From Chakrabartia godavariana (GTDB taxonomy: Bacteria; Pseudomonadota; Alphaproteobacteria; Sphingomonadales; Sphingomonadaceae), in assembly GCA_005518185.1 (NCBI GenBank), contig RKSN01000001.1, forward strand, positions 1,116,501-1,180,500: DNA of 64,000 nt, given 5' to 3'. Made by a program: the position numbers and the translations under genes. Below the pieces are notes generated by a model. That model was not told the origin of the DNA. It ran no database searches and worked only from the letters and a program-made list of their open reading frames with translations. Below, in pieces: positions 1-64,000 of the stretch. Numbering within the stretch: position 1 is the stretch's first letter; the number at the start of each line of letters is the position of its first letter.

Positions 1-2562
1 GATAAGCGCCTTGGCTATATCAATCCTGAACGGGCCGAAGGGAGAGCGCCAGTTGACGCCGAAGCCAACAGAAACGCGCGGCTTCCAGGAATCGCCGAAA
101 TAGCGTTCCTCAAAGGCCGGTACGCTGAAGATCGAAGTGGTACCCGTCGCACAGGTATTTGTGTTCTGAAACTCTGTCACCACGCCCGTCACATTGTCAC
201 GGCAGCGCGTCAGGCCGTTGGGCAGGCTGTTGAGCACCGGCTTGGTCATGCCGAACACGGAGCCTGCGACCGCGAAGATTGACGGCCGCAGCCCCATTTC
301 GCGCGCGCCAGACCCGAGCGGAATTTCCAGCTCAAGCCGACCCAGATAATAGGCGCGGCCACCCAGCGAGTCATCGACAACCTGGTTACGCGCCGTGATC
401 AACTGCCCATTGGTGTCATAGAACAGGCGCTGCACGCGCGGTCCGATGCCGCGAATGTCAAAGCCCGGGAACTGGGGTTCCCCCAGATAGAAACGGTCGG
501 TCAGGCGGACCTTGTCCAGCCCGGCGCCCCGGCTCTTCTCGAACGAGTGGATATACCCGCCTTCCGTCTGCACCGAGAAGACATAGTTGCCGAACGGCTT
601 CCAATATTTGCGCGCGTCCACCGTGGTGCGCAGATAGCGGACGCTGCCGCCAAGGCCTGCAAAGTCCTGGCTGACCAGAAGCCGCTGGCCCTTGGTCGGA
701 CGGATGCGATTGTCCAGATTGTCGAACACGACGCTGTAGCCGAGCGATGACGTCGTCCGCTTGCCGATGGCATCGCAGAGATAGCGCCCGGCGAGGAATG
801 GATCGCACTGGCCGTTAAAGTAATAGGTCGCCGTATCGAGCGACACGTCGTCATAGCTGAGGCCATAACGGGCGGCGAACGACCAATATTCGGTGATCGG
901 CACGCCCATGCGCAGCTGCAGACCCGTCGTAACCTGCTGATAGGTCGTCTGGCGGCTCTGGTTGATGAAGTTGAACGAGTTCAGATCGCGCCGGAAAATA
1001 TCGCCGCCGACCGCGATGTTGCGATCGAGGAAATAGGGCTCGGTAAAGCCCAGTTCGATCGACTTCGAATATTGGGAGTAGTTGACGCTGGCGCGCAGCT
1101 CCTGCCCCTTGCCGCGGAAATTGCGCTGGCGGATCGAGAAGTTGATGATGAAGCGTTCGAGCGAGGAGAAGCCAGCGGACAGCTGCAGTTCGCCCGTCGC
1201 CTTTTCTTCCACATTCGCCTCAAGAACGATGCGGTCGGGTGCGGAGCCCGGCTTCTGTTCGATTTCCAGCTTTTCCTGGAAGAAGCCAAGGCTCTGGATG
1301 CGGTCAGACGAGCGCTTGACCTGGAAGCTGTTGAACGGGTCGCCTTCGGCCAGACGGAATTCGCGGCGGACGACCTTGTCCTGCGTCACAGTATTCCCGT
1401 TGATGTCGATCCGTTCCACATAGACACGCGGCGCATCCGCGATCTTGTAGGCGATGGACATCGTGAGCGTGTCCTTGTCCCGCTGGAAATCGGGATTCAC
1501 CTCGGCAAAGGCATAGCCGAACAGGCCCGCCGCCTCGGTCAGCCCCTCAACGGTGTCTTCCACCTGCTTGGCGTTGTACCAGGCACCCTTCTTGGTCGCG
1601 AGCGACTCTGCCTTGGGCTTGTAGTCACGCAGTTCGCTCTCGACGGTCACGTCGCCAAACTTGTAGCGCTGGCCTTCCTCGACAACATAAGTGACGATGA
1701 AGTCACGCTTGTCCGGGGTCAGTTCAGCAGTCGCCGATGTCACGCGGAAGTCCGCATAGCCCTGCGTCAGATAGAACTGACGCATCTTGGACTGGTCATA
1801 TGCCAGCTTGTCGGGATCATAGCTGTCCTTGGACGAGAAGATGCCAAGCGGGCTCGACGGCCGCGTGGCCATCTCGCTGATGATCTTCTTGTCCGAAAAC
1901 TTCTCATTGCCCAGAATGTTGATCTGGCGGACCTTGGACTTCGGCCCTTCGTTGATTTCGAAAACGATATCGACGCGGTTCTGGTCCAGCGTGACCATCT
2001 TCGGCTCAACCGTCGCCGCATAGCGGCCCTGACGCTGATAGAGGTCAATGATGCGGGCCACGTCGGCGCGGACCTTGGAACGCGTGAAGATCTGGCGCGG
2101 TGCGGCCTTGATCTCCGGACGGATCTTCTCTTCCTTCAGGCGCTTGTTGCCCTCAAGGATGATGCGGTTGATGACCGGGTTTTCCTGAATCTCGATCGTC
2201 AGATCACCCGCATTGTCGCGGATCTGAACGTCCGAGAAGAGTTCGGTGTCCAGCAGCTCACGCAGGGCGTCGTCGAGCGCTTCGACGGTGTAGGTCTGGC
2301 CCGGACGCAGCTTGATGTAGGAACGCACGGTGTCCGGCTCGATACGCTGCGAGCCGACGACGTTGATCGTCTTGATGACCTTGGCAGGCGCAACCGGGGC
2401 TGCGGGGGCCAGTGCAGCAGCAGGCTGCGGCGCCTGCGTCGGCTGGACCGCCGGACGCCGCGTCTGCGCAACAGCGGGCGTGACCAGCGCGGGAAGCGCC
2501 GTGCCCAGGAGCAGCGCCGTCAGGCAACGATTGCGAAAACCGGTCTTTTCAATTGCTACCAC
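1..2562 (-). CDS. bamA: Outer membrane protein assembly factor BamA (C-terminus cut by window edge)
   Basis: BamA folds and inserts beta-barrel proteins into the outer membrane. I chose the GTG at 2562 because a purine-rich GAGAGAGAG lies just upstream and the first ~28 residues read as a signal peptide (FRNRCLTALLLGTALPAL, then an AVA cleavage-like site). A Pro/Ala/Gln-rich linker follows, then POTRA-type sequence, then a barrel. The frame stays open to base 1, giving 854 codons. The last visible residues (GVNWRSPFGPFRIDIAKAL) match the end of the family's barrel, so probably only ~15–30 residues are missing. It sits directly after rseP, the usual order in Proteobacteria. The long open frame on the opposite strand is an artefact of codon bias. 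Confidence 0.95.
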   Translation of the reverse strand, partial: MVAIEKTGFRNRCLTALLLGTALPALVTPAVAQTRRPAVQPTQAPQPAAALAPAAPVAPAKVIKTINVVGSQRIEPDTVRSYIKLRPGQTYTVEALDDALRELLDTELFSDVQIRDNAGDLTIEIQENPVINRIILEGNKRLKEEKIRPEIKAAPRQIFTRSKVRADVARIIDLYQRQGRYAATVEPKMVTLDQNRVDIVFEINEGPKSKVRQINILGNEKFSDKKIISEMATRPSSPLGIFSSKDSYDPDKLAYDQSKMRQFYLTQGYADFRVTSATAELTPDKRDFIVTYVVEEGQRYKFGDVTVESELRDYKPKAESLATKKGAWYNAKQVEDTVEGLTEAAGLFGYAFAEVNPDFQRDKDTLTMSIAYKIADAPRVYVERIDINGNTVTQDKVVRREFRLAEGDPFNSFQVKRSSDRIQSLGFFQEKLEIEQKPGSAPDRIVLEANVEEKATGELQLSAGFSSLERFIINFSIRQRNFRGKGQELRASVNYSQYSKSIELGFTEPYFLDRNIAVGGDIFRRDLNSFNFINQSRQTTYQQVTTGLQLRMGVPITEYWSFAARYGLSYDDVSLDTATYYFNGQCDPFLAGRYLCDAIGKRTTSSLGYSVVFDNLDNRIRPTKGQRLLVSQDFAGLGGSVRYLRTTVDARKYWKPFGNYVFSVQTEGGYIHSFEKSRGAGLDKVRLTDRFYLGEPQFPGFDIRGIGPRVQRLFYDTNGQLITARNQVVDDSLGGRAYYLGRLELEIPLGSGAREMGLRPSIFAVAGSVFGMTKPVLNSLPNGLTRCRDNVTGVVTEFQNTNTCATGTTSIFSVPAFEERYFGDSWKPRVSVGFGVNWRSPFGPFRIDIAKALI

Positions 2563-2632
2563 GCGCTCTCTCTCACCCAAAAAATGAAGCAGACCCTGCT
2601 TCTCGCTTCCCGAAACCCGTCAAACCGCCCGG

Positions 2633-3730
2633 CTATACCAGATCGTTCAGCGTCACGAACACCATCAACGCCAGCAGAACATACATGCCTGACCGGAATG
2701 CAAGCTCCATCGTCCTTGGACTGACGGGCCGACGCTGAATAGCCTCGACCGCATAGAAGCTGAGATGACCTCCATCAAGCATCGGCACTGGCAACAGGTT
2801 GATGAACCCCAAGTTAATCGAGATCAACGCGACGAGGTACACAAACTCCTGCCAGCCCAAGGTGGCCGCCTGTGCCGACATCTGCGCGATCTTGATCGGG
2901 CCGCCCAGCTCGTCAACCGGGCGTCGGCCCGTCACAAGCTGCCAGAGACCCGTGACCATGCGATCGAGGATGTCTGCCGTCTGCCGGACCGCGACAACGG
3001 GCGCCTCATACCAGGCAACCGGCACGATCACGCGCTCGGCCGAAGAGCCGATCCCGATCCGCCCGATGCGGTAGACATTGCCGAAACGGTCTTTCTCCTC
3101 GACCGTCTTGGGCGTCACCGCCAGATTCAGCGTCCGACCGTCACGCACCAGCACCATCGACACTTCAATGCCCGGGCGGTCCTGAATGATCGGATAAATC
3201 TCATCAAAGCTTTCCACCGCGCGGCCGTTGAGGCCGACGATGCGGTCCCCGATGCGGACACCGGCAACATCGGCCGGCGAACCCTGCTGCAGGACCTGCA
3301 CCACAGGCGGCGTCTTGCCTTCCCCATAAGCGACTGCAAAGGCGCCCAGAATGACAATGGCGGCGAGGAAGTTCGCAAGCGGGCCCGCCGCGACGATCAG
3401 CGCGCGCTGCCACAAGGGCTTGGCGTGGAAGACGCGGTCACGCTGGTCCGGGGGAAGCTGCCGCCAGCGGCTGTCTTCCATGCTGGCACCGTTCATGTCT
3501 CCGGCAAAGCGCACATAGCCGCCGAGCGGCATCCATGCGACCTTCCAGCGCGTGCCCAGCCGATCCGTCCAGCCAAACAGCTCGCGGCCAAAGCCGATCG
3601 AAAACGCCTCGACCTGCACGCCGCACCAGCGCGCAACAAGGAAATGCCCCATTTCGTGAATGAAGACCAGCGGCCCGATAACGAGGATGAAGCACGCAAC
3701 CGTCCAGAGAAGTCCGGGCGTTTCCATCAT
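2633..3730 (-). CDS. rseP: RIP metalloprotease RseP/MmpA (site-2 protease, M50)
   Basis: Membrane zinc protease that cleaves transmembrane segments of regulatory substrates such as anti-sigma factors. The zinc motif HEMGH is at residues 25–29 inside the first membrane helix, and the second zinc-ligand motif LDGG lies near residue 320 in the C-terminal membrane region. One PDZ domain is visible (about residues 135–205), where the E. coli protein has two; single-PDZ forms are common in alphaproteobacteria (MmpA of Caulobacter). Length 365 aa. The start codon overlaps the dxr stop (ATGATG, 3727–3730), so it is translationally coupled to dxr; bamA follows 70 bases later. Confidence 0.95.
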   Translation of the reverse strand: MMETPGLLWTVACFILVIGPLVFIHEMGHFLVARWCGVQVEAFSIGFGRELFGWTDRLGTRWKVAWMPLGGYVRFAGDMNGASMEDSRWRQLPPDQRDRVFHAKPLWQRALIVAAGPLANFLAAIVILGAFAVAYGEGKTPPVVQVLQQGSPADVAGVRIGDRIVGLNGRAVESFDEIYPIIQDRPGIEVSMVLVRDGRTLNLAVTPKTVEEKDRFGNVYRIGRIGIGSSAERVIVPVAWYEAPVVAVRQTADILDRMVTGLWQLVTGRRPVDELGGPIKIAQMSAQAATLGWQEFVYLVALISINLGFINLLPVPMLDGGHLSFYAVEAIQRRPVSPRTMELAFRSGMYVLLALMVFVTLNDLV

Positions 3731-4884
3731 GCTGCTCTGGCCTCCATGCTACGCGCGGCCAAGCGCCGAGCCTCGCCGTCGATCTCCAGAACGTCGGAGA
3801 TTGCCGATGGCGCCGCCGGGTCATAGGCGTGCAACACCGATTCCACAATCTCCGCAATATCCGTGAATGCGATGCGGCGTTGCAGGAATCCTGCCACCGC
3901 CACTTCGTTCGATGCGTTCAGAATCGCTGGCTTGGCACCCCCCGCGACCATGGCCGCGCGCGCCAGCCGGAGCGCCGGAAAACGGGCCTCATCGGGCGCT
4001 TCAAAGTCGAGCCGGGCAATGTCGGCAAGGTTGAGCCGCGCGACCGGCGTATCGATCCGGTCCGGCCAGGCGAGGCAGTGTGCAATCGGAATGCGCATAT
4101 CGGGCGCGCCCATCTGCGCCAGCACCGACCCATCGACATATTCGACCATCGAATGGATGACCGACTGCGGGTGAAAGATCACGTCGAGACGGTCTGCGGG
4201 CATATCAAACAGATAGTGCGCCTCGATCAGTTCCAGCCCCTTGTTGAACATGGTCGCGCTGTCGATGGTGATCTTGGCACCCATTGACCAATTGGGATGC
4301 TTGAGCGCCTGTTCGGGCACCGCCGCCTTCATCTCGGCATGCGACCAGGTCCGGAACGGCCCGCCGCTCGCAGTCAGAATGATCCGTGCGACGCCTTTGG
4401 GCGCCGACTGGTCGAGGCACTGGAAGACGGCATTGTGCTCGCTGTCGGTCGGCAGCAGCGTAGCGCCAGACCGACGCGCGACCGCGAGCATGAGATCACC
4501 CGCAGAGACAAGCGCTTCCTTGTTGGCGAGCGCGACAGTCCGACCCTGCTCCAGCGCAGCGAGCGTCGGAGCAAGCCCGGCACAGCCGACGATGGCCGCC
4601 ATCGTCCAGTCCGCGTCAAGCACAGCCGCCTCCACAAGCGCCTGCGGACCGGCGGCAACATCGATGCCGGTGCCGGAGAGCGCCTGCTTCAGCGCCTCAT
4701 ATCTGGTTTCGTCAGCGATCACCGCAAGCCGGGCCTGCGCTGCCTTTGCTGCGGCCGCCAGTCCATCCACATCGGTCGCCGCCGTCAACGCGAGCACCCG
4801 ATACTGGTCGGGCGCCCGCATCAGGAGATCGAGCGTCGATTGCCCGATGGACCCTGTCGCGCCGAGGATGGAGACCGTCTTCAT
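3727..4884 (-). CDS. dxr: 1-deoxy-D-xylulose 5-phosphate reductoisomerase
   Basis: Second step of the MEP isoprenoid pathway: DXP + NADPH to MEP. The NADPH-binding motif GATGSIG is at residues 8–14, and the metal/substrate segment PTDSEHNAVFQ is present. The start is ATG 4884 (MKTVSILGATGS), because the open frame upstream of it lacks family similarity. Length 385 aa is normal. It lies 13 bases after cdsA and overlaps rseP by 3 bases, within the envelope/isoprenoid operon. Confidence 0.96.
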   Translation of the reverse strand: MKTVSILGATGSIGQSTLDLLMRAPDQYRVLALTAATDVDGLAAAAKAAQARLAVIADETRYEALKQALSGTGIDVAAGPQALVEAAVLDADWTMAAIVGCAGLAPTLAALEQGRTVALANKEALVSAGDLMLAVARRSGATLLPTDSEHNAVFQCLDQSAPKGVARIILTASGGPFRTWSHAEMKAAVPEQALKHPNWSMGAKITIDSATMFNKGLELIEAHYLFDMPADRLDVIFHPQSVIHSMVEYVDGSVLAQMGAPDMRIPIAHCLAWPDRIDTPVARLNLADIARLDFEAPDEARFPALRLARAAMVAGGAKPAILNASNEVAVAGFLQRRIAFTDIAEIVESVLHAYDPAAPSAISDVLEIDGEARRLAARSMEARAA

Positions 4885-4897
4885 CGCGGCACCCGAC

Positions 4898-5656
4898 TCA
4901 GGCCATGTGCCAGATGAGCAATGCCGCAAGCGGCAGCGAGGTCACGACGCCGTCCAGCCGGTCCAGCACACCGCCATGTCCCGGCAGGATCGTCCCGCTA
5001 TCCTTCACTCCGGCCCGGCGCTTCATCCAGCTTTCAAAGAAGTCGCCCACCTGAGCCAGAAGTGCCAGCGCCGGGCTCGCCAGCGCCAGCCGCAAGGGCA
5101 GGTCCGCATAGCTTGCAAGCGCGCTCCCCAGCAACGCGGCGGCAACCATCCCGCCGATCACGCCGGACCATGTCTTGTTCGGGCTGATGGCCGGGGCGAC
5201 CTTCGGGCCGCCAAAGCTGCGCCCGGCGAAAAAGGCGCCGATGTCAGTCGCCCAGACGAGCGACAGGCCCCAGAAGGCCAGAAGCAGGCCCTGATCCTGC
5301 TCGCGGATCCACAACAGCGCCATGATCGGCAGACCGACATAGGCGATCCCGGCGGCAAGCCACGCATTGCGCGTCAGGATGAGGACAAACAGGAGCGCGC
5401 CCGCCGTTGCGGCAAGAGCAACAACGCCCGGACCCGCCGCCAGCGGCGACATGAGGGCCAGCGGAATGCACATCGCATATTGCACGAGTTTGCGCTGGCC
5501 CTGCCCGCGCGTTAGCCCGGCCCATTCGCCGACCATGATCAGCCCGGCAACCGTCGCCAGCACCCACAGGGCGCTGCCGCCCAGCCAGAGTTCCAGCACT
5601 GCGACGGCGATAAGGAGAATGCCGACGGTGATGCGTTGCAACAGCTCGGGTGTCAT
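4898..5656 (-). CDS. cdsA: Phosphatidate cytidylyltransferase (CDP-diacylglycerol synthase)
   Basis: Integral membrane enzyme making CDP-diacylglycerol from phosphatidate and CTP, the branch point for phospholipids. The protein is 252 aa with about seven hydrophobic helices. The conserved SPNKTWSG segment and the C-terminal signature region ([18 protein letters not shown]) are both present. Start ATG 5656 overlaps the uppS stop by 4 bases (ATGA), indicating coupling; the upstream extension of the open frame lies inside uppS and was discarded. Confidence 0.95.
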
Positions 5657-6393
5657 ACGCCTCCAAAGCGCCGTTCGCGCTCCCCGAAATCGCGGATGGC
5701 CGCCGCCAGATCCGCCTTGCCAAAATCGGGCCACAGCGTGTCGACGAACATCAGTTCGGCATAGGCCGCCTGCCACAGCAGGAAGTTGGACAGGCGCTGC
5801 TCACCCGATGTGCGGATCACAAGATCGGGCGGCGCCACATCCTTGGTATAGAGTTCGCCCTCAAAGGTGCCGGGGGTGATGTCCTCAACCGCCATCGTTC
5901 CGTCCGCGACCTTTTCGGCCAGCCGACGTGCCGCACGCGCAATCTCGGCCTGAGAGCCGTAATTGAGCGCAATGACCAGCGTCGTTTTGGTATTGGATGC
6001 GGTCCGCGCCATCGCATCGTCGATCAGCTGGACCAGATCAGGCTTCAGGGCCTGATAGTCACCGATGATCCTGAGGCGCACGCCATTGGCCGCAAGCTCG
6101 TCCAGATCATCGATGATGAAACGGCGCAGCAGACCCATGAGGTCGCTGACCTCATCGGCGGGGCGGCGCCAGTTCTCGGTCGAAAAGGCGTAGAGCGTGA
6201 GAACCTCAATGCCGAGGTCACCGGCAGCACGCACGACGGCCTTGGCGGCCTCAATGCCTTTCCGGTGCCCGGCAATGCGCGGAAGCAGGCGGCGCTTGGC
6301 CCAGCGGCCATTGCCGTCCATGATGATCGCGACATGCCGGGGGACGTTGCCGCCCTGCCCTGCCGCGGCCGCGGGGGCCGTGGCAGCACTCAC
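5653..6393 (-). CDS. uppS: Undecaprenyl diphosphate synthase (cis-prenyltransferase)
   Basis: Makes C55 undecaprenyl diphosphate, the lipid carrier for peptidoglycan and for polysaccharides such as the product of the XrtA locus in this window. The catalytic motif [16 protein letters not shown] is present with Asp26, and the C-terminal region [15 protein letters not shown] is characteristic. Length 246 aa is normal, with a short Ala/Gly-rich N-terminal extension. It overlaps frr upstream and cdsA downstream by 4 bases each. Confidence 0.96.
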
Positions 6394-6947
6394 TTGCCGA
6401 GGATTTCCTTTTCCTTGGCAGCCAGAGCGACGTCGATTTCCGAGATCGTGGCGTCGGTCAGCTTCTGGACTTCAGTTTCCAGACGCTTGCGATCGTCTTC
6501 GCTGATCTCTTTCTTCTTTTCATCCGCCTTCAGCGCGTCATTGCCGTCGCGACGCACGTTGCGGACCGCGATCTTGGCCTTTTCCGCATATTGATGCGCG
6601 AGCTTCGCCAGTTCCTTGCGGCGCTCCTCGGTCATGTCCGGGATCGGCAGGCGGATATTCTGCCCATCGGTGATCGGATTGATGCCAAGACCGGCGTTGC
6701 GGATCGCCTTTTCAACCGGCGTGACGTTCGACTTGTCCCACACCTGAACCGACAGCATGCGCGGCTCCGGCGCGGACACCGTCGCAACCTGGTTGAGCGG
6801 CATGTTCGCGCCGTAGACTTCCACCTGAATGGGGTCGAGCAGCGTGGTGTTGGCACGGCCCGTACGCAGGCCCGCCAGATCGCTCTTCAGCGAGTCCAGC
6901 GCACCGTTCATGCGGCGTTCGATATCGCCCTTGTCATAGGATGGCAT
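6390..6947 (-). CDS. frr: Ribosome recycling factor
   Basis: Together with EF-G, splits post-termination ribosomes. The 185-aa length and sequence ([39 protein letters not shown]) are typical of RRF, a three-helix bundle plus a small beta domain. It lies 12 bases downstream of pyrH and overlaps uppS by 4 bases, so it belongs to the pyrH-frr-uppS-cdsA-dxr-rseP transcript. Confidence 0.97.
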
Positions 6948-6959
6948 AGTCCTGCTCCC

Positions 6960-7682
6960 TCAATTCTGGTTGGTGACGACGGTCGCCGTTCCCTGTCCGG
7001 CGAGGACACGGGCCAGATTGCCCTCCTCGCGGATCGAGAACACGACGATCGGAATATTGTTGTCGCGGCACAGCGCGACGGCGCTTGCGTCCATGACCTT
7101 CAGATTGTCCGAAAGGACGGTGTCGAAACCCACCGTCTCATAGCGCTTGGCGCTCGGGACAAGCTTCGGATCGGCATCATAGACCCCATCGACGCTCGTG
7201 CCCTTGAACAGGGCATCGCACTTCATCTCGGCGGCGCGCAGCGCAGCACCGGAATCGGTGGTGAAATAGGGGCTGCCGACGCCGGCTGCGAAGATGACGA
7301 CGCGGCCTTTTTCGATGTGCCGTTCGGCACGGCGGCGGATGACAGGTTCGCAGACCTGATCCATCTGGATCGCGGACTGGACGCGGGTATCGACGCCCAG
7401 CTGCTCGAGCGCGTTCTGCATCGCCAGCGCGTTCATGACGGTCGCGAGCATACCCATATAGTCGGCCTGGGCACGGTCCATGCCCTTGGCGGCGCCGGCC
7501 ATGCCGCGGAAGATATTGCCGCCACCGATGACGAGGCAGATCTCGAAGCCGGCGTCCTTCGCCGCCTTCACCTCTTGCGCCATGCGGGCAACGGTTTCCG
7601 GCTGGATGCCAAAGGCCTGATCGCCCATCAGAACTTCACCGGACAGCTTCAGAAGAATGCGTTTGAAGCCGGGGCGCGACAT
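6960..7682 (-). CDS. pyrH: UMP kinase
   Basis: Hexameric bacterial UMP kinase of the amino-acid kinase fold (UMP + ATP to UDP). The N-terminal [20 protein letters not shown], the GGGNIFRG segment and the C-terminal [17 protein letters not shown] match the family. Length 240 aa is normal. It follows tsf after an 86-base spacer holding a strong hairpin, so it may have partly independent expression. Confidence 0.97.
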
Positions 7683-7723
7683 GGGCAGGAAAATCTTTCT
7701 GAAAACAAACAGACCAAGAGCGT

Positions 7724-7751
7724 GGCGCGCACCCTAGTCCGGGTGCGCGCC
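7724..7751 (-). terminator. Strong hairpin between tsf and pyrH
   Basis: A perfect 11-bp stem (GGCGCGCACCC paired with GGGTGCGCGCC) with a 6-base loop lies just downstream of the tsf stop on the minus strand. No T-run follows immediately; the nearest T-rich stretch is about 10 bases further on. It is therefore more likely an attenuator or mRNA 3'-end stabiliser for rpsB-tsf than a classical terminator. Confidence 0.55.
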
Positions 7752-7768
7752 CTTGCCAAGCGTCGGGC

Positions 7769-8692
7769 TTAGAGGCCCGCTGCAGCTGCGACTTCCGCCG
7801 CGAAATCGCTTTCGGCCTTCTCGATGCCTTCGCCGAGCTGGAAGCGGACATAGTCCTTCAGCACGATCGGGGCACCGGCGTCCTTGCCGGCAGCGGCAAC
7901 GACGTCCGAAATCTTGGTCTTGCCGTCCATCACGAACAGCTGGTTGAGCAGCGCGTTTTCCTTGACGAACTTGGCAACGCCACCGTCGACCATCTTCGCG
8001 ATGACGTCCGCCGGCTTGCCGCTTTCGGCTGCCTTTTCCTGCGCGATCTTGCGTTCACGCTCGATCACGTCGGCCGGAATGCCGCTTTCGTCGAGCGCAA
8101 GCGGGAAGGCAGCCGCCACGTGCATGGCGAGCTGCTTGCCCAGCGCTTCGAGCTTGTCAGCAGGCGCCGCGCTTTCCAGCGCAACGAGAACGCCAATCTT
8201 GCCGAGGCCCGTCGTCACGGCGTTGTGGACATAGGCCACAACTGCACCCTGTTCGACCTTGAGCACCTTGGCGCGACGCAGCGTCTGGTTTTCACCGATC
8301 GTTGCGATGTTGTTGGTCAGCTTTTCAGCAACCGTGCCACCCGACGGATAGGCCGCAGCAGAAAGCGCTTCGACATCGTCACCCGTGGCGAGCGCGATTT
8401 CAGTCACGTTGCGGACGAAATCCTGGAACTGGTCGTTCTTTGCGACGAAGTCGGTTTCGGAGTTCACTTCGACCGCAGCACCCGTCGTGCCGCTCACCGC
8501 GACGCCGACGAGGCCTTCAGCCGCCGTGCGGCTCGACTTCTTCGATGCCGTGGCCAGACCCTTGGCGCGCAGCCAGTCAACGGCGGCTTCCATGTCGCCA
8601 TTGGCTTCCGACAGCGCCTTTTTGCAATCCATCATGCCTGCACCGGATTTCTCGCGCAGGTCCTTGACCATCGAAGCAGTAATGTCTGCCAT
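7769..8692 (-). CDS. tsf: Elongation factor Ts
   Basis: Nucleotide exchange factor for EF-Tu. The N-terminal module [20 protein letters not shown] and the second signature [13 protein letters not shown] are both present. Length 307 aa is standard for alphaproteobacteria. It is downstream of rpsB, separated by a repeat element with two hairpins (8720–8794), and followed by a strong hairpin before pyrH. Confidence 0.97.
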
Positions 8693-8719
8693 GTTCTTGT
8701 CCTTTCGGTTCTAAATGGC

Positions 8720-8794
8720 GTCACCCCCGCCGCAGCGGGGGCCCATCAGCGCCACAAGGGGCGCGGTACGGGTTCCCGCTTTCACGGGAATGAC
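8720..8794. repeat. REP-like palindromic element between rpsB and tsf
   Basis: Two hairpins: CCCCCGC-CGCA-GCGGGGG (8724–8741) and TTCCCG-CTTTCA-CGGGAA (8773–8790), framed by GTCA at 8720–8723 and its complement TGAC at 8791–8794. The second half has the form of the dispersed bacterial repeat GTCATTCCCG-N-CGGGAA; an open frame through it reads CHSRESGNP, a common sign of this repeat class. Only one copy was noticed in the window, so the family assignment rests on its form. Confidence 0.6.
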
Positions 8795-8802
8795 AAATCA
8801 GA

Positions 8803-9561
8803 TCAGGCGTCGGCGAGGACGGCTTCGGCCGGCGGCTCGTCCATGGCGCCAAGATCGGCACCACGCGCCGCAGCGCCCTGCTGGCCACCGCGCGTGGCGG
8901 CCGTGGCAATCGCTTCGCAGTAGAGGCGGATCGCGCGGCTGGCGTCGTCATTGCCCGGAACCGGGAAGGCGATGCCATCGGGCGAGACATTCGAATCGAG
9001 GATCGCAACGACCGGTATGCCCAGAACATTGGCTTCCTTGATCGCCAGCTCTTCCTTGTTGGCGTCGATCACGAACATCACGTCCGGAATGCCGCCCATG
9101 TCGCGGATACCGCCCAGCGACAGCTCCAGCTTGTCGCGCTCACGGGTCATCTGAAGGACTTCCTTCTTGGTGAACCCGGCGGTGTCGCCCGACAGCGTTT
9201 CTTCCATCGACTTCAGACGCTTGATCGAGCCCGAGATCGTCTTCCAGTTGGTGAGCATGCCGCCCAGCCAGCGGTGGTTCACGAAGTGCTGACCCGAGGC
9301 ACGGGCCGCATCAGCAATCGGACCCTGCGCCTGGCGCTTGGTGCCGACGAACAGAACCTTGCCGCCACGTGCTGCCGTCTGCGACACGAAGTCGAGCGCG
9401 CGGGCGAAAAGCGGAACGGTCTGCGAAAGATCTAGAATGTGCACGCCGTTGCGATCACCAAAGATGTAAGGCTTCATCTTCGGGTTCCAGCGGTGCGTCT
9501 GGTGGCCAAAATGTGCACCCGCTTCAAGCAATTGGTGCATGGTGACAGTAGGAGCTGCCAT
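8803..9561 (-). CDS. rpsB: 30S ribosomal protein S2
   Basis: Small-subunit ribosomal protein. The N-terminus [20 protein letters not shown] and the core [12 protein letters not shown] match S2. Start ATG 9561 has GGAAGGA upstream; the longer open frame runs into a structured leader and was rejected. Length 252 aa, including an acidic/Ala-rich C-terminal tail. It is the first gene of the rpsB-tsf cluster. Confidence 0.97.
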
Positions 9562-9588
9562 AGGGATATATCCTTCCGGTTGGTCCAC

Positions 9589-9637
9589 TGGGAGGCGAGA
9601 ACGAGGCAGAACCTCGCACCGGTTTATGTGCCTCCCA
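9589..9637 (-). promoter_or_regulatory. Structured rpsB 5' leader (candidate S2 autoregulatory element)
   Basis: The 157 bases between queE and rpsB must hold the rpsB promoter and leader. In the leader, an outer 8-bp stem (TGGGAGGC at 9589–9596 with GCCTCCCA at 9630–9637) encloses an inner perfect stem CGAGG-CAGAA-CCTCG (9602–9616). The structure ends 28 bases before the start codon. S2 represses its own mRNA through a 5' leader in E. coli; the same role here is inferred from position and structure only. No convincing -10/-35 pair was seen upstream. Confidence 0.5.
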
Positions 9638-9718
9638 TGCGGGATTGAGGCGGCGCGCTTAGCTGGAGATTCCCAACAATGCAAGCCTTGCGGCCAGATT
9701 TGGAGACTTTAGCGCCGA

Positions 9719-10354
9719 TCAGGGCAGGCCAAGCGCCTTGTGCGTCTGAAGCGACAGCCGCCAGCGCGGATGGTCCATGACGAACGCGATGGCCGCCTTC
9801 AGATTTTCGTCGCGCGCGATGCTGTCCATCGGCTGGATCAGGAAATGGTCGAACGCCCAGTCCTGCATGGCTTCCCAGTCGCTGCCCGGCTGCGGCCAGA
9901 CGAGCTTGAGTTCATTGCCCTGACGCTGGACGACATCGCTCCCGGCCTTGGGGCTGATGCACAGCCAGTCTATGCCGGGCGTCGCGGGCAAGGTACCGTT
10001 GCTCTCGACTCCGATCTCGAAGCCCCGGGCATGAAGCGCATCGATCAGCGCGGGATCGAGCTGGAGCATCGGCTCCCCACCGGTGATGACGACATAGGGC
10101 ACGCCGTCCGCACATGCGCCCCAGGTGCGATGCACCGCGTCCGCCAGATCTTCGGCGGTCGAGAACTTGCCACCGCCCTCTCCGTCGGTACCGACGAAAT
10201 CCGTGTCACAGAACTGGCAAATCGCGGTCGCGCGGTCCTGCTCCCGCCCGGTCCAGAGGTTGCAGCCGGAAAAGCGCATGAAGACGGCCCGGCGGCCCGC
10301 CTGCGCGCCTTCCCCCTGCAACGTCAGGAAGATTTCCTTGACCGAATAGGTCAC
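9719..10354 (-). CDS. queE: 7-carboxy-7-deazaguanine synthase QueE (radical SAM)
   Basis: Radical-SAM enzyme converting CPH4 to 7-carboxy-7-deazaguanine for queuosine. The cluster ligands are Cys31, Cys46 and Cys49, giving CX14CX2C rather than the usual CX3CX2C; this expanded motif is known in one QueE subclass. [11 protein letters not shown] (residues 11–21) and ITGGEPMLQ are also diagnostic. Length 211 aa. Its start overlaps the queC stop by 4 bases, so queC-queE form a coupled pair. Confidence 0.93.
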
Positions 10355-11055
10355 GGACGCGCCGCATAGATCGTCGGGTCCGGAACGCCCGCGTCATCAA
10401 ACCCCTTTTGCCGAAGACGGCAGCTGTCGCACTGGCCGCAATGGCGCCCATCGTCGGTCGGATCATAGCAGGACCAGCTCAGCCCGAGGTCGATGCCGAG
10501 TTCGGTCCCCGCTTTCACGATGTCTGCCTTGGACATCGCGACGAGCGGCGTATGCACGCGGAACGGATCACCCTCGACGCCCGCCTTCGTGGCGAGATTG
10601 GCCATATTCTCGAACGCGGCGATGAATTCGGCCCGGCAGTCGGGATAGCCCGAATAATCGAGCGCGTTGACGCCGATGGCGATATCCCGCGCCCCCACGG
10701 CTTCCGCCCAGCCGAGGCACAGCGAGAGGAAGATCGTGTTGCGTGCCGGCACATAGGTGACAGGAATGCCGGGTTCGACGCCGCCCTTGGGCACGGCAAT
10801 GGCACCGTCGGTCAGCGCGGAACCACCGAACTGCGTGAGATCCAGTGGCAGGACAACGTGTCGCTCCGCCTCCAGCGCCTCGGCCACACGCGCCGCGGCC
10901 TGAAGCTCGATCCGGTGCCGCTGGTTATAGTCGATGGTCAGCGCAAAAAGCCGCCAGCCCGCCGCTTTGGCCATGGCCGCGACCACCAGCGAGTCCAGCC
11001 CGCCAGAGACGAGCACAACCGCTGCGCCGCCATCAGATGCTTTTGGAAAGGTCAT
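10351..11055 (-). CDS. queC: 7-cyano-7-deazaguanine synthase QueC
   Basis: ATP-dependent conversion of 7-carboxy-7-deazaguanine to preQ0. The PP-loop motif SGGLDS is at residues 17–22. The C-terminal zinc site is visible as [20 protein letters not shown] (four Cys). Length 234 aa is normal. It is coupled to queE. queD and queF are not in this window. Confidence 0.95.
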
Positions 11056-11095
11056 GCCGCGCAGCTAGGCCGACTGGCCGCGTCTTTCAAGCAGC

Positions 11096-11126
11096 ACAAA
11101 AGAAGAGGGCCATCCGGAGATGGCCC
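11096..11126 (-). terminator. Rho-independent terminator upstream of queC
   Basis: A perfect 8-bp stem GGGCCATC-CGGA-GATGGCCC (11107–11126) is followed on the minus strand by TCTTCTTTTG. It would stop transcripts coming from the DUF3617-like gene before they enter queC. Confidence 0.65.
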
Positions 11127-11198
11127 CATGAGTTCACTTCACAATAGGGAGAGGAAGTTCACCATGAGAACTTCGAGGACCGGTCTAGCGCGTTAAGG

Positions 11199-11702
11199 TT
11201 AACGAATGCCTAAGCGTGGCCGAGCTTTCTCCCGCGCAGCAAGGCCCGGTGACGGCGCTGTGCACGTCCCCATCCGGCGCGCCTCGGCGCTGAACGCAAA
11301 GGGCGACTGGTCGGCGATGCCCTGCGTCTCGATCTGCACCAGTCGCGGGGTTTCCACGCGGATCGTGGTCCGACCGCTGCCGCCCGACGGGCAGGAATAT
11401 TGCACCGTCGCTTCGCGGCCATCGTCCGCAATCACGAAGCGGCTGCACACATTATTCGGGTGCCGCAACTGCAGCAGGACCTTGGGGTCCGACATGCAGA
11501 GGGTGCGGCTGGCCTCAGGATTGTCGCGCGACCGGATGTCCCACAGGCCCGGTTGCACCGAAAGGAGCGCCTTGATCGGGCGTAAGGGTGCCGTCGGCGC
11601 GGCGAGCCCGGGCCCCGTTGGGGTGATGGCAAGCGTGCCTGTGGCCAATGCCGCAGCAAGCCAGATCTTCGCGTTCAAACTCTTGCCCCCTGAAATACGC
11701 AC
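11199..11702 (-). CDS. Secreted DUF3617-like protein
   Basis: A hydrophobic N-terminus (AKIWLAAALATGTLAI) suggests a signal peptide, so probably periplasmic. The body has the DUF3617 pattern: PGLWDIRSRDNPEASRTLC near the front, paired cysteines in VCSRFVIADDG and VQYSCPSGG, and a final MGTC. Function of the family is unknown. The start is uncertain: GTG 11702 has a GGAG upstream, but TTG 11678 has a better-spaced GGGGG and would put the signal peptide right at the start. Length 167 aa (159 from TTG). It stands alone between hslO and a terminator. Confidence 0.7.
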   Translation of the reverse strand: MRISGGKSLNAKIWLAAALATGTLAITPTGPGLAAPTAPLRPIKALLSVQPGLWDIRSRDNPEASRTLCMSDPKVLLQLRHPNNVCSRFVIADDGREATVQYSCPSGGSGRTTIRVETPRLVQIETQGIADQSPFAFSAEARRMGTCTAPSPGLAAREKARPRLGIR

Positions 11703-11795
11703 CGAGCTCCAAAGAAAGCTATGGCTCCAATATGGGAATGTATTGGAAAAATACCACGCTCTTGATGACGCGCGCGTGAAAGGTCTGCGCCTGCG

Positions 11796-12662
11796 CTAGA
11801 TCTGGACAGGAAAGATCTTGGAGCAGAAGGCGCAATCGACCTTCACAATGCCGTGTTCATCGGCCATTTCCTGCCGCTCCGCCTCGCCAAACTTCATGAT
11901 GACCCCGCGCACGTGCTCCGCATCGCAGCGGCACCCCTTCTTCAGGCCGACCGCGTCGAGAATACGGATTTCCGGTTCCTCGTTGAACAGCCGCCAGATG
12001 ATGTCTTCCAGCGACAGTCCCCGTTCGGTCAGTTCCTCACCCGTGATCGTGTGGGCAAGCGCGAGGATGTGCTCCCACTCTGGATGGTCGGTGCGGACGT
12101 GGAGACGCTCACGCCCCACCTCCCCCTCGGGCAGATGCTGCACAAGCAGCCCCCCCGCAATGTCCCCCGACATTGCCGTGCGCACGAGGCTGGGGATCTG
12201 TTCCGACTGCGCAAAATAATGCTCGATGCAGTCGGCAAGGCAGGTGCCCTCAATGGGCACAATCCCCTGATACCGCTCCCCCGTCACCGCCTGATCGAAG
12301 GTGACCGCGAGATAGCCTTCGCCAAACAGCGTTTTCATGTCCGGATCGTGCGGCAGGTCGGCAATGCGCGCCGGGTCATGCTTCACATAGCCGCGCAGCT
12401 CGCCACCTCGGTAGTCGCAGACGAGAAGGTCGACAGCTCCGCCCTTGGTCTGCGCTTGCATCGTCATCTGGCCGTCGCCGTCATGAAGCGTGGTGCCGAG
12501 CAGGGCTGTGAGAACAAGCGCATCGGCCAGCAGCTTCTCGATCGCGGGCGGATAGCCGTGCGCGGCAAGAATATCTTCCAGCACCGGCCCCAACCGGACG
12601 ACGCGGCCCCGCGCGTTGCGCCCCGGGATCGTAAAGCCGAGAACCCGATCGAGATCGTTCAC
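11796..12662 (-). CDS. hslO: Redox-regulated chaperone Hsp33
   Basis: Holdase chaperone activated by oxidation of a zinc-bound cysteine cluster. The C-terminal switch is intact: CXC in [10 protein letters not shown] and CXXC in DCAFCSKIF. Length 288 aa is normal. The start overlaps the argF stop by 4 bases, so it is the last gene of argD-argF-hslO, an order often seen in alphaproteobacteria. Confidence 0.95.
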
Positions 12663-13588
12663 GCGAGCAGCCCGTGCGCCCAGAGCAGGATCGACTTCTG
12701 CGCGTGGATGCGGTTCTCCGCCTCATCCCAGATTACGGACTGCGGACCGTCCAGCACGCTGTCGGTCGCCTCTTCGCCGCGATGCGCAGGCAGGCAGTGC
12801 AGGAATTTCGCGTCCGATTTGGCCTTCGCCATCAGCGCGTCATTGACCTGAAAGGGGAACATGGCGGCAATCTTGTTGTGCGCATGATCCTGCCCCATCG
12901 ACACCCAGGTGTCAGTGACGACGACGTCTGCGCCCAAAACCGCCTCCGCCGCGTCGTGGATGATGTCGATCCGGGCCCCTGCGGCGCGCGCGCGGTCGAT
13001 GAACCCGGCGTCAGGCTCATAGCCCTTGGGGCAGCCGATGCGGACGTTGAACTTCATGAGGCCTGCCGCCTCAATGATTGACGCGAGCACGTTGTTCCCA
13101 TCGCCCAGCCAGGCGACCTCAAGCCCCGGCAGCGCCTTGCCATGTTCCAGCAGCGTCAGCATATCGGCTACAATCTGGCAGGGATGCGACAGATCGGTCA
13201 GGCCGTTGATCACCGGCACATCCGAATAGGCCGCCATCTCTTCGATCTTGGCGTGGTCGTCGGTGCGGATGACGATGGCATCCACCATGCGCGAGAGCAC
13301 ACGTGCCGTGTCAGCAACCGTCTCCCCGCGCCCGATCTGCATCTGGCCCGCCGCCATGAACATGGCGTCGCCGCCCAGCTGACGCATCCCCATTTCAAAG
13401 CTGACGCGCGTGCGAGTCGAGTTTTTCTCAAAGATCATCCCGAGTGTATGATCCTTGAGCGGGGCATCGGCGTCAGGGCGGCCCTTGGGCCAACCGATCC
13501 GGGCGGCCTTCCGGTCCAGCGCGTCGTTCAGGATGGCCGCAATGGCATCCGCGCCCGCGTCGGACAGGTTGAGGAAATGCCGGGTCAC
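12659..13588 (-). CDS. argF: Ornithine carbamoyltransferase
   Basis: Ornithine + carbamoyl phosphate to citrulline in arginine synthesis. The carbamoyl-phosphate motif STRTR is at residues 57–61 and the catalytic HCLP at 264–267. Length 309 aa is normal. It overlaps argD and hslO by 4 bases each. Confidence 0.96.
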
Positions 13589-14775
13589 GCCGCGTCCGGC
13601 AGCGCAAAGCTGGCCGCCCCTGCCGAGAGCTTTTCCGTAAACTCGGCGATATGGGAGTCATCGATATTGAGCGGCGGCAGGATACGCACGACATTGTCGC
13701 CCGCTGCCACCGTCAACAGGCCGTGATTGTCGCGCAGATGCGCCACAAAGGCGCGGCTGTCATGCTTGAGCTTCAGGCCGAGCATCAGGCCCATGCCGCG
13801 CACGCTGTCGAACAGCTCGTCATGGTTCGGAATAAGCTGCTCCAGGCTGGCGCGCAGGCGGTCGCCCGTCGCCTTCACCTGATCGAGGAAGCCGGGCTCA
13901 AGGATGACGTCCAGAACGGCCATGCCTGCGGCGCAAGCAAGCGGGTTGCCGCCATAGGTGCTGCCATGCGTCCCGATGACCATGCCCGACGCCGCCTTTT
14001 CGGTCGCCAGGCACGCGCCCATGGGGAAGCCGCCGCCAATGCCCTTGGCCGACGCCATGATGTCGGGCAGGATGCCATATTGCTCATGCGCGTAGAGCGT
14101 GCCCGTGCGCGCAACGCCGCACTGCACTTCGTCAAATACGAGCATCAGGTCCTTTTCGTCGCAGATGTCGCGCAGCCCCTTGAGGAAGGCCGGGCTCGCC
14201 GGACGGATGCCGCCTTCGCCCTGCACGGGTTCCACGAGGAAGCCTGCCGTGTTCTCGTCAACTGCGGCCAGTGCTGCGTCGAGATCATCGAAAGGCACAA
14301 CGACAAAGCCTTCGAGCAGCGGCGCAAAGCCGTCACGCAGCTTTTCCTGATCGGTCGCGGAAATCGTCGCCATGGTGCGGCCATGGAAGGCGTTCTTGAA
14401 CGTGATCAGCACGTTCTTGTGCGCATTGCCCTTGGCATGGTGATAGCGCCGCGCCGTCTTGATCGCGCATTCAACCGCTTCCGCGCCCGAATTCGTCAGG
14501 AAGACCGTGTCGGCAAAAGTGTTGTCGACCAGACGCTGGGCGAACGCCTCGCCCTGCGGGCTGCCATAAAGGTTGGAGACGTGCATCAGCGTCGCCGCCT
14601 GATCGGCAATCGCCTTGGTCAGATGCGGGTGGCCATGCCCCAGAAGGTTGACCGCGATGCCGCTCGCGAAATCAAGCGCACGTCGACCGTCCTCGCTGAT
14701 GAGGTACGCGCCCTCCCCTTTGACCGGGCGAAAACCGCACCGGGGATAAACGGGCATCAAGGGCGTGATCGTCAT
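13585..14775 (-). CDS. argD: Acetylornithine aminotransferase
   Basis: PLP-dependent class-III aminotransferase of arginine synthesis. The cofactor region [11 protein letters not shown] and the Lys-containing SAKGIGGG are present. Start ATG 14775 has AGGAGG nine bases upstream. Length 396 aa is normal. First gene of argD-argF-hslO. Some members also act as succinyldiaminopimelate aminotransferase, which sequence alone does not settle. Confidence 0.94.
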
Positions 14776-14804
14776 GGCATTTGCCTCCTGTTCAACCGCA
14801 ATAC

Positions 14805-14829
14805 AAAAAGGCGGCCAATCGGGGCCGCC
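14805..14829 (-). terminator. Rho-independent terminator of the ABC permease gene
   Basis: On the minus strand a 7-bp GC stem (GGCGGCC with GGCCGCC, 6-base loop) is followed by TTTTTG. It lies about 100 bases downstream of the permease stop and just before argD. The rest of 14776–14931 shows nothing else recognisable apart from the argD ribosome-binding site. Confidence 0.75.
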
Positions 14830-14931
14830 TTCAAGCGAGAAGGGTATATACCGAGGGAGAAAAGCGCGGACAACCCCTGCCCTCTGGCCCTGCCCTTTGG
14901 CTCTGCCCGCTTCCCCTATTCCGCCGTCAAA

Positions 14932-15759
14932 TCAGCTCTTGATCTTCCAGCCACTCTTCAGAAGCGAATAGCAGATCAGCGCCAGCGCGGCGTTAATGGC
15001 CAGAAGAAGGCCAACGCCGAAGCCCAACGGAATGTCGGCCTGCCCAATGAACCCATAGCGGAAACCGGAGATCGCATAGTGGAACGGATTGGCGTGGCTG
15101 ATCGCGGCAAAGGTCGGCGCGAGCTTGTCGACCGAATAGAAGGTGCCCGACAGGAGCGCGAGCGGCGCCACGACGAAATTGGTGACGGCGGCCGCATGGT
15201 CAAACTTCTCCGCCCAGATCGACGTCAGCACGCCCATGAACGCAAGCATCGACGAGCCGAGCAGGCCGAACAGGAAAATCGCCCAGATATGCTTGGGCGA
15301 CACGTGCACACCCGGCCAGAGGAGCATGGCAAGCCAGATCGCAAAGCCGACAAAGACGGCACGCGTCACCGCAGCACCTGCCAGCCCGAACAGAACCTCG
15401 GCGGTCGAGAGCGGCGGCATCAGATAATCGACGATCGTCCCCTGGATCTTGCCGACGAGAAGCGAGAAGCTGCTATTGGCAAAGCTGTTCTGCATCATGC
15501 CCATGATGATGAGGCCCGGCGCCAGAAAATCGGCAAAGGGCGCACCCAGAACCTCACGCTTCACGCCGCCCAGTGCCACCGTGAAAATCACGAGATAGAG
15601 CATGGTCGTGAGCGCGGGTGCCCAGATGGTCTGGACCTGCACCTTGAAAAAGCGGCGCACCTCCTTCACATAGAGGGCTTGCAAGCCTCCCCAGTTGACC
15701 GAACGGATAGACGGAACGCCGGGTTCGCTGCGGATTGAAATTTCGGACTCGCTGTTCAT
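14932..15759 (-). CDS. ABC-2 type transporter permease
   Basis: Membrane subunit of an ABC exporter, 275 aa with six hydrophobic segments. The ABC-2 signature is seen in NPFHYAISGFRYGFIG near residues 222–237, and the middle PLSTAEVLFGLAGAAVTR fits the YadH/NodJ-like group. The substrate is unknown. The ATPase gene is not adjacent. It is transcribed alone, divergent from gcrA across 76 bases, with its own terminator. Confidence 0.88.
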   Translation of the reverse strand: MNSESEISIRSEPGVPSIRSVNWGGLQALYVKEVRRFFKVQVQTIWAPALTTMLYLVIFTVALGGVKREVLGAPFADFLAPGLIIMGMMQNSFANSSFSLLVGKIQGTIVDYLMPPLSTAEVLFGLAGAAVTRAVFVGFAIWLAMLLWPGVHVSPKHIWAIFLFGLLGSSMLAFMGVLTSIWAEKFDHAAAVTNFVVAPLALLSGTFYSVDKLAPTFAAISHANPFHYAISGFRYGFIGQADIPLGFGVGLLLAINAALALICYSLLKSGWKIKS

Positions 15760-15835
15760 TGCACAATCGCCTATCGGCTAGCGCCGATTGCCGCAAGGGT
15801 GGCGCACAGTCCTATTTGGTTGAAGTGGTGATAGA

Positions 15836-16510
15836 ATGTCCTGGACCGACGAACGCATCGAACAGTTGAAGACGATGTGGACCAAGGGGATGACCGCATC
15901 CCAGATCGCCGAAGAGCTGGGTGGCGTCAGCCGCAACGCCGTGATCGGCAAGGCGCACCGCCTTGGCCTCCAGTCGCGCCCGTCCCCGGTGAAGGCCAAT
16001 GACGGTGAGGACGCCCCGGCCCGCAAGCCTGCCGCGCCTCGTGCCAAGCCCGCGCCTGCAGCACCTGCCGCAGCCCCGGCTGCCAAGCCGCAACCCGCGC
16101 CCGCTGCGCGTCAGGCTGCAGCCCCGAGCATGCCCTCTGCCCCGCGGTCGACCAATCCCGACCAGATGCCGCCGACGATCCGGTCCATCGGCCCGGGCGG
16201 TTTCGTGCGCCAAAATCCCGGTGAACAGAGCGCCCCGCCGCCGCCTGCTCCGCCGCGTCGCCTCGTGCCTGCGCGCCCCAGCCCCGAAATAGCCGACAAG
16301 ACGTCGCTGCTCGATCTTAATGATCGCATCTGCAAATGGCCGCTCGGCCATCCGGGGGAGCCCGACTTCCACTTCTGCGGCGAAAAGGTGAACCCCGGTT
16401 TCCCCTATTGCGTCGACCATTGCGGCCTTGCCTATCAGGCCCAGATGCCGCGTCGCGACCGCAAGCCGCTGCCCTTTGCCGTGCCGGGGGCGAAACCCAG
16501 CGGGGGATAA
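15836..16510 (+). CDS. gcrA: Cell cycle regulator GcrA
   Basis: Alphaproteobacterial transcription factor that binds sigma70 and senses CcrM-methylated GANTC sites. The N-terminal DNA-binding helices (SWTDERIEQLKTMWTKGMTA; GGVSRNAVIGKAHRLGL) are clear. A long Pro/Ala/Lys-rich linker (about residues 50–150) joins them to the C-terminal sigma-binding part (DRICKWPLGHPGEPDF; NPGFPYCVDHCGLAY). At 224 aa it is longer than Caulobacter GcrA (173 aa) because of the linker. A GANTC site (GACTC, 15746–15750) lies about 90 bases upstream, inside the divergent gene. Confidence 0.93.
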   Translation: MSWTDERIEQLKTMWTKGMTASQIAEELGGVSRNAVIGKAHRLGLQSRPSPVKANDGEDAPARKPAAPRAKPAPAAPAAAPAAKPQPAPAARQAAAPSMPSAPRSTNPDQMPPTIRSIGPGGFVRQNPGEQSAPPPPAPPRRLVPARPSPEIADKTSLLDLNDRICKWPLGHPGEPDFHFCGEKVNPGFPYCVDHCGLAYQAQMPRRDRKPLPFAVPGAKPSGG

Positions 16511-16560
16511 GTCGAACGTCGCACTTGCGCGGCTGACTCCGGGCGCACTATAGCGCGGCC

Positions 16561-18537
16561 ATGTCAGACGATCTGTTTGCGTCCACTCCCGCGAATTCAG
16601 GTAGCTACGACGCATCGTCGATCGAGGTTCTGGAAGGCTTGGAGCCTGTCCGGCGCCGCCCCGGCATGTATATCGGTGGCACCGATGAGCGCGCTTTTCA
16701 CCATCTGGCCGCCGAAGTCCTCGACAATGCGATGGATGAAGCCGTCGCCGGACACGCAACACGCATCGAAATTTCGCTGGAGCCTGGCAACCGCCTGACG
16801 ATCACGGACAATGGGCGCGGCATCCCCGTCGACCCGCATCCCAAATTCCCGGATAAGTCGGCGCTGGAGGTCATCCTCTCCACGCTCCACTCGGGCGGCA
16901 AGTTCAACGGCAAGGCCTATGCGACGTCGGGCGGCCTGCACGGCGTCGGCGTCTCGGTCGTCAACGCCCTGTCGAGCGACACCGTGGTCGAGGTTGCCCG
17001 GAACAAGGAACTGTTCCGCCAGCGCTTTTCCAAGGGGCAGACGCTTGGTCCGCTGGAAAAGCTCGGCCCCGTCAACAACCGGCGCGGTACAAGCGTGGCG
17101 TTCACGCCCGACACCGAAATCTTTGGCGAGATGAACTTCAAGCCCGCGCGCCTCTTCCGGCTTGCGCGGTCCAAGGCCTATCTCTTTGCCGGTGTCGAAA
17201 TCCGCTGGAAGTGCGCCGCCGAACTCATCTCGGACGACACCCCGACCGAAGCCGTCTTCCAGTTTCCCGGCGGGCTTGCCGACCATCTGCGTGAACAGGT
17301 GGGCGAGCGCGAATGCGTCACGGCGGACTTTTTCGCGGGCAATCAGGATTTCCCCGACGATCAGGGCCGGGTTGAATGGGCCGTCTCCTGGCCGCTCTGG
17401 TCCGAAGGCAGCTACAGCTATTATTGCAACACCATTCCGACGCCCGACGGCGGCACGCATGAGGCTGGCCTTCGCGCCGCCATCGTCAAGGGAATCCGGG
17501 CGTTCGGCGCACTCGTTGGCCAGAAGAAGGCCGAGAGCCTGCAGGCCGAAGACGTCGTCACCGGTGCTGAGATCATGCTGTCGGTCTTCATCCGGGACCC
17601 GCAGTTCCAAAGCCAGACCAAGGACCGTCTGACCTCGCCCGAAGCCGCGCGGCTCGTCGAGAATGCGGTGCGCGACCATTTCGACCATTTCCTTGCGGAC
17701 AATATGGAGCGCGGCAAGGCGCTGCTCGGCTACGTGCTCGATCGGATGGACGATCGCCTCCGGCGCAAGGCCGAGAAAGAAATCAAGCGCAAAACAGCGA
17801 CTTCAGCCCGAAAGCTCAGGCTTCCTGGCAAGCTGACCGACTGCTCCGAAGATGGTCCCGAGGGCACCGAGCTCTTCATCGTCGAAGGGGACAGCGCCGG
17901 CGGCTCGGCCAAGCAGGCCCGCAACCGCAAGACGCAGGCAATCCTGCCCATCCGCGGCAAGATCCTGAACGTCGCCTCCGCATCATCCGACAAGATCCGC
18001 GCCAACAGCGAAATCGCCGATCTCGCCCAGGCGCTCGGCTGCGGGATGCGCAAGGAGTGCAATCCCGATCTCCTGCGTTACGACCGCATCATCATCATGA
18101 CCGATGCCGATGTCGACGGCGCGCATATTGCGACGCTGCTGATGACCTTCTTCTTCCAGGAAATGGCCGACATCGTGCGGCAGGGCCATGTCTATATCGC
18201 GCAGCCCCCGCTCTATCGCCTGACGGTTGGCGCCAAATCCATCTATGCGCGCGACGATGCCCATCGCGCCCAGATCGAAGCCACAGAATTCAAGGGCAAG
18301 AAGGTCGAAGTCGCCCGCTTCAAAGGCCTTGGGGAAATGAACCCCGGGCAGTTGAAGGAAACGACGATGGACCCAAGCACGCGGTCGCTCATTCGTGTGA
18401 CGCTGCCGCAGGAATATGAAGAGCGTGCCGGTGTCCGCGATCTGGTCGACCGGCTCATGGGAAAAAATCCCGAGCACCGTTTCCAGTTCATTCAGGAAAA
18501 TGCGGCCCGGGTTGATGAAGAGGTAATCGACGCATGA
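16561..18537 (+). CDS. parE: DNA topoisomerase IV subunit B
   Basis: ATPase subunit of the decatenating type IIA topoisomerase. It has the GHKL ATP-binding motifs (VLDNAMDEAVAGH; TDNGRGIPVD; GGLHGVGVSVVNAL), the Toprim EGDSAGGSAKQAR, and DADVDGAHI. The C-terminus carries the ParE/GyrB ending KNPEHRFQFIQENA. At 658 aa without the long GyrB insertion it fits ParE better than GyrB. The following cytochrome gene overlaps its stop by 4 bases. Confidence 0.93.
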   Translation: MSDDLFASTPANSGSYDASSIEVLEGLEPVRRRPGMYIGGTDERAFHHLAAEVLDNAMDEAVAGHATRIEISLEPGNRLTITDNGRGIPVDPHPKFPDKSALEVILSTLHSGGKFNGKAYATSGGLHGVGVSVVNALSSDTVVEVARNKELFRQRFSKGQTLGPLEKLGPVNNRRGTSVAFTPDTEIFGEMNFKPARLFRLARSKAYLFAGVEIRWKCAAELISDDTPTEAVFQFPGGLADHLREQVGERECVTADFFAGNQDFPDDQGRVEWAVSWPLWSEGSYSYYCNTIPTPDGGTHEAGLRAAIVKGIRAFGALVGQKKAESLQAEDVVTGAEIMLSVFIRDPQFQSQTKDRLTSPEAARLVENAVRDHFDHFLADNMERGKALLGYVLDRMDDRLRRKAEKEIKRKTATSARKLRLPGKLTDCSEDGPEGTELFIVEGDSAGGSAKQARNRKTQAILPIRGKILNVASASSDKIRANSEIADLAQALGCGMRKECNPDLLRYDRIIIMTDADVDGAHIATLLMTFFFQEMADIVRQGHVYIAQPPLYRLTVGAKSIYARDDAHRAQIEATEFKGKKVEVARFKGLGEMNPGQLKETTMDPSTRSLIRVTLPQEYEERAGVRDLVDRLMGKNPEHRFQFIQENAARVDEEVIDA

Positions 18538-18968
18538 AGACATTCACTGCACTTGCCGCCCTGGCCCTGCTGTCGGCCTGCGGCTCAAAGCCCGCCGAAG
18601 ACACCGGCTCCACGAGCGGCGACACCGCTGCTACCGACACCAGCACGAACGGGACCGAGACCGCGTCGGCCGACGTCCGTCCCGCCGCCTGGGCACAGTG
18701 CGCAGCCTGTCACACGATCGCCAAGGATGCCCCGCACGCGCTTGGGCCGAACCTTTGGGGCGTTGCTGGCACGAAATCGGGCGAGATCAAGGGATATGAG
18801 TTCAGCCCCGCCATGAAGGCTGCTGGCCTGACCTGGGATGAGCCCACGCTCGACAAATATCTGGAAAATCCGCGCGCGATGGTTCCCGGCACCAAGATGT
18901 CCTTTGGCGGCATCGCCGATGCGGCCAAGCGCAAGGAACTCGTGACCTGGCTGCTCGCGCAGAAGTAA
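18534..18968 (+). CDS. Lipoprotein class I cytochrome c
   Basis: Type II signal peptide with lipobox LSAC (Cys16), then a Thr/Ser/Asp-rich linker (about residues 20–47), then a class I c-type domain. The heme motif CAACH is at 56–60; the likely axial Met is in PGTKMSF near residue 119. It resembles membrane-anchored cytochrome c2/c552-type electron shuttles. Length 144 aa. Start overlaps the parE stop (ATGA), an unusual pairing of topoisomerase and cytochrome. It is convergent with the CoA-ester lyase gene, 2 bases away. Confidence 0.9.
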   Translation: MKTFTALAALALLSACGSKPAEDTGSTSGDTAATDTSTNGTETASADVRPAAWAQCAACHTIAKDAPHALGPNLWGVAGTKSGEIKGYEFSPAMKAAGLTWDEPTLDKYLENPRAMVPGTKMSFGGIADAAKRKELVTWLLAQK

Positions 18969-18970
18969 GC

Positions 18971-19789
18971 TCAGTCGGCCGCCACGCGGGCCAAAATCCG
19001 TCTGGCGGCCTCCACATGCATCGTTTCGATCATGCGGTCGCGAAAGCGCTCTGCCCCGCCTGAGGCGGCTGCAACCAGCGCCTGCGCCTCTTCGATCTCA
19101 GCCGGAGATGGCGAAAAGGCGGCATTGGCCGCCGCAATCTGGTTCGGATGGATCAGCGTCTTGCCATCAAAGCCGAGCATCCGGCCCTCGGCACATTCGG
19201 CGGCCAGACCGTCCGGGTTGTTCAGGTCGTTAAAGACCGAATCGAACACCCAGACGCCCGAAGCACGCGCGGCGAGAACGATGGTCTGCAGCGCCATCGA
19301 CATGGCGGCACGGCCGCTGCCGGGCGGGAGCCTGAGTTCATTGGCGAGATCGTTCGCCCCCACGAAGACCCCGACCACGCCCTCAACCGCACAGATGTCG
19401 GCCGCATTGAGCACGCCGCGCGGCGTTTCAATCATGACGATGATCGGGCGGCCCAGACGATCCGCAACCTCCTGCGCCGTGTCCGATGCCTCGACTTTGG
19501 GCACAATGACGACATCGCAGCGCGACTGCTTCACCACGGCCAGATCATTCAAGTGCCACCGCGTGCCCGGCGCGTTGATGCGGATGGCCGTCAACCGCTC
19601 TCCAAAGCCCGCCGCGACAGCCTCTACCGCCGCCATGCGCGCTTCGTCCTTCATGCCGGGCGGCACGGCATCCTCCAGATCGAGGATGATCATGTCCGCG
19701 GCGAGGCCACGGGCCTTTTCGATCGCGCGGGCATTTGACGCCGGCATATAGAGCGCGGAGCGCGGCGGCAGAGTTTGTGACAGGTCCAT
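18971..19789 (-). CDS. HpcH/HpaI-family CoA-ester lyase (CitE-like)
   Basis: Member of the citrate-lyase-beta/malyl-CoA-lyase superfamily. The metal-binding and substrate segments are present: ALYMPASNARAIEKARGL, IILDLEDAVPPGMK, VMIETPRGVLNA, VFVGANDLANELR and GKTLIHPNQI. Start ATG 19789 (MDLSQTLPPRSALYMPAS) was chosen; upstream sequence in frame is not family-like. Length 272 aa. No other citrate lyase subunits are nearby, so a malyl- or citramalyl-CoA-type activity is more likely than citrate lyase; the exact substrate is unknown. Confidence 0.85.
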   Translation of the reverse strand: MDLSQTLPPRSALYMPASNARAIEKARGLAADMIILDLEDAVPPGMKDEARMAAVEAVAAGFGERLTAIRINAPGTRWHLNDLAVVKQSRCDVVIVPKVEASDTAQEVADRLGRPIIVMIETPRGVLNAADICAVEGVVGVFVGANDLANELRLPPGSGRAAMSMALQTIVLAARASGVWVFDSVFNDLNNPDGLAAECAEGRMLGFDGKTLIHPNQIAAANAAFSPSPAEIEEAQALVAAASGGAERFRDRMIETMHVEAARRILARVAAD

Positions 19790-19850
19790 CCGCAACCTCT
19801 GCCGAAAATGTGCGCCCCCGGCAACTCCGATGCCGCCGCCCGATGCAGCC

Positions 19851-20168
19851 TCAGTTCCCGAAGAGCTTGCCCGCCATGCCCATGATGTCATTGACGGGAT
19901 TGCCGTCGCCGTCACGATCCAGCATCCCGGCGGCCTGGCCAAGCGCGCCTTCGCCGCCAATCTGCCCCAATATGCCCTGCAGCGTTTCCGCCGAAAGCCC
20001 GGTCGATGCCGCGGCCGACGAAACGGTGTCGCCTGGTTCTGGATGCGCCTTGCCCAGAGCGGCGACCGCCATCTGGACCTGCTCTTCGCTCAGGCCGAAT
20101 TGACCCGCGATCTTGCCGATCTGATCGGCTCCGCCAAGCTGCCCCATGATACCGTCCAGCAAACCCAT
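19851..20168 (-). CDS. DUF937 domain protein
   Basis: Small 105-aa protein, rich in Gly, Ala and Gln, with two similar halves (MGLLDGIMGQLGGADQIGKI; STGLSAETLQGILGQIGGEG). It ends in a short acidic DRDGDGNPVNDIMG. This matches the DUF937 pattern, whose function is unknown. Start ATG 20168 was chosen because the family begins MGLLDGI; the upstream open frame is not similar. It lies alone between the CoA lyase and pckA. Confidence 0.8.
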   Translation of the reverse strand: MGLLDGIMGQLGGADQIGKIAGQFGLSEEQVQMAVAALGKAHPEPGDTVSSAAASTGLSAETLQGILGQIGGEGALGQAAGMLDRDGDGNPVNDIMGMAGKLFGN

Positions 20169-20338
20169 CTCATCCTCCTGCACACTGTGAAAGCACGAGG
20201 CTAGCCACGCAAAAGTGACAGTCAAACGTCAGCGTCGGCGCAAAATTGCGCGCATCGCGAGGCCCGGCGCAAAAAGACTTTAGCGCGAAGGACTTCGCCC
20301 TCGCGGCCCATGTTCAGGCATCGTGAGAATATTTTGGC

Positions 20339-20417
20339 GCGCAGGCGCCTGCGCACTGCGACTCGGGGATGGTTTGCGGCCTGCGCCCCTTCTGCGGGAC
20401 GACAGGCCGCTGAAACC
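20339..20417. terminator. Hairpins downstream of pckA
   Basis: In the 257-base gap 20169–20425 two structures stand out. One is a perfect 16-base palindrome GCGCAGGCGCCTGCGC (20339–20354). The other is a large stem: GGTTTGCGGCCTG (20371–20383) pairing with CAGGCCGC plus AAACC (20403–20417, a 2-base bulge between), just after the pckA stop. No T-run follows on the minus strand, so it may be an mRNA 3' stabiliser or a Rho-dependent end. The rest of the gap shows nothing recognisable. Confidence 0.45.
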
Positions 20418-20425
20418 GGCCCGGA

Positions 20426-22030
20426 TCAGGCGACCTTGGGGGCCGCCTGCTTCACGCCATCATCGACGTGATCTTCGAACTGGGCAAAGTTGTCGATGAA
20501 CTGCTGGACGAGCTGACGCGCGGTCGCGTCATACTGCGCCTTGTCTTCCCAGGCGTCGCGCGGGTTGAGCAGCTTGGTATCGACGCCCGGCACGGCAACC
20601 GGCACGTCAAAGCCGAAATTCGGGTCCTTCGCGAATTCGACTTCGTTCAGGCTACCGTCCAGCGCCGCATTGAGGAGCGCGCGCGTGGCCTTGATCGGCA
20701 TACGGCTGATCCCCGGCATTGTCGCCTTGCCGCCCGTCCAGCCAGTGTTGACCAGCCAGCAGGTCACATTGCCCTTGGCGATGCGCTCCTTGAGGAGGTT
20801 GCCATAGATGCTCGGGTGACGCGGCATGAACGGCGCGCCAAAACAGGTGGAAAACGTCGCTTCCGGTTCAGTCACGCCGATTTCGGTGCCGGCCACGCGT
20901 GCGGTATAACCCGACAGGAAGTGGTACATGGCCTGATCCGGCGTCAGCTTCGCGATCGGCGGGAGCACGCCATAGGCATCGGCCGTCAGCATGATGATGT
21001 TCTTGGGCACCGGGCCCATATTTTCCGCCGACGCATTCGGGATGAAGTCGATCGGATAGGAGCCGCGGCTGTTTTCGGCGAGGCTGTTGTCATCGAGGTC
21101 GAGCTGACGCGTGACCGGATCGATCACGACATTCTCGAGCACGGTGCCAAAGCGCTTCGTGGTCGCGAAGATTTCCGGTTCGGCTTCGGCCGACAGGCGG
21201 ATCATCTTGGCATAGCAGCCGCCTTCAAAGTTGAAGACGGCGGTATCCGACCAGCCATGTTCGTCATCGCCAATGAGCGTGCGGCTTGCGTCGGCCGACA
21301 GGGTCGTTTTGCCCGTGCCCGACAGGCCGAAGAAGACCGCCGTGTCGCCGTTCGCGCCGATATTGGCCGAACAGTGCATCGGCATCACGCCCTTGGTCGG
21401 CAGCAGATAGTTGAGAATGCCGAAGACGGACTTCTTCATTTCGCCGGCATAGGCCGTTCCACCGATGAGGATCAGCTTTTCGGTGAAGTTGACCGCGATC
21501 ACGGTCTCGCTACGGCAGCCATGACGCTCCGGGTCGGCGCGGAAGCTGGGCAGATCAATGATCGTGTATTCCGGCACGAAATCGGCCAGTTCCGACTCGT
21601 CGGGACGCACGAGCAGCGTGCGGATGAACAGATTGTGCCACGCAAATTCGTTGATCACGCGGACGTTGACACGGTGTTCCGGCTGAGACCCGCCGAACAG
21701 ATCGGCGACAAAGAGGTCGGTCTTGCCGGCGAGCGCCGTCATGAAGTCCGCCTTGAGCGCCTCAAAATAGACCGGGTCCATCGGTGCGTTCGTCTTGCCC
21801 CACCACACGGTGTCGGCCGTTTCGGCGTCCTTGACGATATACTTGTCCTTGGCCGAACGGCCGGTGTGCTTGCCGGTTGCCACGACCAGCGGACCGTCAG
21901 CGGCCAGAACGCCTTCGTTCCGGCGGACGGCCTCTTCGACCAGCGACGGCGTCAGCAGGTTCCAGTGAATTGCCGCATTCGTATGCAGGCCCTGATTGGT
22001 GAGGGTGAAAGCGGGGACGCGGTCGGCCAC
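20426..22030 (-). CDS. pckA: Phosphoenolpyruvate carboxykinase (ATP)
   Basis: Gluconeogenic oxaloacetate + ATP to PEP + CO2. The P-loop [13 protein letters not shown] and the metal/substrate-binding segments ([32 protein letters not shown]) identify the ATP-dependent family. I chose GTG 22030 ([13 protein letters not shown]) because GGAGAG lies upstream and homologues start near there; the upstream extension overlaps the divergent promoter region. Length 534 aa is normal. It is divergent from chvI, the conserved alphaproteobacterial arrangement in which ChvI influences pckA. Confidence 0.95.
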
Positions 22031-22186
22031 TGGATGTCTCTCCGGATTGAGCAGGAATATGCGAGCGCGCCTAACCCCGGCATTCCCCAGCGTCAAGGCA
22101 ATGGGCACCCCTAATCCGCCGAGATTGCCGTTAACATCGTTTGTTTCTAGAGAAGATTTCATGTGGCGTGATTCAGGCGAACTTTA
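22031..22186. promoter_or_regulatory. Divergent control region pckA / chvI
   Basis: 156 bases separate the two divergent starts, so both promoters must lie here. It contains an AT-richer stretch near 22125–22170 and a GATTC (GANTC-type) site close to the chvI start. No clear consensus promoter or operator could be assigned. The chvI ribosome-binding site is weak (AGGCGA). Confidence 0.5.
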
Positions 22187-22897
22187 ATGGAGGCGACAAT
22201 CGCGCTGGTCGATGACGACCGGAACATCCTCACCTCCGTCTCGATCGCGCTCCAGACCGAGGGATTTCACACCCGCGTCTATACCGACGGGGAGACAGCC
22301 CTGAAGGCGCTTCTCGACAATCCGCCAGACCTTGGCGTCTTCGACATCAAGATGCCCCGCATGGACGGGCTGGAGCTGCTGCGCCGCCTGCGGGAGAAGT
22401 CGACGCTGCCCGTCATCTTCCTCACGTCGAAGGACGATGAGATTGACGAAGCGCTCGGCCTCGCGCTGGGGGCGGACGACTATATCGCAAAGCCCTTTTC
22501 GCAGCGGCTGCTGATCGCGCGCATCCGCGCCATTTTGCGCCGCGTGCAATATTCCGGGCCGACACAGGCCGAGGGCGGCAGCGCGCCCGACGTCGAGGTG
22601 ATGGTGCGCGGGCGGCTGGAAATGGATCCCTCGCGCCACCGCGTGCGCTGGGGCGGGCAGGACGTGGCCCTGACCGTCACCGAATTCATGATCCTCGAGG
22701 CTCTGGCCCAGCGGCCCGATGTGGTGAAGTCACGCAACCAGCTGATGGATGCCGCCTATCAGGACGACGTCTATGTCGATGACCGGACGATCGACAGCCA
22801 CATCAAGCGGCTGCGACGCAAGTTCCGGCAGGTCGACCCCGAATTTGATGCCATCGATACGCTTTATGGCGCCGGATACCGCTTCACCGAAAACTGA
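22187..22897 (+). CDS. chvI: DNA-binding response regulator ChvI
   Basis: OmpR/PhoB-type regulator: receiver domain (phospho-acceptor Asp53, in [11 protein letters not shown]) and a C-terminal winged helix ([33 protein letters not shown]). Partner of ChvG in the acid/envelope-stress system of alphaproteobacteria. Length 236 aa. It heads the chvI-chvG-hprK-rapZ-EIIA-HPr run and is divergent from pckA, which supports the ChvI assignment over other OmpR-type regulators. Confidence 0.93.
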
Positions 22898-22907
22898 CCC
22901 CCCCGGC

Positions 22908-24401
22908 ATGACCCTTCATTGGTCAGGCCGGATGTCGCTCACGCGGCGGATCCTTGCTGTCAACATTCTTCCGGTCGTCCTCCTGGCGGGCAGCCTTTTC
23001 TACCTCGACGTGATCCGCGACCGCCTGATTGCCGAGCGGCTCAGCCAGTCGGCCGATCAGGTCCGCCTGCTGGCAACGGTGTTCGCCCGCGTGCCGCAAG
23101 ACGATTATCCGGCAGAAGCGCATCGGCTGGGCGCGACAACGGGCGCCCGCGTGCGGGTGGTTGCCGCCGACGGGCGCATTCTTGCGGACAGCTGGGACGG
23201 ACATCGGCCCAACATCGCGCTGCGCGATCCCGATGAGGAAGGCTGGCAGAGGCGTTTTGCCGCCGCGCTGGACGATGCCGTCGACGCCATCGTGCGCGCG
23301 CGGCCTGTCCCCCGGTTCCCCGGGTTCGGCCCGCCGATCCCCAATGGCCAGAAGATCTGGCTGACCGATGACCGCACCCACATCGTCTCTTCGGCTGCCC
23401 CCATCCCCGATCGCCGCAATTTGCGGATCGTCGTCGACAAGAATGTCCGCGACATCCGCAGGCTCGCCCGCGCCGACCGGGGACAGCTCGGGATCATCGT
23501 CGGCATGGCCGCGCTGGCATCGATCCTCCTGTCGCTGTTCCTTGCACGGACCATTGTCCGCCCCTTGCGCTTCCTCGCCATGGCGGCCGAGCGGGTCCGC
23601 CTTGGCCGCGCGCGCGAGGTCGTTGTGCCCCGCCTGCCCTTTCGCAGCGATGAGATCGGCCATCTGGCCCGGTCCCTGTCCGACATGACCGAGACATTGC
23701 GCGCGCGGATCGACGCCACCGAAGCCTTTGCCGCCGACGTCTCGCATGAGCTCAAGAATCCCCTCGCCTCACTCTCTTCCGCCGTGGAGGGCATGGAGCG
23801 GGTCAAGGATGAAGGCCTGCGTCGGCAGCTGATGCAGGTCGCTGCCGATGATGTGCGTCGGCTCGACCGGCTGATCACCGACATTTCGGAAGCGTCGCGC
23901 CTCGATGCGCAGCTGACGCGCACCCGCTTTGAAGCGGTCGATGTCGGCGCGGTGATCGAAGGCCTTCTGCACGAACGCGAGGCGCGGTCGGCCAATGGCA
24001 GCGTCCGCATCGCCTTTGCCCGGCCCCAGCGCGGTTCCACCCGCGTTATGGGGGATGCTGGCGGCCTTGCCCGCGTCTTTGGCAATCTCATCGACAATGC
24101 GGTGTCCTTCTCGCCGCAGGGCGGCGTCGTGCGCATTTCGGCAACGCGATCGGACGATGAAGTGATTGCGACGGTGGAGGACGACGGACCCGGCGTGCCC
24201 CCCGACGCGCGCGAGGCGATCTTTGAGCGCTTCCACAGCCTGCGGCCCGACGGGGAGGCCTTTGGCAAGCATTCCGGGCTCGGCCTTGCCATCTCACGCA
24301 CGATTGTCGCGGGCCATGGCGGAACGATCAGCGTACGCGACAGGGCCGATGCGCAGCGCGGCGCCGTGTTTCTGGTCACTCTGCCCGCGGCGCAGGCATG
24401 A
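22908..24401 (+). CDS. chvG: Sensor histidine kinase ChvG
   Basis: Membrane kinase of the ChvG/ChvI (ExoS/ChvI, BvrS/BvrR) system. Two membrane helices (about 14–36 and 192–213) flank a periplasmic sensor domain of ~155 residues. A HAMP segment follows, then the H-box FAADVSHELKNPLASL with His280, then ATPase motifs (GNLIDNAVSFSP; EDDGPGVP; GLGLAISRTIVAGHGG). Start ATG 22908 is 10 bases after chvI. Length 497 aa, shorter than the ~580–600 aa rhizobial proteins. Overlaps hprK by 4 bases. Confidence 0.92.
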   Translation: MTLHWSGRMSLTRRILAVNILPVVLLAGSLFYLDVIRDRLIAERLSQSADQVRLLATVFARVPQDDYPAEAHRLGATTGARVRVVAADGRILADSWDGHRPNIALRDPDEEGWQRRFAAALDDAVDAIVRARPVPRFPGFGPPIPNGQKIWLTDDRTHIVSSAAPIPDRRNLRIVVDKNVRDIRRLARADRGQLGIIVGMAALASILLSLFLARTIVRPLRFLAMAAERVRLGRAREVVVPRLPFRSDEIGHLARSLSDMTETLRARIDATEAFAADVSHELKNPLASLSSAVEGMERVKDEGLRRQLMQVAADDVRRLDRLITDISEASRLDAQLTRTRFEAVDVGAVIEGLLHEREARSANGSVRIAFARPQRGSTRVMGDAGGLARVFGNLIDNAVSFSPQGGVVRISATRSDDEVIATVEDDGPGVPPDAREAIFERFHSLRPDGEAFGKHSGLGLAISRTIVAGHGGTISVRDRADAQRGAVFLVTLPAAQA

Positions 24402-24823
24402 TCGGGCCCGAGTCCCTTCACGCCACCTGCGTCGCCATGGATGGGCGCGGCATCCTGCTGATCGGCGCGTCGGGCAGCGGCAAATCTGACCTGGCCTTGC
24501 GCCTTATTGATCGCGGGGCAAAGCTCGTCAGTGATGACCGTGTGACCGTCCAGCGGGACGGAGACCGCCTTGTCGCCTCCACCCCGGGCCCCATGTTCGG
24601 GCAGATCGAGATCCGCGCCGTCGGCATCTGCCGGGTCGAGGCGGTCCGCGAGGTCGAGGTCGCCCTGGTCGTCCGGCTCGGCGTCGAAGGCGACCGCCTT
24701 CCCGAAGCACCCACCGAGACCGTCGGCGGAATTGCCCTTCCCCTTCTCCGGCTGGATGCCCATAGAGCCTCCGCGCCGATCAAGGTGGAAATGGCGCTAA
24801 AACAGGGAGTTGGCATCGCATGA
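24398..24823 (+). CDS. hprK: HPr kinase/phosphorylase, short alphaproteobacterial form
   Basis: Contains the kinase domain only: Walker A GASGSGKS (residues 23–30), followed by LVSDDRVTVQRDGDRL and a GQIEIRAVGICRVE segment matching the HprK core. At 141 aa it lacks the N-terminal domain of the ~310-aa Firmicute enzyme, as is usual in alphaproteobacteria. It likely phosphorylates the conserved Ser of the HPr encoded three genes downstream. Overlaps chvG and rapZ by 4 bases each. Confidence 0.92.
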   Translation: MIGPESLHATCVAMDGRGILLIGASGSGKSDLALRLIDRGAKLVSDDRVTVQRDGDRLVASTPGPMFGQIEIRAVGICRVEAVREVEVALVVRLGVEGDRLPEAPTETVGGIALPLLRLDAHRASAPIKVEMALKQGVGIA

Positions 24824-25725
24824 AGCACGGACGTCCGGATCGCATCCTGCTCGTGACGGGCATGTCTGGCGCGGGCAAATCGACCGTGCTCAACACGCTG
24901 GAGGACATGGGATGGGAAGTGGTCGACAACCTGCCCTTCCAGCTGCTCGACCGCCTGCTCGCCACCCAGGCGCCTGTCGGCATCTCTGATGAGCGGCCGC
25001 TGGCGCTCGGCATCGACAGCCGGACCCGGGGCTTTGACGCGCAGGCGCTGGTCGAGCGCGTCAAGGCGATGAACGAGACACGCGGCGACAACCTGTCCGT
25101 CCTCTTCATGGACTGCGCCGGGGCGGAGCTGGAGCGCCGCTTCTCCGAAACGCGCCGCCGCCACCCGCTGGCGCTTGACCGCCCAGCCGCCGACGGGATC
25201 GCCCGCGAGCGGGAGCTGATCGCCCCGTTGCGCCAATGGTCGCAGCACGTGATCGACACGACGTCGAGCACGACCAACGATCTGAAGCATGAAATCCGCA
25301 CGCGGTTCAGCGGATGGGGCAATGCGGGCATGAGTGTTGCCGTGCTGTCCTTTGGTTTTTCGCGCGGTCTGCCCCGCAATGCCGACCTCGTGTTCGACAT
25401 GCGGTTCCTGCAGAACCCCTATTGGGTGGAAGGCCTGCGCCACCTGACGGGCCGCGACCGGCCTGTCAGTGATTACATCCGCACCGATCCGGCCTATGAG
25501 GACGCGGTGTCGCGGATCGAAGGTCTGCTCTCGACCCTCCTCCCGCGCTATCGCGCCGAAGGAAAGGCCTATGTTACGATAGCATTTGGGTGTACGGGCG
25601 GCCGCCATCGTTCGGTGCATGTCGCCGAACGAGTCGCGGCCCACTTGGCGAGCGAGGGCTTTGCCCCTACGCTCTCACACCGCGACGTGGGGGATGGTAC
25701 GGAAGAACCGGTCGCCAGGGCGTAG
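24820..25725 (+). CDS. rapZ: RNase adapter protein RapZ
   Basis: P-loop protein of the RapZ/YvcJ family; in E. coli it guides RNase E to the sRNA GlmZ. Walker A GMSGAGKST is at residues 14–22. The C-terminal domain has the conserved TIAFGCTGGRHRSVHVAERV region. Length 301 aa is normal. Its role in alphaproteobacteria is less clear, but clustering with PTS genes is conserved. Overlaps hprK by 4 bases; 37 bases to the EIIA gene. Confidence 0.93.
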   Translation: MKHGRPDRILLVTGMSGAGKSTVLNTLEDMGWEVVDNLPFQLLDRLLATQAPVGISDERPLALGIDSRTRGFDAQALVERVKAMNETRGDNLSVLFMDCAGAELERRFSETRRRHPLALDRPAADGIARERELIAPLRQWSQHVIDTTSSTTNDLKHEIRTRFSGWGNAGMSVAVLSFGFSRGLPRNADLVFDMRFLQNPYWVEGLRHLTGRDRPVSDYIRTDPAYEDAVSRIEGLLSTLLPRYRAEGKAYVTIAFGCTGGRHRSVHVAERVAAHLASEGFAPTLSHRDVGDGTEEPVARA

Positions 25726-25762
25726 TGTGCGCGCGCCAGCGATGTGGAAGACGGGGTAGTTG

Positions 25763-26170
25763 ATGATTGGTCTTGTGCTAGTGACGCATGGTCGGCTCGC
25801 CACCGAGTTCGTGACGGCAATGGAACATGTGGTGGGCCCGCAAACGGCGATCGAAGCGATCTGCATCGGCCCTGAAGATGATATGGAAGCACGCCGCGCG
25901 GATATCGCTGCGGCCATCGCGCGGGTCGACAGCGGCAGCGGCGTGATCGTCCTGACCGACCTGTTCGGCGGCACGCCCTCCAACCTTGCGATCTCACTGA
26001 TGGAAGTCGGCCGTGTGGAAGTCATCGCGGGCATCAACCTGCCGATGCTGATCCGTCTGGAAAGCGCGCGCCGCCGCATGAAGGTGGTTGAAGCCGTCGC
26101 CGCCGCGCGCGAAGCGGGCCGCAAATATATCTCCGTCGCCTCCGAAGTGCTGGGCGAACAGGCCGCATGA
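25763..26170 (+). CDS. PTS EIIA component, mannose/fructose family
   Basis: Phosphocarrier of the EIIA-Man fold, 135 aa. The phosphorylated His9 is in LVLVTHGRL, and the conserved TDLFGGTPSN is present. Start ATG 25763 was preferred over the adjacent TTG 25760. No EIIB/EIIC permease is nearby, so it likely belongs to a regulatory PTS (ManX/PtsM type of alphaproteobacteria) rather than sugar uptake. It overlaps HPr by 4 bases. Confidence 0.9.
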   Translation: MIGLVLVTHGRLATEFVTAMEHVVGPQTAIEAICIGPEDDMEARRADIAAAIARVDSGSGVIVLTDLFGGTPSNLAISLMEVGRVEVIAGINLPMLIRLESARRRMKVVEAVAAAREAGRKYISVASEVLGEQAA

Positions 26171-26439
26171 GCGTCAGCCGCACCGTCCAGATCTGCAACC
26201 GACGCGGGCTCCACGCCCGGGCGAGTGCCAAGTTCGTGACGACCGCCTCCGGCCTGACCGCGCAGGTGGAAGTCGAAAAGGACGGATCAAAGGTTGTCGG
26301 CACGTCGATCATGGGCCTGATGATGCTCGGCGCTGCCCTTGGCGACCATATCACGATCAGCGCGACCGGCGACGGTGCCGAACAGGCGGTCGCCACGCTC
26401 GCCGAGCTTGTCGAAGCGCGCTTCCACGAGGCTGAATAA
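26167..26439 (+). CDS. ptsH: Phosphocarrier protein HPr (NPr-like)
   Basis: 90-aa HPr. The PTS histidine is His16 in NRRGLHARAS. A serine corresponding to the regulatory site is in VVGTSIMGLMML (Ser47), consistent with an HprK partner encoded upstream. Enzyme I is not in the window. It is the last PTS gene of the chvI run; an rRNA methyltransferase gene follows after 6 bases. Confidence 0.93.
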   Translation: MSVSRTVQICNRRGLHARASAKFVTTASGLTAQVEVEKDGSKVVGTSIMGLMMLGAALGDHITISATGDGAEQAVATLAELVEARFHEAE

Positions 26440-26445
26440 GCCGCA

Positions 26446-27249
26446 ATGCCCCGCGAAATTACCGGATTTTCCAACCCGCTCGTCAAACGGGTTCGGACCC
26501 TGCGCGACAAGAAGGGGCGACGTGAGGAAGGCAAGTTCCTGGCCGAAGGGCTGCGGATCCTGACCGAAGCGCTCGACGCAGGCACCGTGCCCGAGATGCT
26601 CTGGTTCGCCGCCGAAAGCGCCGACCATCCCCTGGTGGAAAAGCTGGTGGCCGCAACCGAGGCCAAGGGTGGCGAAGTCGTCATCACGCCGCGCGACATC
26701 CTTGCCAAGATTTCGGGCAAGGACAATCCGGGCGCGGTCATCGGCATCTATCCCGAACGCTGGACGCCGCTGGCCCAAATCGACCGGTCCACGGCCCCGA
26801 TCTGGATCGTGGCGGAGCGCCTGCGCGATCCCGGCAATCTGGGCACCATCCTGCGCACGGGCGATGCCGTTGGCGCAGGCGGGCTGATCCTGATCGACGA
26901 CTGCACCGACCCCTTCTCGGTCGAAGCCGTCCGCGCGAGCATGGGCGCGCTCTTTACGCAAAGCGTCAGCAAATCCAGCTGGCCGGACTTCATCGACTGG
27001 CTGCGTCAGGGGCCCGGCCAGCTTGTTGGCACCAGCCTGAACACCGAGAATGACTATCAGGACCCGGCCTATGCCCCGCCCGTTTTCCTGCTCGTCGGCA
27101 ATGAATCGCAAGGGCTGCCCAAGGACTATGAGGCCGATTGCGACCTGCTCGTCAAAATGCCGATGATGGGCAAGGCCGACAGCCTGAACGCCGCGGTCGC
27201 GACATCGGTGATGGCCTATGAGGTGCTGAACCAGCTGCGGAAGCGGTAA
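26446..27249 (+). CDS. TrmH/SpoU-family RNA 2'-O-methyltransferase
   Basis: SPOUT-class methyltransferase. An N-terminal substrate-binding domain (ITGFSNPLVKRVRTLRDKKG) is followed by the three SpoU motifs: VAERLRDPGNLGTILRTGDA, LLVGNESQGLP and KMPMMGKADSLNAAVATSVM. Length 267 aa. This resembles rRNA methyltransferases such as RlmB or TsnR-like enzymes; the target nucleotide cannot be assigned. Starts 6 bases after HPr. Confidence 0.88.
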   Translation: MPREITGFSNPLVKRVRTLRDKKGRREEGKFLAEGLRILTEALDAGTVPEMLWFAAESADHPLVEKLVAATEAKGGEVVITPRDILAKISGKDNPGAVIGIYPERWTPLAQIDRSTAPIWIVAERLRDPGNLGTILRTGDAVGAGGLILIDDCTDPFSVEAVRASMGALFTQSVSKSSWPDFIDWLRQGPGQLVGTSLNTENDYQDPAYAPPVFLLVGNESQGLPKDYEADCDLLVKMPMMGKADSLNAAVATSVMAYEVLNQLRKR

Positions 27250-27257
27250 ACCCCGCC

Positions 27258-27593
27258 ATGACGCATGAGGGCAGCTGCCACTGCGGCGCGATCCGGGTCC
27301 GCCTTTCCTTCAAGCCCGAAGAGGCAACCCAGTGTAATTGCTCGATCTGCCGCCTAACCGGCGCGCTCTGGACGTACGGGCCGCCTGACCAGATTCAGGT
27401 GCAAGGGACGGGTGTCGGCTATGTGCAGGGCGATGCCACGCTCACCACCTGGCATTGCTGCACATGTGGCATCACGACGCACTGGACGCCGATTGATCCC
27501 GACTATGGCCGGATGGGTGTCAACCTGCGGATCTTTGCTCCGGAGCTTTGGGAAAACTTGCCGCGAAAGTTGGTCGACGGGGCGAGCTGGTAG
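27258..27593 (+). CDS. GFA (glutathione-dependent formaldehyde-activating-like) zinc protein
   Basis: Small zinc-binding protein of the GFA/CENP-V family. The Cys ligands are in GSCHCGAIRV, QCNCSICRLTG and WHCCTCGITTHW. Length 111 aa fits the minimal family fold. Most members have no proven activity, so the family name should not be read as function. It ends the plus-strand run. Confidence 0.85.
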   Translation: MTHEGSCHCGAIRVRLSFKPEEATQCNCSICRLTGALWTYGPPDQIQVQGTGVGYVQGDATLTTWHCCTCGITTHWTPIDPDYGRMGVNLRIFAPELWENLPRKLVDGASW

Positions 27594-27623
27594 GCCGCAG
27601 GACCACCAAAGCTGACGGTTGTG

Positions 27624-28112
27624 CTATGTCACCGCCCGACATGCGGAAATAGCGTCAAGCACCATTTGATCGAGCCATTCAAAATCGCTTCTTTCAGAAA
27701 AATCCTCCAACAACGGTATCAAGGAAGGATCGGCGATGATGATGGCCGCTTCCAGCATGGGCATATTGATCACTTCCCCTTCAAGTTCCCTTTGAAGGAT
27801 CGGCAAGGCCAGTTTGGGTTCCAACTGAGTAAGGCCGAGAATGGCCTCTCCCCTCACCGCTGGCTCAGTGTCCAATGTTGCAGCGAGCAAGGCCTCCCGC
27901 ACATCAGTGCGATCTAACTCCAACTGGCTCAACAGCAATGTAGCCCAGTCTCGATTGACGGGGTTTTGATCGCGGGTCATCAGAATCAATTGTTGGAGAT
28001 TCCGCTCGCCAAACTCGCCGGATTCAAAAGACACTTCCTCATTCATGATCGCATGAAGGAAGTCCGATTGAGGCAGATATTCTTCTTCCATAAGCTGTTT
28101 ATGCCAGATCAT
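27624..28112 (-). CDS. HEAT-repeat-like protein of atypical base composition
   Basis: About 162 aa of short paired helices with the HEAT pattern (NRDWATLLLSQLELDRTDVR; EPAVRGEAILGLTQLEPK; MPMLEAAIIIADPSLIPLLE). No catalytic motif is seen. Counting 27661–28080 gives 214 G+C of 420 (51%), while one line of adjacent rmuC (28141–28200) has 44 of 60. The start is uncertain: ATG 28112 overlaps the rmuC end by 14 bases; ATG 28091 lies just after it. Neither has a good ribosome-binding site. Similar small HEAT proteins often act as immunity or adaptor proteins, but nothing here shows that. Confidence 0.65.
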   Translation of the reverse strand: MIWHKQLMEEEYLPQSDFLHAIMNEEVSFESGEFGERNLQQLILMTRDQNPVNRDWATLLLSQLELDRTDVREALLAATLDTEPAVRGEAILGLTQLEPKLALPILQRELEGEVINMPMLEAAIIIADPSLIPLLEDFSERSDFEWLDQMVLDAISACRAVT

Positions 28113-29481
28113 TCTCACCGGAATTCGCAATCAGCTTCACGAGCGGCCGCGCATGGCCTTCGACCACCGGCAGCGCCTCGATCGACTTGGCGCCGGTGTC
28201 GATGCCCAGTTTCTCGAACTTGTGGGCCGAGCTCATCACCTGGCTTTCGAGGCTGCCGACCATCTGATTGTACGCGTTGACGGCGGTATCGAGATTCTTG
28301 CCGACGCGGCTGACATGGCCACCCATGGTCGCGAGGCGGGAATAGAGTTCGCGGCCCAGTTCAGCGATTTCGCGCGCCTGGCCGGCCATCTTCTCCTGCT
28401 TCCAAACCGCGGAAACGGTCCGCGCAATGGCGATGAGGTTGGTGGGCGTGGCCAGCAGGACCTTGCGGTCAAAGGCATAGTCCCAAAGCTGCGCATCCTG
28501 TTCGAGCGCCGCGGTCAGGAAATGCTCACCCGGCACGAACATGATGACGTAATCGGGCGCATCATCGAACTGGCTCCAATAGGCCTTGTTGCCGAGCGCG
28601 TTGACGTGCGCCTTCATGGCGGCGGCATGGGCCGTCAAATGGACCTGCCGTTCCTGCTCATCGACCGCGCCGAATGCGTCCTGATAGGCGTTGAGCGACA
28701 CCTTGGCGTCGATCACGAGCGAATTGCCGCCCGGCACGCGGACGATCACGTCAGGGCGGAGGCGTCCGCCGTCGCCGTCGGACACGCTGACTTCGGTCAC
28801 GAAGTCCACATGATCGGACAGGCCGCAGCTTTCGAGCACGTTGCGCAGTTGCTGCTCGCCCCAACGCCCGCGAGCCTTGGGGGCATTGCGCAGCGCATTG
28901 ACGAGCTTCGCGGCCTCGCTCGACACCCGTTCGGTGCCTTCGCGCATCGCCGCAATCTGCCCATGCAGCAGGCCAAAGGCATCGCGGCGCTCGGCCTCGA
29001 CCTTGGTGACCTGCTCCTCATATTTTTGCAGTCGTTCATGCACCGGCTGGAGCAGCGCCTTGAGGCCCTGGCCCGTGGTTTCCTCCGACTGGCGGAACCG
29101 CGCTTCGGCGCGTTCGAGAAACTGCTTTTGAGCTGATTCCAGTAACTTGCCACCGACTTCGCTGAACTGCGCAGAAAGCGCTTCCTTCGCCTCCTGCAGC
29201 GAACGGACCTGCGCGGCATGGGCTTCCTCACGCGCGCGCTGTTCAGCCGACACCGCCGCAAGCGTTTCCTTGAGCGTGTTGCGTTCCGACACAGCCGCTT
29301 CGAGATCGACGATGGCCGCCTTGAAATCAGCCGTCGCCCGGTCCCGCTCCGCGCGTGCGGCATCGCGCTCTGCACTGACGGCCGCACTGCTCCGGCCCGC
29401 CCACAGCCAGCCGACGACCCCGCCCAGACCGAGTCCGAGCAGGAGAATTGCCAAAATCTGTATCGCTGTGCCCGCCATCAT
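28099..29481 (-). CDS. rmuC: DNA recombination protein RmuC
   Basis: RmuC family: an N-terminal membrane anchor (about residues 5–28), a long Ala/Glu/Arg-rich coiled coil (about 35–190), then the conserved core (GRWGEQQLRNVLESCGL; PGGNSLVIDAKVSLNAYQDA; APDYVIMFVPGEHF) with a restriction-endonuclease-like fold. It limits inversion at short inverted repeats in E. coli. Length 460 aa is normal. def follows 75 bases downstream? No: def lies upstream in coordinates but is transcribed after recR; rmuC begins 75 bases beyond the def stop. Confidence 0.92.
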   Translation of the reverse strand: MMAGTAIQILAILLLGLGLGGVVGWLWAGRSSAAVSAERDAARAERDRATADFKAAIVDLEAAVSERNTLKETLAAVSAEQRAREEAHAAQVRSLQEAKEALSAQFSEVGGKLLESAQKQFLERAEARFRQSEETTGQGLKALLQPVHERLQKYEEQVTKVEAERRDAFGLLHGQIAAMREGTERVSSEAAKLVNALRNAPKARGRWGEQQLRNVLESCGLSDHVDFVTEVSVSDGDGGRLRPDVIVRVPGGNSLVIDAKVSLNAYQDAFGAVDEQERQVHLTAHAAAMKAHVNALGNKAYWSQFDDAPDYVIMFVPGEHFLTAALEQDAQLWDYAFDRKVLLATPTNLIAIARTVSAVWKQEKMAGQAREIAELGRELYSRLATMGGHVSRVGKNLDTAVNAYNQMVGSLESQVMSSAHKFEKLGIDTGAKSIEALPVVEGHARPLVKLIANSGENDLA

Positions 29482-29556
29482 GAGCGGAACATAGAACGAA
29501 CAATCCTACATTGGAAGCCGTTTTCGCGGCACCCGCCCGTCAACGGGAAAACCGCG

Positions 29557-30084
29557 TCAGGCCGCGACCTTACGCGCCTTGGCCAGCTTTTTCAGCACCA
29601 TGTCGCGCTTCAGCTTGGACAGATGATCGATGAACAGAATGCCGTTCAGATGGTCCATCTCATGCTGGAGACAGGTGGCGAGCAGACCGTCGAGCGTTTC
29701 GACATGCTCTTTCCCGTCCCTGTCGAGCCACTTGGCCTTGATCACCGCCGGGCGCGCCACATCGGCATATTGCTCGGGCACCGACAGGCAGCCTTCGCTG
29801 TAGACGTTCAACTCGTCGGATTCTTCCAGGATCTCCGGATTGATAAAAACCTTGGGATCCCGGATGGTTTCACCGGTTTCTTCATCCTTGTCCTGAAGAT
29901 CGATGACCAGCAGCCGCTTGGGCACGCCCACCTGAATGGCGGCAAGTCCAATGCCCGGCGCATCGTACATCGTCTCAAACATGTCCGAAATCAGCGCGCG
30001 CAGATCGTCATCGACGGTATCGACCGGCGTGGAAATGGTCTTGAGCCGCGGATCGGGCGTTTCGATAATCGGAAGAATAGCCAT
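29557..30084 (-). CDS. def: Peptide deformylase
   Basis: Removes the formyl group from nascent protein N-termini. All three family motifs are intact: GIGLAAIQ (44–51), EGCLS (97–101) and the zinc motif HEMDH (141–145). Length 175 aa is normal. It lies 31 bases after recR on the same strand. The functional partner fmt, which adds the formyl group to initiator tRNA, is nearby but divergent on the plus strand. Confidence 0.96.
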
Positions 30085-30115
30085 GGCGCTCAGTTAGGTA
30101 TGAGGATGGGGCGGG

Positions 30116-30712
30116 TCAAGCCACCGGCCGCCGGGCCCGCAACGCCTGGGCCAATGTGCCGTCGTCCAGATAATCCAGTTCGCCGCCAACCGGAAGTCCG
30201 TGCGCCAGCTGCGTGATGCGCACCGGCGCATTTTCAAGCTTTTCGGAAATGTAGTGCGCCGTCGTCTGGCCTTCGAGGGTGGCATTCATGGCGAGCACCA
30301 CCTCATCGATCCCGCCCGCCGCGATCCGCGCCAGAAGCGAGTCGATGTTCAGATCCTCCGGCCGAACGCCCTCGAGCGCCGACAATCGGCCGCCCAGCAC
30401 GTGGAACTTGCCCGGAAACAGCCGGGACCGTTCGAGCGCCCAGAGATCGGGCACGTCCTCGACGACGCACAGCATCCGCTGGTCGCGTCGGACATCACGA
30501 CAGATGCCGCACGGATCGGTGGTGTCGACATTGCCGCAGACATGGCAGGTCGACAGGCTGTCATTCACCTCAGCGAGCGCCTTGAGCAGAGGCAGCAGCG
30601 CGCCTTCCCGCTTTTTGAGCAGGTGGAGCACGGCCCGACGAGCCGAGCGCGGGCCAAGGCCCGGCAAACGCGCCAGCGCCTGTGTCAGTCGTTCGATCTC
30701 GGGTGAAGCCAT
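30116..30712 (-). CDS. recR: Recombination mediator RecR
   Basis: RecF-pathway protein acting with RecO/RecF at gapped DNA. The helix-hairpin-helix [14 protein letters not shown] is near residue 13, the four-Cys zinc finger uses Cys56, 59, 68 and 71, and a Toprim core contains [15 protein letters not shown]. Start ATG 30712 ([11 protein letters not shown]); the longer upstream frame overlaps the divergent fmt promoter. Length 198 aa is normal. Confidence 0.95.
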
Positions 30713-30765
30713 GCGAATGCTGATAGGGGCTTGCAATGTGCCTTGCCAAGGGCTTGGAGAGTGCA

Positions 30766-31671
30766 ATGCGCATCATCTTCATGGGAACCCCGGATTTCGC
30801 CGTACCGACGCTCGATGCGCTCGTGGCGGCCGGGCACGACATTTGTGCCGTTTATTCCCAGCCGCCGCGTCCGGCCGGGCGTGGCAAATCCCTGTCCCCC
30901 ACCCCCGTTCACCGGCGCGCCGAGGAGCTGGGGCTGACGGTCCATACGCCAGTCTCGCTCAGGGACCCAGAGGCGCAGGCCGCCTTTGCCGACCATGGCG
31001 CCGATGTCGCAATCGTCGCCGCTTATGGCCTGATCCTGCCGCAGGCGATCCTGGATGCCCCGCAGCTTGGCTGCCTCAATGTCCATGCCTCGCTCCTCCC
31101 CCGCTGGCGCGGTGCCGCCCCCGTGCAGCGCGCCATTCTGGCGGGCGATGCCGAAACGGGCGTCACGATCATGCAGATGGAGGCCGGGCTGGACACAGGG
31201 CCAATGCTGGCCAAGGTCCACACCGCCATCGACGGCAAGACTGCTGGCGATCTGACAAGCGAACTCGCCGAATTGGGCGCGACGCTTCTCGTTGAGGTAC
31301 TCGCCTATCTGTCGGCTTACCCCGCCGTCACCCAGCCGGAGGACGGCGTGACGTACGCCGCCAAGATCGCCAAGGCTGAAAGCCGGATCGACTTCCACCA
31401 GCCCGCCGCTTCTGTCGAACGGCAGGTCCGCGCCTTTGCCCCCGCGCCCGGCGCCTTTTTCGAACTGGGGGGCGAACGTTTCCGCATCCTCGCCGCCGAA
31501 ATCAGCACGGCGTCCGGCGAACCGGGCACTGTACTCGACACCGACCTCACGATCGCCTGCGCAGACGGCGCGCTGCGGCCGACCAAGGTCCAGCGCGCCG
31601 GCAAGTCCGTGATGACACCCGCCGAGCTGCTGCGCGGTTTTGTCCTTCCCGTGGGTACCGTCCTTTCGTGA
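30766..31671 (+). CDS. fmt: Methionyl-tRNA formyltransferase
   Basis: Formylates initiator Met-tRNA. The start [14 protein letters not shown] (ATG 30766) is the family N-terminus. The catalytic region [19 protein letters not shown] is intact, followed by a C-terminal OB-like domain. Length 301 aa is normal. The stop overlaps truA by 4 bases (GTGA). Divergent from recR with 53 bases between starts. Confidence 0.96.
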
Positions 31672-32429
31672 CACGGTTCCGGCTCACGGTCGAATTTGAC
31701 GGTCGCCCCTATATGGGCTGGCAGCGTCAGGCGCACGGACCGAGCGTGCAGGCGGCAATCGAGGATGCGGCCCGGCTGATCGTGGGTGAGGATTGCGTCG
31801 TGCATGCGGCCGGGCGCACCGACGCCGGCGTCCATGCCGAAGCCATGGCGGCGCATATCGAGATCACCAAGCCGATAACGGCTTTCCGCCTGATGGAAGC
31901 GCTCAACGCGCGTCTGCGGCCGCAACCAGTGGCGATACTGGACTGTGTGCCGGTCGCGGATGACTGGCATGCCCGCTTTTCCTGCACCGGTCGCCGCTAC
32001 ATTTACCGGATCGTGAACCGGCGCGCGCCGCTTGCGCTTGATCAGGGCCGTGCCTGGCGCGTTCCCCAGCCGCTGGACGCCGACGCCATGCACGCCGCCG
32101 CGCAATGCCTTGTGGGCACGCATGATTTCACGACCTTCCGGTCGATCCACTGCCAGTCCGCGAGCCCCGTCAAATCGATTGATCGCATCAGCGTCCGCCG
32201 GTTTGGCGAGGATATCGAAGTCGAAGTCGCCGCCCGCTCCTTCCTCCATCATCAGGTGCGGTCGATGGTGGGGTGCCTTGTGCTCGTCGGTCAGGGCAAA
32301 TGGACTTCGGACGACCTAAAGGCGGCACTCGAGGCGCGTGATCGGGCCGCGCTCGGCTTCAACGCGCCGCCCGACGGCCTTTATTTCGTTGAAGCGACTT
32401 ACCCGACGGATGCCGCCATTCTGTCTTAG
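31668..32429 (+). CDS. truA: tRNA pseudouridine synthase A
   Basis: Makes pseudouridine at positions 38–40 of the tRNA anticodon arm. The catalytic Asp52 lies in [13 protein letters not shown], and [12 protein letters not shown] is typical. The start is GTG, overlapping the fmt stop by 4 bases. Length 253 aa is normal. The fmt-truA pair is common in alphaproteobacteria. Confidence 0.95.
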
Positions 32430-32481
32430 ACATGTCACCACTTTGGAGCATTAAGCGCGCTTCAAACGGGTATCGGTGGTC

Positions 32482-32667
32482 ATGTTCATCAAGCAAGAGG
32501 ACAAAGCGGGTCTGTCACGGGAGGCACGCGTGGAAGCTATGCGGCTGCGGCAGGTGCATGGGGATCGCGCCGAGGCGGTGTGCGAAAGCGAATATCGTCG
32601 CACCCGCCCCTTTTCGCGCCGCCGCCTGTTCTGGAAACAGGTTCAGGACGCACTCACCCGCGCCTAG
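32482..32667 (+). CDS. Small basic hypothetical protein
   Basis: 61 codons from ATG 32482; highly charged and probably helical (EARVEAMRLRQVHGDRAEAV), with a basic C-terminal half (YRRTRPFSRRRLFWKQVQ). It lies 52 bases after truA. No good ribosome-binding site is visible, and a 10-base palindrome AAGCGCGCTT (32453–32462) sits upstream. Not recognised; coding status rests on residue composition and on there being no competing gene. Confidence 0.5.
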   Translation: MFIKQEDKAGLSREARVEAMRLRQVHGDRAEAVCESEYRRTRPFSRRRLFWKQVQDALTRA

Positions 32668-32678
32668 GCGCTGCCCGT

Positions 32679-34571
32679 TCAGGCGAAAAGCCGGCTGAGC
32701 GACTTTTCGAGCATGACCAGCTGCCACAGCAGCCGACCATTGTCGGCAAGGCCCGCCTTATGGTCCCGCGCGGCCCGGGCGATGATCGCCGGGTCGAACC
32801 ATCCGGTCTCGGCCAGCGTTGAGCTGGTGGCGAGATCAGCGGCGTCTCCGGCCAGCGGACCTTTGAACCAGTCAGAGATCGGCGTGACGAACCCCATTTT
32901 GGGCCGGTAGAGGATGTCTTCTGGCACATGGCCTTCCATGGTCTTCTTGAGCAGCCACTTGCCCTCGCCGCCGCTCAGGCGCAGCGATACCGGCAGGCGC
33001 GCGGCAAATTCGACCAGACGATAATCAAGCAGGGGTTCGCGCGCCTCCAGGCTGACGTTCATGCTGGTGCGATCCACCTTGGTCAGGATGTCGCCCGGAA
33101 GCCAGATCTTGAGGTCGGCATATTGCGCCCGGTCAAGCGGGTCGCGCGCGGGCGCTCCGGCCATGGCGGCAAGATAGCGGTCTTCCGCACGGTGCCCCTG
33201 CAGCGCTGACGTGAACGTCGGGGAAAACAGGCGGGCGCGATGCTCCGGCAAGGTGATCCCGACCGCGCGGGCATAGGCCTCCGCGCCATTTCGGGCGAGC
33301 GACTGAAATGTCGTCTTGGCCCTCAGCGGACGCGGGGCCCAGTCCGCCTTGGGGTAAATGCTGGCAAGCCCCCCGAACACACGACTGCGCAGGCCGGCTG
33401 GCAGCAGGCCGCGCACGCGCTCCTCAGCATGCTGGAAGCGGTGCCGACGGTAGCCGGCAAAGGCTTCATCCGCCCCGTCGCCCGACAGCGCGACCGTCAC
33501 GGTCTCGCGCGCCAGTTGGCAGACGCGCCAGGTCGGCAGCGCCGACGCATCGGCAAAGGGCTCATCAAAGGCTGCGGACAGGGTATCGATCGCGCCGAAA
33601 TCATCGGGTGAGACGATCCGCTTGCGGTGCCGCGTCCCGAAGCGCGCGGCGATGCGGTCCGCATAATGCGTCTCATCAAGCGCATCGACGTCAAAGCCTA
33701 TGGAGCAGGTTTCAACTGGCGCGTTGCTGATCTCCGCCATGAAGGCAACGACCGTTGAGCTGTCTACCCCGCCCGACAGAAAGGCACCGAGCGGAACGTC
33801 AGACACCATGCGCGACGCCACGGCGTCATGAAGCAAATGGCGCAATTCCTCTTCCAGCGAGGCGAGCGATGCCGTCGTGCGCATGCTGAAATCTATATCC
33901 CACCAGGTGACGGGCGCGGGGGCCGGCTTGCCGCGGCTGAGCAGGAGATAGCTCCCCGCAGGCAATTTGCGCAAGCCGGCCACGATGCAGCTGTCATCGG
34001 GGACATAGCCGAAAGCCATATAATCCTCGACCGCACGGACATCGGGTTCCCGGCGGACGGCGGGATTGGCCAGCAGGCCCTTCAATTCCGAGGCAAAGGC
34101 GATGCTGCCATCGGCGAGTGCTGCGTAATGCAGCGGCTTTACGCCGAACCGGTCGCGCGCGAGGAACAGCTGCTGCGTCCGGCTGTCATGGATCGCAAAG
34201 GCGAACATGCCGTTGAGACGCGGCAGAATGTCCGCACCCCACTGGCGATAGCCGTGCAGGATGACTTCGGTGTCGCCTTGTGTGGCGAAGACATGGCCCA
34301 GCCGCTGGAGTTCACCCCGCAAGTCGCGGAAGTTGTAAATCTCACCATTGAAGACAATGGCCAGCGCCCCATCCGCCGACAGCATCGGCTGCGGGCTGCC
34401 CGCAACGTCGATGATCGACAGGCGCCGATGGCCCAGCCCGACGCCAGGTGCGGTCCACACGCCCGATCCGTCCGGCCCGCGATGCGCCTGCGCGTCCGCC
34501 ATCGCGCGCACACGTCCTTCCGCAACCGGCTTGGCAGTTTCGAGGTGAAAGAGACCGGCTATTCCGCACAT
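32679..34571 (-). CDS. XrtA-associated amidotransferase (asparagine synthase-like)
   Basis: Glutamine-hydrolysing AsnB-like enzyme: Cys2 nucleophile after Met1 (MCGIAGLFHLE), Ntn-type glutaminase domain (about 1–200), then the ATP pyrophosphatase domain with SGGVDSS at 266–272. Length 630 aa. Its position next to exosortase A identifies the 'amidotransferase 1, exosortase A system-associated' group. The amide acceptor is unknown; it may be a sugar acid or an amino-acid-like group on the exopolysaccharide. Ends the minus-strand XrtA run; starts 3 bases after xrtA. Confidence 0.88.
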   Translation of the reverse strand: MCGIAGLFHLETAKPVAEGRVRAMADAQAHRGPDGSGVWTAPGVGLGHRRLSIIDVAGSPQPMLSADGALAIVFNGEIYNFRDLRGELQRLGHVFATQGDTEVILHGYRQWGADILPRLNGMFAFAIHDSRTQQLFLARDRFGVKPLHYAALADGSIAFASELKGLLANPAVRREPDVRAVEDYMAFGYVPDDSCIVAGLRKLPAGSYLLLSRGKPAPAPVTWWDIDFSMRTTASLASLEEELRHLLHDAVASRMVSDVPLGAFLSGGVDSSTVVAFMAEISNAPVETCSIGFDVDALDETHYADRIAARFGTRHRKRIVSPDDFGAIDTLSAAFDEPFADASALPTWRVCQLARETVTVALSGDGADEAFAGYRRHRFQHAEERVRGLLPAGLRSRVFGGLASIYPKADWAPRPLRAKTTFQSLARNGAEAYARAVGITLPEHRARLFSPTFTSALQGHRAEDRYLAAMAGAPARDPLDRAQYADLKIWLPGDILTKVDRTSMNVSLEAREPLLDYRLVEFAARLPVSLRLSGGEGKWLLKKTMEGHVPEDILYRPKMGFVTPISDWFKGPLAGDAADLATSSTLAETGWFDPAIIARAARDHKAGLADNGRLLWQLVMLEKSLSRLFA

Positions 34572-34574
34572 GGC

Positions 34575-36131
34575 CTATCGGCGCGCGTCCGAAATTGCCC
34601 GCGTCGCGAGCTGCCCGGGGTTTCCGAGTGCGTTGGCAAAGGCCCGGACGGTGTCGTCTGCCGCCTTCCCGTCGCGATCCTGTGCGGACACGATGACCGC
34701 ACCCACCGCCTGATTGCGGCCGAAAAGGCGCGCAGTCATGGTGTCGAGCTTCACCCTTAACGCAGAGCCCGTCGTCCGGCCGCCTGCAACATACCATGTC
34801 GCTGCCAGCCGACGCACCGGGCCCGGCGCCGTCAGATATTCGGTATGGGCGTCTTTGATCATTGGCCCAGCCGAGGACCAGACCCAGCGGCGCGCGTCAA
34901 GCCCCGCCGCGCCCTGTCCATAACCGACCAGTTCGCGGCCTTCCTCCTGCCAGGCATAGAGAATGATCGCGAGATCGACCCGTTCCCCGCGCGGGCCCGC
35001 ATAATGGCCGATCACAAGATGATTGGCGCCCTTGTAATGCGGTGTCCAATCGGGGGTATCCGTGGTCTGCGTGCGCGTCCAGCCGGGAATATCGGGAAGC
35101 GTGACTGGCCCCGACAGCGGCACCCGCCCGATCGCGCTGCTGGCACTCGACCATCCCAAGGCAAGGACGGGCAGCAGCATCGCCACAATCACCGGACGCT
35201 TGCCGACGTTGGGCCGCGCCGAAGCGCCCACACCGCTCGTCAGCCAGGGGTCGGTCAGCTTCCGGTCAAAAAAGGGCCAGGCCATCGCCATGACAAGCGC
35301 CATCACGGCGGCGAAGAAAAACCAGCCATAGAGCACATGGTCAAACCCAGACGCCGTGTCGGCCGTTGTCAGATAGCCCACATACATGGTCGCAAAGGCG
35401 CGCACGCCATTGGCGAGGATCGGGACCGCCACACAGGCAAGAAGGAAGGCGACCCGCCTTGGCCAGCTGCGGAAACACATGTTGGCGACGAGCGCGCCGT
35501 AGGCGACCATCGCCACCAGAAACTTTACGCCCGCGCACGCTTCGGCCACCTTGTAATAGCCATTGGGCGTGGTGATGAAGATGCCTTCGATATGCGCAGG
35601 GATGCCCGCCAGATCGAGCAGCGCCATCGACATGCGCGCGGTCAGGGTCTGCAGGACCGGAAGAAGCTCCTCCCCCACAGGCACCATGAAGAGCAGATAG
35701 GCGACCGGAAAGAGCAGCGCACGAGTCAGCGCAAGGCCGAGGCACAACGGCACGAGCGCCTGCAGCATGACGACGAGGCCCGCCTGTCTCGCGAGAGCAA
35801 CGCCACCCGCGTCGCCCAGCATCCAGAGCAACGCGCCCGCCGCCATCGGAACGAACCCGAGCCAGCTACCACTCGGCGGAACATGCACGATCTCGTCACG
35901 CCGCTGCCAGGCGAGCCAGATCGCAAGGAACGGGATCAGAGCGCAGTGATTAAAGGTCGATGCGTGAAGCCAGATTCCGACCAGATCCCGCGTGTCTGAG
36001 GCAAAAAGGGCAAGAAGCATGACGGCGCCAGCGCACATCGCCAAGAGCGCGTCGCGCCAGCGCCGGGATGCGTCCAGACGGGCGCCCGTATCCGCCGACC
36101 CGCAGTCCACCTCCGATGCGATGCTGGTCAC
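34575..36131 (-). CDS. xrtA: Exosortase A fused to an EpsI-like domain
   Basis: Membrane transpeptidase that processes PEP-CTERM proteins. About eight helices in residues 30–290 hold the catalytic Cys199 (ACAGVKF), Arg244 (ANGVRAF) and His265 (FDHVLYGW). A C-terminal domain (about 315–510) with PDIPGWTRTQ, YKGANHLVIGHYAGPRGERV and LAATWYVAGGRTT matches EpsI (DUF3485), a partner that is often a separate gene. Length 518 aa fits the fused form. It overlaps the glycosyltransferase gene by 4 bases. Confidence 0.92.
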   Translation of the reverse strand: MTSIASEVDCGSADTGARLDASRRWRDALLAMCAGAVMLLALFASDTRDLVGIWLHASTFNHCALIPFLAIWLAWQRRDEIVHVPPSGSWLGFVPMAAGALLWMLGDAGGVALARQAGLVVMLQALVPLCLGLALTRALLFPVAYLLFMVPVGEELLPVLQTLTARMSMALLDLAGIPAHIEGIFITTPNGYYKVAEACAGVKFLVAMVAYGALVANMCFRSWPRRVAFLLACVAVPILANGVRAFATMYVGYLTTADTASGFDHVLYGWFFFAAVMALVMAMAWPFFDRKLTDPWLTSGVGASARPNVGKRPVIVAMLLPVLALGWSSASSAIGRVPLSGPVTLPDIPGWTRTQTTDTPDWTPHYKGANHLVIGHYAGPRGERVDLAIILYAWQEEGRELVGYGQGAAGLDARRWVWSSAGPMIKDAHTEYLTAPGPVRRLAATWYVAGGRTTGSALRVKLDTMTARLFGRNQAVGAVIVSAQDRDGKAADDTVRAFANALGNPGQLATRAISDARR

Positions 36132-37339
36132 GCGGCGACCTGTCGGGCGTTCATGCCGATATAGCTTGCCAAGGGGGCGAGCTTTGCAGCCCAGCTGTAG
36201 CGCGCCTCCATCGCCGCGCGTGCAGCGGCCTCCATCGCGACCCGTCGTGCGGGGTCATGCAGCAAGGAGAGGACGGCATCTGCCTGCGCGGGGGCCGTTT
36301 GCGCAATCAGCAGTTCCTTTCCGTGGCAGGCGTCGATCCCCTCGGCGGCCTCGGGAGAGGCCACAACGGCCTTGGCCGATGCCATCGCCTCCAGCACCTT
36401 GTTCTGGATGCCGCGCGCAATGCGGAGCGGCGCGACCACCACTTGTGCCGCCGACAGCCAGGGGCGTGTGTCCGGAACTTCGCCGGTCACGATGACGCCG
36501 GGCAAGGCGCCAAGCGCCCGCACCGCCTCGGTCGGCGCGCGGCCGACAACCGCAAAACGGGCATCGGCCTGCCGGTCACGGATGAGCGGCAGGACCTCAT
36601 GCGCGAACCACGTCACCGCATCGATATTGGGCAGATAGTCCATTTGCCCGGTGAAGACGATCAACGGGGCATCTCCCGCCGCCTGCGGACGCGGCCATGT
36701 ACCGGCACAAAAACGCGTCAGATCGACACCATTTTCGAGTACCGCCGTCGCGGGCTCGGCCAGACCGGAGACGCGGCGGAACAGCGCTTCCTCGGCCGCA
36801 CTGACAAAAAGTGACACATCCGCGCGAGCCGCCACCGCCCTCTCGAACCGCAACAGCCACGCCGCCTCGATCCGGTTCGCCAGACCGCTCACCCCGCCCG
36901 CCTTTGCGTAGGAGGCGAACTTCTGCGAATCGACATCGGTAAAGTCCATGACGAAGCGCGGCCCCTGCCCGCCTGTCGGCGCATATTGGGCCATTTGTCC
37001 CGAAAAGACGTATATCACGCGGACGGGATAGGCCGCCATCGCGGCGCTGACGGCTTTGGCGAAAGCGGCGGATCGGAACAGTTCCACCGAGGCCGGGCGA
37101 CCCGACAGCAATGACGCGGCCATCGCGCCAATCTTTGTCCGGCGGTGGGGGATCAACTGAACCGAAGCACAGACCTCCACCAGTGCAGCGGACGCCGCGT
37201 CATCCGCCTCACCAAAGGAGACGAGATGAACGGGCGCAATGTCTGCGAGCGCGTTCAGGATGTTCCAGCTGCGGATACTGTCCCCCCGGTCCGGTGGAAA
37301 AGGCCGCCGGTGGGCGAGAAACAGGATGTCGCCCGTCAT
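36128..37339 (-). CDS. XrtA-associated glycosyltransferase (PEP-CTERM/XrtA family, GT4-like)
   Basis: Starts MTGDILFLAHRRPFPPDRGD, a hallmark of the XrtA-linked glycosyltransferase group (TIGR03087-type). It has the GT-B fold pattern, ENGVDLTRF in the middle and the nucleotide-sugar region PLRIARGIQNKVLEAMASAK. Length 403 aa. It presumably adds a sugar to the lipid-linked repeat unit at the inner membrane face. Start ATG 37339 overlaps the FemAB-like gene stop by 4 bases. Confidence 0.88.
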   Translation of the reverse strand: MTGDILFLAHRRPFPPDRGDSIRSWNILNALADIAPVHLVSFGEADDAASAALVEVCASVQLIPHRRTKIGAMAASLLSGRPASVELFRSAAFAKAVSAAMAAYPVRVIYVFSGQMAQYAPTGGQGPRFVMDFTDVDSQKFASYAKAGGVSGLANRIEAAWLLRFERAVAARADVSLFVSAAEEALFRRVSGLAEPATAVLENGVDLTRFCAGTWPRPQAAGDAPLIVFTGQMDYLPNIDAVTWFAHEVLPLIRDRQADARFAVVGRAPTEAVRALGALPGVIVTGEVPDTRPWLSAAQVVVAPLRIARGIQNKVLEAMASAKAVVASPEAAEGIDACHGKELLIAQTAPAQADAVLSLLHDPARRVAMEAAARAAMEARYSWAAKLAPLASYIGMNARQVAA

Positions 37340-38397
37340 CCCAGCCCCCGCGAGATCCACGGCCCGATCCTGTTTGCGACCGGCAGTGGCAGCTTCTGCC
37401 ACAAGGAGACTTGCAGCCGATATTTGGGGCTGAGCGGATTGACGTTGCGCAGCGGCTGTCCATCCACGGACCGCTTGGCATAGCGCAGGGTCTCGGGCGC
37501 GAAGCCGAAATTCTTCTTGAAGGCCGCCGGGCCTGTCCCGACCTTGGACCGTCCGAAGTCAAAGCTGTGGCAACCCTTGTCACGTCGGGCGTGGCACATC
37601 AGCGCATAATACATCAGGTCATTTGCGCGCCAGCTTCGCGCCCCCGCGACGCCGCCGCCCCAATAGGGCATGACGACCCCCTTGTGATAAAGCGACAGGA
37701 CTGAGGCGAGCGGTTGCCCCTTATGGTGGACCGTCAGGATATCAGCTTCGTCGCCGAACGCAGCCAGAACCTCGGTAAACAGCCGCTTCGGGAAGACCGG
37801 CGTGCCAAGGTTGCGGACGCTTTCGGCATAAACGCGGTAATGATGGTCGATATCTGTGGGGCCAACGCCCACAGTGACATCAAGGTCAAAACCCAAAGCC
37901 CTTCGCACCTCGGCCCGCTGCTTGCGCGGAATGGCGCGCAGCTGCGCGTCATCATCCTCGGCCAGCGGCTGACGGAACCCGACATAGGTCTCATCGTCGA
38001 TCACCCAGCCCCGTTCGGGGAGCACACCACCACGCAGTTCGACGGTCGGGCAGCCGCACTTTTCCGCAAGCGCAAGAGCGGCGTCTGCCAATCCCTGCGC
38101 ATCGCCCAGCTGGCCGCCGCCCACGGCAAATGCCGCCGACACCAGCGCATTGCCGAAGAGCGGCGAGCGGACCTCGTGGAGGGGTAGCACGGCCATGATC
38201 TCCCGGCCGCGCGCCGCGAAGAGATAATGCGCGCGCGCGCCGCAAGCCCGTTGAACGGCACGGCTCCAAGCGGGCAAATGAAAAGGCGTCGACTCTGGCT
38301 GAAGTCGCACGAAGTCCTCGATTGCGGAGCAAATCTGGGGATCGGCCAGATCCGCAACGCGGGTCTCAACGGATGCAATCCTGCTGACGGCGTTCAT
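37336..38397 (-). CDS. FemAB-like XrtA/PEP-CTERM-associated protein
   Basis: GNAT-fold protein of the FemAB-related group found in XrtA loci. The N-terminal half has FHLPAWSRAVQRACG; the C-terminal half carries ANDLMYYALMCHARRDKGCH and FDFGRSKVGTGPAAFKKNFG, typical of these proteins. Length 353 aa. FemAB enzymes transfer amino acids from aminoacyl-tRNA; here the donor and acceptor are unknown. Start ATG 38397 overlaps the deacetylase stop by 4 bases. Confidence 0.86.
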   Translation of the reverse strand: MNAVSRIASVETRVADLADPQICSAIEDFVRLQPESTPFHLPAWSRAVQRACGARAHYLFAARGREIMAVLPLHEVRSPLFGNALVSAAFAVGGGQLGDAQGLADAALALAEKCGCPTVELRGGVLPERGWVIDDETYVGFRQPLAEDDDAQLRAIPRKQRAEVRRALGFDLDVTVGVGPTDIDHHYRVYAESVRNLGTPVFPKRLFTEVLAAFGDEADILTVHHKGQPLASVLSLYHKGVVMPYWGGGVAGARSWRANDLMYYALMCHARRDKGCHSFDFGRSKVGTGPAAFKKNFGFAPETLRYAKRSVDGQPLRNVNPLSPKYRLQVSLWQKLPLPVANRIGPWISRGLG

Positions 38398-39239
38398 GAA
38401 AGCCACGCCCGTTCGCGCGCGACGACCTCATCCACGCGCGCCCACGCAAAGTCATGCGTCACCCGGCGCAGCTTTCCTGCCATCGCGCCGAGGTTGGGAT
38501 AATGCCGCAACTTGGATTTGAGCGGCGCATTGCGAACAAAGGGCTGGCCCGGGTCCATGTCCCAGGGATGGAAATAGAAGATCGCGGGCCGCCCCTCGCC
38601 ATTGACCCGCGCGATAGCGGCCCGTGAGACGGCGTAGGGCAGCAGCCGGAAAAAGCCGCCGCCGCCCGCCGCGAAGTTGCGACCGGCGATCTTCACCGTT
38701 GATACCGGCAGTTCCAGGAGATCAGCATCGGAAAGCGGCTTCCACAGGAAGCGCGGCGATTCCGGCCAGCCATAGTGGTCGTGCAGGAGCGGCGCCACGC
38801 TTGATGAATACGCGTAGCCGGCCTCCGCCAGAAGGCCATGCGCCCATGGCGTGCGCTGGTCGATCGAGAAATTCGGCGCGCGGTACCCCGTGACTTCGGT
38901 GCCGGATGCATCCTCAAGCTGTGCCTTGGACGCCGCAATATCGCGGGCGAATTCGTCTGGCGTCATCTGGAACACACGCTTGTGGTCGCAGCCATGGCTG
39001 GCCACCTCATGCCCCTGCGCAGCGATGCGCTGCATCAGCGCGGGGAAGCGTTCGGCAACCCAACCCAGCGTGAAGAAGGTCGCCTTGACCCCGCAGTCAT
39101 CAAACAGCTGCAGCACAGCATCGGTATTGCGTTCGACCCGAACCTCATGGCGCGGCCAGTCTTCGCGCGAGATGACAGTTTCAAAGGCACCGACCTGGAA
39201 CCAGTCCTCCACATCGACGGACAGCGCATTGCGGATCAT
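38394..39239 (-). CDS. XrtA system polysaccharide deacetylase
   Basis: NodB-like carbohydrate esterase family 4. The metal site is DVEDWF (residues 9–14) plus His82 and His86 in SHGCDHKR; TGYRAPNFSI and YFHPWDMD are further catalytic-region motifs. Length 281 aa. It likely removes N-acetyl groups from the exopolysaccharide. No signal peptide is evident. Lies 12 bases after the ATPase gene. Confidence 0.9.
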   Translation of the reverse strand: MIRNALSVDVEDWFQVGAFETVISREDWPRHEVRVERNTDAVLQLFDDCGVKATFFTLGWVAERFPALMQRIAAQGHEVASHGCDHKRVFQMTPDEFARDIAASKAQLEDASGTEVTGYRAPNFSIDQRTPWAHGLLAEAGYAYSSSVAPLLHDHYGWPESPRFLWKPLSDADLLELPVSTVKIAGRNFAAGGGGFFRLLPYAVSRAAIARVNGEGRPAIFYFHPWDMDPGQPFVRNAPLKSKLRHYPNLGAMAGKLRRVTHDFAWARVDEVVARERAWLS

Positions 39240-39251
39240 GGGCCACCTGGC

Positions 39252-40310
39252 TCAGACGGCCGCGACGGGAACGCGGCGCGCGGCATTCTCCCCCTCGACC
39301 CAATCGACCAGCAGATTGAGCACGCGCCGCAACGCGGCCTCCTGCTCGGCAACTTGCGCTTCCAGCATGGTGATCCGGGCTGCCATATCGAGCGCGACAT
39401 CATCCGTAATCAGCGCCGGGCCGTCGGCCGCCATCGGCGATGCGGCGGGCGCTTCCGAAATGCGGCGCCCGGCCTCTTCCTCGCGGCTGAGGTCTGCGAC
39501 CACAGCATCGATCAGGGCGTCACCCACGACATCGCTGTCCTCCAGCGCAGCCATCAGCATGGCACGCGTCATGAGCTGATTGACGCGTCGCGGAATGCCC
39601 GCGGATTCGACAAAGAGGCGCGCGCCAGCCTCTTCGGCGATGCGCGGCCGTCCCTGCCACCCGACATGGCGCAGCCGGTGCTCGACATAGGGAAGCACCT
39701 CGTTCGATTCCATCGGGCCGAGATGGTGGGTGGCAATGATGCGCTGCTTCAGCTGCTCCAGCGGCGCCGAGGCGATCATGTCCTTGAACTCGGGCTGGCC
39801 GAGCAGCAGGAACTGCACGACGGGCTGGCTGCCCGTTGCGAAATTGGAGACCATGCGCAATTCTTCCAGTGCGCCGACCGTCATGTTCTGCACTTCGTCG
39901 ACCACGATGAGAACGCGCTTGCCGGCGCGCGCGCGCGCGGCGAGTTGCTCTTCGATGACCGTGAGCACCGTCGCCCGGTCTGCCGTCGTGCAATCTTCGC
40001 CCATGGCATGGGCGACAAGTTTCAGGACATCGTCCCCGCGGATCAACGTGGACGCCAGTTGAATGGCCTCGACACGGCTGGAGTCGATCGTATCGAGCAG
40101 ATGGGCCAGCAGCGTCGTCTTGCCCGCGCCGATTTCCCCGGTGATGACGATGAAGCCCTCACCGAGCGCGAGGCCATAGCCCAGATAGGCCATCGCCTTG
40201 CGGTGCGTTGCGCTTTCATACCAGAAGCCAGGGTCCGGCGTGAGCTGGAACGGGCGCCCGGTCAGGCCATAATGTTCGGTATCCATGGACACAGGATGTT
40301 CTCTTCCCAT
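39252..40310 (-). CDS. XrtA-associated ATPase (ExeA/TIGR03015-like)
   Basis: AAA-type ATPase: Walker A GEIGAGKTT at 58–66, Walker B in VLIVVDEVQNM near 133. N-terminal YGLTGRPFQLTPDPGFWYES is characteristic of the secretion/XrtA-linked ATPases related to ExeA. The C-terminal ~60 residues are coiled (MAARITMLEAQVAEQEAAL). Length 352 aa. The ATG at 40310 shares one base with the preceding stop (TGATG), supporting this start over ATG 40286. Confidence 0.87.
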   Translation of the reverse strand: MGREHPVSMDTEHYGLTGRPFQLTPDPGFWYESATHRKAMAYLGYGLALGEGFIVITGEIGAGKTTLLAHLLDTIDSSRVEAIQLASTLIRGDDVLKLVAHAMGEDCTTADRATVLTVIEEQLAARARAGKRVLIVVDEVQNMTVGALEELRMVSNFATGSQPVVQFLLLGQPEFKDMIASAPLEQLKQRIIATHHLGPMESNEVLPYVEHRLRHVGWQGRPRIAEEAGARLFVESAGIPRRVNQLMTRAMLMAALEDSDVVGDALIDAVVADLSREEEAGRRISEAPAASPMAADGPALITDDVALDMAARITMLEAQVAEQEAALRRVLNLLVDWVEGENAARRVPVAAV

Positions 40311-41923
40311 CAGAATGAATAACGCAGGCCAGCAAAGGCCGAAGCCACGAGATCGCCATCATTGCCATCGACGCGGGTCGAATAGAGACCAAGCGTTGCA
40401 TTGGCGTCGAGCTTGCGGGTAATGCGATGCGTGAGCGCGCCGGTCGCACCGGTGGACAGGACGTTACCGGCCCCGACGATGCCCGGGTCGAACAGCGTGA
40501 CATAGACATCGCCCGTGAATTGGGTGCGCGGCGAGAGGGCGTACCCGACATTCGCCTGCCCGTACCAGATCTCATCCTTCAGGCCGTTGGTCGAAAAGAC
40601 CCCCGGCTGGACCGGCGACACATATTTGCGCTGCGTGTAGCCCCCGCCAATACCTGCATTCCAGCGGCCGCGCGTTGCTGACCAGAGGAGTGCGAGCCCA
40701 CGACTGCGATAGGCCGAGGTGTTGATCGCCCCCAGTGCATCGTTGAGGCAGCCCCCGGCACCCGTTCCGCCGAACACGCACCCGCTGATGTTGTTGGCGA
40801 GCGCATTGCGCGGCACGGCAAAGGACGTCGGCAGGCGCGAAAGATTGTCGCTCAGCTGCTGGCCAAAGGTCTGCAGTTCGTCATAGACCGCAACCTGCAG
40901 CCCGCTGTTTTGCGTCGCCTGCCAGCTGAAGGTGCCGAAATAGGTCATCGACCCATAACGCCGCCCGACCCGCGCCTCGAGAGAGGTGCGGCTGCTGGGC
41001 CTCCAGAGGACGCCAGCATCCCAATAGAGACCGTCAAAATCATACGCGAGCTGGCGCGCGGCCACATCGTCCGTGACGAAGCGGCCATTGCCGTCAATCA
41101 CCGGCGCGCCGAGCGGATCGGTCAGAACCGGACGCTGGCTGATTTCAATATCTTCATAGCCGACGCCACCGACCAGCGCGACGGTTGGCGTGACCGGCAG
41201 CGTTACGTCGCCGCGCACATTCCGGCTTTCGAACCGCTGATCGAGCTGGCCAGCGTCCTCGCGCTCATAGGCGCCGGAAACCGTCCAGCCGAATGGCAGG
41301 ACGCCGGGCTGCATGCCGACACTCGCCGTCGCAAAGTGCGACAGGGAGTCGTCATACTGGTCCAGCGAAGGCTGACCGGTCGGCGTGATGAAGCTGCTAT
41401 TGGCTTCGACCTTGGTGTAGCTGGCACGATAGGCGGCCGCGACATCGAGCGCGCCGATGGAGGTCGCCAGCGAGGGACCGGCATAGACCGAGTAAAGCTG
41501 GGACTGGTTTGCGACATTCCCGACGAGCAGCGGTGCGCCATCGCCCCGAATGTCGGTGCGCGCCCGTGTCGCCAAAGCGCCCGCTTCGAGGCTCAGCAAC
41601 TCCGGCGCGACGTCAAGCCGCGCACGCATCAGCCCAGTATGCACCGACTGGTCAGCCACATCCTTTTGCCAGGCGATGCGCCGTTCATAGCGATAGGTCG
41701 CCTGCACTTCCGCCCGCGGACCGCGCACCGAGGCATCAACGCCAGCCGCGACCGTGCTGTAGGTCAGCACGTCCCCGCCATTCTTCAGGTCAGCTGTCGC
41801 GATCTGTCCGACCTCAAGATAGGGCGACACATCCGAACGCGCCTGCGCGGCCTGCGGCGCGAACGCGGCAGCCGTCAGCGTAAGGAGCGACCCGTGCAGT
41901 TTCAGGGTGTTACTCATGGCCAT
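40310..41923 (-). CDS. XrtA/PEP-CTERM-associated outer membrane protein
   Basis: A signal peptide (LKLHGSLLTLTAAAFAPQAA, cleavage near AQA) is followed by a beta-rich body with alternating aromatic strands, ending in AGLRYSF, a C-terminal Phe typical of outer-membrane barrels. Length 537 aa. Position and form match the TIGR03016-type outer membrane protein of these loci, probably the export channel or a surface-anchoring component. GGAGG precedes ATG 41923. Confidence 0.85.
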   Translation of the reverse strand: MAMSNTLKLHGSLLTLTAAAFAPQAAQARSDVSPYLEVGQIATADLKNGGDVLTYSTVAAGVDASVRGPRAEVQATYRYERRIAWQKDVADQSVHTGLMRARLDVAPELLSLEAGALATRARTDIRGDGAPLLVGNVANQSQLYSVYAGPSLATSIGALDVAAAYRASYTKVEANSSFITPTGQPSLDQYDDSLSHFATASVGMQPGVLPFGWTVSGAYEREDAGQLDQRFESRNVRGDVTLPVTPTVALVGGVGYEDIEISQRPVLTDPLGAPVIDGNGRFVTDDVAARQLAYDFDGLYWDAGVLWRPSSRTSLEARVGRRYGSMTYFGTFSWQATQNSGLQVAVYDELQTFGQQLSDNLSRLPTSFAVPRNALANNISGCVFGGTGAGGCLNDALGAINTSAYRSRGLALLWSATRGRWNAGIGGGYTQRKYVSPVQPGVFSTNGLKDEIWYGQANVGYALSPRTQFTGDVYVTLFDPGIVGAGNVLSTGATGALTHRITRKLDANATLGLYSTRVDGNDGDLVASAFAGLRYSF

Positions 41924-41925
41924 AC

Positions 41926-42894
41926 TCAGCCTCCATACCCATAATAGGAACCGTATTTCTGTCCGCTCCCGGCAAAAGTCGTGCCGTTGAGCAGCAACTG
42001 GATGGGCGCCTGACAGGTCATCAGCTTGACCGCCTCGGCGAGGTCATGCTCGCTCGTTCGATCGGCGCGCACGACCAGGAGGATCTGCCCGATATGGTGC
42101 GCCAGGGCTGAAGCCGGCGACGCCGCGAGCGCAGGCGCACAATCAAAGATGACGATCCGCGCAGGGTTGCTGGCGAGAAGCCTGTCGACAAGCGTGAGCG
42201 CCTCTGCCGAGGAGAGAAGTTCGGAGTCGTTGGGCGTCTGATGCCCCGCCGGCAGCACCGAGAGACCGGGAATGCTCGTCGGGATGAGCAGCGCGTTCGG
42301 GTCGCTGCCCTGCGCAAGCGCATCGATAAGGCCGGATGCGCCCGTAATGCCCAGCGTGGAGAGGATTTCGGGTTTGGCCACGTCGGCATCGACGAGGACG
42401 ACCTCAACATTGCGTTCATTGACCAGCGACATGGCAAGATTGATCGAACAGAAAGTCTTGCCTTCATTGGGATGCGCCGAGCACACCAAGATGGCCCGCC
42501 CGCGCTCAACCGAGGGTGTCGCGCGTCCGCCAAAGGCGTTCAGCAGCAGCGGGCGCTTCACGATCCGGAACTCTTCCGACAGAGTCGTCGGCGGATGACC
42601 CGGCACGATGAAACCGGTGTCGGCCAAGCGTTCGAGGCTGATCTCGGCAACTTCCGTGCGGGCTACGGGGGCTGGCTGCGCCGTCGCTTGTGCTGGCGCA
42701 GGTGCCGCGACGGGCAACAAGCCCTCCGACGCGTCGAGCGACACTGGCTGCGGTTCGGGAATATTGGGAATGTCGGCCGGGCGGCGCGGCCGCTCTGTGC
42801 TCGACAGGTTGAGCCCATAACGCGCTGACGCCCGTTCGATGAGCGAGCCGGCCCCGCGCTGCGGCTTGTCAGGATTCACGTCCGGAAGTCCCAT
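41926..42894 (-). CDS. XrtA-associated tyrosine autokinase
   Basis: BY-kinase of the Wzc C-terminal type. The Walker A variant is VCSAHPNEGKTFCSINLAMS and Walker A' VVLVDADVAKPE. The C-terminus is a Tyr/Gly cluster (KYGSYYGYGG), the autophosphorylation tail. About 130 N-terminal residues are a Pro/Ala-rich linker. 322 aa from ATG 42894, which shares a base with the upstream stop; GTG 42897 is the alternative. It works with the chain-length determinant encoded just upstream, as a split Wzc. Confidence 0.9.
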   Translation of the reverse strand: MGLPDVNPDKPQRGAGSLIERASARYGLNLSSTERPRRPADIPNIPEPQPVSLDASEGLLPVAAPAPAQATAQPAPVARTEVAEISLERLADTGFIVPGHPPTTLSEEFRIVKRPLLLNAFGGRATPSVERGRAILVCSAHPNEGKTFCSINLAMSLVNERNVEVVLVDADVAKPEILSTLGITGASGLIDALAQGSDPNALLIPTSIPGLSVLPAGHQTPNDSELLSSAEALTLVDRLLASNPARIVIFDCAPALAASPASALAHHIGQILLVVRADRTSEHDLAEAVKLMTCQAPIQLLLNGTTFAGSGQKYGSYYGYGG

Positions 42895-44417
42895 CACGCC
42901 ACCCCACTTCGCTGAACCATGTCGACGACGACCAGAAGCAGGAACACTCCGGCCAGCCCTGCAAGACCGCCCAGAAACAGCTTCTGCCGCTTTGCCAGAA
43001 CCGGCTTGCGCGCCGCCGGGACGACTTCGCTGACCGAACCGATGACCGGCATGCCCGTGACGGCCGCGAGCTTTTGCGGCGATGCAAAGCTGCTGTTCAG
43101 CTGGCTGAGCGCAAAGGCCGTGCCGACGCCCGCAAGCAACCCGGCGATGAGAACGCCGAACATCAGGGTCGGACGGTCGGGCGCGACCGGCTGGCGCGGG
43201 CTCGACGGTGGATCGATGATCCGAAACGCGACCGAGTCCGTCGACGACGCGACCTGACCGCGCAGGCGCACCGCCTCGCGATCGGCCAGCAACTTGTCAT
43301 ATTGAAGCTTGATGGCCTCATAGTCGCGCGAAAGCCGGTCCTGCTCGGCCTGCGCGCCCGGCTGCTCGATCTGGCGGGCGGCATATTGCGACAGTTCGGC
43401 CTGAAGCTGCGCCTTCCGAGCCGCGAGCGCGCCAACGGCCGCCTGCTTTTCCGCCTGCATCGCACGCAGCGACGTGAACGCCGGGTTCGGCGTTGCATAG
43501 CCGCCACCTCCGCCACGCGGCGCTGTGGCGCGTGCCCGCGCCAGTTGGCTGCGCAGTGCCTGCATGTCCGGGTGACTGTCCGTCCAGCCGCGCGCCTGCG
43601 CATCCGCGATCTGGCCTTCCAATATGGCCACACGGCTGTCCCCGCCGCCGCCCAGACCGGGCATGGCGATGGTCGGCTGAATACCCGCCAACTGCCCGTT
43701 GACGGCCGCCAGCGAGCCTTGCGCCGACATCAGGTTGGAATCGATCTGATTGAGCTCGGCGCGTGCCGCTTCCATGCGCGACTGGACCGAGCCGACGCCC
43801 GGCAACAGACCAAGCGCATTGCGTTCAAAGTCCACACGGCGCGCTTCGGCTGCCCGCAACTGCTCTTCCTTCTGCACGATCTGCTGGTCAAGGAACCGCA
43901 GCGACTGCGACGTCTCGCGTCGGTCGCCGCTCATGTTTTCCTCAACGAAGATATCGATCATTTTCTGGACGACAGCGCGCGCAAGCTTTGCGTTCTCCGC
44001 ATCCGAATGGCCCGACAGACCAAGGCGCGCCTTGATCTCGAACAGGTTTTCCTGCTGCTCGGTCACCTTGATGGCATCGCGCAGCCCGCTTGCGGCAGCG
44101 GTAACTTCCTTGTCGGTCGATACGGTGTTTGCAAGCTCGGTGCCGCGCACGACCTTTTCGAGATTGACCGTGGAGGTGAGTGTCCGCTTGACCCGATCAA
44201 TGTCGCGCTGCTGCTCGTTCGGCGTCACGCCGATCTTGTCGCTGAGCAGACTTTGCATCTGCACAAAGACCCGCGCCTGCGATTCATAGCGGTTGGGCAT
44301 CATGCTGACGACGATCCAGCCGATCAGACACACCGCCCAGGTGACACCCAGCGCCACCCAGCGGCGGCGCCAGACGCCGTGCACGGCCAAGAGAAGTTCC
44401 TGATAGAGACTGCCCAT
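42894..44417 (-). CDS. XrtA system polysaccharide chain-length determinant (Wzz-like)
   Basis: Wzz-type polysaccharide co-polymerase: an N-terminal membrane helix (about 22–42, AVCLIGWIVVSMM) and a C-terminal one (about 478–500, GGLAGLAGVFLLLVVVDM). Between them is a large periplasmic domain with coiled coils and a Gly-rich loop (GLGGGGDS; GGGGGYATPNPAF). The Pro-rich segment before the second helix (PPSSPRQPVAPDRP) is typical. Length 507 aa. Together with the autokinase and export lipoprotein it controls chain length and export. Confidence 0.9.
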   Translation of the reverse strand: MGSLYQELLLAVHGVWRRRWVALGVTWAVCLIGWIVVSMMPNRYESQARVFVQMQSLLSDKIGVTPNEQQRDIDRVKRTLTSTVNLEKVVRGTELANTVSTDKEVTAAASGLRDAIKVTEQQENLFEIKARLGLSGHSDAENAKLARAVVQKMIDIFVEENMSGDRRETSQSLRFLDQQIVQKEEQLRAAEARRVDFERNALGLLPGVGSVQSRMEAARAELNQIDSNLMSAQGSLAAVNGQLAGIQPTIAMPGLGGGGDSRVAILEGQIADAQARGWTDSHPDMQALRSQLARARATAPRGGGGGYATPNPAFTSLRAMQAEKQAAVGALAARKAQLQAELSQYAARQIEQPGAQAEQDRLSRDYEAIKLQYDKLLADREAVRLRGQVASSTDSVAFRIIDPPSSPRQPVAPDRPTLMFGVLIAGLLAGVGTAFALSQLNSSFASPQKLAAVTGMPVIGSVSEVVPAARKPVLAKRQKLFLGGLAGLAGVFLLLVVVDMVQRSGVA

Positions 44418-44426
44418 GGCGATCGA

Positions 44427-45071
44427 TCAGAAGGCGGATTCGGGGATGATGATGACGTCGCCCGGCTGGAGCCGGACGTTGGCGGTCGTGTCCCCGCGCT
44501 TCAGCAGATTGCCGATGCGCAGCGCATATTCCCGCTGACGCCCCGACACCTTGTCAAAACGCACGAGGCGCGCGCGGTTGCCCGCCGCGAATTCGGAGAG
44601 CCCACCCACCGAGATCATCGCATCCAGCAGCGTCATGTTCGCACGAAACGGAATGGAGGCCGGCTTTTCCGTCGCGCCGACCACACGGACCTGCTGCGAA
44701 TAGGTGCCGGCGAAATTGTCGACGATGACGGACACCAGCGGGTCACGGATATATTCCGACAGAGCCAGCTTCATGTCCTGCGCGAGCATGGTCGGCGTCT
44801 TGCCCACGGCCGGCATGTCAGTGATCAGCGGCGTGGTGATCCGCCCATCAGGACGGACCTGAACCTTGGCCGAGAGTTCGGGATTGCGCCAGACGAAGAT
44901 GTTGAGCTGGTCGAGCGGACCAATGACATATTCTTCGCCCGGCCCTTCCTGCATCGCGACGAACGAGGCCGGGGGCAATTCAGCGCCCCCACCTGCCCCC
45001 GCACAGCCCGAAAGCGACAGCGCAGCCAGGCTGACGCCCAGCAACACCTTGGAATTACGCCCCATTCGCAT
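44427..45071 (-). CDS. XrtA system polysaccharide export lipoprotein (Wza-like)
   Basis: Outer-membrane export protein with type II signal peptide (SLAALSLSGC, Cys23). The Poly_export domain (YVIGPLDQLNIFVWRNPELS) and a SLBB-like segment follow; it ends with the typical LQPGDVIIIPESAF. Length 214 aa, shorter than Wza. Start ATG 45071 has AAGGGA upstream. It is the first gene of the minus-strand export run after a 155-base gap with palindromes. Confidence 0.9.
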   Translation of the reverse strand: MRMGRNSKVLLGVSLAALSLSGCAGAGGGAELPPASFVAMQEGPGEEYVIGPLDQLNIFVWRNPELSAKVQVRPDGRITTPLITDMPAVGKTPTMLAQDMKLALSEYIRDPLVSVIVDNFAGTYSQQVRVVGATEKPASIPFRANMTLLDAMISVGGLSEFAAGNRARLVRFDKVSGRQREYALRIGNLLKRGDTTANVRLQPGDVIIIPESAF

Positions 45072-45226
45072 TTTTGCGTCCCTTACACGTGCCAAGGCCG
45101 TGCACCGTGGACTGTGCACAACCCATCCATTCAGGCAGACGCTATGCGCCAAAGAGGTGAAGATACCGTTAGGAACGACTTGTTTCTGGCATCATCGCCG
45201 CCCCGCTTCGCGGCGGCTTTGCGACG
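45072..45226. promoter_or_regulatory. Intergenic control region upstream of the export genes
   Basis: 155 bases between the decarboxylase stop and the export lipoprotein start. Three self-complementary hexamers cluster near the start: CACGTG (45086–45091) and GTGCAC twice (45100–45105; 45114–45119). A GC hairpin (about 45196–45218) lies just after the decarboxylase stop, without a T-run. A sigma-54 promoter was looked for and not found. Promoter position is inferred from the gap only. Confidence 0.4.
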
Positions 45227-46459
45227 TCAGGGTGCCACGCCGACGATGATCTCGCCCGCCGGTGGATGACCCAGAAAGGCGGCCGGGCTCGCCGTTGCGC
45301 CATAGGCACCTGCCATGAAGACGGCGATGACGTCACCTTCCTCCGCACGCGGCAGAAGGACCTGATCCCCCAGCCGGTCGAGCGGCGTGCACAGGCACCC
45401 GACGACCGTGGCGACCTCGGTTGCAGGCGTCTCAAATCTGGACGCCACCGCGATGGGATAGTTGCGGCGGACGACCGTCCCGAAATTGCCGCTGGCCGCC
45501 AGCTGGTGATGCATCCCCCCATCGGTCACCAGAAAGATTTCGCCATGGCTGATCTTTCGATCGATCACACGTGTCAGATAGACCCCGGCCTCGGCCACGA
45601 GATAGCGACCAAGCTCAATTGCGAAAGCAGTTTGTGCAAGAATATCAGATCTTTGATCAATATTCTTGCCAAGCGCTTCGCCAACCTTCCGGACATCGAG
45701 CGCCACATCATTCGGGAAGTAGGGCACGCCAAACCCGCCGCCCAGATTGACGAACGGCGGTGCTTCGCCAACCTCTTCGGCAAGCCGCGCGGCGAGCGCG
45801 ATGGTCTGCGCCTGTGTCTCCGAGATGGCCCCGGCGTCGAGCGCCTGCGACCCGGCAAAGATGTGAAAGCCGCGCCAGTCCGCGCCTGCTGCCAGGATTG
45901 TGCGTACCATCGCCGGAACACGCTCGGCATCGACGCCGAACGGCTTCGCGCCGCCGCCCATACGCATGCCCGATCCCTTCAGATCAAAGTCTGGATTGAC
46001 ACGCACGGCCAATTTGGGCGTCGTTGAAAGCCGCTCGGCAAGGTTCAGCGCCCGGCGCAACTCACCTTCAGATTCCAGGTTGAGAACAATCCCGGCCCTG
46101 ATTGCGGCTTCCAGTTCGGCATCGGTCTTCCCCGGCCCTGCAAACGAGATATGGCGCGCGCCAGAGTCCCGCGCGATCTGCAGCTCTCCGCCCGATGCCA
46201 CGTCGAGCCCGTCCACCAGCGGCGCCATGAGTTTCACCAGCTGGGGCAGCGGGTTGGCCTTGATCGCGTAATGCAGGCCAAGCGACGGTGGCAACGCTTC
46301 TCTCAGAAGAGAGATACGTTCTTTAATTATCTGTAAATCATAGACAAAAAGTGGCGTCTGGATATCCGATGTGAAGATATCGCTGACCTTCTGTCCGCCG
46401 ATGAGCAGTTCATTGTCACGGCCGACATATCCTGGCGGAATGGGACCCATCGGTTTCAT
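45227..46459 (-). CDS. XrtA-associated PLP-dependent decarboxylase
   Basis: Fold-type III PLP enzyme of the diaminopimelate/ornithine decarboxylase family. PLP lysine is Lys67 in LHYAIKANP; GLDVASGGEL, FAGPGKTDAEL and FVNLGGGFGVPY are conserved. The C-terminal substrate region has VVGCLCTPLDRLGDQV with the family Cys. Length 410 aa. This is the 'exosortase A system-associated' subgroup; the substrate is unknown, and no lysine- or arginine-pathway genes are nearby. It overlaps the acyl-CoA ligase stop by 4 bases. Confidence 0.88.
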   Translation of the reverse strand: MKPMGPIPPGYVGRDNELLIGGQKVSDIFTSDIQTPLFVYDLQIIKERISLLREALPPSLGLHYAIKANPLPQLVKLMAPLVDGLDVASGGELQIARDSGARHISFAGPGKTDAELEAAIRAGIVLNLESEGELRRALNLAERLSTTPKLAVRVNPDFDLKGSGMRMGGGAKPFGVDAERVPAMVRTILAAGADWRGFHIFAGSQALDAGAISETQAQTIALAARLAEEVGEAPPFVNLGGGFGVPYFPNDVALDVRKVGEALGKNIDQRSDILAQTAFAIELGRYLVAEAGVYLTRVIDRKISHGEIFLVTDGGMHHQLAASGNFGTVVRRNYPIAVASRFETPATEVATVVGCLCTPLDRLGDQVLLPRAEEGDVIAVFMAGAYGATASPAAFLGHPPAGEIIVGVAP

Positions 46460-47979
46460 GCGTCAGCCCCTTCCAGAAAATGCGCGCGGATCGCCACACG
46501 GTCGAGCTTGCCATTGGGATTGCGCGGCAGGTCATCCCACCAGACGGTGCGCGCAGGCTGCATGAAGTTCGGCAGTTCCTGTCGCAGATGCTGTTGCAGC
46601 GCGGCCTCTTTCAACGCCTCCCCCCGCACGACAAGGCAGATCGCCTGCCCGAGCCGCGCATCTGGGACACCAAAGGCCACCGCCTCGCGCACCCATCCGC
46701 TGGCAATGGCGGCGTCCTCGATTTCGGCCGGGCTGATGCGGTTACCGGAGCTTTTGATCATCTCGTCATCGCGCCCGACAAAATAAAGCAGCCCGTCTGC
46801 GTCGCGACGCACCGTATCGCCGGACCAGACAGCCGTGCCGCCATAGGCCGAAAACGCGGGCGCGGGCCGGAAGCGCGACGCAGTTCGCTCGGCATCCTTC
46901 CAATACCCCTTTGCGACCAGCGGCCCCGCATGCACCAGCTCACCGGGTTCATCGGGTGCGGCTTCGGTGCCATCCCGCCGGACCACCATGATCTCGGCAA
47001 AGGGGATTGCCCGGCCCATTGAGGTCGGGTGCGATCCGACAAGAGCCGGATCGAGATAGGTCGAGCGAAACGCCTCGGTCAGGCCATACATCGGGAAAAG
47101 CCGCGCGGATGGAAATGTGCCTTGCATGGCGTGCACGAGCGGAACGGTCAACGCGCCGCCCGAATTGGTCAGGCGCCGCACCTTCGCCGCCACCGTCTCT
47201 GGCCAGTCCGCTTCGCACAGCTGGATCCACAAAGGCGGAACACCGGCGATGGTTGTGACGTCATGACGGTCAACCGCCTTCACCACGTCGCGCGCCATCA
47301 GATAATCGAGCGGGATGACCGTGCCACCACCGGCCCAGGTCGAAAGCAGCTGGTTCTGCCCGTAATCGAAACTGAGCGGGAGCACGCCAAGCACACGGTC
47401 CTCAGGCACGATCTCGAGATAATGCGCCACGCTGATCGCCCCCAGCCACATATTGGCATGGCTCAACATGACGCCCTTGGGCCGCCCAGTGGACCCGGAG
47501 GTATAGAGGATGGCGGCCAGACTGTCCGGGTCTTCCGCCGATGCCGGCAAGGCGTCTGACTGTTCCGACAGTGCCAGAAGCGCATCTTCAAGCATCAGGG
47601 TGCAGCTTTGCGCCACGTCGCCCTCTTCGAGCAGCATGGCCCGGCTGCCGGCGGTGATCAGCATCGACGCGCCGCTGTCTTCGAGGATATAGGCCAGCTG
47701 CGCCCGCTTCAGTGCAGGATTGACCGGCACATGAATGAGACCGGCCCGCGCAGCCGCGAGCGGCATCAGGCACGCGACGCGCGTCTTGGGCAGCCACGTC
47801 GCAACCCGTTCGCCGCGCTGCAGCCCTTGGGCACGGAGCGCGGCCGCGAGGCGGCCCACCAGATTTTCGAGCGCCGCGTAAGAAATTGTTTCATCGCGCA
47901 TGATAAGTGCGACCCGGTCCGGATCGCCGCGCAATGTCAGGTGGTCCAGCGGATAAGGCGTCGGGTCGGGGGATTGCAC
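46456..47979 (-). CDS. XrtA-associated acyl-CoA ligase (AMP-forming)
   Basis: ANL-superfamily adenylating enzyme. P-loop ILYTSGSTGRPKGVMLSH, MYGLTEAFRST, SGDTVRRDADGLLYFVGRDD and the C-terminal lysine NPNGKLDR are all intact. I chose GTG 47979 because GAAGGAAG precedes it; this gives 507 aa, while the longer frame lies in the divergent spacer. It probably activates a carboxylic or amino acid and loads it on the acyl carrier protein encoded at 49074–49343. Confidence 0.88.
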   Translation of the reverse strand: MQSPDPTPYPLDHLTLRGDPDRVALIMRDETISYAALENLVGRLAAALRAQGLQRGERVATWLPKTRVACLMPLAAARAGLIHVPVNPALKRAQLAYILEDSGASMLITAGSRAMLLEEGDVAQSCTLMLEDALLALSEQSDALPASAEDPDSLAAILYTSGSTGRPKGVMLSHANMWLGAISVAHYLEIVPEDRVLGVLPLSFDYGQNQLLSTWAGGGTVIPLDYLMARDVVKAVDRHDVTTIAGVPPLWIQLCEADWPETVAAKVRRLTNSGGALTVPLVHAMQGTFPSARLFPMYGLTEAFRSTYLDPALVGSHPTSMGRAIPFAEIMVVRRDGTEAAPDEPGELVHAGPLVAKGYWKDAERTASRFRPAPAFSAYGGTAVWSGDTVRRDADGLLYFVGRDDEMIKSSGNRISPAEIEDAAIASGWVREAVAFGVPDARLGQAICLVVRGEALKEAALQQHLRQELPNFMQPARTVWWDDLPRNPNGKLDRVAIRAHFLEGADA

Positions 47980-48028
47980 TCTACTTCCTTCAGGCCCAAT
48001 TTTGTTTGGTGAATGCGGGGCTAGCACA

Positions 48029-49072
48029 ATGCGGGTTAAAGGGGAGTTGTTGGATGACCTGTCCGCCGTTGCCGCCAGATTTGGCTCGCAATTGTCGGAT
48101 GCCGCGCAGCACAGCCTGTTTGACCGGCTCGACTGGTTTGCGCTGACGCAGCAGCATATCTGCCCCGAAGCCCGCCCGCTGATCGCGCATGCCGAAGCCG
48201 ACGGCCATGACGCATGGATGTTCCTGCGCAGGACCGGAAAGGCATCGGCAGAAGGTCTGTCCAGCTGGTATACGCTTGCCTATCGGCCCGTCTTTTCGCC
48301 CGGTGCGCCCGATGCAGCGCGGCTGAAACTGCTGCACGGCCTCGGACATCTGCTGCGGCGCGAACTCGCCACGTTCCGGATTGAGCCGGTTCCCGAGGCA
48401 GATGGCACCGCCGGGTTGCTGCAAAGGGCCTTTGGCGAAACAGGCTGGGTGGTCCATGCATGGCCGAAAACGGGCCACTGGTATACGACTGTCGGCGAAG
48501 GTGGCTTTGCGGCCTTCTGGACAGCCCGTCCGGGGCAGCTGCGCAGCACGCATGACCGCAGGGTGCGGAAGTTCCCCATGGACATCCATATCCATGACCG
48601 ACTCGATGCCGCCTTGTGGTCCGATTATCAGGCGGTCTTTGCCGACAGCTGGAAAGGCGACGAAGGGTCCCTGCCCTTCCTGCACGCCATGGCGGAAGCG
48701 GCGGCGCAGAGAGGCGCGCTCCGTCTCGGCATGGCACGCCATGACGGCGCTCCGGTCGCGGTCCAGCTCTGGACCATCGACCATGGTCACGCCATCATCC
48801 ACAAACTCGCCTATCGCGACGACGCAGCGGCGATGTCGCCGGGCACAGTGCTGTCGGCGGCCCTCTTCCGTCATGTCATCGACGTCGATCGGGCTGAGAC
48901 CATCAGCTACGGCACAGGCGACGACGGCTATAAGCGCGACTGGATGGACCAGCGCGAACAGCTTCACAGTTTGGAATTCTTCAACCCAATGCGGGTTACA
49001 GGCTTGCTCGGCATGGCCAGATCGTCTGTGAGCCGCACGGCCTCTGCTCTCAAACGTCGAAAGAAGAATTAG
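48029..49072 (+). CDS. XrtA-associated GNAT-like protein (BioF2-like)
   Basis: 347-aa protein with a C-terminal acyltransferase fold: FADSWKGDEGSLPFLHAMAE, GAPVAVQLWTIDHGHAIIHK and VIDVDRAETISYGTGDDGYK. It is related to the FemAB/'acetyltransf_6' group and recurs in XrtA loci. The acyl donor could be the carrier protein encoded next. Start ATG 48029 leaves only 49 bases to the divergent ligase gene. Followed after one base by the ACP gene. Confidence 0.78.
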   Translation: MRVKGELLDDLSAVAARFGSQLSDAAQHSLFDRLDWFALTQQHICPEARPLIAHAEADGHDAWMFLRRTGKASAEGLSSWYTLAYRPVFSPGAPDAARLKLLHGLGHLLRRELATFRIEPVPEADGTAGLLQRAFGETGWVVHAWPKTGHWYTTVGEGGFAAFWTARPGQLRSTHDRRVRKFPMDIHIHDRLDAALWSDYQAVFADSWKGDEGSLPFLHAMAEAAAQRGALRLGMARHDGAPVAVQLWTIDHGHAIIHKLAYRDDAAAMSPGTVLSAALFRHVIDVDRAETISYGTGDDGYKRDWMDQREQLHSLEFFNPMRVTGLLGMARSSVSRTASALKRRKKN

Positions 49073-49073
49073 A

Positions 49074-49343
49074 GTGTCCAACGAACGCGCCGCCCTCGCG
49101 GCAGAAATCCGCATTCTCCTGTCCGACGTGCTCGGCATCCCCCCCGAGCGTGCGAGCGCTTTCGACGATGATACGGAACTGTTCGGCGCGCTGCCCGAAC
49201 TCGATTCGATGGCCGTGGCCAACCTGCTGGCCGAGCTGGAGGATCGCATGGAGATCATCGTCGACGCAGATGAAGTCGATGGTGACATGCTTGGCACCTT
49301 CGGCGCGCTGGTCGACTTCGTCGACCGGAAAAGACGGCCGTGA
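49074..49343 (+). CDS. Acyl carrier protein, XrtA-associated
   Basis: 89-aa carrier protein. The phosphopantetheine serine is Ser45 in LPELDSMAVANLLAELED, within the standard four-helix pattern. Start is GTG with a weak ribosome-binding site, 1 base after the GNAT-like gene. It is not the fatty-acid ACP (no fab genes nearby) but a dedicated carrier of this locus. Overlaps the next gene by 4 bases (GTGA). Confidence 0.9.
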   Translation: MSNERAALAAEIRILLSDVLGIPPERASAFDDDTELFGALPELDSMAVANLLAELEDRMEIIVDADEVDGDMLGTFGALVDFVDRKRRP

Positions 49344-50008
49344 CACTGGCAAGCCGGTGGATCGGCGACATACCGGCGATCGAAACCGGATCAGATAAAC
49401 CACGCAAGATTATTGTCTTAGCGCCTCTCTTTGAGGAAGCGAACAAGGTCCGGCGGACCTTGGCCCTCCTGTTGCGGCGTCTGGCAGCGGCGGATCTCCA
49501 CGCCGTCATGCCGGACTTGCCCGGCATGGGCGAACATCCGGCACATCTTGAGACAACGACGCTGTCCGACCTTCGGGACGCGGTGGCCAAAGTTGCCGCA
49601 GCACTGCAATCGTCCGGGACGGTCATCGGAATCGCGAGCTTTCGCGCGGGCTGTCTCCTCGACGACGCGGCGGACGTGGCCGCGCATTGGCGGTTTGCGC
49701 CGGAAAGCGGCGACCGACTGGTGCGAACGCTGATGCGGACCGAAGACACCACTCAATCGGACGAGACGCACGCCTTTGTTTCGGGGCAATCCGTCCGACG
49801 CGACCTTCTGGACGATCTGAGCGCCCAGCCTTTGAGTAGCCCTCCCCTGCTGCGGACGGTCCGGCTGGGCAGCGACCGCGCGGACGCCGATCTGCATGTG
49901 CCGGGCAGCCCGCTCTGGCGCCATGCCGAACCCGGTGAAGACCCGGCGCTTGCGCAACTGCTGGCCGAGGACATTGTGACGTGGATGCGGTCATGCGCCG
50001 TTTCCTGA
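49340..50008 (+). CDS. Hydrolase 2-like, XrtA-associated (nucleophile elbow not canonical)
   Basis: 222-aa alpha/beta-hydrolase-like protein: APLFEEANKVRRTLALLLRR and VMPDLPGMGEHP match the N-terminal half of 'hydrolase 2, exosortase A system-associated'. At the expected nucleophile elbow it reads GIASFRAGCLL, which has a Ser but not GXSXG. It may be catalytically altered or non-enzymatic. Starts with GTG overlapping the ACP stop; its end overlaps the next gene by 16 bases. Confidence 0.75.
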   Translation: MTLASRWIGDIPAIETGSDKPRKIIVLAPLFEEANKVRRTLALLLRRLAAADLHAVMPDLPGMGEHPAHLETTTLSDLRDAVAKVAAALQSSGTVIGIASFRAGCLLDDAADVAAHWRFAPESGDRLVRTLMRTEDTTQSDETHAFVSGQSVRRDLLDDLSAQPLSSPPLLRTVRLGSDRADADLHVPGSPLWRHAEPGEDPALAQLLAEDIVTWMRSCAVS

Positions 50009-50790
50009 GCTTTGATTATGACGGCGCGACGCTTCAGGCGACGCTTGACGACGGCGACGGCCGGACCGGCCTCCTCATCGTCTCGGGCGGGAATGAGATT
50101 CGAGTCGGCGCGCACCGGGGCATGGCGCGTCTGGCCAGCGACATTGCAGGCGAAGGCTACCCCGTGTTTCGTTTTGACCGGCGCGGCGTGGGTGACAGCG
50201 ACGGAGCCAATGCAGGCTTTGAATCAAGCGGGCCTGATCTCCGGGCCGCCATTGCCGCCTTCCGCGCCGCCTGCCCGGACATGACCCGCATGATCGCCTT
50301 CGGCAATTGCGACGCAGCAAGCGCGCTCCTGCTGCACGCGCCCGAGGGGATCGACGCGTTGGTCCTTTCCAACATTTGGGTCGTTGAGCCGACCGACGAT
50401 CTGCCGCCGCCTGCCGCGATCAAATCGCATTACCGGCAACGGTTGCGAGACCCGAAAGCGTGGCGCAGCCTGCTGTCAGGCGACGTGAACATCGGAAAGC
50501 TTCTGTCCGGCCTCCGCCGCCTTGCGGCCCCGGCTGTGCCCTCTCCGCTCTCAGACAGGATCGCACGCGCTATGGCCGACGGCCAAGTGGAAGCGACGAT
50601 CCTGCTCGCCAGCCGGGACGGTACCGCCCGGTCCTTTGCCGAGGCTTGGGCGACACGCCCATTTGAAGCCGCGCGCGCCAGCGGCCGCTATCGGGTGGTG
50701 GAATTTGACAGCAGCGCGCACAGCTTCGCGCGCGCCGCTGACTACGCCGTGCTGCGCTCAGCTATTCTGGAGCGCCTCAGCGGGGGTTGA
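49993..50790 (+). CDS. Hydrolase 1-like, XrtA-associated
   Basis: 265-aa alpha/beta hydrolase: VSGGNEIRVGAHRGMARLA, FRFDRRGVGDSDG and FGNCDAASALLLHAP match 'hydrolase 1, exosortase A system-associated', in which an Asp occupies the nucleophile elbow (GNCDAAS). A C-terminal His in SSAHSFARA could complete a triad. Possibly an ACP thioesterase. Start ATG 49993 was preferred to GTG 49981. Its end overlaps the convergent trxB by 33 bases. Confidence 0.82.
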   Translation: MRRFLSFDYDGATLQATLDDGDGRTGLLIVSGGNEIRVGAHRGMARLASDIAGEGYPVFRFDRRGVGDSDGANAGFESSGPDLRAAIAAFRAACPDMTRMIAFGNCDAASALLLHAPEGIDALVLSNIWVVEPTDDLPPPAAIKSHYRQRLRDPKAWRSLLSGDVNIGKLLSGLRRLAAPAVPSPLSDRIARAMADGQVEATILLASRDGTARSFAEAWATRPFEAARASGRYRVVEFDSSAHSFARAADYAVLRSAILERLSGG

Positions 50791-51747
50791 GGCGCGCGCT
50801 GCAAAGTCGGCATGGGCCAGAAAACGTTCGGCATCGAGCGCCGCCATGCATCCCATGCCAGCCGCCGTCACAGCCTGACGGTAAACCTTGTCGGTCACAT
50901 CGCCTGCCGCAAACACCCCGGGGATGCTCGTGCGGGTGCTGCCCGTCTCGACCAGCAGATAACCCTCATCATCCATGGGCAGATGGCCGGCGAAAACATC
51001 GGTCGCCGGCTTGTGACCGATGGCAACAAACGCCCCATCGGTTTCGAGATGGGAAAGCTCTCCGGTGACGGTGTCACGCAGGTCGAGGCCGGTCACCACT
51101 TCGGGCGAACCACTGCCGACGAACCGCTCCACGGCCTTGTTCCAGAGGACCTTGATGCCGGGATGGGCAAACAGGCGGTCCTGCAGAATCTTTTCCGCGC
51201 GCAGGCTGTCGCGCCGATGGATGAGCGTGACTTCCGGGCTGTGGTTTGTGAGATAAAGTGCCTCTTCGACAGCCGTGTTGCCGCCGCCGATCACAACGAC
51301 CTTCTTGCCGCGGTAGAAGAAGCCGTCGCACGTGGCGCAGGCGGAAATGCCCTTGCCCTGCAGGGCGGCTTCACTGTCGAGGCCGAGCCATTTGGCCTGG
51401 GCACCCGTTGCGATCACCACGGTGTCAGCGATGTAGATATCCCCGCTGTCGCCGGTCAGGCGGAAGGGGCGCTGCGAGAAATCAACGTCCGAAATGATGT
51501 CCCACACCATCTGCGTGCCGACATGTTCGGCCTGCGCCTGCATCTCTTCCATCAGCCAAGGGCCCTGAACGACATTGCGGAATCCAGGATAGTTCTCGAC
51601 ATCGGTGGTGATGGTCAGCTGGCCGCCAGGCTGCAGCCCCTGCACGACGATCGGCTTGAGGCCAGCGCGTGCGGCATAGATTGCCGCCGAAAGACCCGCC
51701 GGGCCGGACCCCATGATGAGCATGCGCGTGGTGATCGTCTTTGACAT
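50758..51747 (-). CDS. trxB: Thioredoxin-disulfide reductase
   Basis: Low-molecular-weight FAD/NADPH flavoprotein. The FAD motif GSGPAGLSAAIYAARAG is at 13–29, redox CATC at 137–140 (CATCDGFF), and NADPH-binding VVIGGGNTAVEEALYL follows. The C-terminus FAAGDVTDKVYRQAVTAAGMG is typical. Length 329 aa. It is not part of the XrtA locus but ends convergently inside the last codons of hydrolase 1. Confidence 0.96.
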   Translation of the reverse strand: MSKTITTRMLIMGSGPAGLSAAIYAARAGLKPIVVQGLQPGGQLTITTDVENYPGFRNVVQGPWLMEEMQAQAEHVGTQMVWDIISDVDFSQRPFRLTGDSGDIYIADTVVIATGAQAKWLGLDSEAALQGKGISACATCDGFFYRGKKVVVIGGGNTAVEEALYLTNHSPEVTLIHRRDSLRAEKILQDRLFAHPGIKVLWNKAVERFVGSGSPEVVTGLDLRDTVTGELSHLETDGAFVAIGHKPATDVFAGHLPMDDEGYLLVETGSTRTSIPGVFAAGDVTDKVYRQAVTAAGMGCMAALDAERFLAHADFAARASTPAEALQNS

Positions 51748-52092
51748 GTGATGGGCACTCTGAACGTGATTGGAGACGGACTGCGGCCATATGGCGACAA
51801 GCGGTCTGATTGCAATGGCCCGATAACCCGGTTCCGTATTTACCCTGAATTGATCGGGAACGGATATAAGTGCATATGCATATGCAGTCCGAGTTGAAAT
51901 CGGGCGGGGAGAAAACGGGGTAAAGAGCGTGCGGAATTTTCCTTCCGAACCGATATCGTTCGACAGATGCCAAAAATCTTATGACGCCCAGCCTGTCAGA
52001 AATGATAAAAATACAGGTCCTGCAAAGACATAAATTAGAATTGAGCGCCGATGGGAGGCGTTCTGAAAATGGGTCTGGAGGGAGCCAACCAA
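51748..52092. promoter_or_regulatory. 345-base divergent region trxB / receiver gene
   Basis: No gene was recognised here. The middle is AT-richer than its surroundings (about 51830–52060). It contains a perfect 16-base palindrome TGCATATGCATATGCA (51871–51886), a candidate operator, and ends with a strong ribosome-binding site GGAGGGAG (about 52078–52085) for the receiver gene. Both divergent promoters should lie here, but none was assigned. Confidence 0.45.
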
Positions 52093-52470
52093 ATGACCAC
52101 GGACGTGATCGTCCATATCGTTGATGATGATTTCAACGTGCTTGATTCGACAGCGATGCTGTTGAAGCTGCTGGGCCATACCGTGCAGACATGGAACTCC
52201 CCTTGTGATTTCCTCGACCATCGCGACCTTGCTGTCTGGGACGTCGTTCTCCTTGATCTCCGCATGCCCGATCATGACGGTTTCGCCGTCTACCGCACGC
52301 TGCGTCAGCGCGATCAGCTCAACCCGGTTGTCCTGATGACAGGGCACGGCGACAGTGAACTGGAAGCCGAAGCCTTTGCGCTCGGCTTTTCTGCAATTTT
52401 GCACAAGCCGTTTAGCGAAGATGAACTTGTTGCCGCCATAGAGGGCGCGAAGGTCCCGGAACCGAGGTAG
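52093..52470 (+). CDS. Stand-alone response regulator receiver protein (FixJ-type)
   Basis: 125 aa, receiver domain only: acidic pocket VDDD (10–13), phospho-acceptor Asp55 in LLDLRMPDHDG, Thr in LMTGHGDSE and Lys in LHKPFSEDEL. The receiver is FixJ/NarL-like but the HTH output domain is absent and the stop is natural. Start ATG 52093 fits the GGAGGGAG upstream. No kinase gene is adjacent, so its partner is unknown. Confidence 0.85.
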   Translation: MTTDVIVHIVDDDFNVLDSTAMLLKLLGHTVQTWNSPCDFLDHRDLAVWDVVLLDLRMPDHDGFAVYRTLRQRDQLNPVVLMTGHGDSELEAEAFALGFSAILHKPFSEDELVAAIEGAKVPEPR

Positions 52471-52528
52471 CTGCTGCGCGGTTGTCCCGGCTCGGGCCTT
52501 CGGGTCATATCTGGGTAAGGGACACATC

Positions 52529-53545
52529 ATGGCTGCTGCAGCAAGCACGCTCAACGTTCTCGTAACCGGCGGCGCCGGCTATATTGGCAGCCATGCCGTG
52601 CTCGCCCTGCGAGACAGGGGAATCCGCACCGTCGTCATCGACAATCTGGTCACCGGTTTTCGCTGGGCAGTGCCGGATGACGTCCCCTTCGTCGACGCCG
52701 ATATTGGCGACGTCGCTGCGGTGTCGGATGTTCTTGCCGAACACCGCATCGATGCCATCCTCCATTTTGCGGGGTCTGTTGTCGTTCCGGAATCGGTTGA
52801 AAACCCCCTCAAATACTATGGAAACAACACCGCCAACTCGCGCAGTCTGATGGCCGCTGCCGTGGCGGGAGGCGTGCGCCATTTCATCTTTTCGTCGACC
52901 GCAGCCACCTATGGGATCCCGGACTCCGTGCCGGTCAGCGAAGACGCGCCGAAGCGGCCCATCAATCCCTATGGCATGTCCAAGCTGATGACCGAGCACA
53001 TGCTCGCCGATGTCGCGGCGGCCCATCCGATGAACTTCTGCGCACTGCGCTATTTCAACGTCGCAGGTGCCGACCCGCAGGGGCGCACCGGACAATCGAC
53101 GGCCGGCGCCACGCACCTTATCAAGGTCGCGGTCGAAGCAGCCTTGGGCAAACGCGATCATGTCAGCGTGTTCGGCACCGATTACGCGACGCCCGATGGC
53201 ACGGGCGTGCGCGACTATATTCATGTCTCAGACCTTGCGGAGGCCCATATCCACGCGCTCGACGCGCTGGCGGAGGCGCCCCGCGACAGCCTGACGATGA
53301 ACTGCGGCTATGGGCGCGGCTTTTCGGTTCGGGAAGTCCTTGACGCCGTGGATCGGGTCGCTGGGGTCACGCTGAACCGCAAGATCGAAGGCCGACGCGC
53401 CGGGGATCCGGATGCGCTCATCGCCGACAATTCACGCATCATGGCGCGGCTCCCGTGGCAGCCTCGCTATCAGGACCTTGATGTCATCGTCAGCCACGCC
53501 CTCGCCTGGGAACAGGCGCTGATGCGCCGCAATCTGGCGGGTTAG
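52529..53545 (+). CDS. galE: UDP-glucose 4-epimerase
   Basis: Short-chain dehydrogenase-type epimerase. The NAD motif VTGGAGYIGSHAVLAL is at the N-terminus; active-site FSSTAATYG and the YXXXK (PYGMSK) are intact; RYFNVAGADPQGRTGQ is typical of GalE. Length 338 aa. It supplies UDP-galactose for polysaccharide synthesis and may serve the XrtA exopolysaccharide. AAGGGA precedes the ATG. Its stop overlaps the convergent eda end by 4 bases. Confidence 0.93.
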   Translation: MAAAASTLNVLVTGGAGYIGSHAVLALRDRGIRTVVIDNLVTGFRWAVPDDVPFVDADIGDVAAVSDVLAEHRIDAILHFAGSVVVPESVENPLKYYGNNTANSRSLMAAAVAGGVRHFIFSSTAATYGIPDSVPVSEDAPKRPINPYGMSKLMTEHMLADVAAAHPMNFCALRYFNVAGADPQGRTGQSTAGATHLIKVAVEAALGKRDHVSVFGTDYATPDGTGVRDYIHVSDLAEAHIHALDALAEAPRDSLTMNCGYGRGFSVREVLDAVDRVAGVTLNRKIEGRRAGDPDALIADNSRIMARLPWQPRYQDLDVIVSHALAWEQALMRRNLAG

Positions 53546-54153
53546 GCCAGCGCCGCGCTCTTGCGCGCCGCCTCGACAATGGCGGCACGATCCGGCGCGC
53601 CACGATTGACGACCCAGCTCCCCCCGACGCACAGGACGGGGCCATGCGCCAGCCAGGCAGGCGCGGTCTCAAGCGAGATCCCACCTGTCGGACAGAACTT
53701 GGCCTGCCCAAACGGCGCCGACAGCGCCTTGAGCGCGGGCAACCCACCTGAGGCTTCTGCCGGGAAAAACTTGAAATGATCGAGGCCGAGGTCAAGCCCG
53801 CGCATGATGTCGGCGGCATTCGCGACGCCGGGCAGGAAGGGAATGCCGCTCGCAATCGCCGCCTTGCCGAGGGGTTCGGTAAGGCCGGGTGACACGATGA
53901 ACTCCGCCCCCGCATCCAGCGCGGCGCGCAGGTCCGCCTCATTGAGCACCGTGCCGGCGCCTACAATAGCGCCCTCGACGGTCTTCATCTCGCGGATCAC
54001 GTCGAGCGCGGCCGGCGTGCGCAGCGTGACTTCCAGAACGCGCAGGCCACCTTCGACGAGCGCCTCGGCAATCGGGCGGGCATGCGCGACGTCATCAATC
54101 ACAAGCACCGGGATGACCGGCGCGGTGCGCATGATGGCTTCGATCGGTTTCAA
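53542..54153 (-). CDS. eda: KDPG aldolase (2-keto-3-deoxy-6-phosphogluconate aldolase)
   Basis: Last step of the Entner-Doudoroff pathway: KDPG to pyruvate + glyceraldehyde-3-phosphate. Glu in VLEVTLRTPAAL and the Schiff-base Lys in DHFKFFPAEASGG are present, with FCPTGGISLET following. Length 203 aa. The start appears to be TTG 54153, overlapping the glk stop; ATG 54132 is an alternative that would remove 7 residues. Last gene of zwf-edd-glk-eda. Confidence 0.93.
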   Translation of the reverse strand: MKPIEAIMRTAPVIPVLVIDDVAHARPIAEALVEGGLRVLEVTLRTPAALDVIREMKTVEGAIVGAGTVLNEADLRAALDAGAEFIVSPGLTEPLGKAAIASGIPFLPGVANAADIMRGLDLGLDHFKFFPAEASGGLPALKALSAPFGQAKFCPTGGISLETAPAWLAHGPVLCVGGSWVVNRGAPDRAAIVEAARKSAALA

Positions 54154-55121
54154 ATTCCATGCTCCTTGCAGAAAGCGGCCGCAGCACCGAACAGGCCCGG
54201 CTGCGGATGCGTGATGAGTTTGACGGGCATGCGGGCCATCATGGCCTCAAATCGGCCCTTCGCGCGGAACCGCTCGCCAAATCCGGACGACAAAATGGTG
54301 TCCTTGATGCGCAGGCCCAGGCCGCCCGCCACAACCACCGCGCTCGCGCCCTGCGTCAGGGCAATGTCCCCCGCAACGCTGCCGAGCGTCAGGCAGAAGC
54401 GTTCAATGGCCGCAGTGGCGAGGCTGTCTTCACCCGAAAGCCCCAATGCCCACAGCGCCTTGTCCTCCAGCGCGTGAACCGCCTTGCCCTCGATCCGCGC
54501 CAGCGTCTGATAGATGTCGACAAGGCCCGGACCCGACACGATCCGTTCCACCGAGACGCGGCGATAGCGCTTGCGCAGCTGGTTGAGGATTTCATCTTCA
54601 ATGCTGTCGAGTGGCGCGAAATCGGTGTGCCCGCCCTCGGTTGCCACGACGTGATAGGTCCCCGCCCCCCGCCAGACGTGTGAGACGCCAAGACCCGTGC
54701 CCGGGCCAATGACGCTGATCGTGCCGCTTTCGGGCAAGGCCTCGTCGGGGCCGCACAGATGCTGGAAATGCGCGGGCCCGGCCTGCGCCACGGCGTGGCC
54801 GACCGCGCCAAAATCATTGACGAGCGAGATCGCGTCCACCTGAAGCTGGCCCGGGAGCTGCGCAGGCTGCAGAACCCAGGGATTATTGGTGAACTTGATG
54901 ACCTCACCTTCCACCGGGCCTGCAATCGCGATCGCGACCGCTTTGGGCAGTGGCCCTTCGGCTTGCGCCGCAAAGGCCTCCCACGCGGTCTGGAAGGACG
55001 CATGATCGGCCGTATGGAGCGTGACGGCATCTCCGAGTGACAGAACGTGCCCGTCCGCAACTTCGGCGATGGCAAAGCGTGCATGCGTGCCACCGATATC
55101 AACCGTCACAATCCGTGTCAT
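54150..55121 (-). CDS. glk: Glucokinase
   Basis: ATP-dependent glucose phosphorylation. Phosphate motif [14 protein letters not shown] at the N-terminus; active-site [28 protein letters not shown]; Glu in [12 protein letters not shown]. It belongs to the proteobacterial Glk group, not ROK. Length 323 aa is normal. Overlaps edd by 4 bases and eda by 3–4. Confidence 0.94.
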
Positions 55122-56929
55122 AGCCCTGCCCCCGCCAGCATCGCGGACGCTCCGCGCTCCGCCCCATCTGCACCGGCACGCATCATGGCAAACAGTTCAC
55201 GGCCAAGTCCATCTTCCGCAACTGGGGCGGTCGCGGGCACACGCCCCGACAGATCGGCCAGAACGTCCAGCACCCCATCATGACCGCACAGGCGGATGAT
55301 GTCGCCATCCTGCAGGCAGGCGATCGGCCCGCCACCAATTGCTTCCGGCGTCAGATGGATTGCAGCCGGAACCTTGCCGCTTGCGCCCGACATGCGCCCA
55401 TCGGTGACCAGTGCAACCTTGTAGCCGCGATCCTGCAGCACGCCCAAAGACGGCGTCAGCTTGTGCAGTTCGGGCATACCGTTGGCGCGCGGCCCCTGGA
55501 ACCGGACCACCACGACGACATCGCGGTCGAGCGCGCCGGCCTTGAACGCCGCGATCACGTCCTCCTGTGTCTCGAACACGCGACACGGCGCCTCGATCGT
55601 CCAGCGCGTCTTTTCGACAGCACTGGTCTTGAACGTGGCCCGCCCCAGATTGCCCTGGACAAGCCGCATGCCACCATCGGGCTGGAACGGCGCCTCGGGC
55701 CGCCGCAGCATGGTGTCATCGGCGCTCACCGTCGGACCATCGCGCCAGACAACCGTCTCTCCGTCCAGCACCGGTTCCCGGCCATAATCGCCGAGATCCT
55801 TGCCCGCGACGGTCATGATGTCGCGGTGGAGCAGCCCGGCCTCAAGGAGGACGTTGATGACAAATCCCATGCCACCTGCGGCGTGGAAATGGTTCACGTC
55901 GCCCGCTCCGTTGGGATAGACCCGCGCGATCAGCGGGACTGCGGAAGACAGCTGGTCAAGATCTTCCCAATCTATGAGGATGCCCGCCGCACGCGCAATC
56001 GCGGGAATATGGATGGCGTGGTTGGTCGACCCGCCGGTCGCGAGCAGCCCGACGCAGGCATTGACGATCGCCTTTTCATCGACGCAGTGGCCAAGCGGAC
56101 GGAAATCGTCCCCCTGTCCAATCTCGGCGAGCCGGTGGACCGCCGCGCGCGTCAGTTCGGTGCGCAGCTTGGTGCCCGGATTGATGAACGCGGCCCCCGG
56201 CATGTGGAGACCCATCACTTCCATCATCATCTGGTTGGAATTGGCGGTCCCGTAAAAGGTACAGGTGCCGGCGCCGTGATAGGAGGCGGCTTCGGCTTCG
56301 AGCAGTTCCTCGCGCGTGGCCTTGCCCTCGGCATAAAGCTGCCGCACGCGCTGCTTTTCCTTGTTGGCAAGGCCCGTCGGCATGGGTCCTGCGGGCACCA
56401 GAATTGTCGGCAAATGCCCAAAACGCAGCGCGCCGATCAGCAGGCCGGGGACGATCTTGTCACAGATGCCGAGCAAGAGCGCGCCTTCAAACATGGCGTG
56501 GCTGAGGCCGACGGCGGTGGCCATGGCAATCGTGTCACGACTGAACAGCGAGAGCTCCATGCCCGCCTGACCCTGCGTCACCCCGTCGCACATGGCCGGG
56601 ACGCCGCCTGCCACCTGCGCCGTCGCGCCGACTTCGCGCGCGAACATCTTGATGGCTTCTGGGTAGCGGCCATAAGGCTGATGCGCCGACAGCATGTCGT
56701 TATAGGCCGTGACGATCCCGATGTTCATCGAGGCGCCCGCGCGGATGGCGGGCTTGTCATCTCCTGCGGCGGCAAATCCGTGCGCCAGATTGCCGCAGGA
56801 CAGCCGGTCGCGATTGACGCCGGCATCGGCCTGACGGGCCACAAGGTCGAGATAGCGCTGACGTCCGGGGCGGCTCCGCTCGATGATCCGTGCGGTGACG
56901 GCCTCGATCTTGGGGTGCAGATTACTCAT
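55118..56929 (-). CDS. edd: 6-phosphogluconate dehydratase
   Basis: Iron-sulfur dehydratase converting 6-phosphogluconate to KDPG. IlvD/Edd signatures: [15 protein letters not shown] and [14 protein letters not shown] with cluster cysteines, [15 protein letters not shown], and [20 protein letters not shown]. Length 603 aa is normal. Start overlaps the zwf end by 8 bases. Confidence 0.95.
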
Positions 56930-58361
56930 GCCAGGTCACTCCATCGCGTTCGGCCAGTGCGATTGCGGCGCTCGGCCCCCAGCTTCCCGCCGTGTAGGGC
57001 TTGGGTTCCAGCCCATTGTCGGCCCAGGACTGGCGGATGGCGTCCACCCAGTGCCACTGCGCCTCCACCTCATCACGCCGCACGAACAGCGTCTGGTCGC
57101 CCTCCACAAGGTCGAGCAGGAGCCGCTCATAGGCGATGCGCTTGCGGGCGCCCGCAAAGGCGTTCGGCATCGAGATGTCGAGCGGCACCTCACGCAGCCG
57201 CACCCCGCCACGATCCAGACCGGGGACCTTTGCCATCACCGACATCCGGACATTCTCCTGCGGCTGGATACCGATGATGAGGCGGTTCGGTTCCGTCTGC
57301 GCGCCATGGCCGGCAAAGATCGAATGCGGGATGGGCTTGAACTGGATCGCGATCTCGGTCTTGCGTTCGGGCAGCCGCTTGCCGGTCCGGAGATAGAAGG
57401 GCACGCCCTTCCAGCGCCAATTGTCGACATGCGCTTTCAGCGCGACAAATGTCTCGGTCGATGATGTCGCGCCAAGCTCCTCATCATAGCCGGGCACAGC
57501 AACGCCCGCGATCGCACCTGCCTTATACTGTCCGGTCACGCTCTCGCTCGGCTCCACAGCCCGCAGTGAGCGGAGCACCTTCACCTTTTCATCGCGCACC
57601 GCCGTTGCATCAAAGCTCGACGGCGGCTCCATCGCGACGAGTGCCAGGAGCTGCAGCATATGGTTCTGCACCATGTCGCGCAGCGCCCCCGCGCCATCAT
57701 AAAAGCCGACGCGGCCTTCAAGCCCGACGGTTTCGGCCACGGTGATCTGCACATGATCGATGTGGCTCGCATTCCAGAGCGGCTCGAACAGAATATTGGC
57801 AAAGCGCAGGGCCAAGAGGTTCTGGACCGTTTCCTTGCCAAGATAATGGTCGATCCGGAAAATCTGGTCTTCGCTAAAGACGGCGGCGACCGCGTCATTG
57901 ATCTGCTGGCTGGTGGCAAGATCGGTGCCCAGCGGCTTTTCAAGGCCGATGCGCGTGTGCTTCTGCGCCAGCCCGGTCGCCGCCAGACCGGCAATCGTGC
58001 GCTCGAACAGCGAAGGGGCGGTCGACAGGAAGATGGCCAGCCCGTCCTTGGGCGTACCAACCTTCGCGGCCAGCGCCGGAAATTCATCCGGCACCGAGGC
58101 GTCGACCTTCTGATAATAGAGGCAGTTCAGAAATGCCGGGATCGCGCTCTTGCGGTCTTCGGGCAGATAGGTTTCCAGCGCTGTCGCCGCAAACGCCCGG
58201 AAACTCTCATCGGTCATGTCCGAACGCGCGGTGCCGAAGATTTCAAGATCCTGGCGGACCAGCCCGTCGGCATGAAGCGCACACAGCGAGGGCAGCAGCA
58301 TCCGCTGCGAAAGATCCCCTGATGCGCCAAACAAGATCAATTTGTCGGCTACAAAGCCCAT
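56922..58361 (-). CDS. zwf: Glucose-6-phosphate 1-dehydrogenase
   Basis: First gene of the Entner-Doudoroff operon: glucose-6-phosphate + NAD(P)+ to 6-phosphogluconolactone. The coenzyme motif [16 protein letters not shown] starts at residue 11; the active-site [15 protein letters not shown] is intact. Length 479 aa is normal. The lactonase gene pgl, which often follows zwf in this group, is absent: edd begins inside the zwf end. Confidence 0.96.
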
Positions 58362-58479
58362 TGTTCATCTGCCCGTTGGTGTTCCCCTCCCGGCACTAGG
58401 GCATTTGTCGCGAGAGACAACTTTCCTGCATACGGATGCACGTCGGCGCCTCGCCGGGGCGCACGCAGCATCTCGTCTG

Positions 58480-58503
58480 AAAAGCACTCCCGGCGACCGG
58501 GAG
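58480..58503 (-). terminator. Rho-independent terminator of the YeiH-type gene
   Basis: On the minus strand a perfect 7-bp stem CTCCCGG-TCG-CCGGGAG is followed by TGCTTTTC, 8 bases after the YeiH stop. It insulates zwf from upstream transcription. The remaining spacer 58362–58479 must carry the zwf promoter; a short inverted repeat TTGTC-N6-GACAA (about 58405–58420) is the only other structure noticed. Confidence 0.75.
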
Positions 58504-58511
58504 AGGCGCGA

Positions 58512-59627
58512 TTAAAGCCAGAAAAGGACCAGCATGAGCGCGGTGCAGAAACTCACAAGAGTTGCCGTCACGACAGGGATCGTCGCCCGCCAGCCCATCT
58601 CCATCAGCAGATCCATCCGGCTGCGCATTGCCGTTGCTGTGACCGCGGCCAGAAGCAGACCCTTTGAGACGCCGAGCGCAATTTCGACGAACCGATGGGG
58701 GATAGTGACCATCGAATTGATCGCGACCACGGCGAGAAAGGCGGTGATGAACCAGGGCAAGGCGAGCCGACGCCACAAGGGGGCGCCCGCCCCCTGCCCG
58801 TCCCGGCCAACCATCAGCGACACAAGCGCGATAACTGGGGCCAACAAGGCCACGCGGGCGAGCTTCACAATCGTCGCGTAGCTGCCCGCCGCATCGGAAA
58901 AGGCATATCCGCCGCCAATCGCCTGCGCCACATCATGGATCGACGCGCCGATCAGGAACCCCGCCTGTGCGTCGCTGAGGTGCAGCATCGTCGCGAGCAC
59001 AGGGTAAAGCGACATCGCGATCGCGCTGGCCAGAGAGATACCAACGAGCGTGAGCGCGAACTGCGCCTGGCTCAGCCGGTCGCGTCCAATCACACCATAG
59101 AGCGCGAGCGCGGCACTTGCGCCGCAGATCGCCGTCGATCCCCCCGCAAGCAGACCTGCATATTGACCCTGCCCCGCGATGCGCGCGCCAACGATCCCGG
59201 CGAGGATTGTGGCACCCATCACGACCAGAAGCGCCGCAAAGGGCGCGGCCCCCAGCGCCGCAATTTGCGCGAGCGTAACCTGCAGGCCCAGAATGACGAT
59301 GCCCCAGCGCAGCCCAGTCCGCGAGGCGAAATCAAGCCCGGCATGCGTCCGCACATCGCGGGCGACGAAGTTCAGCGACAGCCCGATCAGAAGGCCCAGC
59401 AGAATGATCGGAAATTGATAATGTTCGGCAAGCCAGGCAGCGGCCGCCGCAGCGACGCCGCAGATCGCCAGCCCGGGAAGCAGCACGAGGCGCTCGGACG
59501 GCGTGTCCGACTGCGGCTCTTCGACACCCGCCAGATGCATCTCGCCGAAAAGGTCGCCGCCATAAGGGAGCGCGTCCCAATCCAATCCCTGACGGCGGCC
59601 CGCGCCGGACATGTCTTGCGGTGTCAT
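58512..59627 (-). CDS. YeiH/UPF0324 family putative exporter
   Basis: 371-aa membrane protein with about ten helices. An N-terminal cytosolic stretch (~45 residues) precedes family segments FPIILLGLLIGLSLNFVA, LLAGGSTAICGASAALA and FLIGASIHDVAQAIGGGYAF. The family is annotated 'putative sulfate exporter', but its substrate is poorly proven. AAAAGG precedes ATG 59627. Divergent from the MFS gene over 78 bases, with its own terminator. Confidence 0.87.
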   Translation of the reverse strand: MTPQDMSGAGRRQGLDWDALPYGGDLFGEMHLAGVEEPQSDTPSERLVLLPGLAICGVAAAAAAWLAEHYQFPIILLGLLIGLSLNFVARDVRTHAGLDFASRTGLRWGIVILGLQVTLAQIAALGAAPFAALLVVMGATILAGIVGARIAGQGQYAGLLAGGSTAICGASAALALYGVIGRDRLSQAQFALTLVGISLASAIAMSLYPVLATMLHLSDAQAGFLIGASIHDVAQAIGGGYAFSDAAGSYATIVKLARVALLAPVIALVSLMVGRDGQGAGAPLWRRLALPWFITAFLAVVAINSMVTIPHRFVEIALGVSKGLLLAAVTATAMRSRMDLLMEMGWRATIPVVTATLVSFCTALMLVLFWL

Positions 59628-59705
59628 AATGCCTTTTCTTATCGCCTCATCGCGCTAGGATGCAAGCGACAGCGCCCGCGCAACGGGTCGTGCAGGAGAA
59701 AATGG

Positions 59706-60938
59706 ATGAAAGTTGAAGGATCGGCGCCGCCGACAAACCGCGCAGTGACGCTTTTGATTGTCCTTCTCTTTCTTGGAAATGCCCTGAATTACGTTGATCG
59801 TCAGGTCCTCGCCCTGCTCAAGCCAACGCTGGAGGCGGAATTTGGCTGGAGCGACGCCGACTATGCACATCTCGGATCGGCTTTCCAGTTTGCGGCCGCC
59901 GGCGCGCTGCTGGCTGTCGGCTGGTTTGTGGACCGGCTGGGCGTGCGCTGGGCCTATGCGATTGCAGTCGCCGTCTGGAGCATGGCGGGCGCAGCCCACG
60001 CGCTTGCCAATTCAGTGCAGCAATTCGTGACAGCCCGCGTGGTTCTGGCCATCGGGGAAACCGTTTCAACGCCTGCGGGCCTGAAGGCCGCTGCGCTCTA
60101 TGTTCCCCCTGAAAAGCGCAATCTGGCGATCGGTGTGGTGAACACCGCGTCCAACATCGGTGCGATCATTACCCCGATCCTGATCCCGCCCTTCGCCGTT
60201 GCCTTTGGCTGGAAGGCAGCGTTTGTGGTCACAGGTGCGCTCGGCTTCTTCTGGCTGGCCGCCTGGTGGCTGGGCACCGGCAAGCTCGTCCCTGTCGGCA
60301 AGGTACCGGAGCGTGCGCCCGTTGCGTGGAGCACGCTACTGCAGGACCGGCGGAGCTGGGCCGTCATTGGCGCCAAATTCCTGACCGACTGCGTCTGGTG
60401 GTTCGTCCTGTTCTGGATGCCGGACTTCTTTTCGCGCGTGTTCGGGATGAAGCAGGCGCAGCTGGGCTGGCCCATTGCCATCATCTTCTCGCTCGCAGCG
60501 CTTGGCGCCGTGACATCGGGCGGCCTCTTCCCGCTGCTGCGCGCGCGCGGATGGACGATGAACCGCGCCCGCAAGATGTCGATGCTCCTCTTTGCGCTCG
60601 TCGTTCTGGCAATGCCCCTCGCGCTCGCGACGCGGGACCCTTGGCTGGCAGCGGTCCTGATCGGCCTCGGCCTCTTCGCCCATCAGGGTTTTTCGACCAA
60701 CATTTTCGGAATGACAGCAGACATCGTGCCCGCGACCCGCATCGCGAGCGTGATCGCACTGGGGGCCGTGGCGGGCAATCTGGCGGGCATGGGGATCATC
60801 GAACTGGCCGGCTGGTCGCTGCAGAACAACCATGGCTATACGCCGATGTTCGCGATTTGCGGCGTGGCCTATCTCGCCGCACTTGCCTTCATCCACATGG
60901 TCCTGCCGAACCTCGACACCGCCGCAGAAAAACCCTGA
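59706..60938 (+). CDS. MFS transporter, ACS/ExuT-like
   Basis: 410 aa, 12 predicted helices. The first helix LLIVLLFLGNALNYVDRQVLALLKP and the loop motif VDRLGVRWAYAIAVAVWSMA match the anion:cation symporter group that includes hexuronate (ExuT) carriers. FSTNIFGMTADIVPATRIAS is also typical. Start ATG 59706 has AGGAG upstream; the much longer frame upstream lies opposite the YeiH gene. Likely substrate: a sugar acid or other organic anion; not provable from sequence. Confidence 0.85.
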   Translation: MKVEGSAPPTNRAVTLLIVLLFLGNALNYVDRQVLALLKPTLEAEFGWSDADYAHLGSAFQFAAAGALLAVGWFVDRLGVRWAYAIAVAVWSMAGAAHALANSVQQFVTARVVLAIGETVSTPAGLKAAALYVPPEKRNLAIGVVNTASNIGAIITPILIPPFAVAFGWKAAFVVTGALGFFWLAAWWLGTGKLVPVGKVPERAPVAWSTLLQDRRSWAVIGAKFLTDCVWWFVLFWMPDFFSRVFGMKQAQLGWPIAIIFSLAALGAVTSGGLFPLLRARGWTMNRARKMSMLLFALVVLAMPLALATRDPWLAAVLIGLGLFAHQGFSTNIFGMTADIVPATRIASVIALGAVAGNLAGMGIIELAGWSLQNNHGYTPMFAICGVAYLAALAFIHMVLPNLDTAAEKP

Positions 60939-60955
60939 CGGCGCTTTCGTCGCCC

Positions 60956-60991
60956 AAAAAAAATGGCCCCCGCAGCGGACTGCGGAGGCCA
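60956..60991 (-). terminator. Rho-independent terminator of the TonB receptor gene
   Basis: On the minus strand a 12-bp stem with one mismatch (TGGCCTCCGCAG with CTGCGGGGGCCA, 4-base loop) is followed by eight T residues. It lies 25 bases after the receptor stop. Read from the other strand it also sits just after the MFS gene but lacks a strong T-run there (only TTTTGG further on). Confidence 0.85.
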
Positions 60992-61015
60992 ATGGGTTTT
61001 GGTTTGGTATCAACC

Positions 61016-63406
61016 TTAGAAGCTGTACCGGGCGCTGATGCCCCAATACCGATCCGCGTCGCGCGGGATCTGGTAGCGATAGGAGCCGCTGACGCCGCCG
61101 TTGACGATCGCGGCCGGATAGGCCTTGTCGAACAGGTTGCGGATCTGCGCGGTCACCTTCCACTTGTCGTTCGGGTCGACCAGACCGGCGGAGAGGTTGA
61201 ACAGCGTGTAGCCCGGAATGGTGCCGAAGCGCCGCTGGACCGCATCCGGCGCGAAGAGCGAAAGCTGCTTGGTCTGGCCGTTCATCGAACCCCCGAGCGT
61301 GATGTCGGCAAAGCTGCCGGTCTCGAAGCGATGGTCGGCAGAGATCGAGCCCTTCCAGCTCGGCGCATAGCCAAGCTTGGTACCTGCCGGGATGATCGCC
61401 GTGGCCGCCGCACCCGGAGCAACCTTGAACGAGTCAACATGCGCGTCGGTGTACGCCAGACCGCCGGTGATGGTGGTGTTGCGCGACGGACGATAGTTGA
61501 AGTCCAATTCGACACCACGGGTCGAGACTTCGCCCGCATTGGTGAAGCGCGTCACGACAACGCCCGCGACCAGATCAGGGTTGTTGGCCTGGAAGTTCTT
61601 ATACTTCGCATAGAAGCCCGCGAGGTTGAACGTCAGGCGGCCACCGAACAGGGTGTTCTTCAGGCCGACTTCGAACGAGTCCGACGTTTCCGGCTCGATC
61701 ACGTTCGTGCCCGTGGCCGTCAGGTTGAAGAACACGTTGAATGCCGGGCCCTTATAGCCACGGGCATAGCTCGCATAGGCCATGACCGCGTCGCTGATGT
61801 CGCCCTGCACGGCAATTTTGCCGGACAGGTTGTCATTGCTCGTCCGCGTCCGCCACGGCACGCCGTTCGATGCTGCCACGGCCTGCGTGACCGCTGCCGA
61901 CGGTGCGGTGCCTGCGGCGACCAGCGCCAGATAGCGGTCATAGACGCCCTGGTCGAAGTTCGGCTGGATGCCCGGCCCCGACAGCGGCGACACGCGCGAG
62001 TGGAAGACCGACAGCTTGTCATGCGTGTACCGCAGACCGCCGATGACACGGACGCTTTCACCCAGCTTCAACGTCCCCTGACCGAACAGGGCCAGGTTGT
62101 CGAAGACCGAACCAAATGTGGCGCTGCCATTGGGATTGGTCGACGCGTTTGCATTCGCGCTGCCGCACGGGATCAGGACGCCCGTCGGTGCACCAGTTGC
62201 CGCGGTGCAGGTGATCACGTTGCGCGCAAAGGTGCGTTCGCTTTCAGCACGCGAATAATAGCCACCAAGGACGTAAGACAGCGTCTGGTCGGCCGGCGAG
62301 GTCAGCCGGATTTCCTGGCTGAACGTGGTCGAGGTCTGCGGACCATTGTCATGCAGCTGGTTGAAGCCGACATAGGCCTTGTCCAGCCAGTCCCCGTCGC
62401 GGATTTCGGTGTTGTCCCACCCGCGATAGGCTGTGATCGAGGTCAGGGTATGGTCGCCGACGGCGACGTCAATCTGGCCCGAAACGCCCCAGCCCTTTTC
62501 CTTGGTCGACGTCTCAAGATTCTGAGCAACCTGACGGGTCTTTGCCCCGCGCGGCGTCGGCAGAACGCTGCTGAAGGCGAGGCTCGTGCTCGCAACGCCA
62601 GCACCGGTCAGCGGACCGGTTGCGATGATGTCAGCGCAGCAATCGTCGTCATTCTTGTAATAATCGGCAGCGAGGTAGACGCGCAGGTCGTCGCTCGGCT
62701 CGTAGAGATACTGGCCGCGGACGCCCCAGTGCTTGTAGCCGTTGACCCAATTGCGGGTCGTGACGTTGCGGATGTTCCCGTCATAGCTGCCGAGGAACGC
62801 CGTCAGGCGCGCCGCGCTGTCCTTGCCGATGGGGGCATTGATCGACCCCTTCAGGCGAACTTCCTTGCGGTCAAAATAGCTGGCTTCCACCGTGCCGCCG
62901 AATTCGCGCTTCGGCATCTGCGTCGTGATGTTGATCACGCCGGCCGAGGCGTTCTTGCCGAACAGCGTGCCCTGCGGGCCGCGCAGCACTTCGATCTGCG
63001 CCACATCGACGAGGTCGGAGAAGGCTTCACCCGAACGGGCGTAGACCACGCCATCGACGACCGTCGACACCGACGGCTCGCCCGCGATCGAGAAGGTCGC
63101 CGTGCCGACGCCGCGCAGGAAGATCGTCTGGTTGAGCGTCGTCCCTGACTTCAGGAAGTTGAGCGACGGCACGAGCTGAGTCGCCGACTCGAGGCTCGGG
63201 CGCGCGTTGTTGGCAAGCGACTCTCCCGAGATGACCGAGACTGCAACCGGAACCGACTGCAGGCTTTCCGAACGCTTCTGTGCCGTGACGATGATTTCGG
63301 TCGGGGCTTCGTCATCCGCGGCCTGCGCAAAGGCAGGCGCCGCAACAAGGCCGGCCAGCGCGAACGCTGCCGAAGCTTTGAGCATTGATTTAAAAGGGGT
63401 GTTCAT
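61016..63406 (-). CDS. TonB-dependent outer membrane receptor
   Basis: Signal peptide (SMLKASAAFALAGLVAAPAF, cleavage near AFAQA), TonB-box-like EIIVTAQKR, plug domain (VPVAVSVISGESLANNARPS; IEVLRGPQGTLFGKNASAGV), then a 22-strand-type barrel ending ISARYSF. Length 796 aa. Start ATG 63406 is fixed by a near-perfect GGAGGAGG. The family in sphingomonads imports sugars, siderophores and aromatics; the adjacent probable glycosidase and MFS gene favour a carbohydrate. No SusD-like partner is present. Confidence 0.93.
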   Translation of the reverse strand: MNTPFKSMLKASAAFALAGLVAAPAFAQAADDEAPTEIIVTAQKRSESLQSVPVAVSVISGESLANNARPSLESATQLVPSLNFLKSGTTLNQTIFLRGVGTATFSIAGEPSVSTVVDGVVYARSGEAFSDLVDVAQIEVLRGPQGTLFGKNASAGVINITTQMPKREFGGTVEASYFDRKEVRLKGSINAPIGKDSAARLTAFLGSYDGNIRNVTTRNWVNGYKHWGVRGQYLYEPSDDLRVYLAADYYKNDDDCCADIIATGPLTGAGVASTSLAFSSVLPTPRGAKTRQVAQNLETSTKEKGWGVSGQIDVAVGDHTLTSITAYRGWDNTEIRDGDWLDKAYVGFNQLHDNGPQTSTTFSQEIRLTSPADQTLSYVLGGYYSRAESERTFARNVITCTAATGAPTGVLIPCGSANANASTNPNGSATFGSVFDNLALFGQGTLKLGESVRVIGGLRYTHDKLSVFHSRVSPLSGPGIQPNFDQGVYDRYLALVAAGTAPSAAVTQAVAASNGVPWRTRTSNDNLSGKIAVQGDISDAVMAYASYARGYKGPAFNVFFNLTATGTNVIEPETSDSFEVGLKNTLFGGRLTFNLAGFYAKYKNFQANNPDLVAGVVVTRFTNAGEVSTRGVELDFNYRPSRNTTITGGLAYTDAHVDSFKVAPGAAATAIIPAGTKLGYAPSWKGSISADHRFETGSFADITLGGSMNGQTKQLSLFAPDAVQRRFGTIPGYTLFNLSAGLVDPNDKWKVTAQIRNLFDKAYPAAIVNGGVSGSYRYQIPRDADRYWGISARYSF

Positions 63407-63663
63407 AAATCCTCCTCCCAGTGCGAACCGCAGCTCGGGCACGGTCTGAACGTCCGTTTCCTGCCACTTGTGCCGCTTGAATTGCGATTCCCGCTTCGAT
63501 ATGTCAAGCGGTGTCACACGAGTCTCGGCGAGCGTGGCAAAGCCGCAACACTGGGGATGCCCCTCTGTTCCGGCCGCCGACACGGCTCCAGATGCGGATC
63601 GCACACCAAGTGCGGCCATTTACAGACAGAAGGCGCGGGTTTGCGTCGCAAAGGATGGGACGG
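63407..63663. promoter_or_regulatory. Divergent control region TonB receptor / GH31-like gene
   Basis: 257 bases with no gene recognised. On the minus strand a TTGACA (63507–63502) could be a -35 box for the receptor, but the matching -10 position reads CAATTC, a poor fit. GATTC and GAGTC (GANTC) sites are present. For the plus-strand gene, AAAGGA precedes ATG 63664. No operator could be assigned. Confidence 0.4.
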
Positions 63664-64000
63664 ATGCAGGACGGATTTTCGATGTGCGAGGGCGGGTTCG
63701 ACCTGCACTACGCGGGTCGATTGATCCTGTCGCACCGTGCCGGCAGTCCACCGCAGGACAGGGATCCGACAACGGGCCACGGCCCCCTCCCCGTTCTGAC
63801 GATGGCGCGTGGCGCCCCGCAGATTGAGATGGTGCGCGGCAATTTCCGGATCGAGGATGCCCCGAGCGGACTGATCACGCCGCTGGACGCCGTTCTGGAA
63901 GAGGGTGCGGTCACCCTCAGCGATGCGGACGGCCCGGCCGCGCGCCTGACCTTTTCGGGCCATCGTCTTGGCGTTGACCTGCTGCGCCCCGGCTATGACC
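63664..64000 (+). CDS. Probable GH31-family glycosidase, N-terminal part (cut by window edge)
   Basis: 112 codons visible from ATG 63664, open to the window end. The beta-sandwich-like N-terminus reads FSMCEGGFDLHYAGRLILSH, APQIEMVRGNFRIEDAP and LITPLDAV, resembling the N-terminal domain of GH31 alpha-glucosidase/alpha-xylosidase/sulfoquinovosidase-type enzymes. The catalytic domain is outside the window, so specificity cannot be judged. ATG 63655 and ATG 63691 are alternative starts; 63664 has the best ribosome-binding site (AAAGGA, 8-base spacing). Confidence 0.55.
   Translation, partial: MQDGFSMCEGGFDLHYAGRLILSHRAGSPPQDRDPTTGHGPLPVLTMARGAPQIEMVRGNFRIEDAPSGLITPLDAVLEEGAVTLSDADGPAARLTFSGHRLGVDLLRPGYD

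Follow-up and report, generated by a model that had tools for sequence, protein, structure and literature searches.

An exosortase A (XrtA) gene and a compact set of six genes lie within the same 64,000-nucleotide stretch of Chakrabartia godavariana DNA, here called the window, and the locus raises the question of what the six genes make. Our best explanation, which we hold to be reasonably probable, is that their core is a carrier-protein-dependent amino acid decarboxylation unit that feeds a transfer reaction. The ligase, the ACP and the PLP decarboxylase probably load an acidic amino acid on the ACP, decarboxylate it there and pass the amine-bearing group to a transferase, which may decorate a surface sugar.

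Gene content and co-occurrence

Profile matches recovered all six genes of the original prediction, and profile scores agreed with the identities it gave to XrtA, the amidotransferase and the FemAB-family protein (Table 1). For the ligase, GTG 47979 is a likelier start than 48027, the end of the open frame. The probable start of the PF13480 protein is ATG 48029, and the gap between these two divergent genes is about 49 bp.

Table 1. Features of the module and of the neighbouring XrtA locus (window positions)
Feature	Coordinates	Strand	Profile match and remarks
BtrK-like PLP decarboxylase	45227..46459	-	TIGR03099, 567 bits (cut-off 478)
VinN-like amino-acid:ACP ligase	46456..47979 (frame open to 48027)	-	TIGR03098, 654 bits (cut-off 592)
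PF13480 protein, predicted FemX-type aminoacyltransferase fold	48029..49072	+	longest frame from TTG 48002
Dedicated ACP	49074..49343	+	PF00550, 30 bits; phosphopantetheine site PELDSMAV
Alpha/beta-hydrolase-like protein, no Ser/Cys at expected nucleophile position	49340..50008	+	distant TIGR03101, 33.6 bits (cut-off 203)
Cys-type alpha/beta-hydrolase, candidate transferase/thioesterase	49981..50790	+	TIGR03100, 217 bits
FemAB-family protein (VimA-related), second aminoacyltransferase candidate	37336..38406	-	TIGR03019, 338 bits (cut-off 260)
XrtA-system polysaccharide deacetylase, VimE-like role proposed	38394..39239	-	TIGR03006, 397 bits (cut-off 276)
XrtA-system amidotransferase (WbpS-related)	32679..34571	-	TIGR03108, 912 bits (cut-off 817)
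Exosortase A (XrtA) with EpsI domain	34575..36131	-	TIGR03109, 317 bits; TIGR02914, 95 bits

Among 398 sampled genomes of the phylum, the TIGR03099 decarboxylase was found over its cut-off in 29. The TIGR03098 ligase was present in all 29 of them (over cut-off in 28) and over cut-off in no other genome, and the dedicated ACP was found in 29/29 module genomes and in 0/21 of the other genomes tested. The strict unit is the ligase, the PLP decarboxylase and the ACP, three genes of the six. Below the cut-offs the families blur: TIGR03098 reaches E 1e-130 in 47 of the 398 genomes, 18 of them outside the 29, and TIGR03099 reaches E 1e-80 in 106. Neighbourhoods were taken for six (L142-L147) of the 77 genomes with a below-cut-off decarboxylase. 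A survey of the class (10/289 genomes at E 1e-80, seven over cut-off) served the locus collection only.

Eighty loci, nearly all titled Sphingomonadales, were collected. Upstream counts refer to the 65 loci whose sequence extends 4.2 kb or more upstream of the ligase (15 were dropped because of contig ends), downstream counts to the 68 with at least 9.5 kb downstream (12 dropped). These counts of gene presence, like those for the outside-family loci below, depend on the score thresholds chosen in this analysis. The ACP was found by score in 64 of these 65 loci; the remaining locus is L040, in which it is fused to the GNAT gene (the PF13480 gene). The two hydrolases occur in 57 loci each and the GNAT gene in 45. 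The original prediction that the whole set belongs together thus holds for the ligase, the decarboxylase and the ACP, but the GNAT gene and both hydrolases are variable; the six genes do not always co-occur, and an obligate six-gene unit was rejected.

Ligase and decarboxylase

The ligase was originally labelled an acyl-CoA ligase. This label is misleading, since the VinN-type residues D221 and R321 are kept and the score against the long-chain acyl-CoA ligase model, 285 bits, is below the cut-off of 476. Its best single-domain match in the PDB is VinN, a 3-methylaspartate:ACP ligase, and D221, S289 and R321 (numbered from the 48027 start) align with VinN D230, S299 and R331. The substrate-binding Asp and Arg are retained in every ligase relative examined (3 of 79 sequences, shorter than 450 aa, were excluded from this comparison) and in none of the seven AMP-ligase paralogs tested among the 22 other ligase stretches of the same genome. 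By these residues the ligase is of the VinN type. Judging from conserved residues and homology, D221 would hold the alpha-amino group and S289 and R321 the alpha-carboxylate of an acidic amino acid, for which L-aspartate is the likeliest candidate; the ligase would adenylate the side-chain carboxyl and then load the amino acid onto the ACP phosphopantetheine.

The TIGR03099 enzyme is BtrK-type by closest sequence relation. Its best PDB matches are BtrK structures (7ru7 and 2j66, E 2e-77 and 3e-77), the next being DAP decarboxylase (E 5e-44), and it is 38% identical to BtrK versus 28% to LysA. The motif LCTP[LI]D is present in 80/80 copies, that of the window (LCTPLD) included, whereas the LysA of the same genome has CESGD. 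A tree placed the decarboxylase branch apart from this LysA with support of 93/93, just under the program's mark, and the branches are long. A LysA identity was rejected, because the enzyme scores 225 bits against the lysA model (cut-off 298) and has LCTPLD instead of the CESxD motif. Acting most likely on the ACP-bound amino acid, the decarboxylase would, from its relationship to BtrK, strip the alpha-carboxylate and yield an omega-aminoacyl thioester: beta-alanyl-ACP from Asp, GABA-ACP from Glu. A place for the decarboxylase in the pathway was absent from the original prediction.

The general family names and the scores of 225 and 285 bits might also suggest ordinary metabolism, with a fatty acyl-CoA ligase and a DAP or ornithine decarboxylase side by side by chance. 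We rejected this as highly improbable, because both scores fall below their cut-offs, the genome encodes a separate LysA (441 bits), the VinN residues are present in the ligase and absent from 7/7 tested paralogs, and the three genes strictly co-occur.

Aspartate has, in our estimate, slightly better than an even chance of being the substrate. A ligase specificity for 3-methylaspartate or aspartate can be inferred from VinN, with indirect support from the relative L144, in which a methylaspartate mutase gene lies between the ligase and decarboxylase genes. L144 is below the TIGR03098 and TIGR03099 cut-offs, and has Ala in place of Ser289 and no LCTPxD as searched; in its genome no ACP reached E 1e-6, and one frame scored 16 bits. 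The same logic could instead use L-glutamate, loaded via its gamma-carboxyl so that GABA-ACP is formed as for butirosin, or the acids could differ among members. BtrK, the nearest decarboxylase of solved structure, converts glutamyl-ACP to GABA-ACP (PMC7857480), and the ligase pocket is of two types, Tyr222 with Ser289 in the window and in 74/77, and Ala222 with Thr289 in 6/17 outside the family, which suggests two substrates. We consider glutamate or a mixture of acids unlikely, however, as the binding residues match those of VinN, an aspartate-type ligase, and a mutase accompanies the ligase in L144.

Candidate transferases

The Asp-Ser of the phosphopantetheine site of the ACP is invariant (18/18). 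For the GNAT protein, a fold search indicated a predicted tandem-GNAT FemX fold; phmmer against the PDB gave no match at E 1, and its profile gave one weak, unrelated match. FemX is aminoacyl-tRNA-dependent. The fold matches include Sbb17 and Sba18, both titled aminoacyl-tRNA-dependent, so the FemX fold alone is no proof of an ACP donor. For the window protein, in contrast to Sbb17, the ACP is proposed as donor from the gene position and from the natural GNAT-ACP fusion at L040. This fusion was found in 1/38 matching genomes of its genus, and in 20 others both frames are in phase with a single stop between them; one stop-loss or a sequencing error could therefore explain it. Taken together, the VinN residues, the BtrK-type decarboxylase, the co-occurring trio and this fusion argue for the assembly-line logic originally proposed (activation of an acid, loading on the ACP, transfer), and we are highly confident that the logic is one of carrier-bound decarboxylation.

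The GNAT gene is absent in 20/65 loci and in 10/14 outside-family loci (decarboxylase >480 bits), one of the other four having a weak 28-bit match, so another transferase must serve there. At L133, the protein before the ligase shows no relation to the GNAT profile by hhalign, and Pfam and NCBIfam gave no family. The TIGR03019 FemAB protein matches the PF13480 protein in a profile comparison (E 5e-5, probability 67).

The real transferase could also be the Cys-type TIGR03100 hydrolase together with its nucleophile-less partner, rather than the FemX-fold protein. The Cys-type hydrolase is more widespread than the GNAT gene (57/65 versus 45/65 loci, and 12/14 versus 4/14 outside-family loci, one of the four weak), and its C110, D213 and H247 are invariant in 25/25. 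However, no copy was found beside the trio in G380, G651 or G425, nor in L055 and L098, both of which have a second FemAB gene. The nearest folds of its structure model (pLDDT 89) are esterases and a thioesterase, which makes hydrolysis or proofreading equally likely. We regard this alternative as doubtful. Of the two hydrolases originally named, the Cys-type one stood, but the 49340-50008 protein has Arg102 where the motif pattern would place the nucleophile in 73/73 aligned sequences (over-long frames excluded), and its assignment as a true TIGR03101 protein (hydrolase 2) was rejected by its score far under the curated cut-off.

Surface glycans, exosortase A and related systems

In the carrier-bound decarboxylation unit that we favour, the FemX-fold protein or the Cys-type hydrolase would take the aminoacyl group off the ACP and attach it to a free amine, the likeliest acceptor being an amino sugar in the exopolysaccharide or in its lipid-linked precursor. 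A glycan acceptor is plausible in view of G380, where the trio lies within a polysaccharide locus and XrtA is not over cut-off; the chances that the acceptor is a surface glycan are about even. Around the trio of G651, no polysaccharide gene was recognised from the opening residues of the neighbours alone.

The product of the trio might alternatively be a small molecule that diffuses freely, or the head group of a lipid; the trio would then travel with XrtA for another reason and have no direct role in exopolysaccharide or sorting. In three of the 29 module genomes, both XrtA and FemAB fail to reach their cut-offs, and the ACP weakly matches the ornithine-lipid ACP model (21 bits, cut-off 130), beyond which no pointer to a surface lipid was found. 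We consider this improbable, as XrtA is present in 26/29 module genomes (p 6e-30, with no correction for kinship), polysaccharide export and chain-length genes follow in 60/68 loci, and the ACP of G580 still sits about 24 kb from XrtA, with the ligase and decarboxylase far away.

The module is absent from 9/35 XrtA genomes. FemAB was matched in all nine, seven over cut-off and two less than 1 bit under. FemAB thus follows XrtA and was rejected as an obligate partner of the trio. The proposal that the amidotransferase and FemAB share in the modification is plausible by analogy with the linking sugar of the Wbp/Vim pathway (PMC7468200), but FemAB tracks XrtA and not the module.

Antibiotic and related secondary pathways offer close likenesses. 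The vicenistatin starter unit is made by VinN/VinL/VinO with the glutamate mutase VinH/VinI; common to both are a stand-alone adenylating ligase with the three VinN residues, a stand-alone ACP and a PLP decarboxylase acting after loading, and the relative L144 carries a mutase too. The vicenistatin unit, however, feeds a polyketide synthase in actinomycetes, whereas the window set stands beside exosortase and exopolysaccharide genes in proteobacteria, and no polyketide synthase was found among the scanned window genes. The pathway to the side chain of butirosin, in which BtrK works with the carrier protein BtrI, shares the related decarboxylase, LCTPxD and a small dedicated carrier protein, but its product is an antibiotic, and its loading enzyme BtrJ is of a different ligase family. 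For the dehydro-beta-alanine unit of bolagladin (BolO/BolC/BolN), PMC7756342 proposes that a VinN-like ligase loads Asp on a stand-alone ACP and that a BtrK-like enzyme then decarboxylates it; the ligase residues are those of the window ligase, but the unit feeds a nonribosomal peptide synthetase. Our best reading of these homologies is that a logic known from antibiotic biosynthesis would work here in a new setting, on surface glycans.

In the Wbp/Vim pathway of type IX secretion (VimA, VimE, WbpS), an aminoacylated sugar is joined to protein C-termini, and TIGR03019 is related to VimA and TIGR03108 to WbpS (PMC7468200). The window shares the FemAB protein, the deacetylase and the amidotransferase, all over cut-off, the likeness of the deacetylase to VimE being a proposed role. 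By contrast, the residue that VimA adds is taken to be Ser or Gly, and the accessible part of that paper names neither a donor nor a ligase/ACP/decarboxylase trio. No WbpA/B/D/E sugar genes were found among the scanned window genes. A more speculative reading, which we consider distinctly unlikely, is that the trio supplies the amine used by XrtA: a FemX/FemAB-fold transferase would attach a beta-alanyl (or GABA) group to an amine freed by deacetylation on a lipid- or EPS-linked sugar, and the free amino end of this group would be the nucleophile to which XrtA joins the cleaved PEP-CTERM proteins, in parallel to the seryl/glycyl linking sugars bonded to type IX cargo proteins. If so, the exosortase-attached group, an "unidentified compound" in PMC7468200, would gain a name.

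If an amine-bearing acyl group does decorate a surface sugar, mass spectrometry would have named masses to look for (beta-alanyl, +71 Da; GABA, +85 Da), and carrier-bound decarboxylation, described in antibiotic and related secondary pathways, would extend to general cell-surface biology. No paper on the module was found in the open-access library searched, which is not proof of absence, and Haft 2006 (PMC1569441) makes no mention of the ligase, decarboxylase, amidotransferase or FemAB. If the decoration is real, the "hypothetical equivalog" families TIGR03098, TIGR03099 and TIGR03100 would gain concrete biochemical roles; TIGR03100 is named once, in a table, in PMC3584217.

Arrangement and conserved core of the module

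The six genes of the module are divided between the two strands in the arrangement claimed by the original prediction. The decarboxylase and ligase genes overlap by 4 bases. The ligase and PF13480 genes are divergent and lie about 49 bp apart, given their likely starts at GTG 47979 and ATG 48029. To the left of the module there are XrtA-type genes for export, chain length, kinase, outer-membrane protein, ATPase, deacetylase, FemAB, glycosyltransferase, exosortase and amidotransferase, of which the kinase, ATPase and outer-membrane protein score under their family cut-offs. The TIGR03100 gene and the convergent thioredoxin reductase gene overlap in their last 33 bases (50758-50790); 44 of 65 loci had a scored trxB gene upstream of the module.

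Features of the window and of compared loci
Feature	Position	Strand	Family or score
PLP decarboxylase		minus	TIGR03099, 567 bits
AMP-ligase		minus	TIGR03098, 654 bits
GNAT, predicted FemX-type fold	48029-49072	plus	PF13480
Small ACP		plus	
Alpha/beta-hydrolase	49340-50008	plus	weak match
Hydrolase	49981-50790	plus	TIGR03100
Thioredoxin reductase	50758-51747	convergent	
Ligase, fused mutase, decarboxylase	L144:9313-14159		mutase TIGR01503, 450 bits
Fused FemX-fold transferase-ACP	L040:7161-8456		
Ligase, BtrK-like decarboxylase, small carrier-like gene	L146:5826-10924		
Same three kinds of gene	L147:8157-18623		
Exosortase-system acyltransferase	L135:10765-11535		TIGR03694
Distant exosortase-like match	G000:C3:405619-406392		140 bits (XrtA cut-off 208)

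The strict unit is three genes, namely the ligase, the decarboxylase and the ACP. Among the 398 phylum genomes, TIGR03099 was above cut-off in 29 (106 matches at E 1e-80) and TIGR03098 in 28, all within the 29 (47 matches at E 1e-130); in the remaining genome, a 549-bit ligase lies 97 bp from the decarboxylase. The two genes are within 500 bp of each other in 27 of the 29 genomes, are separated by a 3.8-kb gap in G536 and are 1.9 Mb apart in G375. The ACP profile, whose rows were drawn from 11 of the module genomes so that 18 are independent, found a match in 29/29 at E 1e-6 and in none of 21 other genomes (nine XrtA genomes without the module, 11 further ones and G299). The Fisher values (4e-42 for the ligase, 6e-30 for XrtA) overstate the evidence, because the samples include related genomes. 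In the 65 loci with sufficient upstream sequence, out of 80 fetched and nearly all titled Sphingomonadales, the ACP was found in 64 (65 counting a fused copy), each hydrolase in 57 and the GNAT in 45.

Predicted substrate and carrier-bound chemistry

Judged by its homologs, the decarboxylase is BtrK-like. Its closest solved structures are two BtrK entries (E 2e-77 and 3e-77), and the top diaminopimelate decarboxylase structure follows at E 5e-44. It is 38% identical to BtrK, whereas identity to the genome's own LysA, encoded away from the module, is 28%. BtrK is described as an L-glutamyl-[BtrI carrier protein] decarboxylase acting on carrier-bound glutamate (PMC7857480). The motif LCTP[LI]D was present in all 80 family decarboxylases examined (the window's and 79 others), and LCT[PS]xD in 19 of 20 from outside the family; the corresponding motif is LCTPED in BtrK and CESGD in LysA.

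The ligase is VinN-like by the same kind of comparison. VinN (PDB 3wv4/3wvn) ranks first against its substrate-binding part and is the best single-stretch match at full length, where the sequences ranked above it, five of one gramicidin synthase and one of another peptide synthetase, each align in two stretches. As outlined in PMC11284099, VinN adenylates 3-methylaspartate and loads it on the ACP VinL, VinO decarboxylates it on VinL, and a glutamate mutase supplies the 3-methylaspartate for these two steps. In VinN, D230 binds the amino group of the substrate and S299 and R331 its alpha-carboxylate; the equivalent residues here are D221, S289 and R321 (numbered from 48027). D221 and R321 were present in 77/77 ligases, with Ser (74) or Thr (3) at 289. 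Among 17 relatives from outside the family, all had D and R, with Ser (8), Thr (8) or Ala (1) at 289; none of seven tested ligase paralogs of the window's genome had D or R. There are two pocket types, Tyr222/Ser289 and Ala222/Thr289, which account for eight and six, respectively, of the outside relatives (14/17; L128-L147). They hint at two substrate classes, and therefore the acid may vary between lineages.

In locus L144 (genome G299), a fused methylaspartate mutase stands between ligase and decarboxylase; its S and E parts share a single 643-aa frame, the S-subunit-like part scoring under its cut-off. A de-N-acetylase frame of PIG-L type and a glycosyltransferase gene lie next to this row of three. 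As in the vicenistatin pathway, a mutase accompanies the two enzymes, and because of this parallel the L144 gene favours an aspartate-type substrate. However, the L144 ligase and decarboxylase are both under their family cut-offs, position 289 is Ala, the LCTPxD motif as searched was absent, and the ACP profile at E 1e-6 had no match in G299, where only a 16-bit frame was seen.

In the best-supported scheme, aspartate and ATP would give aspartyl(beta)-ACP, carrier-bound decarboxylation would yield beta-alanyl-ACP, and the beta-alanyl group would be transferred to the amine of a surface sugar. The evidence for loading and on-carrier decarboxylation is residue conservation and close homology; that for the transfer is predicted fold, position and setting.

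Relation to XrtA and possible link to surface sugars

XrtA was above cut-off in 35 of the 398 genomes, 26 with the module and nine without. Three module genomes (G380, G425, G651) had no XrtA above cut-off, with a distant exosortase of 128 bits in G425, and FemAB above cut-off was likewise absent from all three. FemAB matched in all nine XrtA genomes without the module (seven above cut-off, two at most 1 bit under). This distribution ties FemAB to XrtA and makes the trio a common yet optional partner. In G380, the adjacent ligase, decarboxylase and ACP lie within a polysaccharide locus with glycosyltransferases, a deacetylase, a weak O-antigen-ligase match, a GFO/IDH oxidoreductase and a DegT-type aminotransferase. 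In G580, the ACP is about 24 kb from XrtA and the other two genes are far off. The window's genome also has a second distant exosortase-like match.

In type IX secretion, cargo C-termini are reported to be joined to a seryl- or glycyl-bearing sugar made with VimA (also a TIGR03019 match), the putative deacetylase VimE and WbpS (TIGR03108 family), and the same account suggests a similar aminoacyl sugar for exosortase bacteria (PMC7468200). The window carries genes of the three corresponding kinds: FemAB (TIGR03019, 37336-38406), deacetylase (TIGR03006) and amidotransferase (TIGR03108). A bolder hypothesis is that the trio would provide an omega-aminoacyl group for such a linking sugar. Since the trio is absent from 9/35 XrtA genomes, the donor would have to differ in those.

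Variant loci

In L040 the FemX-fold transferase and ACP are fused in frame; in 20 other genomes of its genus the two frames are in phase with a single stop between them. L055, L075 and L098 have two FemAB genes in tandem and no hydrolase gene scored beside the ACP; the second FemAB may substitute for the hydrolase pair. The acyltransferase of L135 (G580), an autoinducer-synthase-like GNAT, follows the decarboxylase. L146 and L147 hold the ligase, decarboxylase and carrier-like gene in other settings and are apparently other biosynthetic clusters; L147 also encodes a cytochrome P450 and a KAS III-like protein.
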